Shown: positions 1 to 64,000 of the stretch, piece by piece
Numbering within the stretch: the stretch's first letter is position 1
How the letters are laid out: each line of letters starts with the position of its first letter
DNA from: Taxillus chinensis
Lineage: Eukaryota > Streptophyta > Magnoliopsida > Santalales > Loranthaceae
NCBI GenBank assembly: GCA_023512835.1
Contig: CM042084.1
Span: 44,563,609 to 44,627,608, forward strand
Reading direction: 5' to 3'
DNA length: 64,000 nt
Position numbers and translations under genes: made by a program
Notes under the pieces: generated by a model
What the model was told of the DNA's origin: nothing
Database searches by the model: none
The model's input: only the letters and a program-made list of their open reading frames with translations

Positions 1-978
1 TTAATTTTTCCACCTGTTTTGTCGAGCTTCAAACTTAGCATTTAGCATTGTGGAATTATCCACCTCAATTAAACCAGGTTTCTTCACAACCTACTCTCCT
101 AGAGGGCCACCGAGCTTGCTCTTTTGTCGGTTCCTCTATAATCTCTTTAGCTTCTTCTCAGTCTTGGCTGTCGAGCACCTCTCTGCCGTAGCATTTACTA
201 TGTATTGGGACATTTCAATAAGTAACCAATCTTCAATAAGTAACCAATCTTCTAAGCCATGATTGGGACATTTTCTATGCAATTCCCTGAATCTATTCCA
301 TGCCTCACCAAGTGTTTCTCTAGTGGCTTGGGTAAAAGCGATGATGTTGTTTCTCAACTTCACTGTTCTTCCTCTTGGGAAATATTTAGTGAGAAATTCC
401 TAGGCACAATCTACCCATCTTGGTGAAATGTCCTTCCGAAAAGAATTGAACCAGATCAAAGCATCCTCCTTTAAAGACCAAGGGAATAATTCCAATCTGA
501 TAAAATCCTCCGGCACTCCTTGTCTTCTCATTGTTCTGCATATCTGCACAAATTTGGCTAAATGGTGATGAGGATCTTCCAAAGGTGTCCCCCCAAAACC
601 GCTTCGCACTACTAAGTTAATGAGCCGTGGAGAGAACTCAAAGTTTTCTCTCAAAAGAGGTGGTGGATAGATAGGATTTCGATATCGAAATGTCAGGGAG
701 TATGATGCTCCCTAACCGGCCTAAGATCTGATCCATTATTTTCCTGCTGCTTTGTTCTTTCGTTGTTCCTCCATAATCGAACAAGACTGAAAACTTTCTT
801 CTTCCCAACACAAGTTCCAGAAATCAAACTCCTGGATTACTCCAAAATCCAGGAGCAGATTTGATTCTTCTTCAATGCTTGCTGACTGTACACTCTTTTG
901 CTTCCTCAATCTAGCAAAGAATGTACGCTTCGGCTCAGGATCAAACAAATCTTCAAACGTTGATGAACGCTTGCTCAT
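1..978 (-). pseudogene. Athila/Tat-type gag remnant (E1)
   Basis: Gag of a Ty3/gypsy element, the structural protein that would form the virus-like particle. The reading frame starts at the ATG at 978-976 (peptide MSKRSSTFEDLFDPE) and stays in one frame to the window edge. It is cut by stops at 738-736, two more between 735 and 655, and one just before 400. Visible gag motifs are the block around 655-540 (NFEFSPRLI, LEDPHHHLAKF), SLKEDALIWFNS (about 480-440) and GEAWNRFRELHRKCPNHGLEDW (about 310-245), all typical of the plant retrotransposon gag domain. An 18-bp tandem duplication at about 217-252 repeats the peptide EDWLLI. The PBS and LTR lie upstream in the correct order. The protein is dead as written; the C-terminus lies outside the window. 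Confidence 0.8.
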
Positions 979-1103
979 TCATTCGCACTTGTAGAAAACA
1001 ACAATGAACACATACCTAGCATAATACCGCACACGGAGTTTGGTAATTACAATAAGTATGCTTCCACACTCAATCACAAAATGCACTTTCAACTTTGTTA
1101 CTT

Positions 1104-1121
1104 TACCCGCCAACGGCGCCA
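1104..1121 (-). other. Primer-binding site, tRNA-Asp type (E1)
   Basis: On the minus strand this reads TGGCGCCGTTGGCGGGTA, close to the tRNA-Asp-complementary PBS used by plant Athila/Tat elements. It lies between the gag ATG (978) and the inferred LTR end at 1128, as expected for minus-strand priming. Confidence 0.75.
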
Positions 1122-1127
1122 AAAACT

Positions 1128-2350
1128 TGTTAGCAATTCCAAGCGTATGGATCGTTACAAGTAATAAAGTGGACTCAAAGTCCGGATGTCGAACCCACAG
1201 GGAAGGTGATCAAGTAAAAAGCTCATTTTGTAAATCCATGATATATTTGAAGTTGGTTTTGTATCATTAGCAATTTGAATGTTGTAATTTAAATAAACGA
1301 AGCAATGTAAACGATCTTATGGGAGAAAATAGGGATTTGGATTTCATTCAATGTAATTAATTAATCTCTTGTTCGTAAGGCATATTAATTCAAACTTTCC
1401 CCTTTTGTTTAAAACCCAACACCTTTGCATGTACTAGCCTCTTTCAAGTGATCTAGCCATGTGAATATCCTAGCTTGGGGGACGGGCAACCCATTATGTG
1501 CTTAAGTTGTTTGAGTGTAGATTGGCATCACACCAACCCTAACTAGGTTACAAACAAGATTACTGGCTTTCGCAAATTATAATCTTAGCAACTCAAGTCT
1601 CTTAACTATCCGGTTATCAATGTCTTCTTTCGATCCATAATTGATTAACCTTATACAAGATTTAAGGTGGCCGAACTTAAATCTGACATGCTAACTTAAA
1701 AGACTTGATAAACATAACAGGGAATTTCAAATTAACTAGCCAAAAGAAAAGGAATTAAAAACTTGCATCAAATCCATCCTCCTCCCATGGAGGTTTAAGC
1801 TACCGTAGCAAATAAGAAAACCATTGTTCTAACTATGAGAACCCAATACACTCCTCTCTCTCTCCCAAAATGAATGATACCCAAAAATTACATGAAAAAT
1901 CCCTTTTGTCTTACAATTCGGACATAACCGCTCTCCTAACCGTTAACCGTTCCATCTATTAATTCAAACTCGTTTCCCTCTCAAAAAGGTTGATGGAGCG
2001 TCGTCGATCCTTTAATGAAGGATTACGGGTTGTACATGTGGCATCTATGAGAGTTCGTTGATCAGCGGGGTACGTTGTGCGAAAACGCCCGCGGTCAAGT
2101 CATTTGGTCAACTCAATTTCAAATGACCAAGCTCTCGGGAGCTTTTGGTCAACTCAATTGGCCCCGTCATTTCTTTTTGGTCATTTCAAATTTGAAATGA
2201 CCGCAGTCTGATTGTCCCTTGCTCCTTCCTTCTTCATTTGGACCTTGTGCTTGACCTATTTTCCATTCAAAGACAAGAAAAAACACCACAAAAGGATCTA
2301 CTCGCTACTATGTTAAGAGGGTTAGTTCATTAATTAATCAAATACATCAA
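1128..2350 (-). repeat. 5' LTR of E1 (outer end uncertain)
   Basis: Non-coding stretch adjoining the PBS. The inner end (TGT at 1128 on the plus strand, so ...ACA on the element strand) is preceded by the phrase CCCTGTGGGTTCGAC (element strand, near 1205-1190), which also occurs near the LTR end of E7. The outer end is a guess: composition changes and E2 sequence begins by about 2400. The region holds a short CT-rich run (1853-1866) and a perfect 24-bp palindrome (2179-2202). I see no gene in it. Confidence 0.5.
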
Positions 2351-2399
2351 AATGAAGTTAAAATTGTAATCTTTTCTAATAAATTCTCCTTCATTTGAC

Positions 2400-3172
2400 A
2401 CTAAAATAAGTTGAAAAACCCCCCCCTAACACATGTATATCAAGAAAAAAAGGAGAGAAAAAAAAGAGGAGTTTTGTTTTCATTTTTGTGGATGACATCA
2501 TCACACATAGCACCTATGCATTTAGTTGTTCGTTTTAATTTTCATTATTTCTCAAAACAAAAAAAACATTTTAAAAAAAAAAGAAAAAAGAAAAGTGTGT
2601 TTTCTAAACAAACAAACAAAAAAAAGTTTAAAAAAGAGAAAGAGTTTTCCAAACAAACAAACAAGGAAAAAGTGTTAAAAATGTTTTTACTAGTTCATAG
2701 ATCTTACACTTGGCTTTTTCTTCTACCATTTCTTGTTACCCTTAGCACCGTTATAACATTTAGTTTAAATACTAGTATAGGACTTAGAAATAAAATCATT
2801 CAACTTTCTTTAGACTTTTAAATAACTTAGATTTAATTTTGAACTTTAACAAAGAATTTAAGAGGAAAAAGCATTAGGATATTCCTTTAGAGACTTAGGT
2901 TAAATTAGACTTAATTTCAACCTTAACAAAAAACTTTGAAAAATAAAAATAGTAGAACTTTAGGCCATAGAAAATTTTAATTTTGTCATGGACTAGTCAA
3001 TTTTAAGCAAACAGTTAAAACAAGTTAGAAACCTCCAAACTTTAAGATAGGTACCAAAAGGGCATTGTGAGGGTGTTAATCCTTCCCTACTCATAACCAA
3101 CTCCCGAACCCATCCCCAGCGACATAGATTAATTTCCTTTTAGGTGACTAATTGCACCCTAAAAACGATTGG
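2400..3172 (+). repeat. 3' part of a Tat/Ogre-type LTR (E2)
   Basis: AT-rich non-coding DNA with long A-runs (2565-2640). The last about 110 bp (ACTCATAACCAACTCCCGAA near 3088, then TTTCCTTTTAGG, then GATTGGTGGCGACT) match the conserved LTR end and PBS layout of plant Tat/Ogre elements as I know it. The upstream limit is not visible. The long open frame at 2411-2821 is a low-complexity lysine-rich artefact. Confidence 0.5.
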
Positions 3173-3182
3173 TGGCGACTCT
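3173..3182 (+). other. PBS and leader of E2 (tRNA-Arg type)
   Basis: TGGCGACTCT begins a match to the tRNA-Arg PBS of Ogre/Tat elements. The leader continues (AATGAAAGTTTGAGGGAACC) to 3225, where E3 is inserted. The host sequence resumes at 11795 (CCCAAAAGTGGTTTTCC). No E2 gag follows; E2 is truncated by E4. Confidence 0.5.
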
Positions 3183-3220
3183 ATTTTTTCATCACCATTC
3201 GAATGAAAGTTTGAGGGAAC

Positions 3221-3225
3221 CGCAC
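3221..3225. repeat. Target-site duplication, left copy (E3)
   Basis: CGCAC immediately before the TG of the 5' LTR; identical to 11790-11794 after the 3' LTR. This is the 5-bp duplication produced by Ty3/gypsy integrase. Confidence 0.93.
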
Positions 3226-3336
3226 TGTAATGACCCGTGTGTAAGAAGTTAACCACAAACACCTTGGATGTTGGTGCACAAGTTTGAGGTAAGAGATGAG
3301 CCCAAGAGGGGACCCTTGGGAGGTGCATGTGACAAG

Positions 3337-3885
3337 TGATAACGTACCTTTATGCCCTAGGTAGATGCTATGCGTATACAGGCGCTTTTAAGCTTTTTGG
3401 CTGATCTTGGAGCTCACTTTTGATAGGGTAGATGGCCTCAATTAATTGGCGTGCAAGAACAAAAGTTTCTTAGAATGAGGTCCTCTACCTACCACAAAAA
3501 TTTCAGAGCATTTGGAGCTGCACGTGAATTCACCCATTTTACGTGCAAGCATATTTTTGCTTCTCAGACCTCTACAAGATACAAGGAGGCTTGGGGTGAA
3601 GTTTGAGTGCATTTGGAGCTGCACGCCAATTGGGGAATTGGCGTTCAAATTGACGTGCGCAGATTTTTGCATGGTTGCCTTGGTTTTGTCATTCTAATCA
3701 TCTTTTCCCAAAGGACCATGTTGGAATTGTGACTATTTTGGTGTGTATGGATGTGGGAAGGTCATAGCTTGTTCCATCAAAACTACGTCATTTTGATGCT
3801 GGGATTCACTTAATCAAAACTACATCGTTTTGTTGTTGTGTTATCTATATAAGGAGGAGAACCCCTCTGTTTTAGGTTTAGGGTT
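3337..3885 (+). promoter_or_regulatory. LTR promoter block of E3
   Basis: Upstream part holds CACGTG-type inverted repeats (GCACGTGAATTCACCC at about 3519 and GCACGCCAATTGGGGAATTG at about 3622). Then come two near-palindromes with ACGT or ACAT cores (ATCAAAACTACGTCATTTTG at 3776 and a copy at about 3814), TATATAA at 3846-3852, and a telo-box-like TTTAGGTTTAGGG at about 3871-3883. Spacing fits a pol II promoter with its start near 3880. The same order recurs in the LTRs of E5 and E8. Confidence 0.7.
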
Positions 3886-4512
3886 CTCTTTAGGCTGCTG
3901 CGGCCGTCGTAAAGAGAGAGAGAGCTAGAGAGAGAGAAGGAAGGGGAGTTCTTTGGTTGCCTTGGGAGCATCTTGCGTGGGGAGGACGGCGTTTAGCGCG
4001 GGAGCAAGGAAGATCTGCTTTAAGGTAGGGGTTCTGTCTCACCTGATCTGTTCTGGGGTTAGGCCCTGTGTAGAGGATTTATAGAGCTTCTATTGTTATT
4101 GTTATACTATTTATATGTAAATTCATATAGGTGTGACCTCCTATATGAATGTTGGCCTTCAATGGCGGTTTTTGATGTTTTCTGGTGTTGGATGGTGAGT
4201 GCATATTAAGTGTTCGATAAAATGCCTGTGTGAATATGTCTGTGTGAATATGCCTAGTAGGTGTTTGATAATATGCCTGTGTGGCTGGGTTTGTGGGTTT
4301 GTGAATGTATGCTTGTTAAGCGTTAGGGTAAAATACCTGTGAGACTCTGCATGCCAGGTGTTTGATTTTATGCCTGATAGTCATGCGAACTAAGTGTTTG
4401 GTATTATGCCTGTGAAAGTGTGTATGCTACGTGTTTGGTTTAATGCCTGTGTGTGACCTTGTATGTTGTGTTTGTGGAACCCGGTGGTTGTGGAAGCCCG
4501 GGACTAGAATTA

Positions 4513-4930
4513 TTAGCTTTGTGTGGCTAAGCCTATATAGCCGTGGATATGTTAGCCCATGTGGCTAAGCCTATATGACCGTGGATATGTTAGCCCGTGT
4601 GGCTAAGCCTATATGGCCGTGGATATGTTAGCCCGTGTGGCTAAGCCTGAGAGGTTGTGGATATGTTAGCATTGTGTGGCTAAGCCTGAGTGATTGTGGA
4701 TATGTTAGCCCGTGTGGCTAAGCCTGAGTGGTCATGGATATGTTAGCCCGTGTGGCTAAGCCTATATGGCCGTGGATATGTTGGCCCGTGTGGCTAAGCC
4801 TGAGAGGTCAGGGATATGTTAGCCCGTGTGGCTAAGCCTGAGTGGTCATGGATATGTTAGCCCGTGTGGCTAAGCCTATATGGCCGTGGATATGTTAGCC
4901 CGTGTGGCTAAGCTTGTATGGTCGTGGATA
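4513..4930 (+). repeat. 38-bp minisatellite, 11 units (E3 5' LTR)
   Basis: Eleven tandem units of TTAGCCCGTGTGGCTAAGCC + TATATGGCCGTGGATATG. Each unit contains the short inverted repeat TTAGCC/GGCTAA. Three variants alternate (TATATGG, GAGAGG, GAGTGG) in the same order as in the 3' LTR, so the array was copied whole during reverse transcription. Confidence 0.93.
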
Positions 4931-5406
4931 GGTGTGTTCCGTGTGATTGTGGAATACAACCTATTTATATCTTATTGTCACTACACTGCACCTGTACACA
5001 CCCTCATGTAGACGCTAGGAGCATGGGATGGGTTGGGGAGACATGATCCCTACTGAGCTGTGGTTGCTCACCCCTCCCTCTATGTTGTGTTTTCTTTCGG
5101 GAACATACGGGCGTTAGGTGGGACCCCAAGGTGGAAGACCTTATTTACTTTACTTGTCTACCATTTATGTTATTTTTATGGGAATTGATGTAACCCCAGT
5201 GGGGATGGATTGAAAAGAGGATTTTGTTGTAATAAAGACTGTTTTGGATTGTGGATTGCTTTTATGAACTTTACTTTCTTGAATGTGTTGTGGATGTTTA
5301 AAATGTTATATTCGGGGTTTGCACCCTAACCCCTTTGCCCTCCGTGTGGGTACAAGGGGAGTCACGTACCGGTTTCCTCGGGTTGGAAATCCGGGGTGTG
5401 ACAATA

Positions 5407-5418
5407 TGGTATCAGAGC
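5407..5418 (+). other. PBS of E3, initiator-Met tRNA
   Basis: TGGTATCAGAGC, a perfect match to the usual initiator-methionine PBS of chromoviruses, 3 bp after the LTR end. Confidence 0.93.
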
Positions 5419-6120
5419 ATGGTCCAGTTGGCCTAGGGTAGTGGGCGGATCTGGTTATCTTGAGTCCTTTGGAGGAACCTGGAGGGACGTGCCTGATCAA
5501 CACGGTCCTCTTTGAGCCTCTACGGTGTACTTGGGGTAGGCCACTGAGGTAGGATTTGCATACATTGGCATTAGGGCACTAGTTGCATATGTTGTTCATG
5601 TGTGATTGTGTGAAAACTGTGATTAAGTTGTATATGCGGTAGGAAAGCATGAATAACGTGATAAAGTGTTAATCTGTGTAACTTTGATCTTTTGTGATAA
5701 TTTGAACATGAAAGCAAGGAAAAGAAATTGCGGAATTGAAACTGTGTGCTTGGAAACTTGTGGCTTCCGAACTCGTTAACAAAATAAAATAAAATAATAA
5801 TAATAAATAAATAAGTAAATAAATAAATACATTAAATTAAATATGTAATAATGTTGGTGTTCTGTGAATGATTGAGCATGTGATTTGTTTGGTATGGTGT
5901 GCAATAAACGAGGTTATGAGCAATGCGATAGAGTGTAAATTTGTATAGTTTGTGAAATGTGAACCTATGGACTTGTGTGGTAATAATGCGTGTTATAGCT
6001 TAAGTCGCTTAGTCGGTAGTGGTCTCGCGATTGTTGAGATCATTTAGTGTTAATCTGGAGCGCTACCTTTTCGCTTAACCAATGTTTCGGAAACTATAAG
6101 TCGTGCGACTATTGAGTTAA
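5419..6120 (+). other. Untranslated leader of E3
   Basis: Non-coding. The first about 180 bp match the leaders of E5 (about 24194-24010, reverse) and E8 (about 49742-49560, reverse). An AAAT/AAT microsatellite lies at about 5778-5830; its counterpart in E8 is at 49148-49200, so it predates both insertions. No gene seen. Confidence 0.8.
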
Positions 6121-6588
6121 CGAGAGGAGGCCGCGACCCAGGTTGGGCAAGTGAGAGAGCTGCGCAGTGAAGGTGATAGACTAATCACGGCAGAGGTTGG
6201 CGTCTTGAGCTCGATTATTCCAGAGGTGAGGGATGCGATTCGACAACCGATCGGGAGCGAGGTACGCCGAGAGCGTCGCCCCTCAACACTCCCGTTTGAG
6301 TCCTGTTTCTCAAAAGATTGCGCTTGTTGTGGACAACCGGGGCACTGGAACAGAGAGTGTGCCAAGAAGCGATACCGGTGTTACCTCTATGGAAAAGTAG
6401 GACGTCTTCTTACGGTCTGTTTTGGTAGGACCGGGAGTGATGCTAGGGGACCGGCTCGGCGAGCTAGGGGTAAAGCTCAACGCCGCATCCCGATTTGGAG
6501 GCAGGAGGACTACCTAGTGAGGCCAGGTGGAAGAGCAAGACAGAAATTCACCGGTGGTATCGTGCCCCTTTGGTGGGTTGTCGGTTGA
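6121..6588 (+). pseudogene. Mini-gag remnant with zinc knuckle (E3)
   Basis: An open frame that follows TAA at 6118-6120 and has no ATG near its beginning, so translation is doubtful. The N-terminal part (SIIPEVRDAIRQ, EVRRE) resembles the coiled N-terminus of the E5 gag. It then passes directly to a CCHC zinc knuckle, CACCGQPGHWNREC (about 6319-6360). A second knuckle (CYLYGKVGRLLTVC) has lost a Cys and the His. The capsid-type core of gag, present in E5 between these parts, is missing. E8 carries the same truncated arrangement in a broken frame, so the deletion is ancestral to the family. Confidence 0.75.
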
Positions 6589-9189
6589 GTCTCGTCCTGG
6601 TTTATGTGAGGCTGGGTGGACCCTATCATGTCCCGTTTGAGTTAGCATTTCGAATGGATGTGGGTGGTGACCTATTAGGAGATATATATTTATAACGCTT
6701 GGAAGAATAATGAGTAACTAATAAAAATATGGGTGTTGATTTTATAAGTGAGTGATATTCAATTTTGGCACATGTGGATAATCAAAGTAACCAAATCTTG
6801 TAGGCAACCTTTTTGCTAGTGGGAGGAAATTTAGACTGGCTAGCTAGTAGAGCTTGAGGTGTGAGGTAATGGCTTGTGGGTTGTTGTGTGACCCCTCCTT
6901 GGCAACCTTGAGTAATAGAAATGTGTTTTTATGCGGATAGAGGTATGTGTTGGAATACTACATGAAAGGAATATTCCTATGGTTACCTTTCCAAGTGTTG
7001 TGGTTGAAGGAGGAAAACACAACTAGTATAGTCTCCTTGGGTCCATGAGGTATTGACTTGTTGGCTAGGGTGGTCGTTGCTAGTTCTTGTTAGTGAATAT
7101 ATAGGTGTTATGGGTTCTCAGATGGCCAAGCAGTAGCCATGTGTCGTGCTTATGGTGTCTCGAAAACACCGAGTAATGTAAAATAGATATGTTGTGAAAC
7201 CAGTTTGTGCATGCGCATATTATGTGCGGTGTGGGATGAAGAGGGGTGTTATGTGTAATGTTGATGTTATTCCTTGTCACGTGTGATGGCATGCTAAGTT
7301 AAAGTGTGAAAGTATTGATGAGTTGTGATTCACGAGAATGGAGTCGGATGTGAGTTTTGCTTGTAAGGGGTATTAGTCTTTACTCCTTTGGGGGGAGATT
7401 TGTGTCCTGCGGCTATTATGGGGTCTTCATGCAACATATATTCTTCTTGAAAGTCTTTCGTGTGCGTTTCTATGCGGTAAGTGTGGTGGTCCACGCCATC
7501 AAAGTGTTGGTGTGTTTGGGAGCTGCGTGAATGTCCCGAATTAGGAGTTTGCATGTCTTGTTTCCTGTGCCTACCCAAAGGAATTGCAATGACCCTATTA
7601 AGCGCGGCTAGAGCCTTGTGTATTTCTTGGTTCATTTGAGTGTTTTGCTAGTGTGTTGAGATAAAACGTAATAGTTGATATAGCGGAGTTGGTGGGCCAT
7701 GAGGTGGGGTGTGTCTTGGAGGCAAGGGATTTTCTTGTGACATGTGAGTGGTGACACGAGAGGATTCCATTGTGGTCAAGTTGCAGATAGGAGAGTTTTC
7801 GGTGTGGGGAGAACTATGTTGTTCATAGCTACTCGGCGTCAAGGGATTCCTATCGCGTGGCGCGTCTCTCGACTTGGTAAGGCATTATCTCTTGGGGCGT
7901 ACGGTAAGCCTCGCCAGTGAAGGCCGTGTGGGACCTTGGTGGATCCTTATTTGACCGTGATCAAGGAGGTCGATTCTCAAAGTCGGTGACTAGTGATACC
8001 TTTGATAGTGGGTTCTGGTCTTACCATGGTTGTGTGTGTGGTGCCGCATTTACTATTTTTAGTGCATCCTTGGACTCCGTTGGGCGCCAGGTTGGTCCGA
8101 CCGAGTGGTTGAGGGCACACTCCATTCTCGTGTTGTTGTGTCCGGGCTTGTACTTCGTTCTGCGTCACCAATGGCGTTGGTTGGGTTTCAATGTTCCTTG
8201 TTTGAGTGAGGTGGTTTTCAGCTGTGATGCAGGTCTTCTTTGTGGTGATATCCCTGTGGGGGACTGTGATTGTGGTTTGTATAATGCTTTTCTCTTGTTT
8301 GTTCGTGTTTCCTTGTGACCTCTTTGTGTTTGTTGTCAGGGTAAGGTCAACATATGGAGTGTGGCTGCGTTGTAAATTGTTGGTGTCCGTTGACATCAAA
8401 TCTCGGTGGTGTCATTGTTAGGTATTTTACATTGTGGAGTGTTGGTCCTATTCGACACGAGTAGGCGTCTAACGCCGAGTACCCTGCTATGTCGATGTAG
8501 TGACTTCTCGTTCAATCATATGAATTCTAGCGAATGGATACTGCATGTATAGGCTTATGGTGTTGGCCTTGTTCGGTTGTTGGGGTCTTAGCGACTCTGT
8601 GGGAGGTTTCTCGACCTCACTGTTGTCGACTTGCTCACATGAGTTGTTGTCGGCACGCTAATTGGCCAAGCCCTAGTTCTTGTTGTGCTCATGGGTGTTA
8701 TGTGTTGCTTTGATCTTCTCGTGATGTTACTACTTGATTTCTCTTTTCGGGGACCAAAAGTCCAAAGGTGGGAAGGTTGTGAGGACACTCCCTGCGGATG
8801 AGTTTGTATGATGTTGGTGATCAGGCGGGGAACGTTAAACGTGTAGTAGTGTTTTGTTTGTGAGTTGTTCCTTGTGGTGGTGTTTATGGTGTGAGTTGCT
8901 CTATGACCTATGTGATTTGTTAAACGTGTTGGTGATGGGCGTATATGTCCGATACTTGTCGTGACATGTGAATACTTGTGACATGTGTCGGGTGAGGAGA
9001 ATAAGGGTTGTTTGTGAGATTAGAATATGTGTTTCCCTATCATATTGTGTTGTATTGGGTCTGTGGGTACGTGCCTTCATGTGTGTTATAGTGTGATATC
9101 TTCGATCGCGGGTATGTGAATGGTTGTGGGCGATGTGCATCAGCATGTGCGTTTTGGAAGGTGTGTTGTCTTTTAGAAGGCCGACACGT
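6589..9189 (+). other. Family-specific internal block of E3, function unknown
   Basis: About 2.6 kb where an autonomous element would carry pol. It is GT-rich on the element strand and has no RT, protease or integrase motif. The corresponding block of E8 (reverse complement, about 45251-48266) is clearly homologous; compare 8461-8540 with 45900-46000. Longest open frames are 7917-8318 (sense) and 7977-8399 (antisense). Their E8 counterparts are frameshifted and poorly conserved, so I do not call genes. It may be filler for RNA length or packaging, or captured DNA of unknown origin. Confidence 0.6.
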
Positions 9190-9266
9190 CCTGCAGAGGA
9201 GACATGGAATGTGAGTCCATGATGCGTGAGCAACACCCGGCGTTGTTCGAGGACGAACAACCTTAA
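9190..9266 (+). pseudogene. Residual C-terminus of chromodomain integrase (E3)
   Basis: The last codons before TAA at 9264-9266 read MREQHPALFEDEQP, nearly identical to the end of the E5 integrase (MREQHPDLFEDEQS). Upstream similarity fades within about 60 bp. This fixes the right-hand edge of the internal deletion and shows that E3 descends from a chromodomain-carrying element. Confidence 0.8.
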
Positions 9267-9598
9267 GAGTGGGAGGTGGTCGTTGGTGGTCTTGGCCAAG
9301 GGATAGTGATGTGTTTTCTTGTATTAGTTGTGTATGATTTGGTGTATTTGTTTTGTCTTTTAGACATGTGTTCATCATTGTGATGTGTTTTGTGATGTGT
9401 ATTTGTGACATGCGGATATGTGTTATATGCATTATTGTGATGCATGTGGTTATAGATTATGGTGGTACTTTGTTATGTGCCGTTATGTGCTATGCGCGGT
9501 GTATGACCCATTTGGGTGTTGTGGCTCGCCGTGTGGCAAATGGGTAACTTGTGTTTGTTTTCCTCGTATGTCATTTCTTTTCGAGGACGAAAAGTCTT

Positions 9599-9611
9599 AA
9601 GGGGGAGAGGA
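9599..9611 (+). other. Polypurine tract of E3
   Basis: AAGGGGGAGAGGA directly before the 3' LTR (TGTAATG at 9612). It is preceded by TTCGAGGACGAAAAGTCTT, an echo of the integrase C-terminus (peptide FEDEKS). Confidence 0.9.
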
Positions 9612-11789
9612 TGTAATGACCCGTGTGTAAGAAGTTAACCACAAACACCTTGGATGTTGGTGCACAAGTTTGAGGTAAGAGATGAGCCCAAGAGGGGACC
9701 TTTGGGAGGTGCGGGTGACAAGTGATAACGTACCTTTATGCCCTAGGTAGATGCTATGCGTATGCAGACGGTTTTAAGCCGTTTTGGCTGATCTTGGAGC
9801 TCACTTTTGATAGGGTAGATGGCCTCAATCAATTGGCGTGCAAGAACAAAAGTTTCTTAGAATGAGGTCCTCTACCTACCACAAAAATTTCAGAGCATTT
9901 GGAGCTGCACGTGAATTCACCCATTTCACGTGCAAGCATATTTTTGTTTCTCGACCTTTACAAGATGCAAGGAGGCTTGGGGTGAAGTTTGAGTGCATTT
10001 GGAGCTGCATGCCAATTGGGGAATTGGCGTTCAAATTGGCGTGCGAGCGGGTTTTTGCATGGTTGCCTTGGTTTTGTCATTCTAATCATCTTTTCCCAAA
10101 GGACCATGTTGGAATTGTGACTATTTTGGTGTGTATAGATATGGGAAGGTCATAGCTTGTTCCATCAAAACTACGTCGTTTTGATGCTTGGGATTCACTT
10201 AATCAAAACTACGTCGTTTTGATGTTATGTTGTCTATATAAGGAGGAGAAGCCCTCTGTTTTAGGTTTAGGGTTCTCTTTAGTCTGCCGCCGCTCGTCGA
10301 GAGAGAGAGAGCTAGAGAGAGAGAAGGAAGGGGAGTTGCTAGTTGCTGCCTGGGAGCATCTTGCGTGGGGAGGACGGCGTTTAGCGCGGGAGCAAGGAAG
10401 ATCTCGCTTTAAGGTAGGGGTTCGTCTCACCTGATCCGTTCTGGGGTTAGGCCCTGTGTAGAGGATTTATAGAGCTTCTATTGTTATTGTTATACTATTT
10501 ATATGTAAATTCATATAAGTGTGACCTCCTATATGAATGTTGGCCTTCAATGGCGCTTTTTGATGTTTTCTGGTGTTGGATGGTGAGTGCATATTAAGTG
10601 TTCGATAAAATGCCTGTGTGAATATGTCTGTGTGAATATGCCTAGTAGGTGTTTGATAATATGCCTGTGTGGCTGGGTTTGTGGGTTTGTGAATGTATGC
10701 TTGTTAAGCGTTAGGGTAAAATACCTGTGAGACTCTGCATGCCAGGTGTTTGATTTTATGCCTGATAGGCTGTGCGAACTAAGTGTTTGGTATTATGCCT
10801 GTGAAAGTGTGTATGCTACGTGTTTGGTTTAATGCCTGTGTGACCTTGTATGTTGTGTTTGTGGAACCCGGTGGTTGTGGAAGCCCGGGACTGGAATTGT
10901 TAGCCTGTGTGGCTAAGCCTATATAGCCGTGGATATGTTAGCCCGTGTGGCTAAGCCTATATGGCCGTGGATATGTTAGCCTGTGTGGCTAAGCCTATAT
11001 GGCCGTGGATATGTTAGCCAGTGTGGCTAAGCCTGAGAGGCTGTGGATATGTTAGCCCGTGTGGCTAAGCCTGAGTGGTTGTGGATATGTTAGCCCGTGT
11101 GGCTAAGGCTGAGTGGTCATGGATATGTTAGCCCGTGTGGCTAAGCCTATATGGGCGTGGATATGTTAGCCCGTGTGGCTAAGCCTGAGAGGTCGTGGAT
11201 ATGTTAGCCCGTGTGGCTAAGCCTGAGTGGTTGTGGATATGTTAGCCCGTGTGGCTAAGCCTATATGGCCGTGGATATGTTAGCCGTGTGGCTAAGCCTC
11301 GTATGGTTGTGGATAGGTGTGTTCCGTGTGATTGTGGAATACAACCTGTTTATATCTTATTGTCACTACACCGCACCTGTACACACCCTCATGTAGACGC
11401 TAGGAGCATGGGATGGGTTGGGGAGACATGGTCCCTACTTGAGCCGTGGTTGCTCACCCCTCCCTCTATGTTGTGTTTTCTTTCAGGGAACATACAGGCG
11501 TTAGGTGGGACCCCAAGGTGGAAGACCTTATTTACTTTCTTGTCTACCATTTATGTTATTTTTATGGGAATTGATGTAACCCCAGTGGGGATGGATTGAA
11601 AAGAGGATTTTGTTGTAATAAAGACTATTTTGGATTGTGGATTGCTTTTATGAACTTTACTTTCTTGAATGTGTTGTGAATGTTTAAAATGTTATATTCG
11701 GGGTTTGCACCCTAACCCCTTTGCCCTCCGTGTGGGTACAAGGGGAGTCACGTACCGGTTTCCTCGGGTTGGAAATCCGGGGTGTGACA
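9612..11789 (+). repeat. 3' LTR of E3
   Basis: Same termini, length (2178 bp) and order of parts as the 5' LTR. The E7-like promoter block begins at 9723, TATATAA is at 10235-10241, and a GA-rich leader is near 10300. Followed directly by the TSD. Confidence 0.93.
10900..11315 (+). repeat. 38-bp minisatellite, 11 units (E3 3' LTR)
   Basis: Same unit, copy number and variant order as the array at 4513-4930, with a few substitutions. Open frames crossing it are artefacts. Confidence 0.92.
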
Positions 11790-11794
11790 CGCAC
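11790..11794. repeat. Target-site duplication, right copy (E3)
   Basis: CGCAC, matching 3221-3225. Confidence 0.93.
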
Positions 11795-11994
11795 CCCAAA
11801 AGTGGTTTTCCTTTCGGACGGAATCCGGTGATGATAATTTTGGTTAGGTAATTGTATAAGTGTCAAGTTCTAAGCACGGGCACAATTGTGTGTTCTTGTG
11901 GCATGTTCGTGCATCTAATTTATATGTCGGCGGTAGGGTTTAACCTGCCCGTGTGCGCACGGGTGCCTTGTTGGTGCAAGTGGAAAGGGAGCGC

Positions 11995-12076
11995 GGGCGG
12001 TATCGGTGCCGCCCCCGTGGGTGTGTCTCCGTGCCGAAGGAAACGAGAGGGGGAGGGGCGGCATCGGTGCCGCCCC
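11995..12076 (+). repeat. Pair of GC hairpins with TCGG loops
   Basis: GGGGCGGCATCGGTGCCGCC continued by CC (12055-12076) is a perfect 9-bp stem with a TCGG loop. A close copy (GGGCGGTATCGGTGCCGCCC, 11995-12014) has one T-G wobble. They are 60 bp apart. Confidence 0.7.
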
Positions 12077-12165
12077 GTGGATCGCACTAGCCCTTCGGGT
12101 TGGTGGGGTGGGCCGGACCCCCTTTTTTTTTGGGCCGGCCCTCCTCCTGCTTTTGGGATACATTA

Positions 12166-12222
12166 TATATATATATTTATATGTATATATATATATATAT
12201 GTATATATAAATGTTTTTATAT
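12166..12222. repeat. AT microsatellite
   Basis: Interrupted (TA)n/(TATG)n tract in the E4 LTR region. Confidence 0.9.
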
Positions 12223-12489
12223 ATAGGTGGATATATTTGCGTGTAAATAGCTAAATTTATATAGGGTTAGCTAGATAATATTAGTTTGTTTAAAAAAAAT
12301 TATTATGGCTTAATTTTATCTAGTATTATAAATATTATTCGGACTTGTATACATGTTTATGTATGGATGTATGATGATGGGATGTTATCAGCTTAGTGAT
12401 CTGATTACCGTTGTGGCATGCTATTGTTACCTTTGTGATTTGATTGTTAATGGTTGGTTGTATGTGGTCTTGGTACTGGTAGAGGGGTT

Positions 12490-12615
12490 GGGTTAATCGC
12501 GGGTCCCACATAGGGCTGGCAAGAGGCCACAGGTCCCCTACGTGGCTGGTTAACCCAGGTCCCATATGTGGCTGGTAGTCATTAGGGACACCGCAGGTCC
12601 CACATATGGCTACCT
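12490..12615 (+). repeat. Short minisatellite in the E4 LTR
   Basis: Four imperfect units of the type GGTCCCACATATGGCTGG with variable spacers of roughly 10-20 bp. A different sequence from the arrays of E3, E5 and E8. Confidence 0.7.
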
Positions 12616-13244
12616 GATGGTGACTGGAATCTCAGGAGTTGGTTGCAGAAATTTTATTGATGACTTGGTTATTCAGTGAGCCTTTAATAAATGAATTATA
12701 ATGTGCGGGTTGTTATGATTTGTGGTTAAGTGCAAGTTTCTTGTGATATGGTAGAACACTACACTAGCACAGGCATACACGGACCATATAGACCTAGGAT
12801 TTTGTGTGATAGAATGGTGGAGTTGGGGATCACCTCATCGGGCATTCGTGCTCACCCTACCTTGTTTCTGTTTTCCTACAGGTTGTAGGGAGTAGCTGGT
12901 GGAGCCTTAGCAGAGCTGGCTAGAACTTTTTTTCGGTGTAGGATTCTCTATGAACTTGTTTACCGTTTAAATTATTTATTTTCCGAACTTGGGTCCGTGA
13001 CGATTGTATGAACCCAGTTGGTGGGACTATTTGTGAGTTGTTTGGTGTGCTGGACTTTTATGTGGATTGGTTGCACTTGTTATGCTGATTTACTAAATTT
13101 TGGATTTATCATATTGGCGTACGATTCTACCTTGTTGAAGTATTGTACAGGATTGGGCCAGTCACCAACCCCACGACCCCCGAGTAGGCGTGGGGAGTCT
13201 TATTCCTAGCTCTGTGGGTTTCAGAATTTGGGGGCGTGACAAGT

Positions 13245-13256
13245 TGGTATCGGAGC
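13245..13256 (+). other. PBS of E4, initiator-Met type
   Basis: TGGTATCGGAGC, one substitution from the canonical initiator-Met PBS, 3 bp after the LTR end. Confidence 0.88.
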
Positions 13257-13740
13257 ATGGTCTAGTGGACCTAAGTTAGTGAGGGGTGGTTAATAGACAC
13301 TTAGAAGCTTGGAAGACTATAAGGAGGGCGCCTGATCAACGCAGTCCTTATACGTGTTTTGGGTTGACCGAGGGTTCATCGGATCGTCATAGGAAGCATT
13401 TGGGTTGGGTGCATACATGCTTCATGACTGTGTGCATATCTAGGTACTAGAAAACATTTGCTAATGCTACTCCAATTGTGGGAATGTATTGATTATACTT
13501 GTTGGATATTTGTGGTTTGTCCTTCTTTGGTGATTGACTATGATTAATCGAGAATGATACTATGCTAGTATAAACCTAGGGAGTCTAAGTGAATAACAAC
13601 ATAATTTGGTGAGTAGAATAAAGGGCTTAGAAACCTCTTTATTTGCGTGGCGGACAAGGTTCGCCTATTGGTTTAAATAAATTTGGTTGTTTGACTAGTG
13701 CGCGATAGTTAATAGATATTGTTGATATGTGTTGGTGCGA
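13257..13740 (+). other. Untranslated leader of E4
   Basis: Non-coding; nothing recognisable between the PBS and the gag ATG. Confidence 0.7.
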
Positions 13741-14877
13741 ATGGCACCCAAGACTAGGGCTCAAGGTCCAACAAAGGAGCTATCCATTCAGTCCAAATCA
13801 CAAGGACAACGAGTTCTCCAGGACTGCCTTGGGTTCGAGATTGCTTGCTCAGTTGGGGCTCAAATATTGAGCCAAATCCAGGGTGTCATGCAAGGCACCA
13901 TGAGGGATGTGGCTAGAGAGGTGATGCAGGAGGAACTGAGGAAGCAGCAGCAGCCTCAGCAGGAGCAGCAGGAGGTTCTAGAGGAGAGCCAGCCACAGGT
14001 CACAGCAGTTCCGCCCGTAGTACCGATCGACTGGGTGAGTCGATTCCTGAAGCAAAAATCGACGAAGTTTGAGGCAAATACGAGACCCGATGAGGCCGAG
14101 GAATGGGTCAAATGGACAGAGGACATCTTCGAGCTGATCCAGGTGCCCGAAGAGGCTAAGGTCCGCATAGCCACACATTTCCTAGTAGGTGGGGCCCACA
14201 GGTGGTGGGACGCCGTGAAGCATGTTCACGAGAGCCAAATGGCATGGGAGGACTTCATGGAGCTCTTCTATGTAGAGTATTTCCCTCGCTCGTGCAGAAG
14301 AGAGTACTACACACTGGAGCAGGGCAGCTGGACCGTGACAGAGTATGTCACAGCTTTCACTGAGCTAGGCAGATTTGCCCCAGATTCATGGAAGGTGGAG
14401 GCTTATAAGACCCAGGATTTCATTGATGGGCCGAGACCGTCACTTAGGAGGGGATTGAACATGACGGAATTGACTACGTACAATGATGCGGTCAACAAGG
14501 CACTTATTGGAGAGCAGGACTTAAACCAAATAAGGAATCGAGACCATGGAACTCATCGGGGCCTAGCCAGGAAGAGGCCAAGAGAGGAGCAATCCGAGGG
14601 ACAGGGGGACAAGAGGCCGGTGCCCAAATTTTCACATTCGGGGAACTCAGGCAGCAGCTCTACCTCACGGTTTTTAGGGACGTGTCGATCCTGTGGACTT
14701 CAGGGACACAAGGAGGCGGATTGTAGGCGGAAGAGTGGCTACCCACTCAAGTGCTTTCGATGTGGGGGATTGGGACACGGGATAGGAGAGTGTCCTTCGC
14801 CGCTTCAGCTAGTGTTGCGGGGCCACATCGACCTCATGACCAGGGCCGAGGAGCGGGACTCCATATCGAGAGACTAG
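13741..14877 (+). CDS. gag: Gag polyprotein of chromovirus-like E4
   Basis: 378 codons from the ATG at 13741 (MAPKTRAQG); I prefer this to upstream GTG/TTG codons because it is the first ATG. A glutamine-rich segment (about residues 65-85) is followed by the retrotransposon gag core (VSRFLKQKSTKFEANTRPDE, AHRWWDAVK, FMELFYVEYFPRSCR, about residues 97-200), which forms the particle shell. Near the C-terminus are two CCHC zinc knuckles for RNA binding, CRSCGLQGHKEADC and CFRCGGLGHGIGEC. This is the only uninterrupted full-length gag in the window. The frame ends at 14877; the normally continuous linker to protease is shifted. Confidence 0.9.
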   Translation: MAPKTRAQGPTKELSIQSKSQGQRVLQDCLGFEIACSVGAQILSQIQGVMQGTMRDVAREVMQEELRKQQQPQQEQQEVLEESQPQVTAVPPVVPIDWVSRFLKQKSTKFEANTRPDEAEEWVKWTEDIFELIQVPEEAKVRIATHFLVGGAHRWWDAVKHVHESQMAWEDFMELFYVEYFPRSCRREYYTLEQGSWTVTEYVTAFTELGRFAPDSWKVEAYKTQDFIDGPRPSLRRGLNMTELTTYNDAVNKALIGEQDLNQIRNRDHGTHRGLARKRPREEQSEGQGDKRPVPKFSHSGNSGSSSTSRFLGTCRSCGLQGHKEADCRRKSGYPLKCFRCGGLGHGIGECPSPLQLVLRGHIDLMTRAEERDSISRD

Positions 14878-15067
14878 CTCGGTCGGGACGGTCGGTACAT
14901 GGACGACCTGCTACACGACAGCCTCGGCGGGAGGCCCAGGCTCGAAGGGACAGAATGATCGAGCTACGACGAGTCCGGCCAGCGGTAGTGTTCGAAGGGG
15001 AGGAACTATGCTATTACCGACGAGAGGCGGAAGTTCCACCAGTTGACGAGGCGAGTCAGGGGCCAGC

Positions 15068-15835
15068 ATGGTGAGAGGTACGATTTTGGTTTCACGCACT
15101 ATTTGTACTGTTTTGATTGATCCTGGTGCTACACACTCGTTCATCGTGCACTCCACCGTAGAGGGATTAAAGTTGGATTGTACTACTGTTGATCAGCCCC
15201 TTGTGGTTGATACACCCGTAGGGGGCTTGGTAGTGATTAATAGGGTCTGTTCAGGATGTGAGGTTACTCTAGGAGGTGTTGACCTCCGGTGTAACCTATT
15301 TGTGATGCACTTTGATGTCTTTGATGTGATTTTGGGTATGGACTGGTTGACCCATGTGGAGGCGATAATTGAGTGTTATAGGCGACAAGTGACCTTCCTC
15401 ACACCTGAGGGCACTCGAGGCACTTTCATGGGTGAGTGGTCTGATGATGCATGCAAATTGGGGCCTTTGAGGCAAGGATGGGGAGATGTAACCCATCAGT
15501 TGGCCAGTCTAACACTAGTTGACCCCCAGCAGGAGAATAGGGCGGTGTTACCCAAGGTGGTGGATCAGTTTCCCGATGTGTTTCCCAAGGACTACGTTGA
15601 ATTACCACCAGAGAGAGAGGTGGACTTTTTGATAGAGTTGCTACCCGGGACAGCACCTATCAGATTGGCAGCTTACCGGATGGCACCAGTTGAGCTTCGA
15701 GAGCTCAAGAGGCAGATAGACGATCTTTTGGCATGTGGTTTTATTAGACGGAGTAGTTCGCCTTGGAGTGCTCCGGTGTTATTCACCAAAAGGCGAATGG
15801 TTCACTTCGGTTGTGTATTGACTACCGACAATTGA
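15068..15835 (+). pseudogene. pol: Protease and N-terminal RT of E4
   Basis: Aspartic protease first: the active-site motif reads VLIDPGATHSF, with DPG where many relatives have DSG or DTG, and the family phrase FDVILGMDWL follows near 15335. RT begins with DVFPKDYVELPPEREVDF and YRMAPVELRELKRQI, then SSPWSAPVLF. The frame is lost at about 15785, just where the RT motif CIDYR should follow. The region 14878-15067 upstream is the shifted gag-protease linker. The protein would process the polyprotein and begin cDNA synthesis. Confidence 0.85.
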
Positions 15836-15883
15836 ACCAGGTGACAGTGAAGAAACAGATACCCTTTACCAAGGATCGATGAT

Positions 15884-16201
15884 TTGTTTGACCGGTTCAG
15901 GGGTGCCCGTTGGTTTTCCAAGATTGATTTGAGATCTAGATACCATCAGTTGCATGTGCGGGAGTCAGACATCCCAAAGACAGCCTTCAGTTGCAGATAT
16001 GGCCATTATGAGTGGCTAGTGATGCCCTTCGGGCTCACAAATGCCCCAGCGGTGTTCATGGGGTTGATAAATCAGATCTTTACACCCTATCTTGATCGGT
16101 TCGTGGTGGTCTTTATAGATGATATCCTGATTTACTCCCGGATAGAGAACGAGCATGAGGAGCATTTACAGGTGTGGTGTTACGACGTTGAGAGACCATA
16201 G
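15884..16201 (+). pseudogene. pol: RT core of E4 with YxDD-type active site
   Basis: Carries [34 protein letters not shown] and the catalytic FIDDILIYS. The opening frameshift includes an extra A in the run at about 15852-15854 (GAAGAAACAG). The frame is lost again at about 16175 (the EEHLQV region). Both catalytic Asp residues are intact, so the damage is confined to indels. Confidence 0.88.
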
Positions 16202-16973
16202 GCTGTATGTAAAGTTCACGAAATGTGACTTTTGGCTGCAGTGGGTGAAATTCTTAGGACAAGTGGTATCATCGGAGGGTATCACAGTGGATCCTGGCAA
16301 GATTGAGGCCGTGATGTCATGGAAGCGCCCAACGAACGTTTTTGAGATTCAGAGTTTTCTGGGGTTGGCAGGTTATTATAGGAGGTTCGTTAAGGAATTC
16401 TCCTGTTTAGCCGCACCGATGACTAGCTTAACCCAAAAGGGGGTACGATTTGTCCGGTCGGATGCTTGTGAGGATGCTTTCAGTCGGTTGAAGGCTAGAT
16501 TGACTTCACGACCTATCCTGGTCCTGCCACGGGAGGGTGTACCCTATGAGGTCTATTGTGATGCCTCTAATGTTGGTTTGGGTTGTGTACTCATGCAGGA
16601 AGGACGGGTAATTGCTTATGGTTCCCGTCAGTTGAGGACCCATGAGAAAAATTACCCCACGCACGATTTGGAGTTAGCTGCAGTGATCTTTGCATTAAAG
16701 AGCTGGCAGCACTATCTCCTTGGGGAGAAGTTTGTGGTATACACTGACCACAAGAGCTTGCAGTACATCTTCTCTCAGCGGGATCTGAATCTTAGGCAGA
16801 GGCGTTGGGTAGAGTATATACAACAGTTCCAGTTTGATCTTCGGATACACCCGGAAGGGGAATGTAGTAGCCGATGCCTTGAGCCGGAAGAGCCAGGCCA
16901 TGGTGGCTCTCTGTCTTGTCAAGGAATGGGAGATGATGGGATAACTAGCTACTCGAGGTTACGGCCGGTGCAA
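16202..16973 (+). pseudogene. pol: RT thumb and RNase H of E4, cut by E5
   Basis: Thumb motifs [24 protein letters not shown] and [14 protein letters not shown] lead into RNase H, which removes the RNA template strand. Its acidic residues are visible in YCDAS, DLELAAV and TDHKSL. A frameshift near 16850 scrambles the motif that should read VADALSR. The element stops at 16973, where the E5 LTR begins; integrase and the 3' LTR of E4 are absent from the window. Confidence 0.87.
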
Positions 16974-18092
16974 TGTCACGCCCCGGATTTCCAACCCGAG
17001 GAAACCGGTACGTGACTCCCCTTGTACCCACACGGAGGGCAAAGGGGTTAGGGTGCAAACCCCGAACATAACATTTTAAACATCTACAACACATTCAAAA
17101 CAGGTAGGGTTCAATAAAGCAATCCACAATCCAAAATAGTCTTTATTACAACAATCCTCTTTTCAATCCATCCCCACCTGGGGTTACATCAATTCTCATA
17201 ACAATAACAAATAGTAAACAAGTAGGGTAAATAAGGTCTTCCACCTTGGGGTCCCTCCTAACGCCTGTATGTTCTCGAAAAAAAAACACAACATAGAGGG
17301 AGGGGTGAGCAACCACAGCTTCAGGTAGGGATCATGTCTCCCCAACCCATCCCATGCTCCTAGCATCTACATGGGTGTGTACGGGTGCAGTGTAGTGACA
17401 ATAAAATGTAAACAGGTTGTATTCCACATTCACAAGGCACACACCTATCCACGACCTCACAAGGCTTAGCCACACAAGCTAACATAGCCACGACCGCTCA
17501 GGCTTAGCCACACGGGCTAACATATCCACAGCCTCTCAGGCTTAGCCACACAGGCTAACATATCCACGGCCTCTCAGGCTTAGCCACACGGGCTAACATA
17601 TCCACAGCCTCTCAGGCTTAGCCACACAGGCTAACAGACAGTCCCGGGCTTCCACAGCCACCGGGTTCCACAAACACAGCATACAAGGTCACCCAGGCAT
17701 ATTATCAAACACATAGCATACACACTTTTACAGGCATAATACCAAACACTTGACATGCATACATTCACAAACCCACAATCCCAGCCACACAGGCATATTA
17801 TCAAACACTTGATATGCACTCACCATCCAACACCAAAATACATCAAAAACCGCCATTGAAGGCCAACATCCATATAGGAGATCACACCTATATGGATTAC
17901 ATATGTATATATAACAGATATGACCCATAATCTGCCCTAGAACCCTAGGACAGAGGAGGATTTAGGAAGAACAGAACCCCTACCTCAAGTAAAACGCAAC
18001 AACACAGCACTGTCCCGATCCCACGTCGAACGCTGTCCACCCACGAAGCACCGACCACCCACGCAAGACGCCCGGCAGCAACCAGGAGCTCT

Positions 18093-18130
<38 letters not shown>

Positions 18131-18690
18131 GACGGCTGGTGGAGCAACAAACCCTAACCCTAAAACAGAGGGGCTTCTCCTCCTTATATAGACAACACAA
18201 CATCAAAACGACGTAGTTTTGATTAAGTGAATCCCAGGATCAAAACGACGTAGTTTTGATCACACAAGTTAGCACCTTTCCGCACCCATATAGGCCAAAA
18301 TACTCAGAATTTCAACATGGTCCTTTGGAGAATGTCAAAACCAAGGGAACCATGCAAAAATATGGTCGCACGCCAATTTGCACGTGAATTCCCCAATTCA
18401 CGTGCTACTCCAAATGCACCGCAAATGCTCTCAAACTTCACCCCTAGCCTCCTTGCCTCATGTAGAAGACAACCACACTTGCACGTGAATTGGACCCATA
18501 TCACGTGCACCTCACATACACGTCGGTTTGGCCTGGAAACTTCGTGGTAGATAGAGGACATCATTCTAAGCATCTTTCCTTTTGCACGTAAATTCATTGG
18601 AGTCCATTTACTAGGTCAAAATCTAGAAAAACTAGAAAAACTCTACTTAGAAGGCAAAACCGTGACTAACTCAAGGTACGGGTCCTTACA
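16974..18690 (-). repeat. 3' LTR of E5
   Basis: 1717 bp; on the element strand TGTAAGGACCCGTACC...GGGGCGTGACA. Contains CACGTG palindromes (perfect 26-mer at 18380-18405), two ACGT near-palindromes, TATATAA (minus strand, 18190-18184), a telo-box-like CCCTAACCCTAAAA near 18152, a (CT)n run at 18096-18128, and five 38-bp units (about 17446-17634) of the same family as in E3. Confidence 0.92.
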
Positions 18691-18707
18691 TCCTCTCCCC
18701 CCTTAAG
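18691..18707 (-). other. Polypurine tract of E5
   Basis: Element strand CTTAAGGGGGGGAGAGGA-type tract adjoining the LTR start at 18690. The 310 bp between here and the integrase stop (18708-19017) are a non-coding 3' UTR, closely similar to the one in E3 (9267-9598). Confidence 0.88.
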
Positions 18708-19017
18708 ACTTTTCGTCCTCGAAAAAAAATGACATACGAGGAAAACAACCACAAGCTACCCATTTGTCACCCGGCAAGCCACAACACCCAAATGAGTCAT
18801 ATATCGCACACAAGACATAACAAAGACATAACAAAGTACTACCATAATCCATAACCACAATAATGCATATAACACATGTCCGCATGTCACGAAAATACAT
18901 CTCAAAACACATCACAAATAAGAACACATGTCTTTAAAAGACAATACAAATACACCAAATCGTACACAACTAATACAAAATACATCACTATCCCTTGGCC
19001 AACACCACCTCTCACGC

Positions 19018-19713
19018 TTAAGATTGTTCGTCCTCGAACAAGTCGGGGTGCTGCTCACGCATCACGAACTCACGTTCCCTTGTCTCCTCCTCAATGCCAC
19101 GGTGCTGCCACAAGACGCGAACCAAAGGAATAGTACGACCACGCAAAAGCTTCTCGCGCCGATCTAGGATACGGATAGGGGCCTCAACAACGGACATGTC
19201 ATCCTCAATGTCCAATGTCCCCCAATCGATGACATGAGTGGGGTCAGGGTGATACTTCCTCAACCGGGACACGTGAAACACGTTGTGCACTCGACTCGGC
19301 CACGGTGGTAACGCTAACCGGTAGGCCACAGGCCCTACACGATCCAGAATCTCAAAAGGACCAATAAACCGCGGAGATAGCTTGGAACCTCGCCCAAACC
19401 GTCGATGGCCACGACGTGGGGAAACACGAAGAAACACATGATCACCAACAGAAAACTCTAAAGGTCGCCGCCGCTGATCCGCATAAGATTTCGCCGACTC
19501 GAGCCGATAACAACCGTGTCGAATCAACTTAACCTTCTCGGTAGCCTCTTGAACCAACTGCAGGTCCCAAGAGAGCTGTCTCCCCCACCTCGGTCCAACG
19601 CGACACGGTCGCCCATACAACGCCTCAAAAAGGAGCCATCCCAATGGATGCTGATAACCTATTATTGTAGGAAAACTCCACCAAAAGAAGGCGAGTTGCC
19701 CACGAACCCCCAA
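19018..19713 (-). pseudogene. pol: Integrase C-terminus with chromodomain (E5)
   Basis: 231 codons open to TAA. A GPY/F-type module (FIGPFEILDRVGPVAYRLAL) lies near residues 120-145, followed by RVHNVFHVSRLRKYHPDP. The C-terminal about 55 residues (from VEAPIRILDRREKLLRG, with IPLVRVLW, to MREQHPDLFEDEQS) fit the Tekay-type chromodomain, which in chromoviruses binds histone marks and directs insertion into heterochromatin. The frame differs from the upstream integrase, with the shift at about 19700. Confidence 0.88.
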
Positions 19714-20458
19714 AATCTAACACACAGGCCCGTAACATGTCCTCCAAAGTCCGATTCGTCCTCTCTGTCCGACCGTCGGTCTCAGGGTGAAAGGCTGTAC
19801 TCAAGTGAAGCTTGGTCCCCATAGCTTCTTGCAAACCTGCCCAAAAACGGGAAGTGAACCTCGAATCCCGGTCGAGACAACCGATGATGGTACTCCATGC
19901 GGTCTCACAATCTCGTTCATGTACACCTTGACTCAAGGTCCCAATAGAGTCCCGCTCGCGAACAGCCAGGAAATGGGCCGACTTCGTGAGCCGATCCACA
20001 ATCACCCAAATCATATCTTTCCTCCCTGTGGTGGGTGGAAGACCAGTCACAAAATCCATCGCTATGTGGTCCCACTTCCACTCCGCTATGGGCAATGGCT
20101 GTAACATGCCCGCCGGCCGCTGATGCTCAGCCTTCACTTGCTGACAGGTGAGGCACCGCGAAACAAAGGCAGCCACATCGCGTTTCATCCCAGGCCACCA
20201 AAAATGTCCCCGAAGCGCATGGTACATCTTCGTACCCCCCTGGATGCACAAAGCAACTCTAGACCGGTGAAACTCCCTCATCACCTCATCCCCGAGGGAA
20301 GATGCCACTACCAACCTCCCCTGAAATGACAATTCATGCTCAGGTACCCTCTGTCCGGTCCTCGGATAGCTCACCGGCCTCAATACGAGCACGGAGAACC
20401 TCACACTCGATGTCACCCAGCTGTTCCTCCCGGACGCGCTGGTACAACTCAGGCACAA
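19625..20458 (-). pseudogene. pol: Integrase zinc finger and catalytic core (E5)
   Basis: His residues in FHRSRVALCIQGG (H part weakened; canonical HxxxH) with CLTCQQ form the zinc-binding region. The DDE core follows: first Asp in WVIVDRLTKSAHF, second in CLDRDSRFTS, Glu in TDGRTERTNRTLEDML. EFSYNNRLSASIGMAPF marks the core end. Integrase inserts the cDNA. The frame shifts into the C-terminal segment near 19700. Confidence 0.88.
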
Positions 20459-21009
20459 CCACCAAAGGACTCAGGACTGTCCCACCATCACGAACCATAG
20501 GATGCAGCTGCAACATCGCCAACTGCTCCATCAGTTTCCACTCTCTCACGGCCACCTCAGCTTTCCCTTTTCTGCTCAACGCGTCAGCCACAATATTACC
20601 CTTGCCCGGGGTATAGGCAAGAGTAAAATCAAAGGTCCTGGTAAATACTCCACCCATCTCCTCTTGCCTCAAATTCAAGTCCTTCTGGGTAAAGATGTAT
20701 CGAAGGCTCTTGTGATCCGAGAACACCACAAACTTCTCCCCCCAAGAGGTAGTGCTGCCAACTCTTCAGGGTGAAGATGACGGCCGCTAACTCAAGGTCA
20801 TGAGTAGGATAATTCTGCTCATGAGGCTTCAACTGCCTTGACCCATAAGCGACCACACCGTGCTCCTGCATAAGCACACACCCCAAACCAACCCTGGACG
20901 CATCACGGTATACCTCATACGAAATATCCTCCCTAGGCAACCTCAACACAGGTGCGGTGGTCAAACGGGTTTTGAGAGTCTCAAACGCCGCCGGCACTTG
21001 TCTGTCCAC
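20340..21009 (-). pseudogene. pol: RNase H of E5
   Basis: Two frames. The first has [14 protein letters not shown] (the usual Cys of YCDAS is Arg, but Asp is kept), [19 protein letters not shown]. It breaks in a six-base G/C run at about 20738-20743 (TCCCCCC on the plus strand). The second resumes with [10 protein letters not shown] and [12 protein letters not shown]. Active-site acidic residues remain. Confidence 0.85.
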
Positions 21010-22057
21010 TCAAATTTCACTCCTTTCCTAGTCAACGCCGTCATAGGAGCTGCCAAACGGGAGAACCCCTCGACAAAACGACGATAGTACCCCGCTAAGC
21101 CAAGAAAACTACGGATCTCAAAAACGTTGGTTGGCCTCGCCCACGATGCCACGGCCTCAATCTTGGCCGGGTCCACCCTAACTCCCTCACTGACACCACA
21201 TGGCCAAGAAAGTGAACCTCCTGCAGCCAAAACTCACACTTGCTAAACTTAGCAAACAAACGCTGGTCCCTCAAGGTTTGCAACACCGTTGCCAAGTGCT
21301 CCACATGCTCCTTCTCGGTCTTGGAATACACCAAGATATCATCGATAAACACCACCACGAACGAGTCTAAGTATGGGGCAAAGACTTGGTTCATCAAATG
21401 CATAAATGCTTGCCGGCGCATTAGTGAGCCCAAAAGGCATCACTATCCACTCGTAATGCCCATACCGCACCGAAAGGCCGTTTTAGGGATGTCTCCCTCC
21501 CTAACCCTTAACCGATGATACCCCGACCGTAAATCTATTTTGGAAAACCACTGGGCCCCACTCAACTGGTCAAACAGGTCATCTATCCGAGGCAACGGGT
21601 ACTTGTTCTTCACAATCACCGAATTCGGCTTCCTGTAGTCGATGCAGAGACGAAGCGTGCCATCGGCCTTCTTAGCAAAGAGCACCGGAGCACCCCAAGG
21701 TGAGGTACTCGGTCCGATATACCCTTGGCCCACCAACTCCTTGATTTGCCTTTGCGGCTCCCTCGGCTCGGCTGGCCCCATACGATATGCTACTTGGGAA
21801 ATCGGACCCGTTCCCGGCACCAACTCAATGGTAAACTCCACACTCCTCTTGGGAGGTAAACTCCTCAACCGGTCAGGGAAGACATCCCGAAATTGGTCCA
21901 CGACAGGTGGGCCACACCCTCTTCTCCACCTTACCCACCTCGGCAAAGGTCGGGGCTGCCAACCTGTGGGTAATGGCACCCCACCGGTCCAACACCGGCC
22001 CGGCCCAACTCGCCTCACGGTCCCACTCCCCCTGCAGGGTGCAAGAGATCCCCGCAA
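20961..22057 (-). pseudogene. pol: Reverse transcriptase of E5
   Basis: Motifs in order: [79 protein letters not shown], then after a shift [20 protein letters not shown] with the intact active-site [19 protein letters not shown] and [15 protein letters not shown]. Frameshifts near 21440 and 21220 split it. Upstream it runs into protease in another frame. Confidence 0.87.
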
Positions 22058-22505
22058 GTGTCACGAAGGATACACGCCGCTGGTAACAGTCTATCTTGGC
22101 TTGGAAAGCCATAAGCCAATCCATACCCAAGATCGGGTCAAAAGTATGCAAAGGCATCACATGCAAGTCAAAACTCAGCTCCACCTCGCCTATGGTTAAC
22201 ACACAGTTACGACACACACGCCGTACCTCAATCATGCCTCCCACCGGAGACTCCACAACCAGGGGCCTTGCGGCCTCCACACAAGCTAACCCCAAGCCGT
22301 CTATTATAAGCTCAGCAACAAACGAACATGATGCACCCGTATCGAAAAGAACAGAAGCTAATGTACGGGAGATCAAAAGGGTACCTCTAACCACCGACGA
22401 TCCTGCTCCACCCTCAGCTGGTGGGGGTGGTAGCTCAGCCTCCTCCTGGTACGTCGCCTCTAGCGCAAACACCCTTCCTTGTCCCGTGCCACTTGGTCGG
22501 CTCAC
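21873..22505 (-). pseudogene. pol: Aspartic protease of E5
   Basis: Active site ASVLFDTGASCSF (about 22355), then PLVVESPVGG and the family phrase FDPILGMDWL (about 22140). The catalytic DTG triad is intact. Frame differs from both the gag C-terminus and RT. Confidence 0.87.
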
Positions 22506-23803
22506 TCACTGGACGCTTCCCGCTAAGGTTGCCTCTAGCCTCAGTCTGCTGCCGCTCCGGCCTCCCCTGGGGTCGGGTCTGACTCGATCCTGCCTGACTA
22601 GCCTGCCACTGACGAGCTGGTCTCTCTGCTGGTGTACGGAAACTGGCGTCACTCCTCATGCTGGATGCCATGCCTCCAACTCCCTTGTTGCTACTCCGGC
22701 AAACCCGGCTCAAATGGCCTTCTCGTCCACAGCTATTGCATCGCCAGTTCTTCTTGGGACACTCCCTCTTGAAGTGGCCTTGCTCCCCACAGCAATGACA
22801 ACCGCTGGGGAGTCCTCCTGCTGGACCTTCCTGTCTGTTACCGCCAAAGCTAGACCTCCCTGGGGGCACTGATGGTTGTCCCCGGCTGCGAAAGGAACTG
22901 CTATCCCTTTCCTCAGTCTTGGGCCGCTTGGACCCGGAATCACGCTCCAACCCACCCTGCAACGGGCGACCCTGATGGGTCTGCCTCCCATCATCCAGCT
23001 CCCTCTCGGCTACACGGGCCGTCTCTGACCTCGGCATAGGTCCTCAAGCGTAGAATTGCCACCCTCTCGCCTGGGGCTGGCCTGAGACCCAAGGTGAACT
23101 TGTGGGCCTTCAGGTCCTCCCTTGCCACGCTCTCAGGAGCAAACCTACTCAAGCTCCAGAACTCCCGCTCATACTCAGGTACCGTCCTGGATCCCTGCTT
23201 CAGCTGCCGAATTCTTCCCTCTTCTTGCCATCTCACTGATTCCGGGAAGAACTCCTCATGGAAGAGTTGCAAGAACTCCTCCCAAAGCATGAGTTGCACC
23301 GCACGGCTCCCCGCGACACTCGTCCACCACTCCAAAGCATCCCCCTCCAGTTGCCGAATTGCCGGCCGCACCTTATCTTCTTCCCGGGGTAGGAGAAAGG
23401 AGAACACATGCTCTATCTGCCTCAACCACTGTTCGCCTACCACGGGTTCACCTTCCCCCTTGAATCGCGGAGGTTGTTCCTTTCGGAACCGTGTCACCAC
23501 GTCATCCTCTACACGAGTTGGTACACCACCCAGCGAACTCTCATGCTCGCGAGGCGGCTCTCCCACTTGGTGGTGGTGGTGGTGGCACCACCTGCTTGTC
23601 TGCCATCTCACGGCGCACCTCCTCCCGAACGTCCTGCCGGAGTCCCTCCCGTAGCTCTTGTACCTCCAGCCGGATGCCTTCTCGTAGCTGTGCCAAGCAA
23701 CAACGCATGCCCTCCAACGGACGGTCCCGCACCCGGACCCTCATGGGCGAGATGACTCATCGCCCACTGCCCCGGACGCATGTGTCACTCTCCTCGGCGG
23801 CAT
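22435..23803 (-). pseudogene. gag: Gag of E5, frameshifted
   Basis: Probable start is the ATG at 23803-23801 (MPPRRVTHASG). A coiled segment (LREGIRLEVQELREGLRQDV) is followed by PPPPPP. The gag core (VTRFRKEQPPRFKGEGEP, LEWWTSVAG, FLQLFHEEFFPESVR, RFAPESV; 23611-22991) and, in a third frame, two CCHC knuckles follow: CHCCGEQGHFKREC and CNSCGREGHLSRVC (about 22800-22700). This is the intact-order gag from which the mini-gags of E3 and E8 can be derived by deletion. Confidence 0.87.
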
Positions 23804-24194
23804 TCTTACTACACGAAGTAAGATGCACAACGTCAAAACAATTTTATAACCTATCGCGTCACTACCTCTACCCCACTGATCAATTCCACTATCACATGAC
23901 ATTGCACACATACATCGTATCAATCACATTGCACAGTTCAGTACACATTACCAAACAAATCAGAGTTGCACATTTCACAAGCATATGATCTTATCCACAG
24001 TTCAGCACACATTCACAGCAAATGCAACTAGTGCCCTAATGCCAATGCATGCAAATCCTACCACAAGACTGGACTACCCTAAGTACACCTTGGAGGCTCA
24101 AAGAGGACCATGTTGATCAGGCATGTCCCTCCAGGCTCCTCCAAAGGACTTAGGATAACCAGGTCCGCCCACTACTCTAGGCCAACTAGACCAT
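23804..24194 (-). other. Untranslated leader of E5
   Basis: Non-coding DNA between PBS and gag, similar near the PBS to the leaders of E3 and E8. No feature of its own. Confidence 0.7.
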
Positions 24195-24205
24195 GCTCGA
24201 TACCA
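24195..24205 (-). other. PBS of E5, initiator-Met type with a 1-bp loss
   Basis: Element strand TGGTATCGAGC: the canonical TGGTATCAGAGC lacking one base, 3 bp from the LTR end. Confidence 0.82.
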
Positions 24206-24208
24206 TAT

Positions 24209-25324
24209 TGTCACGCCCCGGATTTCCAACCCGAGGAAACCGGTGCGTGACTCCCCTTGTACCCACACGGAGGGCAAAGGGGTTAGGGTGCAAACCCTGA
24301 ACATAACATTTTAAACATCCACAACACATTCAAAACAGTAGGGTTCAATAAAGCAATCCACAATCCAAAATAGTCTTTATTACAACAATCCTCTTTTCAA
24401 TCCATCCCCACTGGGGTTACATCAATTCTCATAACAATAACAAATAGTAAACAGTAAGGTAAATAAGGTCTTCCACTTTGGGGTCCCTCCTAACGCCTGT
24501 ATGTTCCTGAAAGAAAACACAACATAGAGGGAGGGGTGAGCAACCACAGCTCAGTAGGGATCATGTCTCCCCAACCCATCCCATGCTCCTAGCATCTACA
24601 TGGGTGTGTACAGGTGCAGTGTAGTGACAATAAAATGTAAACAGGTTGTATTCCACATTCACAAGGCACACACCTATCCACAGCCTCACAGGCTTAGCCA
24701 CACAGGCTAACATAGCCACAGCCACTCAGGCTTAGCCACACGGGCTAACATATCCACAGCCTCTCAGGCTTAGCCACACAGGCTAACATATCCACGGCCT
24801 CTCAGGCTTAGCCACACGGGCTAACATATCCACAGCCCTCTCAGGCTTAGCCACACAAAGCTAACAGACAGATCCAGGGCTTCCACAGCCACCGGGTTCC
24901 ACAAACACAGCATACAAGGTCACCCAGGCATATTATCAAACACATAGCATACACACTTTTACAGGCATAATACCAAACACTTGACATGCATACATTCACA
25001 AACCCACAATCCCAGCCACACAGGCATATTATCAAACACTTGATATGCACTCACCATCCAACACCAAAATACATCAAAAATCGCCATTGAAGGCCAACAT
25101 CCATATAGGAGGTCACACCTATATGGATTACATATGTATATATAACGAGATATGACCCATAATCTGCCCTAGAACCCTAGGACAGAGGAGGATTTAGGAA
25201 GAACAGAACCCCTACCTCAAGTAAAACGCAACAACACAGCACTGTCCCGATCCCACGTCGAACGCCGTCCACCCACGAAGCACCGACCACCCACGCAAGA
25301 CGCCCGGCAGCAACCAGGAGCTCT

Positions 25325-25377
<53 letters not shown>

Positions 25378-25739
25378 CGGCCGGTGGTGGAGCAACAAAC
25401 CCTAACCCTAAAACAGAGGGGCTTCTCCTCCTTATATAGACAACACAACATCGAACGACGTAGTTTTGATTAAGTGAATCCCAGGATCAAAACGACGTAG
25501 TTTTGATCACACAAGTTAGCACCTTTCCGCACCCATATAGGCCAAAATACTCAGAATTTCAACATGGTCCTTTGGAGAAAGATCATTAGAATGTCAAAAC
25601 CAAGGGAACCATGCAAAAATATGGCTGCACGCCAATTTGCACGTGAATTCCCCAATTCACGTGCAACTCCAAATGCACTCCAAATGCTCTCAAACTTCAC
25701 CCCTAGCCTCCTTGCCTCATGTAGAAGACAACCACACTT
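24209..25739 (-). repeat. Truncated 5' LTR of E5
   Basis: Matches the 3' LTR from its inner end up to 18480 and then stops; the outer 210 bp are missing. Has five 38-bp units (about 24677-24866), a longer (CT)n run (25328-25374) and TATATAA (minus strand, 25438-25432). Confidence 0.9.
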
Positions 25740-27308
25740 TTCGTGCTCATCAAAGAGAACACACCTTCTATTCTACTTTGTTTGAAAACTCACACACTAT
25801 TCTAATGACTGATTAACCACACCTTGAGCCAAGGAATTGAGCTCAACACTCTAAACAAACACACATATAAACATCAAGCCATTGTGGCTTTTATTCCGAA
25901 AATATTTTTTTTGTTTTTTTTTTCGCACTTCTTTTAAATAATAACCTTACAATGTTGCATTTTGTACTATCCCTTGATGGATTATTCACTCTTTTTTTCA
26001 CTCACCTTTTTTGAATTTGCCTTTTTCTTGGCTGCAAGGAGAGAAATATTTATCTCAATCCCTTTATTACATGACACATGAATAAAACTGGTTTTTTCTA
26101 ATGCATACCCCTTGCCATTTTGCTAAGTAGGGAGGGATAGAAATACACCGAGTGTCTCACATCACATTATCCAATTAAATGATGAGCTTTTTCACATTGT
26201 GCATCACAACCTTCTACATAAACAACATAACAAAACAAAAACTAGGATACATAGGAAGTCAAAGTGACTTAAATGACCTTGTATCACTAGCAACACACCA
26301 AGCACCGAGCACTAATAAGTAATCATCATGCTTAGTTAACTCCTACCATTAAATAACCAATGTTGAAAGTAAAGAGGATCAAAGAAGACTATTACCCTAT
26401 AAAACATGAATATCACTCGAGGGCTAAAAAGAGGTTTTTCTCAATTTTCTTTTGGATTTTCTCTTCACTCAACTCTAAGGGTCACTAAGTATTATCCTAG
26501 CATGTCATGCTCAGCTAATATTCAAAGTCCAGCTCTAAAAACATGGTGATATCATTCAAGAGATATATACATGATTAAACCAACTCATAACACACCTTAA
26601 TTACTTTAACACCCTTATCACAACATGATACTAATGTGGCATAAAAGTTAAAATTTAAGCCAAAATTGCATACCTAGTATTCATGCCTCTCCATATGCAA
26701 ATCACACATGCAAACAACTCAAACAATCACACAAAATTAAAAAAAATGACAACTAATGAACAAGCCAAAAACAAAAACCAAAAACAAAATACATATTCAC
26801 AAACAATCAAGGATAAACAAGTGGCTCAAGTCACACCCCACACCACACTTAAATTATGCTATGTCCTCATGGCATGGAGTAAGGAGTAGGAAGGAACTTA
26901 CCTGTCGGTGGATTTCTCCCCAATTTCGATATGAGAAAACACATTTTCTTTTGTTTGACCTAAGAGGCAAGCTCATTTGATATCACGTGTAGAATAAAAG
27001 ATGCTCCAAATTTTGTCATACATGTGTCCTCCAAATTTCAAAGCAATTGGGCAAAAATTGCCCTTGCACATGATATGGCCATTGTCACAGGCGGGGCCAA
27101 ATTGCCTCAAATGTTTCCAGTAAATTCTCATGTAATGCGGATCAAAAGCTTCTTTTGCACGACATATTGGTTCCGACTCTTTACCCCATTAAAACACTAT
27201 TTTCTATTTTTGACCTAGAAGAGAGCCTTGTGGATATCACGTGAAGAAGAAGAAATTGCTCCCCATGCCTCTAGTTACCTTCCACAACAACTTCAAAGCC
27301 AAAGGACT
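25740..27308 (-). mobile_element. E6 fragment: 3' untranslated region
   Basis: Non-coding. From about 25741 to 26905 it is the reverse complement of the 3' UTR of E7 (about 38830-37740), with good collinearity; for example GAATGATATCACCATGTTTT occurs on the element strand of both. On the element strand the homology begins at CAGGTAAGT (about 26905), where E7 has GGGGTAAGT. 26906-27308 is not shared with E7 and contains two related sub-blocks, each with CACGTGATATC and AGGTCAAA. No gene seen; the 3' LTR of E6 is missing. Confidence 0.75.
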
Positions 27309-28959
27309 CGATAACGTGCATTTTATGCCGTTATTCTAGTGTTTATTTAGGATATTTAAGAGCATGATTAGAGCCTTATTGCTTCATATATCATATATAT
27401 TTGCTCTAACCCCTAGGAAGATGCTAGTTGCAAATACATGCGTTTTTAAGCTGTTTTGGCAGATTTTGGACCTCACTTTTGACTAGGTAGATGGCCTCAA
27501 ACAATTGGCGTGCAAGAACAAAAGTTTCTTAGAATGATGTCCTCTACCTACCACAGAAATTTCAGAGCATTTGGAGCTGATTTGGAGCTGCACGTGAATT
27601 CACCCATTTCACGTGCAAGCCTATTTTTGCCTCTCAGGACTCTACAGGGATGCAAGGAAGCTTGGGGAGAAGTTTGAGCTGATTTGGAGGTGCACGTGAA
27701 TTCACCATATCACGTGCAAATTGGCGTGCGAGAGATATTTTTGGACCGATCCTATCGTTTTTCTATGCTGATCATTTGTTCCTGAAGGCCCAAGTCCAAA
27801 TTGTGGATGGAAGATAGAGATTTTAAAGTTTCGAGTGTTACTTATCAAAACTACGTCGTTTTGATAGATGGGCTAGGTTACACACCTCAAAGCCCATCCA
27901 AACTCTATAAATACAAGCCTCCACGCCTCTGCTAGCCATACCTAACCCCCCCTACACGTTTTTAGAGAGAGAGAGGCTCCACGACTTGGAGGTGCTCCTT
28001 GACCTAGGAGAGTAGCCGTCGTCGCCATCGCAGCAGCCGTTGCGGATTTTGGAGCCTGGATTTGAAGCTTTGCTTGTGCGCGTGATCAAGAAGAAGATGT
28101 TTAGCTTTTCTGCTTTGTGTTTGCTTGTAATCATGCGTGAGTAGTCTTTTAATCTAGGGGAGCAATGTAGCCCCCTTGTTGCTTTGCTTTGTGTTTATGA
28201 ATATTTGGGTTTGGATGATTGAGTTTTGCATGTTTTATGAATCTGTTCTTAATCTCTATCATTGGATCTACACCTTGGTATTTTTAACCCTAGTCTGGGG
28301 CGGATTGAGATTCATAACTTATTTGTAATTAGTGTGATCATTATCCTTTTGCAAGTATGATTTATTGGCTTTGCATGTTTGTGTGTTTAGATGACCATTC
28401 CTGGCATACAACTCTTAAAAGGATCTCAATGACCATTTGTTGTCCTTGGCTTATGTTTAGCATGTTTTCAATCGACAACCCTAATACCATGAACCAGGAG
28501 AGATAACATTGGGAGGTGAAATTGTGACCCTAGATGCTTTTAATCCTTGAATCTTAATCTTAAAATCAGTTTACTTTCTTTATTTATTCAGAAAACCAAA
28601 TAAAAATTAGATCTTTAGTTTAAAAAAAGAAAACTTTTTGCCAAGACATTTTATAGAACAAGAGTAATTGGGTGCTTTGATTTGAGAACTAGAAAACTAG
28701 GCTAATCCCTGTGGGTTCGACCCCTTGCTTGCTGCTATTCTTTTAGTGCAAACTTAGGGAATTTATTATCTTGAAGAGAGATTTAACGACATTAGCTAGC
28801 TCTTTTAGAGAGGCTAAAAAATCTCGTCTGTCGGACTCGCACGTAAGATTGGGTTATCATGTGCATTGTCACTTGCAAGCCGTTTTTGGCTCAAATGTAC
28901 TCCATTTTTGCTCAAATTTCACTGCTAGTAGGGCCCTCTTCAAGGTACAAAATGTGATA
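27309..28959 (+). repeat. 5' LTR of E7
   Basis: Starts CGATAACGTGC (3' LTR has TGATAACGTGC) and ends AATGTGATA (3' LTR AATGTGACA). Promoter part: CACGTG inverted repeats (about 27592-27720), an ACGT near-palindrome at 27844-27865, TATAAATA at 27906-27913, then a GA-rich leader. The rest is non-coding. Confidence 0.9.
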
Positions 28960-29354
28960 TTGAGTGAAATTGCCGGGGGATTCAACGGTTAACTAGTTTT
29001 TAAAATCAACATTGAGTGAAATTGTTTGAATTCCGATCTTGGTGTTTTATTTTGTCTTCTCTTTTCTGTTATTTTGTGTTCTTTATTTGTTTATTTTGCA
29101 TTGTTCGGAGCGCTGGGTGTGTTCTTGTTGTTTTACAGGAACATACATCAAGGATTCCTAGTTGTGCATGCAAAGAGAGGAGGATATACAATTTACTCGG
29201 GAACCTGAAAGGTTGTTCGGAGCTCGGCGTAGAGCAGCTAGGGAAGCAAAGACGTGAGGTGAAGAAGCATTGCAAGGCTTGGAGCAATCCGTAGGCGATC
29301 TGATGGTAGATCTCGGACCTGATGGTGGTGCACCACACGGAGGGGCCAATTACA
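28960..29354 (+). other. Leader of E7 with degenerate PBS
   Basis: ATTGCCGGGGGATTCAACGG (about 28970-28989) keeps only the distal half of the Asp-type PBS; the TGGCGCCG half is lost or replaced. E6 has a much fuller PBS at the matching place (55580-55597). The rest is non-coding leader shared with E6. Confidence 0.65.
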
Positions 29355-30850
29355 ATGGCTAGTATCCAGAAGAAGAGGGTAATAGGTTTATGCCCAGAAC
29401 CTTCTTAGACTATGCGAGACCGATGATGTCGGACCATTATTCGGGATTCGGCAGACAAGAGTCCAAGCAAATAGCTTTGAGTGAAGCCGGCATTGATCAA
29501 CATGGTGAGCAACAACGCGTTTGGAGGAACAGCCGTGGATGATCCGCACCAAGCATTTGATAAGGTTCTACCAAGTGTGCGACACCATCAAGATCAACAA
29601 TGTGTCGGAGGAGGCAATAAAGCTAAGGCTTTTCCCTTTCTCTTTAAGGGATAGAGCTCTTGGCTGGTTCAACAGTCCAAGAGGGTTCAATCAACACTTG
29701 GGAGGAGATGCAAACCAAGTTCATGTCAAAGTACTTCCCTCCTTCCAAGGTGATCCAGCTTTCGAGAGGAGAGATTAGCAAGTTCAGGCAAGATGAGACG
29801 GAGACTCTTCATGAAGCTTGGGAGCGTTTCAAATTGAATCTTTCTACACAGGTCTTCAGTCCCATTCACAAGACAAGGTGAATGCACTCTGGAGGATGCT
29901 TGATGAACCTAGAGCCTGACGCAAGATGGCAGGCTCTTGGAGAGGCTGTCATTAGCCGATTGGCGGTGGTCTAATGTGCGTACTTCAAAGCCGAGGGAGA
30001 AGATAGCTTCGGTTGAAAATTCTTCCAATGATGTGCAAGCACAGATTCAAGCTTTAGTGAAAGGCATGGAAGTATTAGCTTTTAAAGTTGAAGGATCACA
30101 ACAAGCTTTACCAGATGGGCGAAGCAGGCTGGAGTGGAGTCAAGAAGCAAATTATGTTGGAGGAAAGGGCTTGTACCGAAACCGCAATTTTATCCTCAAC
30201 AACAACAACAAGGGTACAACCCAGAATCAGCAGCAATCTCAACCATTTCAGAGAACTCGACCGAGGGGGAGATACCTCATTTCAAGACAAATATGTGCCC
30301 CCGAGGGATGAAGCCAGAATCCATATGCTACGGATAATTATTTACACCCACCTCCAAGATTCGAGCAGAAACGACTTCGGCCTCAACAAGAAAGAGGAAG
30401 GGTATATCGGAATGTGGATGAGCCAACCAAAAGAGAGGATAATTTGGAGGAAAGGGTAGTCACAATAGAATCTTCAATTAAGAATATGGAGAAGTTACTT
30501 GTGAGTATGGCACGGAATGCTAATCAAAGGGTGTCAACCAATACTTTTCCAAGTGACACCGAGGTGAACCCCAAGGAGAGTTGTAAGGCTATCACTCTAA
30601 GGAGCGGGAAGACACCGAATGAAGCTGAAGAGCCTAAGAAGAAGGCAATTCCAGAAGAACAGAGCAGACCTTTGGAAGGCGATGACCAAGGAAAATCAGA
30701 TAAAGTCAAGAAAGAGTGCAAGAGAAGAAGGACAAGCAGTGAGTCAAGACAGAATAGGCTGAAGAACAAAGGCAAGAGCTCAAGCCTACTATGCCATTTC
30801 CTCGTCGGGAGGAACCAGGAGGGTTGAGGAAGAGTATAAGCGCTTTCGAG
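29355..30850 (+). pseudogene. gag: Gag of E7
   Basis: Begins at the ATG 29355-29357 (MASIQKKRV; E6 has MANIQKKRV) and soon hits a stop. Core motifs across three frames: LIRFYQVCDTIKINNVSEEA, LFPFSLRDRALGWFNS, FMSKYFPPSKV, DETETLHEAWERF. A small deletion follows ERF relative to E6, which keeps RRYPDHGRPQW. The C-terminal part has a coiled stretch (VQAQIQALVKGMEVLAFKV) and the linker VNPKESCKAITLRSGK (about 30562-30610), a hallmark of this lineage. No CCHC knuckle is seen. Confidence 0.82.
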
Positions 30851-30851
30851 T

Positions 30852-31350
30852 TTGTTCAAGAAGCTTGAAATTAATATTCCGATTGTGGAAATCTTGGAGC
30901 AGATGCCTAGGTACAGAAAGTACATTAAAGATTTTGTGACAAAGAAGAGGAAATATGGGGATCATGAGATGGTGGCGATCACCAACGAGGTGAGCAAGTG
31001 TTGTTCAACGAGTTTGCCCATCAAGCATAAAGATCCGGGCAGCTTTAATCTCCCTTGTGTGATTGGCAATGCACCGCAGCGACGAGGCCCTATGTGATTT
31101 AGGGGCCAGCATCAATTTGATCTCCTTCGCTTTGTATAAGCGGCTTGGGCTTAAGGGTATGAAGCCCACTTCCATATCATTGCGGTTTGTTGATCGGTCT
31201 CCTGGAAGGCCTGAAGGGATAATTGAAGACGTGTTAGTCAAAGTGGGCTCCTTCATATTTCCAGCGGACTTTGTTGTTTTGGAGATGGAAGAAGATAGAG
31301 GAGTTCAGCTACTCCTTGGAAGACCGTTTCTCGAACGGGTTGTGCATTGA
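30852..31350 (+). pseudogene. pol: Aspartic protease of E7
   Basis: Two frames. FKKLEINIPIVEILEQMPRY and LPIKHKDPGSFNLPCVIG precede the active site LCDLGASINLISF (about 31086-31124); the DLGAS form is usual in Athila/Tat elements. PEGIIEDVLVKVG and LLLGRPFL complete the fold. A 1-bp shift lies at about 31075, right before the active site. Confidence 0.85.
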
Positions 31351-31559
31351 TTGATGTTGCTCAAGGGTAGCTAACTCGAGAATTAATGAGGAGACCTTAG
31401 TCTTCCACATGGGGAAGGCTTTGCAAGGTCAAGAGGAGGAGGATTGCCTTTGGGTTGAAGACCTTGAGGAATTGGTGGAAGATTACTTGGCGAAGAAATT
31501 ACCACCACCAATAATGGAGCCCTTCACTTATAGAAGCTCAACAAGATGAAGAGATATAC

Positions 31560-32612
31560 TTGACAAATGAGGAAGATGAGGAAACTACAAACTCTTTGGA
31601 GCAAGCTGAGGAGGAAAAAGAAGATGACATGCCTCCAGCTCCAGAATTGAAGGAGCTGCCTGGACACCTAAGGTATGAATTTCTAGACTCTACAAATCAA
31701 TTCCCTGTCATTGTTGCTTCTAATTTGAATGATGTGGAGTGTACTCAATTGCTAGAAGTCCTTAGGAAACACAAAAAGGCCCTAGGATGGAACATTGAAG
31801 ACATTAGGGGTATTAGTCCAGGGATTTGCATGCATAAGATTTTGATGAATGATGATTTTAAACCCATGCCTGAGAGACAAAGAAGATTAAACCCTGCCAT
31901 GAAAGAAGTTGTTAGAAAAGAAATTTTAAAATGGAAAAATGCGGGTATAATTTATGCTATTTCGATAGTGAGTGGGTGAGTCCATTGCATGTTGTGCCCA
32001 AGAAAGGGGGCATGACCGTGATTAAGAATGAGAAAAATGAATTGATCCCATCTCGCACTGTGACGGGGTGGAGAGTGTGTGTTGACTATAGAAAGCTGAA
32101 CAAGGCTACTAGGAAGGATCATTTTCCTCTTCCTTTCATTGACCAAATGTTGGATAGGTTAGCTGGCTATAGTCACTACTGCTTTTTAGATGGCTATTCC
32201 GGGTATAATCAGATCATGTTTAGGCCTGAGGACCAAGAAAAAACCACCTTCACGTGCCCTTTTGGCACATTTGCATTTAGGAGAATGCCATTTGGGCTTT
32301 GTAATGCCCCTGCCACCTTCCAAAGGTGTATGATAGCTATTTTTCAGGGTTTGGTTGAGGAGATCATGGAGGTCTTCATGGATGACTTCTCGGTGTTTGG
32401 TTCCTCCTACCAACAAGTGCTTGAAAAATCTAGATGTGGTCTTAGAGAGAAGTGAGGAGAAGGAACTAGTCCTAAATTGGGAGAAATGCCATTTCATGGT
32501 AACCGAGGGGATAGTTCTAGGGCACAAGGTGTCTGCACATGGTTTGGAGGTAGACAAGGCAAAAATCTCCACTATTGAGACTCGCCACCTCCAACCAATG
32601 AAAAAGGAGTGA
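31560..32612 (+). pseudogene. pol: Reverse transcriptase of E7
   Basis: N-terminal ELKELPGHLRYEFLDSTNQF and ALGWNIEDIRGISP; then WVSPLHVVPKKGGMTV, TGWRVCVDYRKLNKATRKDH, FLDGYSGYNQI, PFGTFAFRRMPFGLCNAPAT and the catalytic FMDDFSVFGSS (Athila-type F-x-D-D). The thumb follows in another frame (LNWEKCHFMV, GHKVSAHGLEVDKAKI). Shifts near 31950, 32430 and 32595. Spacer 31351-31559 is a degenerate protease-RT linker. Confidence 0.87.
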
Positions 32613-33080
32613 GAAGTTTCCTTGGCCATGCTGGCTTTTATAGGAGATTCATTAAGGACTTCTCAAAAATTGCAAAACCCATGAGTAGGTTGTTAGAAAA
32701 AGACACAAGCTTTGAGTTTAATGCAGATTGCTTAGAAGCTTTCAACATCCTCAAGGGTAAGTAAGTCACCGCACTGTTATAGTCACACCTGACCGGGCTC
32801 AACCTTTTGAGCTAATGTGTGATGCGAGTGATTATCCTGTGGGGGTAGTCTTAGGGCAAAGGCGAGAAAAGGTGTTTAGGGTCATTTACTATGCTAGTAA
32901 GACCTTAGATGATGCTCAACAGAACTATACCACCACCTAGAAAGAGTTCTTAGCTGTGGTTTATGGTCTGCAACAAGTTTAGACCCTACCTTTTGGGGTC
33001 TAAAGTCATTGTTTATACTGATCATGCTGCATTGAAATATTTCTTTGCTAAAAAAAGAAGCTAAGCCACGCTTGATTAGG
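32613..33080 (+). pseudogene. pol: RNase H of E7
   Basis: Read directly from the bases: FLGHAGFYRRFIKDFSK (shared with E6), CDASDYPVGVVLGQRREK near 32820, YYASKTLDDAQQNYTT ended by an in-frame TAG at about 32938, then YTDHAALKYFF near 33015 after further shifts. The catalytic Asp residues in CDAS and YTDH are still readable. Confidence 0.8.
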
Positions 33081-34497
33081 TGGGTTCTCCTCTTACAGAA
33101 TTTGACCTTGAAATTAGAGACACAAAGGGAGCCCTAAATTCTGTGGCTGATCACCTCTCCCATGTGGAGAATGCACCTAAGTCTCTACCCATTGTAGATG
33201 ACTTTCCTGATGAGAAGTTGTTTGAGGTGCATCATCTTCCTTGGTTTGCCGACATAGCAAATTATTTAGCCACCGGGTTCATACCCAAGCGGTTAGACTA
33301 CCACCAGAGAAAGAAATTGGTAGTGGATGCTAAGAAATTCATTTGGGAAGACCCAATTCTTTATAGGAGGTGTCCGGACCAAATCATTAGAAAGTGTGTC
33401 CTTGAGGAAGAAGTAGATGACATAATACATCATTGTCATGCATCACATTATGGGGGCCACTTTGGGGTGCAGAGAACTGTGGCTAAGATCATGCGGTGTG
33501 GCTTTTATTGGCCTCACATGGTGAAAGACACCTATGTCTACATCAAAAAGTGTGATAGATGTCAAAGGGTAGGTGGTCTATCTAGGAAAAATGAGATGCC
33601 ATTAACCTGGAATCCTTCCAGTTGAAATTTTTGACATTTGGGGCATTGACTTCATGGGGTCATTCCCCAATTCGATGGGTTTTCATACATTTTGCTTGCT
33701 GTGGATTATGTGTCTAAGTGGGTAGAAGCTATTCCTACTAGAGTGAATGATGCTAGGGTTGTGACTCACTTCCTTACTAGGAACATCTTTAGCCGTTTTG
33801 GGACACCAAAGGCTATAATCGATGATGAGGGTAGTCATTTCTGCAGCAAATTGTTTGATAAATTATTGAACAAGTATGGTGTCACTCATAGGAAGTCTTT
33901 AGCTTACCACCCACAAGCTAATGGACAAGCGAAGTGTCCAACAGGGAGATTAAGGCCATTTTAGAGAAAACTATTGGAGCCAATAGGAAGGATTGGTCTC
34001 AAAGGCTTGATGAAGCCTTATGGGCATATAGGACAGCTTACAAAACTCCCATTGGGATGTTACCTTACCGTATTCTATATGGTAAGGCATGTCACTTTCC
34101 TGTGGAACTAGAACACAAGGCTCATTGGGCCTTGAAGAAGTTAAATTTTAACCCACAAGAGATCAAGGAGCTTAGGATGACTCAATTAATTGAGTTAGAT
34201 GAGCTTAGGTTGGATGCCTATGATAGTGCTAAATTTTACAAAGAAAGAACTAAGAAATGGCATGATAGGCAACTCAACAATGAACCTTTAACCTTAGGAC
34301 AGAAAGTTCTTCTATTTAACACAAGGTTGAGGTTATTTCCTGGCAAATTAAGGTCCAAGTGGATGGGACCTTTTGTGATAGTTAATAAGAAGCCATATGG
34401 GAGCTTTGAGCTCCAAGTCGTAGATGGCAAGAAATTTTGGGTGAATGGCAATAGGCTGAAACCATACTTTGATTCAACTCGAGAGGGAGATAGTTGA
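33080..34497 (+). pseudogene. pol: Integrase of E7
   Basis: Zinc-binding HHCC region HCHASHYGGHFGVQRT ... CDRCQ (about 33433-33564), then the core with first Asp in LAVDYVSKWVEA and second in IIDDEGSHFCSK. The third acidic residue is hit by a 1-bp deletion: YHPQANGQA is followed by a shifted frame at about 33930, exactly where Glu should come. The C-terminus (33934-34497) is open: [45 protein letters not shown]. No chromodomain, as expected for Athila. Confidence 0.88.
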
Positions 34498-34567
34498 TTC
34501 CCTCTCTTTCACCATTGCATGATCATAACTCGAAAGTCTAGCTACAGACTTTAAATAAAGCGGCTGG

Positions 34568-34583
34568 TTGGGAGGCAACCCAA
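34568..34583 (+). other. Post-pol hairpin motif
   Basis: TTGGGAGGCAACCCAA, a 5-bp-stem inverted repeat 70 bp after the integrase stop. The identical motif occurs in E6 (41148-41163, minus). It marks the junction between pol and the 3' region and may act in RNA processing; that role is inference. Confidence 0.6.
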
Positions 34584-34804
34584 TGTTTATTGCTATGTTT
34601 TATTTTATGTTATTTTCTTTTATTTATTGTCTTCAATAAATTTGTTTGCAAGCTAACCATTGTGCAAGGAGACTTTGTTCCTTTCTTAGCTAACCATGTG
34701 CAGGATGAGCAAATTATTGGGTCCTGAACTTGTGGAATTATTTTTAAAGTCAAAGTCAAGGAGCAAGGAGCAAGTGAAGCCCAAAAGTGCTTGAAGATGG
34801 GCTC

Positions 34805-35254
34805 AAACAATTCACGTGCAAGACTTAAAGATGGTCCACAATGCATAAGCAACTCGGTGGAGAAATTTGGGCCAGTTTGGGCCTGAACGTGAATTTGCAC
34901 GTGAATTGCCCAATTCACGTGCACCTCTTTTTGATCTCGTAACTTTCTGGAATGGTAGATGAGGTTCATGTGATTCACGTTTACTCTTGCACGCGAATTG
35001 CTAGCTGTCATATGGAGGCCCAAAAATGCAAAATACCGATTTTAGCCCTCCTAGAAGCTTACACCAATTCACGTGCGAAGGGGGCTATTGCTTGCCAGCT
35101 CGGGGGGGACCCACCACAAAAGTTTGGGACGATTCGACCTGCACGCCAATTCAGCCAATTCACGTGCGAGAGGCTATTTTGGTCGAACACTCGAAAAGTT
35201 AGGGGCACGTGTATCACGCCAAATGGAGCATCTTTCCTTCGCACGCTATATAAA
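34805..35254 (+). promoter_or_regulatory. Internal LTR-like promoter of E7
   Basis: Between pol and the accessory gene. A perfect palindrome TGCACGTGAATTG-CC-CAATTCACGTGCA (34896-34923, written with its 2-bp centre) and further CACGTG/CACGCCAATT repeats resemble the element's own LTR promoter. CGTGCGAGAGGCTATTTTGG (about 35163) parallels CGTGCGAGAGATATTTTTGG in the LTR (about 27726). TATATAAA is at 35247-35254, and an ATG in a favourable position lies 126 bp downstream (35380). The arrangement suggests separate transcription of the downstream gene. Confidence 0.6.
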
Positions 35255-35379
35255 GGGAGGCCATCTTCAAAGGCTTCCACACCAAAATCACTCCAGATCC
35301 GAGTATTAGAGAAACTCGCCCCTTTTGCTCTCTTGCTCTTCGGTTTTCTGCTCTTTGCTCTTATTTTCTCATTCCAAAG

Positions 35380-36708
35380 ATGGTGCGCACAAGGAGGACT
35401 GGCCAGGAGGAGGTGCACTCACCTAGTGCTGATAGCCAACCTGAGGAGGAGATACTCTTGGGGCATGCTCTTGATATGCAAGCTTTGGAGGCTTCGAGCT
35501 AGGCTGGGCTAGAGAGGTGGCTCTTAAAATTCAAAATCCGGGATTACAAAGGTTAGTATCTGCCCACCTGGCTATTTCCTATTCTCGCCTACAAGAATTC
35601 TATGCATCTGTCTCTGGGAGTGAGGATGAACTGATAGGGGTTGTGCAAGGGGTTTATGTTAGGATTACCCCTGAAATTATTAGACATTGCTTTAACCTCC
35701 CTGAACCCAGTGATAGCTTCCCTCAGCTAAGCCTAGGAGAATTTGGTACTGCATGCAACTATGCTAGAAAATTTCAAAGTCGAAGGCAGTTTACCAAGAA
35801 TGGTTTTGTTGGAAAATTTAGATGCCTAGCCTACCTGGTAGGGAAATGCTTATTGATTCGGACCGGTGGGCTAGATAGTGTGCCTAAGCCACACCTGGAG
35901 TTCATGTATAGCATTGATCATATGCTAAATGTGGATTGGGCCACTACCATTTTTAAATGGTGGAAGAAAAACTCATCAAAGCAGATAAATGGCAGATTTT
36001 TGTGTTTGATATTTCAAAGCATGCCTGCTTTGCATTTTTCCTCCATGGATACCATCACTTTTCCTTCTCACTGGGTGTTAAGAGTATTGCATGCTGAAGG
36101 AGGTTTGGGGGTCGGTACCAGAGGTCATTGGGCAACCAATGTTCCTCCTCCATCACGGCCCGTAAGGCACGGCGTTCATGTGGAGCGATCTGCCGACTTT
36201 GCAAGGGAGACCTCTCCTCATATGGATCAAAGGAAGTAGACTCTATACGGACTCACTGCCATGTACATGCGGTTCAACGTACACAAGGAAGATATTTTCA
36301 ATTTCTTTCAAGGCATTAGTGGGCAAGTAGTGAGCGAAGTGGAGGTCATCAATTGGGCGATCACTAATGGGCACATCACTAGTGCCCAATTTGAAGAATT
36401 AATGGCTCTCATCTCTCGGAGACCAACAAGCTACTTCACAACCTAGAACCAGAGCATGGGAGGCTCCAAGATGTAGCCGCTCATGCATCACCTAGAGCAT
36501 GGGAAGCCCCGAAGCTCCTCCTGCTGCATCTACCGAAGCTTGGAGGCAAGAAACACAGCAACTCAGGGAGGCAAATGCCAGAACCCAACGCGAGGTGGAA
36601 GCCCCGAGGAAGAACAACAAAGAAGTTAAAGGCCTCCTAGGCAAAATCTGGAAGGCTTTGAGCAAGAGGAAAGCATCAAAATGTTCTCCTATAGTGGAGA
36701 TATCCTGA
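35380..36708 (+). pseudogene. Accessory gene of E7, N-terminal and middle part
   Basis: ATG at 35380 (MVRTRRTGQEEVHS). The frame runs 40 codons to TAG at 35500, but coding continues without interruption in the neighbouring frame (open from about 35484 to 36239), so a 1-bp indel near 35495 is likely. The region LQEFYASVSG, GVYVRITPEIIRHCFNLPE, LAYLVGKCLLIRTGG, FLCLIFQ has the layout I associate with the family annotated as putative plant transposon protein, which accompanies several plant mobile elements; the match is by eye. A further shift leads to 36261-36446, and then a predicted coiled coil (ETQQLREANARTQREVEAP, 36499-36650). No transmembrane segment or signal peptide is seen, arguing against an envelope protein. 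Confidence 0.65.
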
Positions 36709-37768
36709 TGAAGAACCCTCTCCATCCCCCGAAGATTCCTATCCAGCCCAGGCAGATCCACCTCAACCAAAATCTTCAGCTCGGCCATCCCACTATCACC
36801 CGAGAGGAGGCGAGCCAAGAACAGGGTATTCACCCTTCCGGCCTCAAGAGGAGACAGAGCCAGCAAGGGTATTCACCCTTCCGGCCTTTTATTGATCCTG
36901 CATATTCTCAGGCTCCTGGTGCCTGCTATACTTCCTGTCTCTTGGGGTGCATACATGCCCGCTGAACCTGAAGATCTACTTGGCCCTCCTGTCCATTTAA
37001 TCATTAATCCAGCCTTATCATCCGATGAGAGCCAAGCAAGATTTGAAGAGTTCATCAATTCCACGGTTCGAGGGGCTCGCTTTATACGGGATAATGATAT
37101 CTTCACCCCTTTTAGCTTAAAGAGGATCTCCGAGAATGAATATCTCTACGCCGACGAGATAGACCTCTTCTCAGGACCATGCGCTATGTAGTGGAGGCCG
37201 AGCCTCATAACTACCTCTTAGCTCGGTACACTTCCATCATGCTTGTGTGAGCTTTTCAATCAACCCTTGTCCGAAGAGGTGTGGCCCCAACGCATCAATG
37301 GTGAGAATGAAGGGCACCGCCCTTGGCATGGTATGCATGAGGTGCCGATTCCGGTGCACATTGACCGCCACTATGTACTTGTCCGTTTGAATCGGATGTA
37401 GGACATGCCGTGCTATATGATCCAAGCCAAGGCGAAGGGTTTGCTAGACGGAAAAGACAGTTAGTGCATGGGTTCATCAAACGAATGAAAGTGGCAATGA
37501 TCAAAGAAGGATTGTTGCAGGATAAGCTCCCTCTTATTCACCTTAACGAAATGGAAATCCCTCGACGGCCTGACCAATTCAGTGTGGGATCTTTGTTTGC
37601 TACTACATGATGGCTATTCTGCAAGGGAAGGAAACTTGGGAAGTGCGCGGCGAGATGTCGGTTGACTTTGTGGCTCAAGTACGACGAATGGTGGCCAACG
37701 TCATCTACTATTACAAGTGTGCCAAACCAGGGGTAAGTGTTTTTCTTACTCCCTATTTTATACCATGA
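36709..37768 (+). pseudogene. Accessory gene of E7, C-terminal Ulp1/SENP-like protease
   Basis: A proline-rich linker with a duplicated phrase (GGGTATTCACCCTTCCGG at 36824 and 36867) leads into a region in several frames that together resemble a C48 cysteine protease, which cleaves SUMO or similar from proteins. Landmarks: YLYADEIDLF (about 37139); VPIPVHIDRHYVLVRLN with candidate catalytic His at 37369-37371; VLYDPSQG with candidate Asp at 37419-37421; IPRRPDQF with candidate Gln; and, after a 1-bp loss, CGIFVCYYMMAILQGKE with candidate Cys at 37583-37585. Order and spacing H-D-Q-C fit the family. The end of the frame is TGA at 37766. The calls rest on motif recognition; the fold was not tested. 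Confidence 0.65.
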
Positions 37769-39262
37769 GGACATAGCATATTTTAAGTGTGGTGTATGGG
37801 GAGTGACTTGAGCCACTTGCTTGTCTTTTATGTTGTGATTGCATGTTTCATTTAATAATAAAAAAAAACTGTTTTTAGTTGCATGATTGTTTGAGTTGTT
37901 TGCTTGAATGATTTGCTTGTGGAGACATGGATATTAAGTATGCAATTTTGGCTTAAAATTTAATTTTTATGCCACATTAGTATCATGTTGTGATAAGGGT
38001 GTTAAAGTAGTTAAAATGTGCTCTGAATTGGTTTAATCATGTCTTTATCTTTTGAATGATATCACCATGTTTTTGGAGCTGAGTTTTGAATATTAGCTGA
38101 GCATGAAATGCTATGATAGACCTAAGTAACCCTTAAAGTTGAGTGAAAAAGAAATGAAAAATGAGAACAGCTTCTTTTAGCCTTTGAGTGCCATTTTAGG
38201 GTATGGGTAATAGTTTGATTTGCTACTCTTCTTGCATTCAACATTGGTTATTTAATGGTAGGAGTCAAGTAAGCATGTGATTACTTATTAGTGCTCAGTG
38301 TTTGGTGTGTGGAGTTAGGATGCAAGACCTTTAAGTCACTTTGACTTCCTATGTATCCTAATTTTTGTTTGTTGTGTTGTAAATATAAAAGGCTGTGATA
38401 TAGAATGTGAAAAAGCCATCAATTAATTGGAAAATGGGATGTGAGACATCAATGAATTTGTCTCTCCTTATGTAACGAAATGGCAAGGGGTATGCATTAG
38501 AAAAATCAGTCTTATTTATGTGTTATGTGAGTAAAAAAAAGAGTGAATAATCCATCAAGGGAGAGCATAAAATGCAACCTTGTAAGGTTATTACTTAAAA
38601 AAAAGAGAAAAAAAAAAAAAAAAAAGAGAAAGATTCGAATAAAAGCCACACCGGCTTGATGTTTATGTGTGATCGTTTAGATTTGTAGCCACATTGGCTG
38701 AGTTGTGTTTTGTTTTAAGAATGTTGAGCTCAATTCTTTGGCTCATGTTTTGTTTATTGAGTATAGACTAGCGTGTGAGTTCAAATAAAGTTGAATAGAG
38801 GGTGTGTTTTCTTTGATGAGCACAATAGGGAACTCTCATGATTGCTTGGCAAGTACTTAATCAACAATGATGGCGAGCGTAGAGATAGAGTTTTCCATCC
38901 ATTGTTCATTGATATGTATTGGGCTTGAGAATTATTATATTTGAGTGAGGCTGCTTATCCTTGGTAAGAACTTAAAGGGAAACTAGGTGCTATTTTATCA
39001 TGGATTGCTTACTCATATCTGAAATTTAAGTGGTGATATTGCATGGTTGTTGGACTAGGGATATGGACATGAATGAACTAAGCTATGACTCATTTTGATG
39101 CTTAAATTCCCATTTCATCATGATAGAGTTGTATGCTTAGGAAACCATGATTCTCTTTGATTGTTATTTTATTTTTCTTCCGTTTGATTGCGTGTTTATT
39201 TTATTTTTGCATGCTTGTATGTTTTTGCTTGAGAACAAGCAATGGTTCAAGTGTGGTGTATT
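37769..39262 (+). other. 3' untranslated region of E7
   Basis: AT-rich and non-coding, collinear with the E6 fragment at 25740-26905 (reverse). GGTAAGT just upstream (37731) resembles a splice donor and is conserved in position in E6. The PPT position before the LTR reads AAGTGTGGTGTATT (39249-39262), a weakened form of the AAGTGTGGGGG tract I expect in this lineage. Confidence 0.75.
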
Positions 39263-40908
39263 TGATAACGTGCATTTTATGCCGTTATTCTAGTGTTTAT
39301 TTAGGATGTTTAAGAGCATGATTAGAGCCTTATTGCTTCATATATCATATATATTTGCTCTAACCCCTAGGAAGATGCTAGTTGCAAATACATGCGTTTT
39401 TAAGCGTTTTGGCAGATTTTGGACCTCACTTTTGACTAGGTAGATGGCCTCAAACAATTGGCGTGCAAGAACAAAAGTTTCTTAGAATGATGTCCTCTAC
39501 CTACCACAGAAATTTCAGAGCATTTGGAGCTGATTTGGAGCTGCACGTGAATTCACCCATTTCACGTGCAAGCCTATTTTTGCCTCTCAGGCCTCTACAG
39601 GATGCAAGGAAGCTTGGGGAGAAGTTTGAGCTGATTTGGAGGTGCACGTGAATTCACCATATCACGTGCAAATTGGCGTGCAGAGATATTTTTGAACCAA
39701 TCCTATCGTTTTTCTATGCCGATCATTTGTTCCTGAAGGCCCAAGTCCAAATTGTGGATGGAAGATAGAGATTTTAAAGTTTCGAGTGTTACTTATCAAA
39801 ACTACGTCGTTTTGATAGATGGGCTAGGTTACACACCTCAAAGCCCATCCAAACTCTATAAATACAAGCCTCCACGCCTCTGCTAGCCATACCTAACCCC
39901 CCTACACGTTTTTAGAGAGAGAGAGGCTCCACGACTTAGAGGTGCTCCTTGACCTAGGAGAGCGCCGTCGTTGCCGTCGCAGCAGCCGTTGCGGATTTTG
40001 GAGCCTGGATTTGAAGCTTTGCTTGTGCGCGTGATCAAGAAGAAGATGTTTAGCTTTTCTCGCTTTGTGTTTGCTTGTAATCATGCGTGAGTAGTCTTTT
40101 AATCTAGGGGAGCAATGTAGCCCCCTTGTTGCTTTGCCGTGTTTATGAATATTTGGGTTTGGATGATTGAGTTTTGCATGTTTTATGAATCTGTTTCTTA
40201 ATCTCTATCATTGGATCTACACCTTGGTATTTTTAGCCCTAGTCTCAGGGCGGATTGAGATTCATAACTTATTTGTAATTGGTGTGATCATTATCCTTTT
40301 GCAAGTATGATTTATTGGCTTTACATGTTTGTGTGTTTAGATGACCATTCTGGCATACAACTCCTAAAAGGACCTCAATGACCATTTGTTGTCCTTAGCT
40401 TATGTTTAGCATGTTTTCAATCGACAACCCTAATACCATGAACCAGGAGAGATAACATTGGGAGGTGAAATTGTGACCCTAGATGCTTTTAATCCTTGAA
40501 TCTTAATCTTAAAATCAGTTTACTTTCTTTGTTTATTCAGAAAACCAAATAAAAATTAGATCTTTAGTTTAAAAAAAGAAAACTTTTTGCCAAGACATTT
40601 TATAGAACAAGAGTAATTGGGTGCTTTGATTTGAGAACTAGAAAACTAGGCTAATCCCTGTGGGTTCGACCCCTTGCTTGCTGCTATTCTTTTAGTGCAA
40701 ACTTAGGGAATTTATTATCTTGAAGAGAGATTTAACGACATTAGCTAGCTCTTTTAGAGAGGCTAAAAATCTCGTCTGTCGGACTCGCACGTAAGATTGG
40801 GTTATCATGTGCATTGTCACTTGCAAGCCGTTTTTGGCTCAAATGTGCTCCATTTTTACTCAAATTTCACTGGCTAGTAGGGCCCTCTTCAAGATACAAA
40901 ATGTGACA
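39263..40908 (+). repeat. 3' LTR of E7
   Basis: TGATAACGTGC...AATGTGACA; nearly identical to the 5' LTR, with few substitutions and short indels, so the insertion is fairly young. ACGT near-palindrome 39795-39816, TATAAATA 39857-39864. Confidence 0.9.
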
Positions 40909-41206
40909 AATGCCCTTGCATGATTCCCACCTGAAAATCCCTTGGGCTCTTTGAGTTGCAGCTTTGAAAAATCCAGCCTAGCTTGGTAGTTGAGCCAGTA
41001 GTTGGGCTTTCGAAAAAAATCCCGAAGTCCAAAACCCAATAGAGAAGTTTTAGGCCTACAAAAGGGTTAGTGAAGACCAAACTATATCTCCTGCACTATG
41101 GTTAGCAAACAGCAAGCAAAAATAAAATAAATATAAAAGAAAAGCTATTGGGTTGCCTCCCAACAAACGCTTTATTTAAAGTCTGTAGCTAGACTAACAG
41201 ATATGA
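40909..41206 (-). other. E6 post-pol region
   Basis: Non-coding; on the element strand it follows the integrase stop and carries the TTGGGAGGCAACCCAA motif (41163-41148). It is cut off at 40909 by the E7 LTR, before the place where E7 has its internal promoter. Confidence 0.7.
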
Positions 41207-42300
41207 TCATAAAGGCTCAAAAGAGAGGGAATCAACAATCTCCCTCTGTGTTGGGTCATAATAAGGTTTCAGCCTATTTCTATTAATCCAAAATTTCTTG
41301 CCATCTTCAGCTTGGAGCTCAAAGCTCCCATATGGCTTCTTATTAGTTATCACAAATGGCCCCATCCATTTTAATCTTAGCTTACCTGGAAACAACCTCA
41401 GTCTAATGTTGAACAATAAAACTTTTTGTCCCAGGTTTAAGAATTCTTTGTTTAAGTGCCTATCATGCCATTTATTTGTTCTTGCTTTATAATTTTTTGC
41501 ACTTTTATAGGCATCCATTCTAAACTCGTCTAACTCAATTAATTGAGTCATCCTCGACTCCTTGGTCTCTTGTGGATCAAAATTTAGTTTCCTTAAAGCC
41601 CATTGAGCCTTGTGTTTTAATTCTATAGGCAAATGACAAGACTTCCCATATAGGATTCTATAAGGAGACATTCCAATGGGAGTCTTGTAGGCTGTCTTAT
41701 AAGCCCATAAGGCTTTATCAAGCCTTTGAGACTAATCCTTTCTATTTCCTCCAAAAGTTTTCTCAAGTATAGCTTTTATTTCCCTGTTAGACACTTCAGC
41801 TTGCTCATTAGCTTATGGGTGATAAGCTAAGGACTTGCTATGATTGACTCCATACTTGGCCAACAATTTATCAAACAGTTTGTTACAGAAGTGACTACCC
41901 TTATCACTAATAATGGCCCTTGGTGTCCCAAATCGGCTAAAGATATTTCTTGTGAGGAATTTAGTCACCACTTTAGCATCATTCACTCTTGTTGGTATTG
42001 CCTCAACTCACTTAGACACATAATCCACAGCCAATAGAATGTATGAATACCCATCAGAAATGGGTAATGACCCCATAAAATCTATGCCCCAAACATTAAA
42101 AATTTCAACTAGAAGGATTCCAGTTAAGTGCATCTCATTCTTCCTAGACAGTCCACCTACCCTTTGGCGTTTATCACAAGTTTTAGCAAAGACATAGGTG
42201 TCTTTAACCATGTTGGGCCAATAAAACCCACATTGCATGATTTGACGCATGACAATGACGCAAGATATCATTCATTTCCTCTTCAGGGACACACCTTCTA
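41207..42300 (-). pseudogene. pol: Integrase of E6
   Basis: One frame with stops. Upstream end has MQCGFYWPNMVKDTYVFAKT and CDKRQ (second zinc Cys changed to Arg), then FMGSLPISDGYSYILLAVDY with the first Asp. The remaining catalytic region (41680-42000) is interrupted by stops but keeps translated traces of the core. The C-terminal part (41671-41207) is open: [46 protein letters not shown]. Closely related to E7 integrase. Confidence 0.84.
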
Positions 42301-42917
42301 ATTATCCGATCAGACGCCGCCTATAGAGGATTGGGTCATTCCAAATATACTTCTTTACATCTGCTATGAACCTCTTTCGCTGGTGGTAATCAAATTGCTT
42401 AGGTATAAACTCAGTGGCTAAATAGTTTGCTATATCAGCAAACCAAGGAAGCTGGCTCACTTGAAGCACTTGCCTCATCGGGAAAGTCATCGAGAGATAG
42501 GTAAAGACTTAGGTGCATTTTCACCTCGAGAAAGGTGGTCTGCAAATGTGTTTAAGGCTCCTTTAGTGTCTCTAATCTCTAAATCAAACTCCTGTAAGAG
42601 GAGAACCCATCTCAAAGAAACGTGGTTTAGCTTTCTTCTTAGCTAATAAATACTTAAGAGTTGCATGATCGGTATAAATAACAACCTTAGACCCAAAGAG
42701 GTAAGATCTAAACTTGTTGCAACCATACACTACGACTAGCAACTCTTTCTCAATAGTGGTATAGTTCTATTGGGCATTATCTAGAGTCTTACTAGCATAG
42801 TAAATCACCCTAAAAATTTTCTCTCTCCTTTGCCCTAGAACTACCCCCACAACATAGTCACTCTCATCACATAAACTCAAATGGTTGTTCCCAATCTGGA
42901 GTAACTATGACAGGGGC
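42301..42917 (-). pseudogene. pol: RNase H and linker of E6, cut by E8
   Basis: Element-strand reading from 42917: YASKTLDN near 42790, [13 protein letters not shown] near 42670, then the linker LPWFADIANYLATEFIPKQ (about 42440) that precedes the integrase finger. E8 interrupts the frame directly upstream, between the RT thumb and RNase H. Confidence 0.8.
42913..42917. repeat. Target-site duplication, left copy (E8)
   Basis: GGGGC before TGTCACG; identical to 51713-51717. Confidence 0.9.
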
Positions 42918-43440
42918 TGTCACGCCCCGGATTTCCAACCCGAGGAAACCGGTACGTGACTCCCCTTTTTACCCACACGGAGGGCAAAGGGGTTAGGATA
43001 CAAACCAAGAACCGAACATTTTAAACATTCACAACACATTCAAGAAAAATAAAGTCCATCAAGCAGTTCCACAAACCAAATCAATAAAGTCCATCAAGCA
43101 GTCCACAAACCAAATCGGTCTTTAATACAAAGTCTTCCTTTCAATCCATCCCCATTGGGGTTACATCGATTCCCATAATAAAATAACATAAACAATAAAA
43201 TAAATAAGGTCTTCCACCTTGGGGTCCCACCTAACGCCTGTAGGTTCCTGTAAAGAAAACAACATGGTAGGAGGGGTGAGCAACCACACTCGGTAGGGAT
43301 CATGTCTCCCCAACCCATCCCATGCACCTAATATCTACATGCCTTGTGTACAAGTGCTGTGTCGTGATACAATTATTCCACCAGATATAGTTACAAGCTA
43401 TAACAAAGAAACACAATCATACATGGGCTAGTACATAAAC

Positions 43441-43730
43441 ACTCCCGGGCTTCCACAGCCACCGGGTTTCAAGAACAGTCCCGGGCTTCCACACCCACCG
43501 GGTCCCACAAAATAGTCCCGGGCTTCCACAACCACCGGGTTCCACAAACAGTCCCTGGCTTCCACGACACCGGGTTCCACAAAACAGTCCCGGGCTTCCA
43601 CAGCCACCGGGTTCCACAAAACAGTCCCAGGCTTCCACAACCACCGGGTTCCACAAAACAGTCCCGGGCTTCCACAACACCGGGTTCCACAAAACAGTCC
43701 CGGGCTTCCACAACCACCGGGTGTACAATC
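43441..43730 (-). repeat. 37-bp minisatellite, 8 units (E8 3' LTR)
   Basis: Plus-strand unit CAGTCCCGGGCTTCCACA + ACCACCGGGTTCCACAAAA, eight imperfect copies. E3 has a single copy of this unit (about 4475-4505). Long open frames here (43417-43856, minus) are periodic artefacts. Confidence 0.92.
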
Positions 43731-43861
43731 AAACACGCAAGACACATGGCCATACAGGCATAACATCAAACACTTAGTATGCTTAGTCACACAGGAATAA
43801 CATCGAACACTTAGCATGCATATATCCACAAGCTCATACACCCACCACACAGACATAATCT

Positions 43862-44018
43862 AACACACTGGACGTGCGTGGCCTCATAGGCATTACCTCA
43901 AACACATAACATGCACGGCCTCACCAGGCATTATGTCAAACACATAACATGCACGGCCTCACAGGCATTATGTCAAACACATAACATGCACGACCTCACA
44001 GGCATTATGTCAAACACT
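43862..44018 (-). repeat. 37-bp minisatellite, second type, 4 units (E8 3' LTR)
   Basis: Plus-strand unit CATAACATGCACGGCCTCAC + AGGCATTATGTCAAACA; four copies here against six in the other LTR. Confidence 0.88.
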
Positions 44019-44869
44019 TGGCAGGCATATATACATATATCCAAACAATGCCATTGAAGGCCAACATTCATATAGGAGATCACACCTATATGAATTTACA
44101 TATAAATAGTATGATAACAAGGACAATATCCAACGGGTAATTCACCACAGGGCCTAACCCCGGATCAGGTATAAGAAAACAGAACCCCTACCTTAAAGAA
44201 GATCCTCCTTGCTCCCGCGTTAGATGCCGTCCTCCCCACGCAAGATGCTCCAGGCAAAGAACCAGCAGCTTCTCCCCCTTTCCCTCTCTCTAGCTCTCTC
44301 TCTCTCACGACGGCCGCAATGGCTAAAAAACCCCTAACCCTAGAACAAGGAGTCTCCTCATCCTTATATAGGCCTCCCACTATCAAAACGACGTAGTTTT
44401 GATTAAGTGAAACCCAGGATCAAAACGACGTAGTTTTGATCACACAAGTTAGCACCTTTCCGCACCCATATAGGCCAAAATACTCAGAATTTCAACATGG
44501 TCCTTTGGAGAAAGTTCCTTAGAATGTCAAAACCAAGGGAACCATGCAAAAATATGCATGCACGCCAATTTGCACGTGAATTCCCCAATTCACGTGCAAC
44601 TCCATATGCACTCCAAATGCTCTCAAACTTCACCCCTAGCCTCCTTGCATCATTTAGAAGACAACCACACTTGCACGTGAATTGGACCCATATCACGTGC
44701 ACCTCACATACATGTCCATTTGGCCTAAAACTTCGTGGTAGATAGAGGACATCATTCTAAGCATCTTTCCTTTTGCACGTGAATTAATTGGAGTCCATTT
44801 ACTAGGTCAAAATCTAGAAAAACTCTACTCAGGAGGCAAACCGACTAACTCAAGGTACGGGTCCTTACA

Positions 44870-44885
44870 TCCTCTCCCCCTTAAG
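44870..44885 (-). other. Polypurine tract of E8
   Basis: Element strand CTTAAGGGGGAGAGGA adjoining the LTR start (44869). The preceding element-strand bases again encode FEDEKS. The 44886-45177 stretch is the 3' UTR, similar to those of E3 and E5. Confidence 0.88.
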
Positions 44886-45177
44886 ACTTTTCGTCCTCGA
44901 AAAGAAATGACATAAGAGGAAAACAAACACAAGCTACCCATTTGCCACACGGCGAGCCACAACACCCAAATGGGTCATACACCGCACATTGTACACAATA
45001 GCATATAACATAGTGCCACCACAGTCCATAACCACATGCATCACAATCTATGGAAACACAGCCACATGTCACAAATACCCACCACAAGCACATTTCATTA
45101 ACACATTCAATATAAATAAAAGTCAAAAGTCGAAAGGAAATACAAATACACCAGCCAACGACCACCCCTCCACCCTT

Positions 45178-45250
45178 AAGATTGTTCGTCCTCGAACAAC
45201 TCAGGGGTTGCTCACGCATCACGGATTCGCGTTTCCATATTTCCTCCATA
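45178..45250 (-). pseudogene. Residual chromodomain integrase C-terminus (E8)
   Basis: Element-strand translation contains RESVMREQ and, after a 1-bp shift, the remainder of the FEDEQ tail, followed by TAAG. Same remnant as in E3 (9190-9266). Confidence 0.75.
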
Positions 45251-48200
45251 GGACGTGTCGTCCTCGAAAAGACAATACACTTTCCATAATGCACATGCTG
45301 ATGCACATCGTCCACAACCATGCACACACCCGTGAATGAAGATAGCACACAATAACACACATGAAGGCACGTACCCACAAACCCAATACAACACAGCATG
45401 ATAGGGAAACACATATTCTAAACTCACAAACAATCCTTGTTTTCCGCACCTAACACATGTCACAAGTATTCACATGTCACGACGGTGTACGACATATACG
45501 CCCATCCCCAACACGTACGTTGAACAAATCACATAGGTCACAGACCAACTCACATCATAAACACCACTACAAGGAACAAGGCACAAACAAAACACTACTA
45601 CACGTTGAACGTTCCACTGCCCACTCGGCGACACCATACAAACTCATCCGCAGGGAGTTTCCTCACAACCTTCTCACCTCCTGGACCGTTCGTCCCCAAA
45701 AAGAGAAATCAAGTGGTAAACATCATGGGAAGATTAAAGCAACACATAACACCCATGAGCATAACAAGAACTAGAGCTTGGCCAATTAGCGCGGCGACAA
45801 CAACTCACGTGAGCAAGTCCGACAACAGGGAGGTCGAGAAACCTCCCACGGATGCATGAAGACCCCGACAACCGAACAAGGCCAACACCGAAGCCTATGC
45901 ACGAAGCATCCATTCGCTAGAATTCATATGATTGAACGAGAAGTCACCGCATCGACATAGCAGGGTACTCGGCATTAGACGCCTACTCATGTCACAATAG
46001 GACCAACACTCCACAATGTAAAATACCCAACAATGACACCATCAAAATTGGATGTCAACGGACCCCAACAATGTACAACGCAGCCACACTCCATATGTAG
46101 ACCTTACCCTAACGGCAAACACTAAGAGGTCACAAGGAAACACAAACAAACAAGAGAAAAGCATTTGACAAAGCATAATCGTGTTTCTACACATGGAGAT
46201 CACCCCAGACACCATCATCATTGCTCAAACCGCCTCACTCTATAGTGATACACGCAACAACAAAACCCAACCAATGCCAAAGGGAACTCAAGATGACTTA
46301 CAATCCAGGACACAACTACATCAGGATGAAGTGTGCCCTCCACCACTCGGTCACGATCAACAAGACGCCCAACGGAGTCCAAGGAGTAACTCAAAACAAC
46401 GAATTCAAGTATCATACCCAATCACGGCAAGACCAAAAGTTACAATCGGGCTAACACCGGTCACCAACGTTGAGAATCTACTAAAGAATCCCTTGAACCG
46501 AACGTCACATAAATAACACCTCCCTAACTACGGCCAAATAGGGATCCACCAAAGGCCCACACAGCCTTCACTAACTGAGGCTTATGTTACAACCCAAGTG
46601 ATAACACCTTACTCAGTCGGCAGACATTCCATGCGACAGGAATTCTTTGACGCCGGGTAGTTGCCAACAACGTAGTCCTCTCCACCCTGGAAAAGTCTCC
46701 TACCGACAACATGACAATAACGGAATCCTCGGTGTCACCACTCACAGGTCACAAAGGAATCCTTTGCCTCCAGGACATACTCCACCTCATGGCCCACTAA
46801 CCCTGCTATACCAACAATCACGTCCTATCTCAACACACCAACAAAACACTCAAACTAACCAAGAAATGCTCAGGCTCTAACCGCAGCTTAATATGGTCAC
46901 TGCAATTCCTCCGGGTAGGCACAAGAAACAAGACATGTAAACTCCTGATTCGGGACTTCCACGTTACTCCCAAACACCCCAACACCTTGATGGCATGAAC
47001 CATCTCACTTACCCCGTTATACTGCACATGAAAGGTTTCCAAGGAGTACAGATGGAGGTCATCCGTCTACCACCACTGCTCTAAAACATACACCTTTGTG
47101 ACCTCTGTCCGACATAAATCTCTCCCCAGGGAGTAGCACTAACACCTCGTCCAAGCAAAAATGTCACAACCGACTCAACTCTGGGCATCAAACAACCTTT
47201 TTCCAAGACAACAACACTTTAATATTTAGCTTAGCCGGCCATCGCACTAGACAAGGTATAACATACACAACATCACCTAGAACACTCTCCTTCATCCTCA
47301 CACCACATTTAATATTCTAATACACTACACCTCATCCTTCTCTACGCACATGTCACAACACCCACATGTAGTAACTCTGTTGTATACCTTTACCACGAAT
47401 GCAATACATACAACAACACAATACCAAATTTCCAGCACATTTGCAACACAAGCAACGGAACACAAGACACCTGACGAGTAGAACGTACCAGCCTTACACC
47501 TTCTCTCCTCCTCTAAGCCTACTCCTACAAGATACGAACCGAAGGAATGGCTCTACCACGCAAAAGCACACCCTTAGTCCCTAGAGAAAGATAGCCCGAA
47601 CAAGGCCTGCCAAATCTCACTTGCTTACCTCTTTTTACCAAGTTGATGCACCGGGCATAACCCTCAAAACCCACTCATAGCCGATAGTTGAGCTCCAGAA
47701 CACTTCACATTTTACACGTGTGCATCCCCATTTCACAACATGTTCTAAGAACATCACTCATGGTCTTTCACACTCGACAAACATGACACATGGCCACCGC
47801 TTGACCATCTGAGAACCCAGAACACCCATATAGTTATTAACCAGAACTTGCAACGACCACTCTAGCCAACAAGATAACGCTTCAAAGACTCTAAGAGCAG
47901 GCTATACTAGCTGCGTTTTCCCCTCAACCACAACGCTTGGAAAAGAAAGGTAACCATAGGAATATCCCTTTTAAGCGGTACTCCACCACACACCTCTATC
48001 CGTGAAGAACATATTTCTATTAATCAAGGTTGCCAAGGAGGTGTCACACAATAACTCACAAGCCATCACCTCACACCTCAAGCTCTACTAGCTAGCCGGT
48101 CTAAATTCCCTCCCACTAGAAAAAGGGTTGCCTACAAGATTTGGTTACTTTGATTATCCACATGTGCCAAAATTGAATATCACTCACTTATAAAATCAAC

Positions 48201-48266
48201 ACCCAAGATACTCATTAGTTACTTATTATTCTTCTAGCGTTATAAATCTATATTTACTCTTTTTAC
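45251..48266 (-). other. Family-specific internal block of E8, function unknown
   Basis: About 3.0 kb homologous to 6589-9189 of E3 but with many indels. No recognisable domain. Antisense open frames (45605-45859, 46181-46516) share short peptides with E3 antisense frames (for example KQHITPMS, TRTRAWPIS) but in shifted frames, so common descent of the DNA explains them better than protein selection. Confidence 0.6.
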
Positions 48267-48842
48267 TTATTTATTCCCTAACAGGTCACCAACCACATCC
48301 ATTCGAAATGCTAACTCAAACGGGACATGATAAAGTCCACCCCGCCTCACATAACTAGTACGAGACTCAACCGACAACCCACCAAAGGGGCACGATACCA
48401 CCAATGAAGTTCTGTCTTGCTTTTCCACTGGCCTCACCTGGGTAGTCCTCCCGCCTCCAATCGGGACTCGGCGTTGAGCTTTACCCCTAGCTCGCCGAGC
48501 CAATCCCCTAGCATCACTTTCGGTCCTACTAAAACAGATCGTACGAAGACGTCCTACTTTTCCACGAGGCGACACCGGTCTGCTCCTTGGCACACTCTCT
48601 GTTCCGGTGCCCCGGTTGTCCACAACAAGCGCAATCTTTTGAGAAACAGGACTCAAACGGGGGGGGGGTGTTGAGGGCTGACAGCTCTCGGCGTACCTCG
48701 CTCCTGATCAGTTGTCGAATCGCATCCCTCACCTCTGGAATAATCGAGCTCAAGACGCCATCCTCTGCCGTGATTTGTCTATTACCTTCAGCCTGCAGCT
48801 CTCTCTCACTTGCCCAACCTGGGTCGCGGCCTCCTCTGTTAC
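48267..48842 (-). pseudogene. Mini-gag remnant of E8
   Basis: Same truncated gag as E3: SIIPEVRDAIRQ, SEVRREL, then zinc knuckle CACCGQPGHRNREC (about 48630). The frame is broken downstream and by an expanded G/C homopolymer at 48659-48668. The second knuckle is lost. No initiating ATG at the expected place. Confidence 0.78.
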
Positions 48843-49742
48843 CTCAATAGTCGCACGGCTTATAGTTTGCAAAAACATTGGTTAAGCGAAAAGATGGTGC
48901 TCCGAATTAACACTAAATGATCCCAACAATCGCAAGACCACTACCGACTAAGCAGCTTAAGCTATAAGCACGCATTATTACCACACAAATTTACAAATTT
49001 ACCAAACAAATCTCACAGACTATATACACTCCACCACATTGCTCATAACCTTGTTTATTGCACACCATGCCAAACAAATTTACACTCCATCGGCTTAACA
49101 CATGCTCAATCCTTCACAGAACACCAACATTATTACATATTTAATTTAATGTATTTATTTATTTATTTATTTCTTGATTATTATTATTTTATTTTATTAA
49201 CAGTTCACATTTCACAATCTTCACGTTCGCAAGTACTCAGCTTTCAATACCACAAATTCTTTTCCATGTTTTCATGCTCGAACCATCACAAAATTTCGAG
49301 TTGCACAATTGAAATTTTATCATGTTCAAACCTTTTATCCATGCAATTACACACACTACACACATTTCGGTTCTCATTAAACCACATTGCACAAGCATCC
49401 ATTCCATAAGCACACGGTTCGGTTAAACAAGGACCTTTCCTTGTAGTCATGCTCAAGGTACTTCAAATAAAATCGAGTTGCACGTTCTCACCTTATCACA
49501 TTATTCATATTTTTCTTTTATCACAATTAAAATTTTCACAGGTATCCACACCTTCACATATAACAACCAATGCAACTAGTGCCCTAATGCCAATGCATGC
49601 AAATCCTACCACAAGACTGGACTACCCCAAGTACACCTTGGAGGCTCAAAGAGGACCATGTTGATCAGGCATGTCCCTCTAGGCTCCTCCAAAGGACTCA
49701 AGATAACCAAGTCCGCCCACTACCCTAGGCCAACTAGACCAT
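48843..49742 (-). other. Untranslated leader of E8
   Basis: Non-coding; includes a TTTA-type microsatellite (49148-49200) shared with the E3 leader, and near the PBS the segment common to E3, E5 and E8. Confidence 0.75.
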
Positions 49743-49754
49743 GCTCTGATACCA
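49743..49754 (-). other. PBS of E8, initiator-Met tRNA
   Basis: Element strand TGGTATCAGAGC, canonical, 3 bp from the LTR. Confidence 0.92.
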
Positions 49755-50280
49755 TATTGTCACGCCCCGGATTTCCAACCCGAGGAAACCGGTACGTGAC
49801 TCCCCTTTTTACCCACACGGAGGGCAAAGGGGTTAGGATACAAACCAAGAACTGAACATTTTAAACATTCACAACACATTCAAGAAAAATAAAGTCCATC
49901 AAGCAGTCCACAAACCAAATCAATAAAGTCCATCAAGCAGTCCACAAACCAAATCAGTCTTTAATACAAAGTCTTCCTTTCAATCCATCCCCATTGGGGT
50001 TACATCAGTTCCCATAATAAAATAACATAAACAATAAAATAAATAAGGTCTTCCACCTTGGGGTCCCACCTAACGCCTGTAGGTTCCTGTAAAGAAAACA
50101 ACATGGTAGGAGGGGTGAGCAACCACCGCCTCGAGGGATCATGTCTCCCCAACCCATCCCATGCACCTAATATCTACATGCCTTGTGTACAAGTGTTGTG
50201 TCGTGATACAATTATTCCACCAAGATATAGTTACAGGCTATAACAAGAAACACAATCATACATGGGCTAGTACATAAACA

Positions 50281-50489
50281 CTCCCGGGCTTCCACACCAC
50301 CGGGTTTCAAGAACAGTCCCCGGGCTTCCACGACCACCGGGTCCCACAAAATGATCCCGGGCTTCCACGACCACCGGGTTCCACAAAACAGTCCCAGGCT
50401 TCCACGCCCACCGGGTTCCACAAAACAGTCCCGGGCTTCCACGACCACCGGGTTCCACAAAATAGTCCCGGGCTTCCACGCCACCGGGT
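50281..50489 (-). repeat. 37-bp minisatellite, 6 units (E8 5' LTR)
   Basis: Same CCCGGGCTTCCAC unit as 43441-43730 but six copies instead of eight. Confidence 0.9.
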
Positions 50490-50639
50490 GTACAAGCAAA
50501 CACGCAAGACACATGGCCATACAGGCATAACATCAAACACTTAGTATGCTTAGTCACACAGGAATAACATCGAACACTTAGCATGCATATATCCACAAGC
50601 TCATACACCCAGCCACACAGACATAATCTAACACACTGG

Positions 50640-50860
50640 ACGTGCGTGGCCTCACAGGCATTACCTCAAACACATAACATGCACGACCTCACAAGGCATT
50701 ATGTCAAACACATAACATGCACGACCTCACGGGCATTATGTCAAACACATAACATGCACGGCCCCCGGGCATTATGTCAAACACATAACATGCACGCCTC
50801 CACGGGCATTATGTCAAACACATAACATGCACAACCTCACAGGCATTATGTCAAACACTT
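50640..50860 (-). repeat. 37-bp minisatellite, second type, 6 units (E8 5' LTR)
   Basis: CATAACATGCACG unit, six copies instead of four in the partner LTR. Confidence 0.88.
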
Positions 50861-51712
50861 GGCAGGCATATATACATATATCCAAACAACGCCATTGAAG
50901 GCCAACATTCATATAGGAGATCACACCTATATGAATTTACATATAAATAGTATGATAACAAGGACAATATCCAACGGGTAATTCACCACAGGGCCTAACC
51001 CCGGATCAGGTATAAGAAAACAGAACCCCTACCTTAAAGAAGATCCTCCTTGCTCCCGCGTAAGATGCCGTCCTCCCCACGCAAGATGCTCCAGGCAAAG
51101 AACCGGCGGTTCTCCCCCTTTCCCTCTCTCTAGCTCTCTCTCTCTCCACGACGGCCGCAATGGCTAAAAAAACCCCTAACCCTAGAACAAGGAGTCTCCT
51201 CATCCTTATATAGGCCTCCCACTATCAAAACGACGTAGTTTTGATTAAGTGAAACCCAGGATCAAAACGACGTAGTTTTGATCACACAAGTTAGCACCTT
51301 TCCGCACCCATATAGGCCAAAATACTCGGAATTTCAACATGGTCCTTTGGAGAAAGTTCCTTAGAATGTCAAAACCAAGGGAACCATGCAAAAATATGCT
51401 TGCACGCCAATTTGCACGTGAATTCCCCAATTCACGTGCAACTCCATATGCACTCCAAATGCTCTCAAACTTCACCCCTAGCCTCCTTGCATCATTTAGA
51501 AGACAACCACACTTGCACGTGAATTGGACCCATATCACGTGCACCTCACATACATGTCCATTTGGCCTAAAACTTCGTGGTAGATAGAGGACATCATTCT
51601 AAGCATCTTTCCTTTTGCACGTGAATTCATTGGAGTCCATTTACTAGGTCAAAATCTAGAAAAACTCTACTCAGGAGGCAAAACCGACTAACTCAAGGTA
51701 CGGGTCCTTATA

Positions 51713-51717
51713 GGGGC
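51713..51717. repeat. Target-site duplication, right copy (E8)
   Basis: GGGGC, matching 42913-42917. Confidence 0.9.
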
Positions 51718-52880
51718 CGTGACCAGTTGTGCTTAAGGACCTCAAAAGCTTTTAAACATTCATCATTAAATTCAAAGTTTGTGTCCTTTTCCAACAACAC
51801 ACTTGGGGGGTTTAGCTATTTTGGAGAAGTCCTTTATAAATCTTCTATAAAACCCAGCATGTCCTAAGAAACTTTTCACCCCTTTGACATTGGTTGGAAG
51901 TGGCGGGGTTTCAATAGTGGATATCTTAGCTCTATCCACCTCCAAACCTTTAGCGGACACCTTGTGCCCAAGAATTATGCCCTCATTTACCATGAAATGA
52001 CATTTCTCCCAATTGAGGACAAGTTCTTTCTCTTTACATCTCTCCAGGACAGGATCTAGGTTCTTTAAACAATGTTGGTAAGAGGAACCAAACACAGAAA
52101 AAATCATCCATAAATACTTCCATAATCTCTTCTACTAGGCCCTGAAAAATGGCCATCATGCACCTTTGAAAGGTCGCAGGTGCATTACACGGCCCAAATG
52201 GCATCCTCCTAAATGCAAAGGTGCCAAAAGGGCAAGTGAACGTTGTTTAATCATGATCTGATTGTACCTAGAATATCCATCTAGGAAGCAAGAATGACTA
52301 TACCCAGCCAACCTATCAAGCATTTGATTAATAAAAGGAAGGGGAAAGTGTTCCTTCCTAGTGGCCTTATTTAATTTCCTATAGTCCACACGGACTCTCC
52401 ACCCTGTTACGATCCGAGATGGAATCAATTCATTCTTTTCATTCCTAATCACCGTGTCATGCCTCCTTTCTTGGGCACAACATGCAAAGAACTAACCCAC
52501 TCACTATTAGATATAGCATAAATGATCGCAGCATTTTTTTTATTTTAGAACTTCTTTCCTAATAACTTCTTTCATTACCGGGTTCGATCTTTGTTGTCTT
52601 TCAACAATTGGGTTAAAATCATCATTGAGTAGGATTTTATGCATGCACAGCCCTGGACTAATGCCCATAATATCTTCAATATTCCACCCAAGGGCCTTTT
52701 TATGTTTCCTTAGAATTTCTAGCAATTGTTCACATTCCAAAGCATTTAAATTTGAAGCTATAATTATTGGAAATCTATTTGTGGAGTCTAGAAATTCATA
52801 CCTCAAGTGTCCAGGCAACTCCTTCAATTCTGGGTCCTGGAGTTGTTGGCTCGTCATGCTTCTCCTTAGGTTACTCCAAT
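51718..52880 (-). pseudogene. pol: Reverse transcriptase of E6
   Basis: Element-strand order: ELKELPGHLRYEFLDSTNRF (about 52840), ALGWNIEDIMGISPGL, then NELIPSRIVTGWRVRVDYRK (about 52430), FLDGYSRYNQI, and LVLNWEKCHFMVNEGIILGH, FLGHAGFYRRFIKDF (51790-52100). At the catalytic FMDDF motif the T/A run 52098-52103 has six bases where five are needed, shifting the frame inside the active-site segment. Otherwise very like E7. Confidence 0.85.
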
Positions 52881-52899
52881 GGACTTGATTTTTGTTCCT

Positions 52900-53700
52900 C
52901 CTCTTTAGTGATCAAGTCTTCGCTCTCTTGTTCTTGGATCTCCGATGTGTGAAGCACTTCATCGCCTTGTTGTTCTATCTGCTCCTTCATGAAGTCTTCC
53001 ACTAAGTTCTCAAAGTCTTCGATCTAGAGACAACTTTCCTCTTCTTGTCCTTGCAAAGGTCTTTCCATATGGAAGACTAAGATATCTTCTTTTATCCTCA
53101 AGGTTAACTTACCTTGAGCTACATCGATCAAAGCACACCCTGTCCTCAAAAAAGGTCTTCTTAGGAGTAACCGAACTCCCGTAGCTTCTTCCATCTCTAA
53201 TACCACGAAATCCGATGGAAAATAAATGAGCCCACATTTACCAGCACGTCCTCTATGATTCCCTCAGGCCTTCCAGTGGACCGATTAACAAATTATAGTG
53301 AGATAGAAGTGGGCTTCATCCCTGTTAACCCAAGTTGCTTGTAGAGGGCAAAGGAGATTAAATTGATGTTGGCCCCCAAATCACATAGGGCCTCTTGTTG
53401 TGGTGCATCTCTTATTACACACGGAAGAGTGAAACTACCCAAATCTTTATGCTTTATGGGTAACTTCCTTTGAACCACGTTGCTGACCTCATTAGTTACA
53501 ACAACAATTTCGTGGCCTTCGTACTTCCTCTTCTTCATCATAAAATCCTTCAAAACTTTCTTGAATCTAGTCATCTGCTCAAGGGCTTCAATAAAAGGAA
53601 TGTTTATTTCCAGCTTCTTGAATATCTTCAAGAAGCATTCATTTTCTCTTTCCACCCTTTGATTCCTCATCCACCGAGGAAATGGCATCGTAGGCCTCAC
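52900..53700 (-). pseudogene. pol: Protease and protease-RT linker of E6
   Basis: FKKLEINIPFIEALEQMTRF, LPIKHKDLGSFTLPCVI and active site LCDLGANINLISF (53293-53700), then in another frame VRLLLRRPFLRTGCALIDVA (53024-53206). DLGAN replaces the usual DLGAS. The linker to RT (52900-53020) is acidic and degenerate. Confidence 0.83.
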
Positions 53701-55197
53701 CTCTTTTGGCCTTTGTTCTTGGTTGGTTGAACCTTAATTGGTTCTTGTTTTTGGTTAACTCCCAACTGGTTCTCTTCCTCATCTTTTCTTCCCTAATTTT
53801 TTGCTGTTGAGGGCTTGGTTTGTGCTTCTTGTAGGGCCTTCTTCTTAGGCTCCTCAACTTCCTTTAATGCCTTACCACTTTTCAAAGTGATAGCCTTACA
53901 ACTTTCCTTGGGATTAACTTCAGTGTTACTTGGAAAGGATTTGGAAGAAACTCCCTGATTAGCATTTTATGCTACACTAAGCGATAATTTCTCCATATGT
54001 TTAATGGAGCTTTCCATACTTACTACACTTTCCTTTAAATCTCTCACCTCTCTTCTGATCATCTCATCCTCGGTTTGATAATTTCTTCCTCTCTCGTTCC
54101 TGAGGATGAGGCTGGTGTTCTTGCTCAAAAATCCAGGAGGTGGCCGCAAATAATTATCCGTCGTATCTGATTTTGCTTCATCCCTGGGGGCATATATTTA
54201 TACTGATTTGAAGCTTCACCTTCTTTATTCTGGCTCGATTAAAGGCATTTTTTTGGTAGCCTTGGTTCGAATGTTGTTGCTAATAGCCTTGACCCTGGTT
54301 TTGTTGGTAGAAGGGTTGCTTCGATACATCCCCTTTCCTCTAACAAAGTTTGCTTCTTCAACTCCACTCCATCCTTGATCTACTACTAGTGGAGCTTGTT
54401 GTGGTCCTCCAACTTTAAGAGCCAATACTTCCATGCTTTTTGCTAGAGCCCGGATCTGCTCCTTGCATGTCGGTGGAAGAATTATCAACCGAAGCTATCT
54501 TCTCCTTTGGCCTTGAAGTCCGCACATTAGACCACTACTAATCAGCCGAGGACAGTCTCTCTAAGAGTTCAGCTGCTACATCAGGTTCCAAATTCATTAG
54601 ACATCCTCCCGTAGCCGCATTCACCTTGTCTTGTGAGTGAGACCGAAGACTTGTGTTAAGGATTCGATTTGAATCCATTGGGGTCTTCCATGGTCAGGGT
54701 ATCTTCTTACCAAGTCTTTAAATCTCTCCCATGCCTCATGGAGAGTTTTCATTTCGTCTTGCCTAAATCGGATGATTTCCCCTCTGAGCTGGATCACCTT
54801 GGAAGGAGGGAAATATTTAGACATAAATTTAGTCTGCATCTCCTCCTAAGTGTTTATAGAACCCACCGGTAGGCTATTGAACCATCCAAGAGTTCTATCC
54901 CTTAAGGAAAAGGGAAAAAGTCTTAACTTTATGGCTTTCTTCGACACATTGTTGAGTTTTATTGTGTCACACATTTGAAAGAACCTCATCGAGTGCTAAT
55001 GTGGGCCATCCACTACTTGTTCCTCCAAATTCATTATTGCTCACTATGTTGATCAATGCCAGGTTTCAGCTCGAAACTATTTTCTTAGATTCTTGCTTGC
55101 CTAATCCCAGAGTATTGGTCCGGCATAGTCGGCCTCACATAGTCCAAGAAGGTCTTGGGCCTAAATCATTTACCCTCTTCTTCTGGATATTGGCCAT
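53639..55197 (-). pseudogene. gag: Gag of E6
   Basis: Starts at ATG 55197-55195 (MANIQKKRV), then stops occur. Core: FSLRDRTLGWFNS (about 54890), FMSKYFPPSKVIQLRGEI, KTLHEAWERFKDLVRRYPDH (54621-54839). Further on come QIRALAKSMEVLALKVGG and the TLRSGK-type linker region near 53900 (degenerate). The glutamine-rich and lysine-rich C-terminal part (53639-53857) joins protease. In one main frame to about 53970, later shifted. Confidence 0.8.
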
Positions 55198-55600
55198 TAT
55201 AATTGGCCCCTCCTTGCCGAACACTCCTATTAGGTATTGTATCCTCCATAATGTCAAGAACTATATCCTCTAAGCCTTGCAGTGCTTCTTCACTTCCCTC
55301 GTGGCTTCCCCAGCGCTGTATGACGATCTTTAATTATCCTTTCAGGTTCTGGATTAAATGGCACAAGTTCCCTCATCGCATACATATCTCGAGAATTTTC
55401 TCAAACACTTGGTGAACGTTCCTGTAAAACAACAAGAACACACCCAGCAGCCCGAACAATATAAAATAAATAAATAAATAACAGAAAATCAAAGAAAATA
55501 AAAGATAGAATAAAGCACCAAGATCGGAATTCAAACAATTTCACTCAGTGTTGATTTTAAAAACTAGTTAACCATTGAATCCTCGGCAACGGTACCAATT
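55198..55600 (-). other. Leader and Asp-type PBS of E6
   Basis: Element-strand PBS TGGTACCGTTGCCGAGGA (55597-55580), three changes from the tRNA-Asp form. The remaining leader is non-coding and parallels 28960-29354 of E7. Confidence 0.8.
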
Positions 55601-56697
55601 TGACAGACAGATTTCTAACCACTCTAAAAGAGTTAGCTAATGTCATAAAATCTCTCTTCAAGATAATTAATTCTCTTAGTTTGCACTAAATAGACAGATT
55701 TTTGACTAAGTAAAGACAACAGAATTGTTTTTGGAATTAAAACTCAAGGTCTAAAGACATCTAGGGTCACAATTTCACCTTCCTATGCCGCTTTCACCGA
55801 TTTTAAGATTATTGGGGTTATTTAAATGATAACATGTTATACATGAGCCAAGGTATTACAAATGGTCATTGATAGACCTTCTAAGTGTTGTATGCCTGAA
55901 TGGTCATCACGGCAGCAACAAACAAAACCTATTTATCATATTTCTAAAAGGATAATGATCACACCAATCACAAATATGCTATGGATCCAAGGTCTGCCCC
56001 AGACTAGGGCTAAGAAACCTAGGTATATACAGCCTAGATATAGAAGATGAAAAACAGATTCATAAAACATGCAAATCAATTAAACAAACCTAATATTCAT
56101 AGAATCAGTATAGCAACATAGGGGGCTACATTGCTCCCCTAGATTAAAAAAACACTCACACATGTTTGTGAAAAAGCATAAATAAAGAACATCATCTCGG
56201 AACCAGGAGCAGAAGAACTTCAACTCCGAATTTCACGCCGTCAGAGATGTTTCTCTAGGGCTTGCACCTCCAAAACGTGAGCCTCCTCTCCAGTCGTGAT
56301 CCTCCAAGACGTGCCGCCTCTCTATGCCCAAAACGTGTTGTGCCTCCTCTTTATATAGAGGAGCCTGGCGTGTAATGTGTGCCCTAGCCGCCACTGTCGT
56401 AATTTATCAAAATGATGTAGTTTTGATAAATGATGACGATTCTACCTTTAAGCCATTATACAACCCAAACCAAACATAATATGGACAGGGGTTCTTTAGA
56501 CAAAAATCATCAAGCATACAAAAATAGAGGTCCCTGTGCAAAAACATTGCTACACATGACAATGCACGTGACAATGCCATGTCACGTGCAAGTTCCAAAT
56601 GATTTGAAATTCATCCCCAAGCTTCCTTGCATCATGTAGAAGGCTCTCATGCAATAATACGCCTACACGTGATAGTGGCATTGTCACGTACATATCA
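55601..56697 (-). repeat. 5' LTR of E6
   Basis: 1097 bp, element strand TGATATGTACGTGAC...CTGTCTGTCA. Promoter parts as in E7 but diverged: CACGTG/CACGTA inverted repeats (56530-56690), near-palindrome ATCAAAACTACATCATTTTG (about 56427-56406), TATATAA (56357-56351). Shares the phrase ATGCAAGGAAGCTTGGGG with E7 and a close form with E3 and E5. Confidence 0.85.
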
Positions 56698-56971
56698 AAA
56701 ATGTAAGACCCGCAAAAATTTAAGCTCTTCCTTAAATATTATAAAAATAATGCCATTACTAAAAATAGTTAGAAAGAATATTTTAGATATTATCACGATA
56801 AAAATATAAGTACCCAATATAGTCATTTAAATAGCATGTGACTAGTAAGTAGCCGTTAGAATAGTAATTGGACGTTATGAATAGTATCCATTTGGACTTC
56901 CATAAATAGATATGAGTATGAGATTTTATTTATAAGAGAATATAGAAGTAAGAAGAATAATAATAAGAGTT

Positions 56972-57247
56972 ATGGTATCAAGTTCTCAAGTACCATCATC
57001 CGAGAATAGTGTACGAGATGAAGATCGGCGAGCAATACGACTTGAAGTTACAAAGCTATGCTTTGCTGTAGATGAGCTAAATGCTCGTGTCCAATAGCTG
57101 CAATATAATGCGACGAGACACAGGGAGAAGTTTGAGGTTATTCGTGCGACAACCACGATAATGTTAGCCGAAGGGTTGTGCGGCTCTCATGTCAAAGCAC
57201 AACAAGTCCTACGCACATACGCTAATAAAATTCAAGAAATTTTATGA
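56972..57247 (+). pseudogene. Small open frame inside the E9 LTR, unknown
   Basis: ATG at 56972 to TGA at 57245: 91 codons with one internal TAG (57095-57097), probably from CAG because the context reads Q-stop-L. The peptide is charged and helix-like (DEDRRAIRLEVTKL, TRHREKFEVIRATTTI, YANKIQEIL), and the stretch is less AT-rich than its surroundings. A TATA-like box lies about 70 bp upstream. I do not recognise the protein. It could be a captured fragment or chance. Confidence 0.4.
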
Positions 57248-58282
57248 AGGCCATAGAATATGATTTTAATGTTTATGTTTAGGATTATAATATTTTATGC
57301 TATAATGTTATCTTACTTTATTGTTTATTGATTATGCAATTATATTATTTTATCCGCATAAATATTAAATACATTATAAAAATAAAATAATTTCTTATAC
57401 GTCATAAAAAGTTTAGATGCTATTTATTATGTCATTTAGTTTCTTAAACCAAATTACTATGGGTAAGTAAGTATTACCAGCCTTAACTTTACCAAAAGTA
57501 TAAAACATAGGTAAGGCCCAAACATTTGAATGAGGCAGATTCTGGAGGTCCCATTCAAAAATCCATAACTTGAATTATACAGATCCAATTGACATGAAAC
57601 CAAATCCCATTTGTTAATTTATGACTTAGCTAAAACATGTAGAAATTTCAAAATTTAATATGAAGCCAATCATTTCCAAAACTTAAAATACTACACATAG
57701 GTTCAGTATGAACGGGTAAACATTTTAGTATGACTTTAAAATTCAATAACTTTTGTTATACATATTTAAAAATTATAAAATTGATACCCATTTGTAGATA
57801 TTTGAGTTAGTAATGCAATAAAATTGGCCATTTGTCAAAAACTAGAAAATTAAAAATGTTATAATTGAATTAGTAGGGAGTACACCAATGTGGACTTTTG
57901 ATGCCAAAGGAACCTTCTAAGTTTAAAAGTCTTAAAACATTTTTAAATGGTAGGAGGAGATAACCACGTTTTTAATAAGAGATAATATGAGGAAAATAAA
58001 GTATTATATATATTTTAAATAATTTAATTTAATGCCAAAGTCAAATTCGTACACTATTTTTCACACTATTACACCTACCACCTTACCTATAAATAGCATG
58101 CCTCACTTCCCTTCTTAAGCACTCTTTCCATTCAAATAAGCCACAAAACTCTCCTCCAAATACTTCCCAAAAAGTTCTATTAACACCCCAATAGCCCTCC
58201 AAGCCTTCTCTTCTCTCAATCTTCCTCTCACTTGTTGGAAGTTCCAAAAGGTAAATATTTCAAGCATATATTAATCATGTTC

Positions 58283-58615
58283 TTGGAAGGCTAATCCTCC
58301 TCATACATATATATATTATGGATGACTTTGCCCCTCAATATATATATGTATATTTATTAAACAATACGTATATGTATATATATAGATTATTATTATTCCA
58401 TGGAAGGCTAAGCCTCCTCATACATATATATATTATGGATGGCTTTGCCCCTCAATATATATATGTATATGATACGTATATGTGTATATATAGATTACTA
58501 TTCCATGGAAGGCTAAGTCTCCTCATACATATATATATTATGGATGGCTTTGCCCCTCAATATATATATGTATATTATATATGTATATGTATACGTATCA
58601 ATTATTATTATTATC
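58283..58615 (+). repeat. Three-unit AT-rich tandem repeat (E9 LTR)
   Basis: Units of about 100-116 bp beginning GGAAGGCTAAGCCTCCTCAT and containing TGGATGGCTTTGCCCCTCAA with long TATATA runs. The 177-codon open frame starting at 58318 is produced by this periodicity. Confidence 0.88.
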
Positions 58616-59545
58616 ATGAGAAGTTTTTCCATCATAATATACTTATATATGTCTCTCAATATATTATTTATGAATATACTATTATTATTAAAACTAAAAT
58701 ATTAACTTTTAAATTTTGTTTTAAGGTTTATAAACGCGCAAGACAAAAAGATTGTAAGGATCCCCTCTCCCTTTCATTACCACGATCTCCGACGAGAAAA
58801 TTCATTTCCTATTTCTTCTCTATATTTCTATCTCAAGATTTCTCCTCATAATAATATTTTAAGAAGAATTAACTTTCTTTGGCACTTCTTGGGAATTTGG
58901 TAATCTCATTTATTGAATGATGAATAACCCTTTTACTTATTGGGGCTATTATTGCAAGACCTTCCTTTACGTTGAAATTTACCATGGATGTGACTGTTTG
59001 AAAATTTATGAAGATATGTTTTATATTTGGCAATATGTTTATGGGTGGTTCCGAAAAGACCTCCAATGCATTGGGTAAAGAACATCACTGGAAAGTGTCA
59101 ATCCAGTTTGATAACAAGTTATGCAAGATATCTAGGTGGTGAACCTAGATGAGAAGATATTCTTATTTTTCCATGAGTTGATTATTCTCCATATATTATC
59201 CCTTACTTTTAACCATACTTGGGCTATTTGAGCTCATTTCCTTCATGTTTTCTTCTAACCCCAGGGAACTAGGAGAAAGCAAAGATGCTAGGATAATGGT
59301 GTCTAGAATGCTTGGAATAAAATCATAAGAAGATTATGCATGTAGTATTTATATGTCATGTAAAACTATAATGGGTTATCAACACCTAGTCTCTAAACGT
59401 TAAACCTTAGAGATCTTGTGATGAGTCTTGATGTAATAAATAAACCATCGAATTTATGTTGAGCAATAGATTACTATTCATATAATTGTAATATCTTATT
59501 TGTCTAACGCACCCGGTCTAGAAGTCCAGATTTGGTGGTGTTACA

Positions 59546-59718
59546 ATTGTATCGAGTAAAGGTTTAGTTAGGTATAGAGACTAGTTATAAATAACATAGT
59601 ATAGAGTCCTAAGCTTAGAATAATTATAGTATATTGTTTTACATAAGTATTATTGTGGTTATATGGTTAATTTTGAACTAACCTAACCTCAAGTAACGTG
59701 TGTGCTTAATGGGCCAAA
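59546..59718 (+). other. PBS (degenerate) and leader of E9
   Basis: TTGTATCGAGTAAAGG from 59547 is a weak relative of TGGTATCAGAGC at the right position. The leader to the ATG at 59719 is non-coding. Confidence 0.6.
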
Positions 59719-60562
59719 ATGGTTGAAACAAGGAACGGAGGAAACAGGAACAACTCCACAAGGAATAATGGTATGGCAAATGAACTTCCGGAGAGTTCAA
59801 CACCAATGAACTCTTCCTGTAGTGGACAGGTTGCGGGAACACTACCACCAAATGGGCAACCTTCAAACATGGCAGCACCACAAGGTGTAAGCGCAGAGAA
59901 CCTGATGGCATTTCTTATGCAAATGGCACAAACGATGGCAACAAATATGACTCAACCCAACACACCCGTCGGTCAACAGGAGCAAAGTATAAACCCTCAA
60001 CCAAAAGAGATAATAGTTGACCAATTTATGAAGCAAGATCCCCCAACCTTCTCCTGGTTCAACCGATCCCACTCACATGGAGGGATGGATTAATAAGTTA
60101 GAAAAGATATTCTCGGTATTGGAATGTCCTGACTAGAAAAAGATAAAGTTTGCCATTTACGAGAATGGAGGGCGAGGCAAACCAATGGTGGACCCTTGTT
60201 AAGAATACCAAAACCGAGGGAGAGATAGAAGCTCTAAGTCTGGAAGCTTTCAAAGGGATCTTACTAGAAAAGTATTTTCTCCGACCATTGAGGAGTAAGA
60301 TGGAGAGGGACTTCCTCGATCTTAAACAAAAGGATGATGATACCTTGTGGCCACGTATGAGGCAAAGTTCACCAAGTTAGCAGGGTACGCACCTCGGTAC
60401 GTAGCTGAAATGCAAAGTAAAGTTCAAATGTTCTACCATGGGTTGAAACCAAGCATACGGAAAGCGTTGGCAGCTTTTCACTTCCCCGACTATGAAGCCG
60501 TTGTTCGATGCGCGATCAAAGTAGAAATGGAACATCTTGACTACCACCAAAATCATAGTTAA
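59719..60562 (+). pseudogene. gag: Gag of E9
   Basis: ATG 59719 (MVETRNGGNRNN). Low-complexity N-terminus, then LMAFLMQMAQTMATNMTQ and VDQFMKQDPPTFSWF. A frameshift at about 60060 and a TAG at about 60134 follow. The core continues in other frames: GEANQWWTLVKN, EAFKGILLEKYFLRP, FLDLKQ, TYEAKFTKLAGYAPRYV, FYHGLKPSIRKALAAF. The architecture is that of Tekay/Del gag. Confidence 0.85.
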
Positions 60563-60616
60563 AATGATAAGAAAAGGAAACACCAAGCTAATGGATCGGA
60601 GATCACAAAGCCTAAT

Positions 60617-60930
60617 ATGAAGGAGGTAGTACATTGCACCTGCCCTAAATGTGGTAAAAGACACTCGGTGAATGTCTCCAAGGATCGGAAAAATGTTTCA
60701 AGTGTGGTAAGGCTGGACATTAAGCACGTGAATGCCGGGAAAGGCCTAAACAAGGGCTCCAAATGGGTCTTAATCCCATTCGTATGCGTAACCCTTTACA
60801 TGCACCAAGACCAGAACCAAGTACACGCCCGACCGTCCAATGTTTCACCTGCAATGAATTTGGACATTATGCAAATAAATGCCCACAGGCAAAAACTATG
60901 GGGGATTATCGACAACCGTTGTAGCAACCA
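60617..60930 (+). pseudogene. gag: Zinc knuckles of E9 gag
   Basis: Three CCHC-type units can be read across frames: CPKCGKRHS (truncated, about 60642), a unit with CFKCGKAGH (about 60690) and CFTCNEFGHYANKCPQ (about 60842). They bind genomic RNA. Frameshifts separate them. Confidence 0.75.
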
Positions 60931-61019
60931 CTTCAACATGTACAACCACAACGACAGCCACAACCACAAGATCCGCAACAACCACCTAGGGCACCAGCTC
61001 GCTCATACGCCATTACAAC

Positions 61020-61420
61020 TGCAGAAGTGGAGCCAATAATGGAAGAAGAATCAAACAACGATGTAGTGAAAGGTACCTTGCTTATAAGCTCAAGAAACGC
61101 TTATACCATATTTGATTCTGGTTCAACGCATTCTTTCGTCTCACCAAAGTATGCTTGAACATATGGATATTCCACATCAGAGATTAAAAGTGGAATTAAC
61201 AATAATGACACCAAGTTGTATTACCATAAATGCCACTAAGATATATAAAGCATGCCCCATTACTATATGTGATAAGGTACTTCCCGGAAACCTAATCTCC
61301 TTACAAATAGTGGACTTTGATGTTATATTAGGGATGGATTGGTTAACATCCAATCACGCCACCATAGAATGTACTCGAAAAGAGTAATTTTTAATCTCCC
61401 AAACCAACCTAAGTTAGTGT
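61020..61420 (+). pseudogene. pol: Aspartic protease of E9
   Basis: Active site TIFDSGSTHSF (about 61102-61137) with intact DSG, then a TGA-type break and shift, and FDVILGMDWLTSNHATIECT near 61318-61375. Family-typical layout. Confidence 0.83.
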
Positions 61421-61499
61421 TTACGTGTCAAAAGGATGGAGAGGATGTATCTAACCATCCAAAAGAGGGATATCTTTCCTCGATCAACACAAGTGTAGG

Positions 61500-62560
61500 T
61501 GAGATTACATTAAAAGAAGTCCCTATCGTTTGCAAATATGAAGATGTGTTTCCGGAGGAATTGCCAGGACCTCCTCCGCCACGAAGAAGAATTCTCCATC
61601 GATCTATTTCCTGGGACAAATCCAATCTCCAAAAGTCCTTATCGGATGGCACCAACAGAGTTAAACGAATTGAAGAAGCAATTGCAAGATTTGATGGACA
61701 AAGGATTTATTAGGCCTAGCGCATCACCTTGGGGAGCACCAGGTCTTGTTCGTGAAGAAGAAGGATAGCTTAATGAGGCTTTGCATCGACTATAGAGGAC
61801 TAAACAACGTCACCATCAAGAATAAATATCCTTTACCAAGGATAAATGATCTCTTCGATCAACTTAAAGGCGCTCAATACTTCTCAAAAATTGACCTTCG
61901 ATCAGGTTACCATCAATTAAGGGTGAAGGAGATGGACATTCCCAAGACGGCCTTTCGAACGAGGTATGGCCATTATGAATTCATCGTAATGCGTTTCGCA
62001 TTGACCAATGCCCCTGCGGTATTCATGGACCTTATGAATAGAATATTCCACGACTTCTTGGACAAGTGTGTCGTTGTCTTCATTGATGACATACTTATTT
62101 ACTCCAAGAGTCGCGAAGAACATGAAGAGCATTTAAGGAGCGTACTGCAAACCTTAAGGGAGAAGAAACTATATGCCAAATTCAGCAAATGTGAATTTTG
62201 GTTACAACAAGTCGCATTTTTAGGACATATTGTCACTCATGAAGGCATCTCCGTGGATCCTGCAAAGACAAAGGCCATAGAAGACTGGCCAAGACCCAAA
62301 ACAGCAACGGAGGTTCGTAGTTTTCTCAGACTCGCAGGCTATTACCAAAGGTTCGTAGAAAACTTTGCGAGACTGGCAAGCCCATTAATAAAGCTGACTC
62401 GTAAGGGTGCTAAGATCGAGTGGACCACGAAGTGTGAGGAAAGCTTTCGAGAACTAAAACGGCGCCTAGTTAGTACACCGTGTCTGCACTACCTTCAAGA
62501 GGAGAAAACTTCACAATTTATAGCGATGCATCGAAGGAAGGACTTGGTTGTGTGTTAATG
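61500..62560 (+). pseudogene. pol: Reverse transcriptase of E9
   Basis: [45 protein letters not shown], then [45 protein letters not shown] and the catalytic [11 protein letters not shown], followed by [19 protein letters not shown] and [14 protein letters not shown]. From 61746 to about 62510 the frame is open, making this the best-preserved RT in the window. MPFGLTNAP appears as MRFALTNAP. Confidence 0.9.
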
Positions 62561-62830
62561 CAAAATGGTAAAGTAATTGCCTGTGCATCACGACAACTAA
62601 AGACCCACAAGGTGAACTATCCCACACACGACTTAGAACTAGCAGCAATCATCCTTGCACTAAAGATTTGGCGTCACTATCTTTATGGGGAGAAATGTGA
62701 GATCTACACCGATCATAAAAGTCTAAAATACATATTCACCCAAAAGGAGCTCAACATGTGACAAAGAAGGTGACTAGAATTATTAAAAGACTATGATTGC
62801 ACCATCAACTACCATCCTGGGAAGGCAAAC
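62480..62830 (+). pseudogene. pol: RNase H of E9
   Basis: [36 protein letters not shown] and [17 protein letters not shown], ended by TGA at about 62759 where most relatives have CGA (R). Catalytic Asp/Glu residues are intact; the single stop looks like a C-to-T change. Confidence 0.86.
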
Positions 62831-64000
62831 GTGGTGGCAGATGCACTAAGACGGAAACATGTCGGAACCTTGGCAACATTGATCACTTCGCAAAGGCCTC
62901 TAATTGAAGATTTGAAGAGGTTAGATGTTGAAATCATAAAACCTGGAGAAAGAAGCAACCTATTCCACATGACCATACAACCAACACTTTTGGAGAGGAT
63001 AAAGGCGGCACAACAAGATCCCAAGCTACAACGAAAGAGGGAAGCGGTGCAAAAAGGTAAACTTCCTGAGTTCAACATCGATAAAGGTGGCTTCTTAAGA
63101 TTTGGTACAAGACTCTATGTACCATCATCTTCTGGACTAAAAAGGGAGTTACTAGTCAAGCACATAGCTCCGCATTCTCTATACATCCAGGAAGCACCAA
63201 GATGTATCGAGACTTACGAAAGAACTATTGGTGGGACAACATGAAGAGAGAAATCGCGGAATTTATATCCAGGTGCTTGGTGTGCCAAAGAGTAAAGGCT
63301 GAATGCCAATTACCAAGTGGAGTATTGCAATCACTTCCAATACCCGAATGGAAGTGGGAAAATGTAACTATGGATTTTGTCACGGGTCTGCCTGAACATC
63401 AAAAGGACACAATGCGATTTGGGTCGTAGTGGATCGCTTAACAAAAACATCTCACTTCATCCCTATCCGGACGATTTCTCTTTGGATCAATTAGCCAAGC
63501 TATACATCAAGGAAGTCATTCGATTGCATGGAGTGCCATTATCAATCGTCTCTGATCGTGATCCAAGATTCACATCTAAGTTTTGGAGGAGCCTTCAACA
63601 TGCCTTAAGTACCGAGCCGAAGTTTAGTATCGCCTTCCACCCTCAAACAGATGGGCAATCGAGAGAGGACAATCCAAACTTTGGAGGACATGCTTAGAGC
63701 TTTTGCTATTGACTTTCAAGGAGATTGGGAGAAACACCTTCCCTTGGTGGAATTCTCCTATAATAATAGCTATCACGCAAGCATACAAATGGCACCATAT
63801 GAAGCTCTTTATGGGAAAAGGTGCCGAACACCAACATGTTGGGATGAGGTAGGAGAAAGAAAACTACTTGCCCCCGATTTGGTGCAAGAAACAACAGAAA
63901 AGGTACGTCTAATTCAGCACCATATGCGAACTGCTCAAAGCAGGTAGAAGAGCTATGCGGACCACCGATGAAAGGACTTGGAGTTTGAAGTAGGCAATCA
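62831..64000 (+). pseudogene. pol: Integrase of E9, incomplete
   Basis: Starts with VADALRRKHVGT. The zinc region includes CLVCQRVKAECQ (about 63272). Core: first Asp in VVVDRLTKTSHF (read at 63424-63460), second in IVSDRDPRFTSKFW, third acidic in TDGQ followed (shifted frame) by ERTIQTLEDML. Then EFSYNNSYHASIQMAPYEAL and ALYGKRCRTPTCWDEVG. The window ends before the GPY/F and any chromodomain. Confidence 0.87.

What the first reader, a model, noticed from the sequence alone, without database searches (positions are those of the whole stretch)
36893..37768. Ulp1/SENP-like cysteine protease carried by an Athila-type retrotransposon
Downstream of integrase, E7 carries a region whose motifs follow the C48 protease pattern: His in IDRHYVLVRLN, Asp in VLYDPSQG, Gln in RRPDQF, Cys in CGIFVCYYMMAI, at plausible spacing. 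Known background: C48-like domains are carried by some plant Mutator-type DNA transposons (Kaonashi elements); I do not know of an established C48 protease in Athila/Tat LTR retrotransposons. If real, the element may interfere with SUMO-linked silencing or process its own proteins (inference). It is broken by at least three frameshifts here, including one next to the candidate Cys.
Basis: partly seen in the sequence, partly recalled or inferred. Interest (0 to 1): 0.9.

Follow-up and report, generated by a model that had tools for sequence, protein, structure and literature searches.

The report
SUMO-type protease gene in plant retrotransposon
A large family of virus-like jumping genes in this plant carries, after its standard genes, an extra gene ending in a Ulp1-type protease domain with the fold of enzymes that strip small protein tags, and this gene bears the marks of natural selection; what it acts on is unknown.

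The parts
27310..28957 (+). 5' LTR of the element (limits approximate; no target-site duplication identified)
   Evidence: 97.9% identical over 1652 columns to 39264-40907
31063..31347 (+). aspartyl protease segment of pol
   Evidence: Pfam Asp_protease_2 E=2.4e-4, just under its cut-off
31916..32452 (+). reverse transcriptase segment
   Evidence: Pfam RVT_1 E=1.8e-22
33080..34497 (+). integrase (three frame pieces)
   Evidence: Pfam Integrase_H2C2 1.7e-15, rve 1.2e-13; 96.6-97.3% identical upstream of three other copies
35380..37736 (+). additional 3' ORF (aORF), broken into pieces in this copy; end approximate
   Evidence: a natural uninterrupted 808-aa frame of another copy, L082, runs from the same start region (MVRTRRTGQEE) to the C48 end
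35475..36239 (+). Transposase_32-like N-terminal domain of the aORF
   Evidence: Pfam PF20167 E=3.8e-6, 27.3 bits, under its 45-bit cut-off; same in L082, 24.6 bits
37222..37733 (+). Peptidase_C48 (Ulp1-type) catalytic region, pieces in three frames
   Evidence: PF02902 on natural copies; frame-tolerant profile score ranks first in the window
37369..37371 (+). catalytic His codon
   Evidence: His in 40 of 40 copies; aligned with HW of Ulp1-type proteins
37419..37421 (+). catalytic Asp codon
   Evidence: Asp in 40 of 40 copies
37563..37568 (+). place of the Gln pair, which reads Arg-Arg here; the second is the oxyanion Gln in other copies
   Evidence: second Gln: Gln in 22 of 40, Arg 7, gap 9, Pro 1, stop 1; invariant Gln in the 15-row alignment A3
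37583..37585 (+). catalytic Cys codon
   Evidence: Cys in 35 of 40 copies
37769..39263 (+). 3' untranslated stretch before the LTR
   Evidence: 90% identical in L008 and L004, less than the coding parts
39264..40907 (+). 3' LTR
   Evidence: an LTR also follows the same region in one other copy looked at, L010

Best explanation
Shown: an abundant Athila-type LTR retrotransposon family carries, after integrase and before the 3' LTR, one long additional ORF (808-aa uninterrupted natural frame) made of a Transposase_32-like domain, a linker and a C-terminal Ulp1-type C48 cysteine protease domain with conserved His-Asp-Gln-Cys in open copies, under purifying selection. Inferred: it is an active isopeptidase that removes SUMO or a SUMO-like tag from nuclear proteins. 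The Transposase_32 part would bring it to element DNA or a nuclear partner, and the activity would ease host silencing of the element or free a factor needed for its transcription or integration, much as Ulp1-bearing VANC (KIU) genes of Vandal MULEs are reported to act against silencing.
Against: No activity, expression or localisation data. The aspartate before the Cys (DCG in Ulp1) is Ser in the 14 TE-type rows (SCG) and the Trp after His is Tyr in this family, so the substrate may not be SUMO. The frequency contrast is not significant for the core alone (p=0.28). The window copy has Arg for the catalytic Gln, and only 22 of 40 copies read Gln there. The relative E8 in the window lacks the whole aORF, so such elements can exist without it.
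Confidence: 0.5

Rival explanations
1. The protease serves the element's own particle: it cuts the aORF protein itself or Gag, as related viral proteases do, and does not touch host SUMO.
Against: Closest folds are SUMO proteases, not viral processing enzymes. The element already has an aspartyl protease segment. T32-C48 genes also occur where no RT or integrase of this type was found upstream (3 of 3 loci with 2.2-3.3 kb in hand), where there may be no particle to process.
Confidence: 0.2
2. The C48 fold is kept as a binding module (for SUMO or another partner) and catalysis matters little.
For: The catalytic Gln site reads Gln in only 22 of 40 copies and the Cys site Cys in 35 of 40; core dN/dS is higher than that of the part before it (0.29 against 0.10).
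Against: His 40 of 40 and Asp 40 of 40; Gln and Cys invariant in 8 of 8 copies open over the domain and in the 15-row alignment; the Gln/Cys stretch holds CHG sites, where indels pile up.
Confidence: 0.15
3. Hitch-hiking: a repeated T32-C48 gene was captured once and is carried as a passenger without benefit.
For: T32-C48 genes exist outside this family; E8 does without the aORF.
Against: dN/dS well below 1 between subgroups and a whole 808-aa open frame in a natural copy.
Confidence: 0.1

Closest known systems
Athila-type 3' aORF with Transposase_32 (sunflower Athila 14 ORF(+), 487 aa; PMC11728184, passages read)
   Same: Gypsy element, forward ORF between pol and 3' LTR, PF20167-like domain
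   Different: That ORF is 487 aa and the passages name only Transposase_32 from its Pfam search; here the ORF is 808 aa and ends in a C48 domain
Ulp1-bearing VANC / Kaonashi (KIU) genes of Vandal MULE DNA transposons (PMC13317346, passages read)
   Same: Plant transposon gene with a C48 domain; an anti-silencing role is reported there
   Different: MULE DNA transposons; here an LTR retrotransposon with integrase and LTRs, and a Transposase_32-like partner domain
Ginger1 transposases with C-terminal Ulp1 domain (PMC2836005, passages read)
   Same: Gypsy-type integrase and Ulp1 domain in one element; Ginger1 integrase groups near Athila/Tat in that paper
   Different: Ginger1 are DNA transposons, found there in animals, with Ulp1 fused to the transposase; here LTRs and a separate ORF
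[quoted passage not shown] one section and passages read)
   Same: A plant Gypsy element that took up an enzyme domain
   Different: A 2-oxoglutarate dioxygenase, not a protease; the section read names no C48 domain among the extra domains it lists
Canonical SUMO proteases Ulp1, SENP1, SENP2 (PDB 1euv, 2iyc, 1tgz)
   Same: Fold, order and spacing of His, Asp, Gln, Cys
   Different: 12-15% identity in the fold alignment; SCG for DCG, His-Tyr for His-Trp; the TE-type rows are set apart from Ulp1/SENP and the host-type gene L045 by a branch with 100/98 support

Membership tests
Peptidase family C48 (PF02902) | profile score over Pfam's cut-off (20.7 bits) | tested here: met
   36.4-42.5 bits in 9 of 10 natural frames; window pieces alone: no hit
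Peptidase family C48 (PF02902) | His, Asp, Gln, Cys in this order at Ulp1-like spacing | tested here: met
   met in open copies (8 of 8 rows; 15-row alignment); in the window copy the Gln place reads Arg
Peptidase family C48 (PF02902) | Ulp1/adenain fold | tested here: met
Peptidase family C48 (PF02902) | cleaves SUMO or a similar tag | not testable with these tools
   needs protein
Athila lineage of Ty3/Gypsy | LTRs; aspartyl protease, RT, integrase in this order | tested here: met
   (aspartyl protease just under its cut-off)
Athila lineage of Ty3/Gypsy | RT/integrase tree among named lineages | not tested
Athila lineage of Ty3/Gypsy | forward additional ORF between pol and 3' LTR | tested here: met
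env-like protein of plant LTR elements | transmembrane segments in the 3' ORF | not tested
   no predictor was run
Ginger1 | Ulp1 domain fused to the integrase in one ORF, no LTRs | tested here: not met
   LTRs present; the aORF with C48 begins about 0.9 kb past integrase
KIU/VANC of Vandal MULEs | gene of a MULE DNA transposon, without LTRs and retroviral-type pol | tested here: not met
   the element carries LTRs, RT and integrase; no MULE family is among the hits of the frames scanned

The most novel reading that the evidence does not exclude
A mobile Transposase_32-C48 module shared by a retrotransposon family and by other repeated genes of the same genome is a general anti-silencing deSUMOylase of plant transposable elements, the retrotransposon counterpart of Ulp1-bearing VANC genes of Vandal DNA transposons, and helps explain why this family reached such numbers.
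Probability: 0.3. Interest if true: 0.85.

Novelty: new variant of a known kind. Interest (0 to 1): 0.66.

Why it matters
Most additional ORFs of plant LTR elements have no assigned activity in the papers that I looked into; an m6A demethylase domain in orchid elements is one exception (PMC9289625). A C48 protease under selection gives another of them a testable biochemical function and links LTR retrotransposons to the tag-removal theme seen in Vandal MULEs and Ginger1. Separately, the CHG-linked indels warn that frames of transposable elements in some plant assemblies may look broken when they are not, and that LTR ages from such assemblies may be too old.

Tried and rejected
Pfam scan of unjoined window pieces: no C48 hit. 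PDB sequence search of two pieces: nothing relevant; of the L008 frame: SENP1 at E=0.007 as best. Three searches of the 5.8-billion protein set found no relative at the cut-offs set (E up to 1, 0.001 and 10), so presence in other species is untested. A viral-contig scan found none. The first structure job, 8 near-identical rows, was useless (pLDDT 35). Homopolymer slippage as cause of the indels: rejected, run lengths at 1-base indels follow the background. Insertion private to this copy: rejected. Carriage without selection: disfavoured by dN/dS. Frequency test on the C48 core alone: not significant, p=0.28, or 0.30 with CHG sites masked. No terminal repeats were found between the pieces held on either side of three T32-C48 loci outside this family, so their kind remains unknown; for one of these, L055/L078, only about 0.14 kb upstream of T32 was in hand, so the lack of integrase there says nothing. 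A whole-genome search for PF20167 did not complete. The ten paper searches were made; Steinbauerova 2011 (Genetica), a survey of extra ORFs in plant Gypsy elements, was seen only as a reference, and the figures and supplements of PMC9289625 (15 extra domains over 121 genomes, about nine named in the section that I read) were not seen. An earlier count gave 174 of 195 indels; the recount is 173.

Full report
WHAT IS THERE. The window lies in a 520.9-Mb genome (C1:44563609-44627608). After integrase comes a broken coding stretch, 35380 to about 37736. Its first part matches Transposase_32 (PF20167) at 27.3 bits, under Pfam's own cut-off of 45.

CATALYTIC RESIDUES. Over 40 copies laid on the frame of L008: His 40, Asp 40, Cys 35; the Gln six before the Cys is Gln in 22, Arg in 7, a gap in 9, Pro in 1, stop in 1. 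In 8 copies open over the domain both Gln and Cys are invariant. The window copy has Arg-Arg in place of the Gln pair.

PART OF THE ELEMENT. Upstream of three other copies lies the same integrase (96.6-97.3%) and RT; downstream of the one copy looked at lies the same LTR. With E7, the C48 region follows integrase in 4 of 4 copies and precedes an LTR in 2 of 2. Identity of the parts between E7 and the copies L008 and L004: integrase 97.3, C48 region 95.5-96.0, Transposase_32 93.7-94.3, linker 92.1-93.8, 3' untranslated 90.1-90.3. A protein search found 8860 first-look candidates, 101 scored, giving 102 match rows (71-100% identity); 32 rows, one of them a short piece, have no stop inside. These are the best scored ones, so this fraction is not that of the family.

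SELECTION. Among biallelic sites in 283 codons, private variants are 35 synonymous, 69 nonsynonymous, 6 stop; those in two to four copies 26, 30, 1; those in five or more 35, 19, 0 (private against five or more, Fisher p=2e-4); with CHG sites masked p=4e-4; for the C48 core alone p=0.28. Between two subgroups (29 and 11 copies) dN/dS is 0.16 (0.11-0.26); codons 1-149 give 0.10, core codons 150-255 give 0.29 (0.13-0.62), 4 of 1000 bootstraps at or above 1; with CHG codons dropped the whole gives 0.13 and the core 0.26 (0.09-0.79, 9 of 1000). Post-insertion decay and assembly errors push this towards 1, so it is a cautious figure. The split into 29 and 11 was made by identity, not by a tree, and copies within a subgroup are not independent.

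ARE THE FRAMESHIFTS REAL? 36 of 40 copies show a frame-changing indel against L008, 13 of 40 a stop. Of 195 indels, 175 are of one base and 173 lie within about two bases of a CHG trinucleotide, where 202 of 849 positions do. They do not follow homopolymers. The same leaning is seen in the E7 LTR pair (9 of 12, background 11%), integrase (4 of 5, 6 of 7, 7 of 8; background 10%), Transposase_32 (8 of 11) and other LTR pairs of the window (12 of 14, 15 of 20, 7 of 16); it is weakest in the 3' untranslated part, 4 of 17 (background 5%). Plants methylate CHG in transposons (recalled), and nanopore base calling is known to slip at modified bases (recalled), so I read most of these as assembly error. 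This is inference: no reads and no unmethylated host-gene control were examined. If right, E7 may be less broken in the plant than it looks, and its LTR age is an overestimate.

WHERE THE DOMAIN COMES FROM. PF02902 has 4308 first-look candidates in this genome; 150 were scored, all over cut-off. A tree of 36 C48 cores puts the E7 family with L049 (97/85) and two other repeated groups apart, all joined against Ulp1, SENP and the host-type gene L045 by a branch with 100/98; long branches make the deeper order unsure. Four loci outside the E7 family have a Transposase_32-like stretch upstream of C48 (L060, L047, L055, L049; E 2e-25 to 3e-9). At three of them (L060, L047, L049) 2.2-3.3 kb upstream of it was in hand and held no match to E7's RT or integrase at E up to 0.01; at L055 too little was in hand to tell. 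Decayed or very different pol would be missed. So a Transposase_32-C48 pair also exists outside this family. Capture by the retrotransposon, or escape from it, is open. In the window, the minus-strand relative E8, into which E7 seems to be inserted, matches E7 weakly (about 60%) up to 35267 and well again from 37732, with only about 60 bases between: it lacks the aORF. The soybean family Diaspora is described as an envelope-less member of an endogenous plant retrovirus lineage (title and abstract start only).

HOW IT MAY WORK. The best reading is removal of SUMO or a similar tag from nuclear proteins. Support is the fold, the conserved triad and selection; the step to silencing rests on analogy with Ulp1-bearing VANC (KIU) genes (PMC13317346, passages). 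Ser for Asp before the Cys and Tyr for Trp after the His are reasons for doubt on SUMO as substrate.

NOVELTY. C48 in MULEs and Ginger1 is known; Transposase_32 in an Athila 3' aORF is known. Ten searches and look-ups of terms in PMC7264820, PMC11963269, PMC6317226, PMC9289625 and PMC5408684 (one section of PMC9289625 read) showed no C48 domain in Athila or other plant LTR elements. Genome annotations may hold such proteins unremarked, and the library leaves out most subscription papers.

Noticed in passing
27310-40907, 33080-34497, 36892-37768 and LTR pairs at 3.4/9.8, 17.0/24.2 and 43.0/49.8 kb: Single-base indels between copies sit at CHG trinucleotides (173 of 195 in the C48 region) and not at homopolymers: looks like systematic base-calling error at methylated sites in transposons.
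   Followed up: partly
55582-41119 and 27310-25743, minus strand, interrupted by E7 and another element: Related Athila-type element E8, into which E7 seems to be inserted, has integrase and the 3' untranslated part but lacks the whole additional ORF.
   Followed up: partly
L045-L074 (C48 matches across the genome): Thousands of first-look C48 candidates in this genome; two further repeated groups of C48 genes, of which the loci looked at also carry a Transposase_32-like stretch upstream. Their kind of element is unknown.
   Followed up: partly
37732-37740: GGTAAGT, a splice-donor-like motif, stands at the end of the aORF and is where good similarity to E8 resumes; the aORF might be spliced, or the region is a conserved untranslated signal.
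   Followed up: no
4406-5047, 10792-11394, 17386-17685, 24614-24875, 43434-43785, 50273-50516: Tandem repeats of 37-38 bases inside three probable LTR pairs of other elements; those of the first two pairs are related to each other on opposite strands.
   Followed up: no
L045: A C48 gene with a 1092-aa open frame, 84 bits, grouping with Ulp1 and SENP8: probably a host SUMO protease; it lies on the small contig C191.
   Followed up: no
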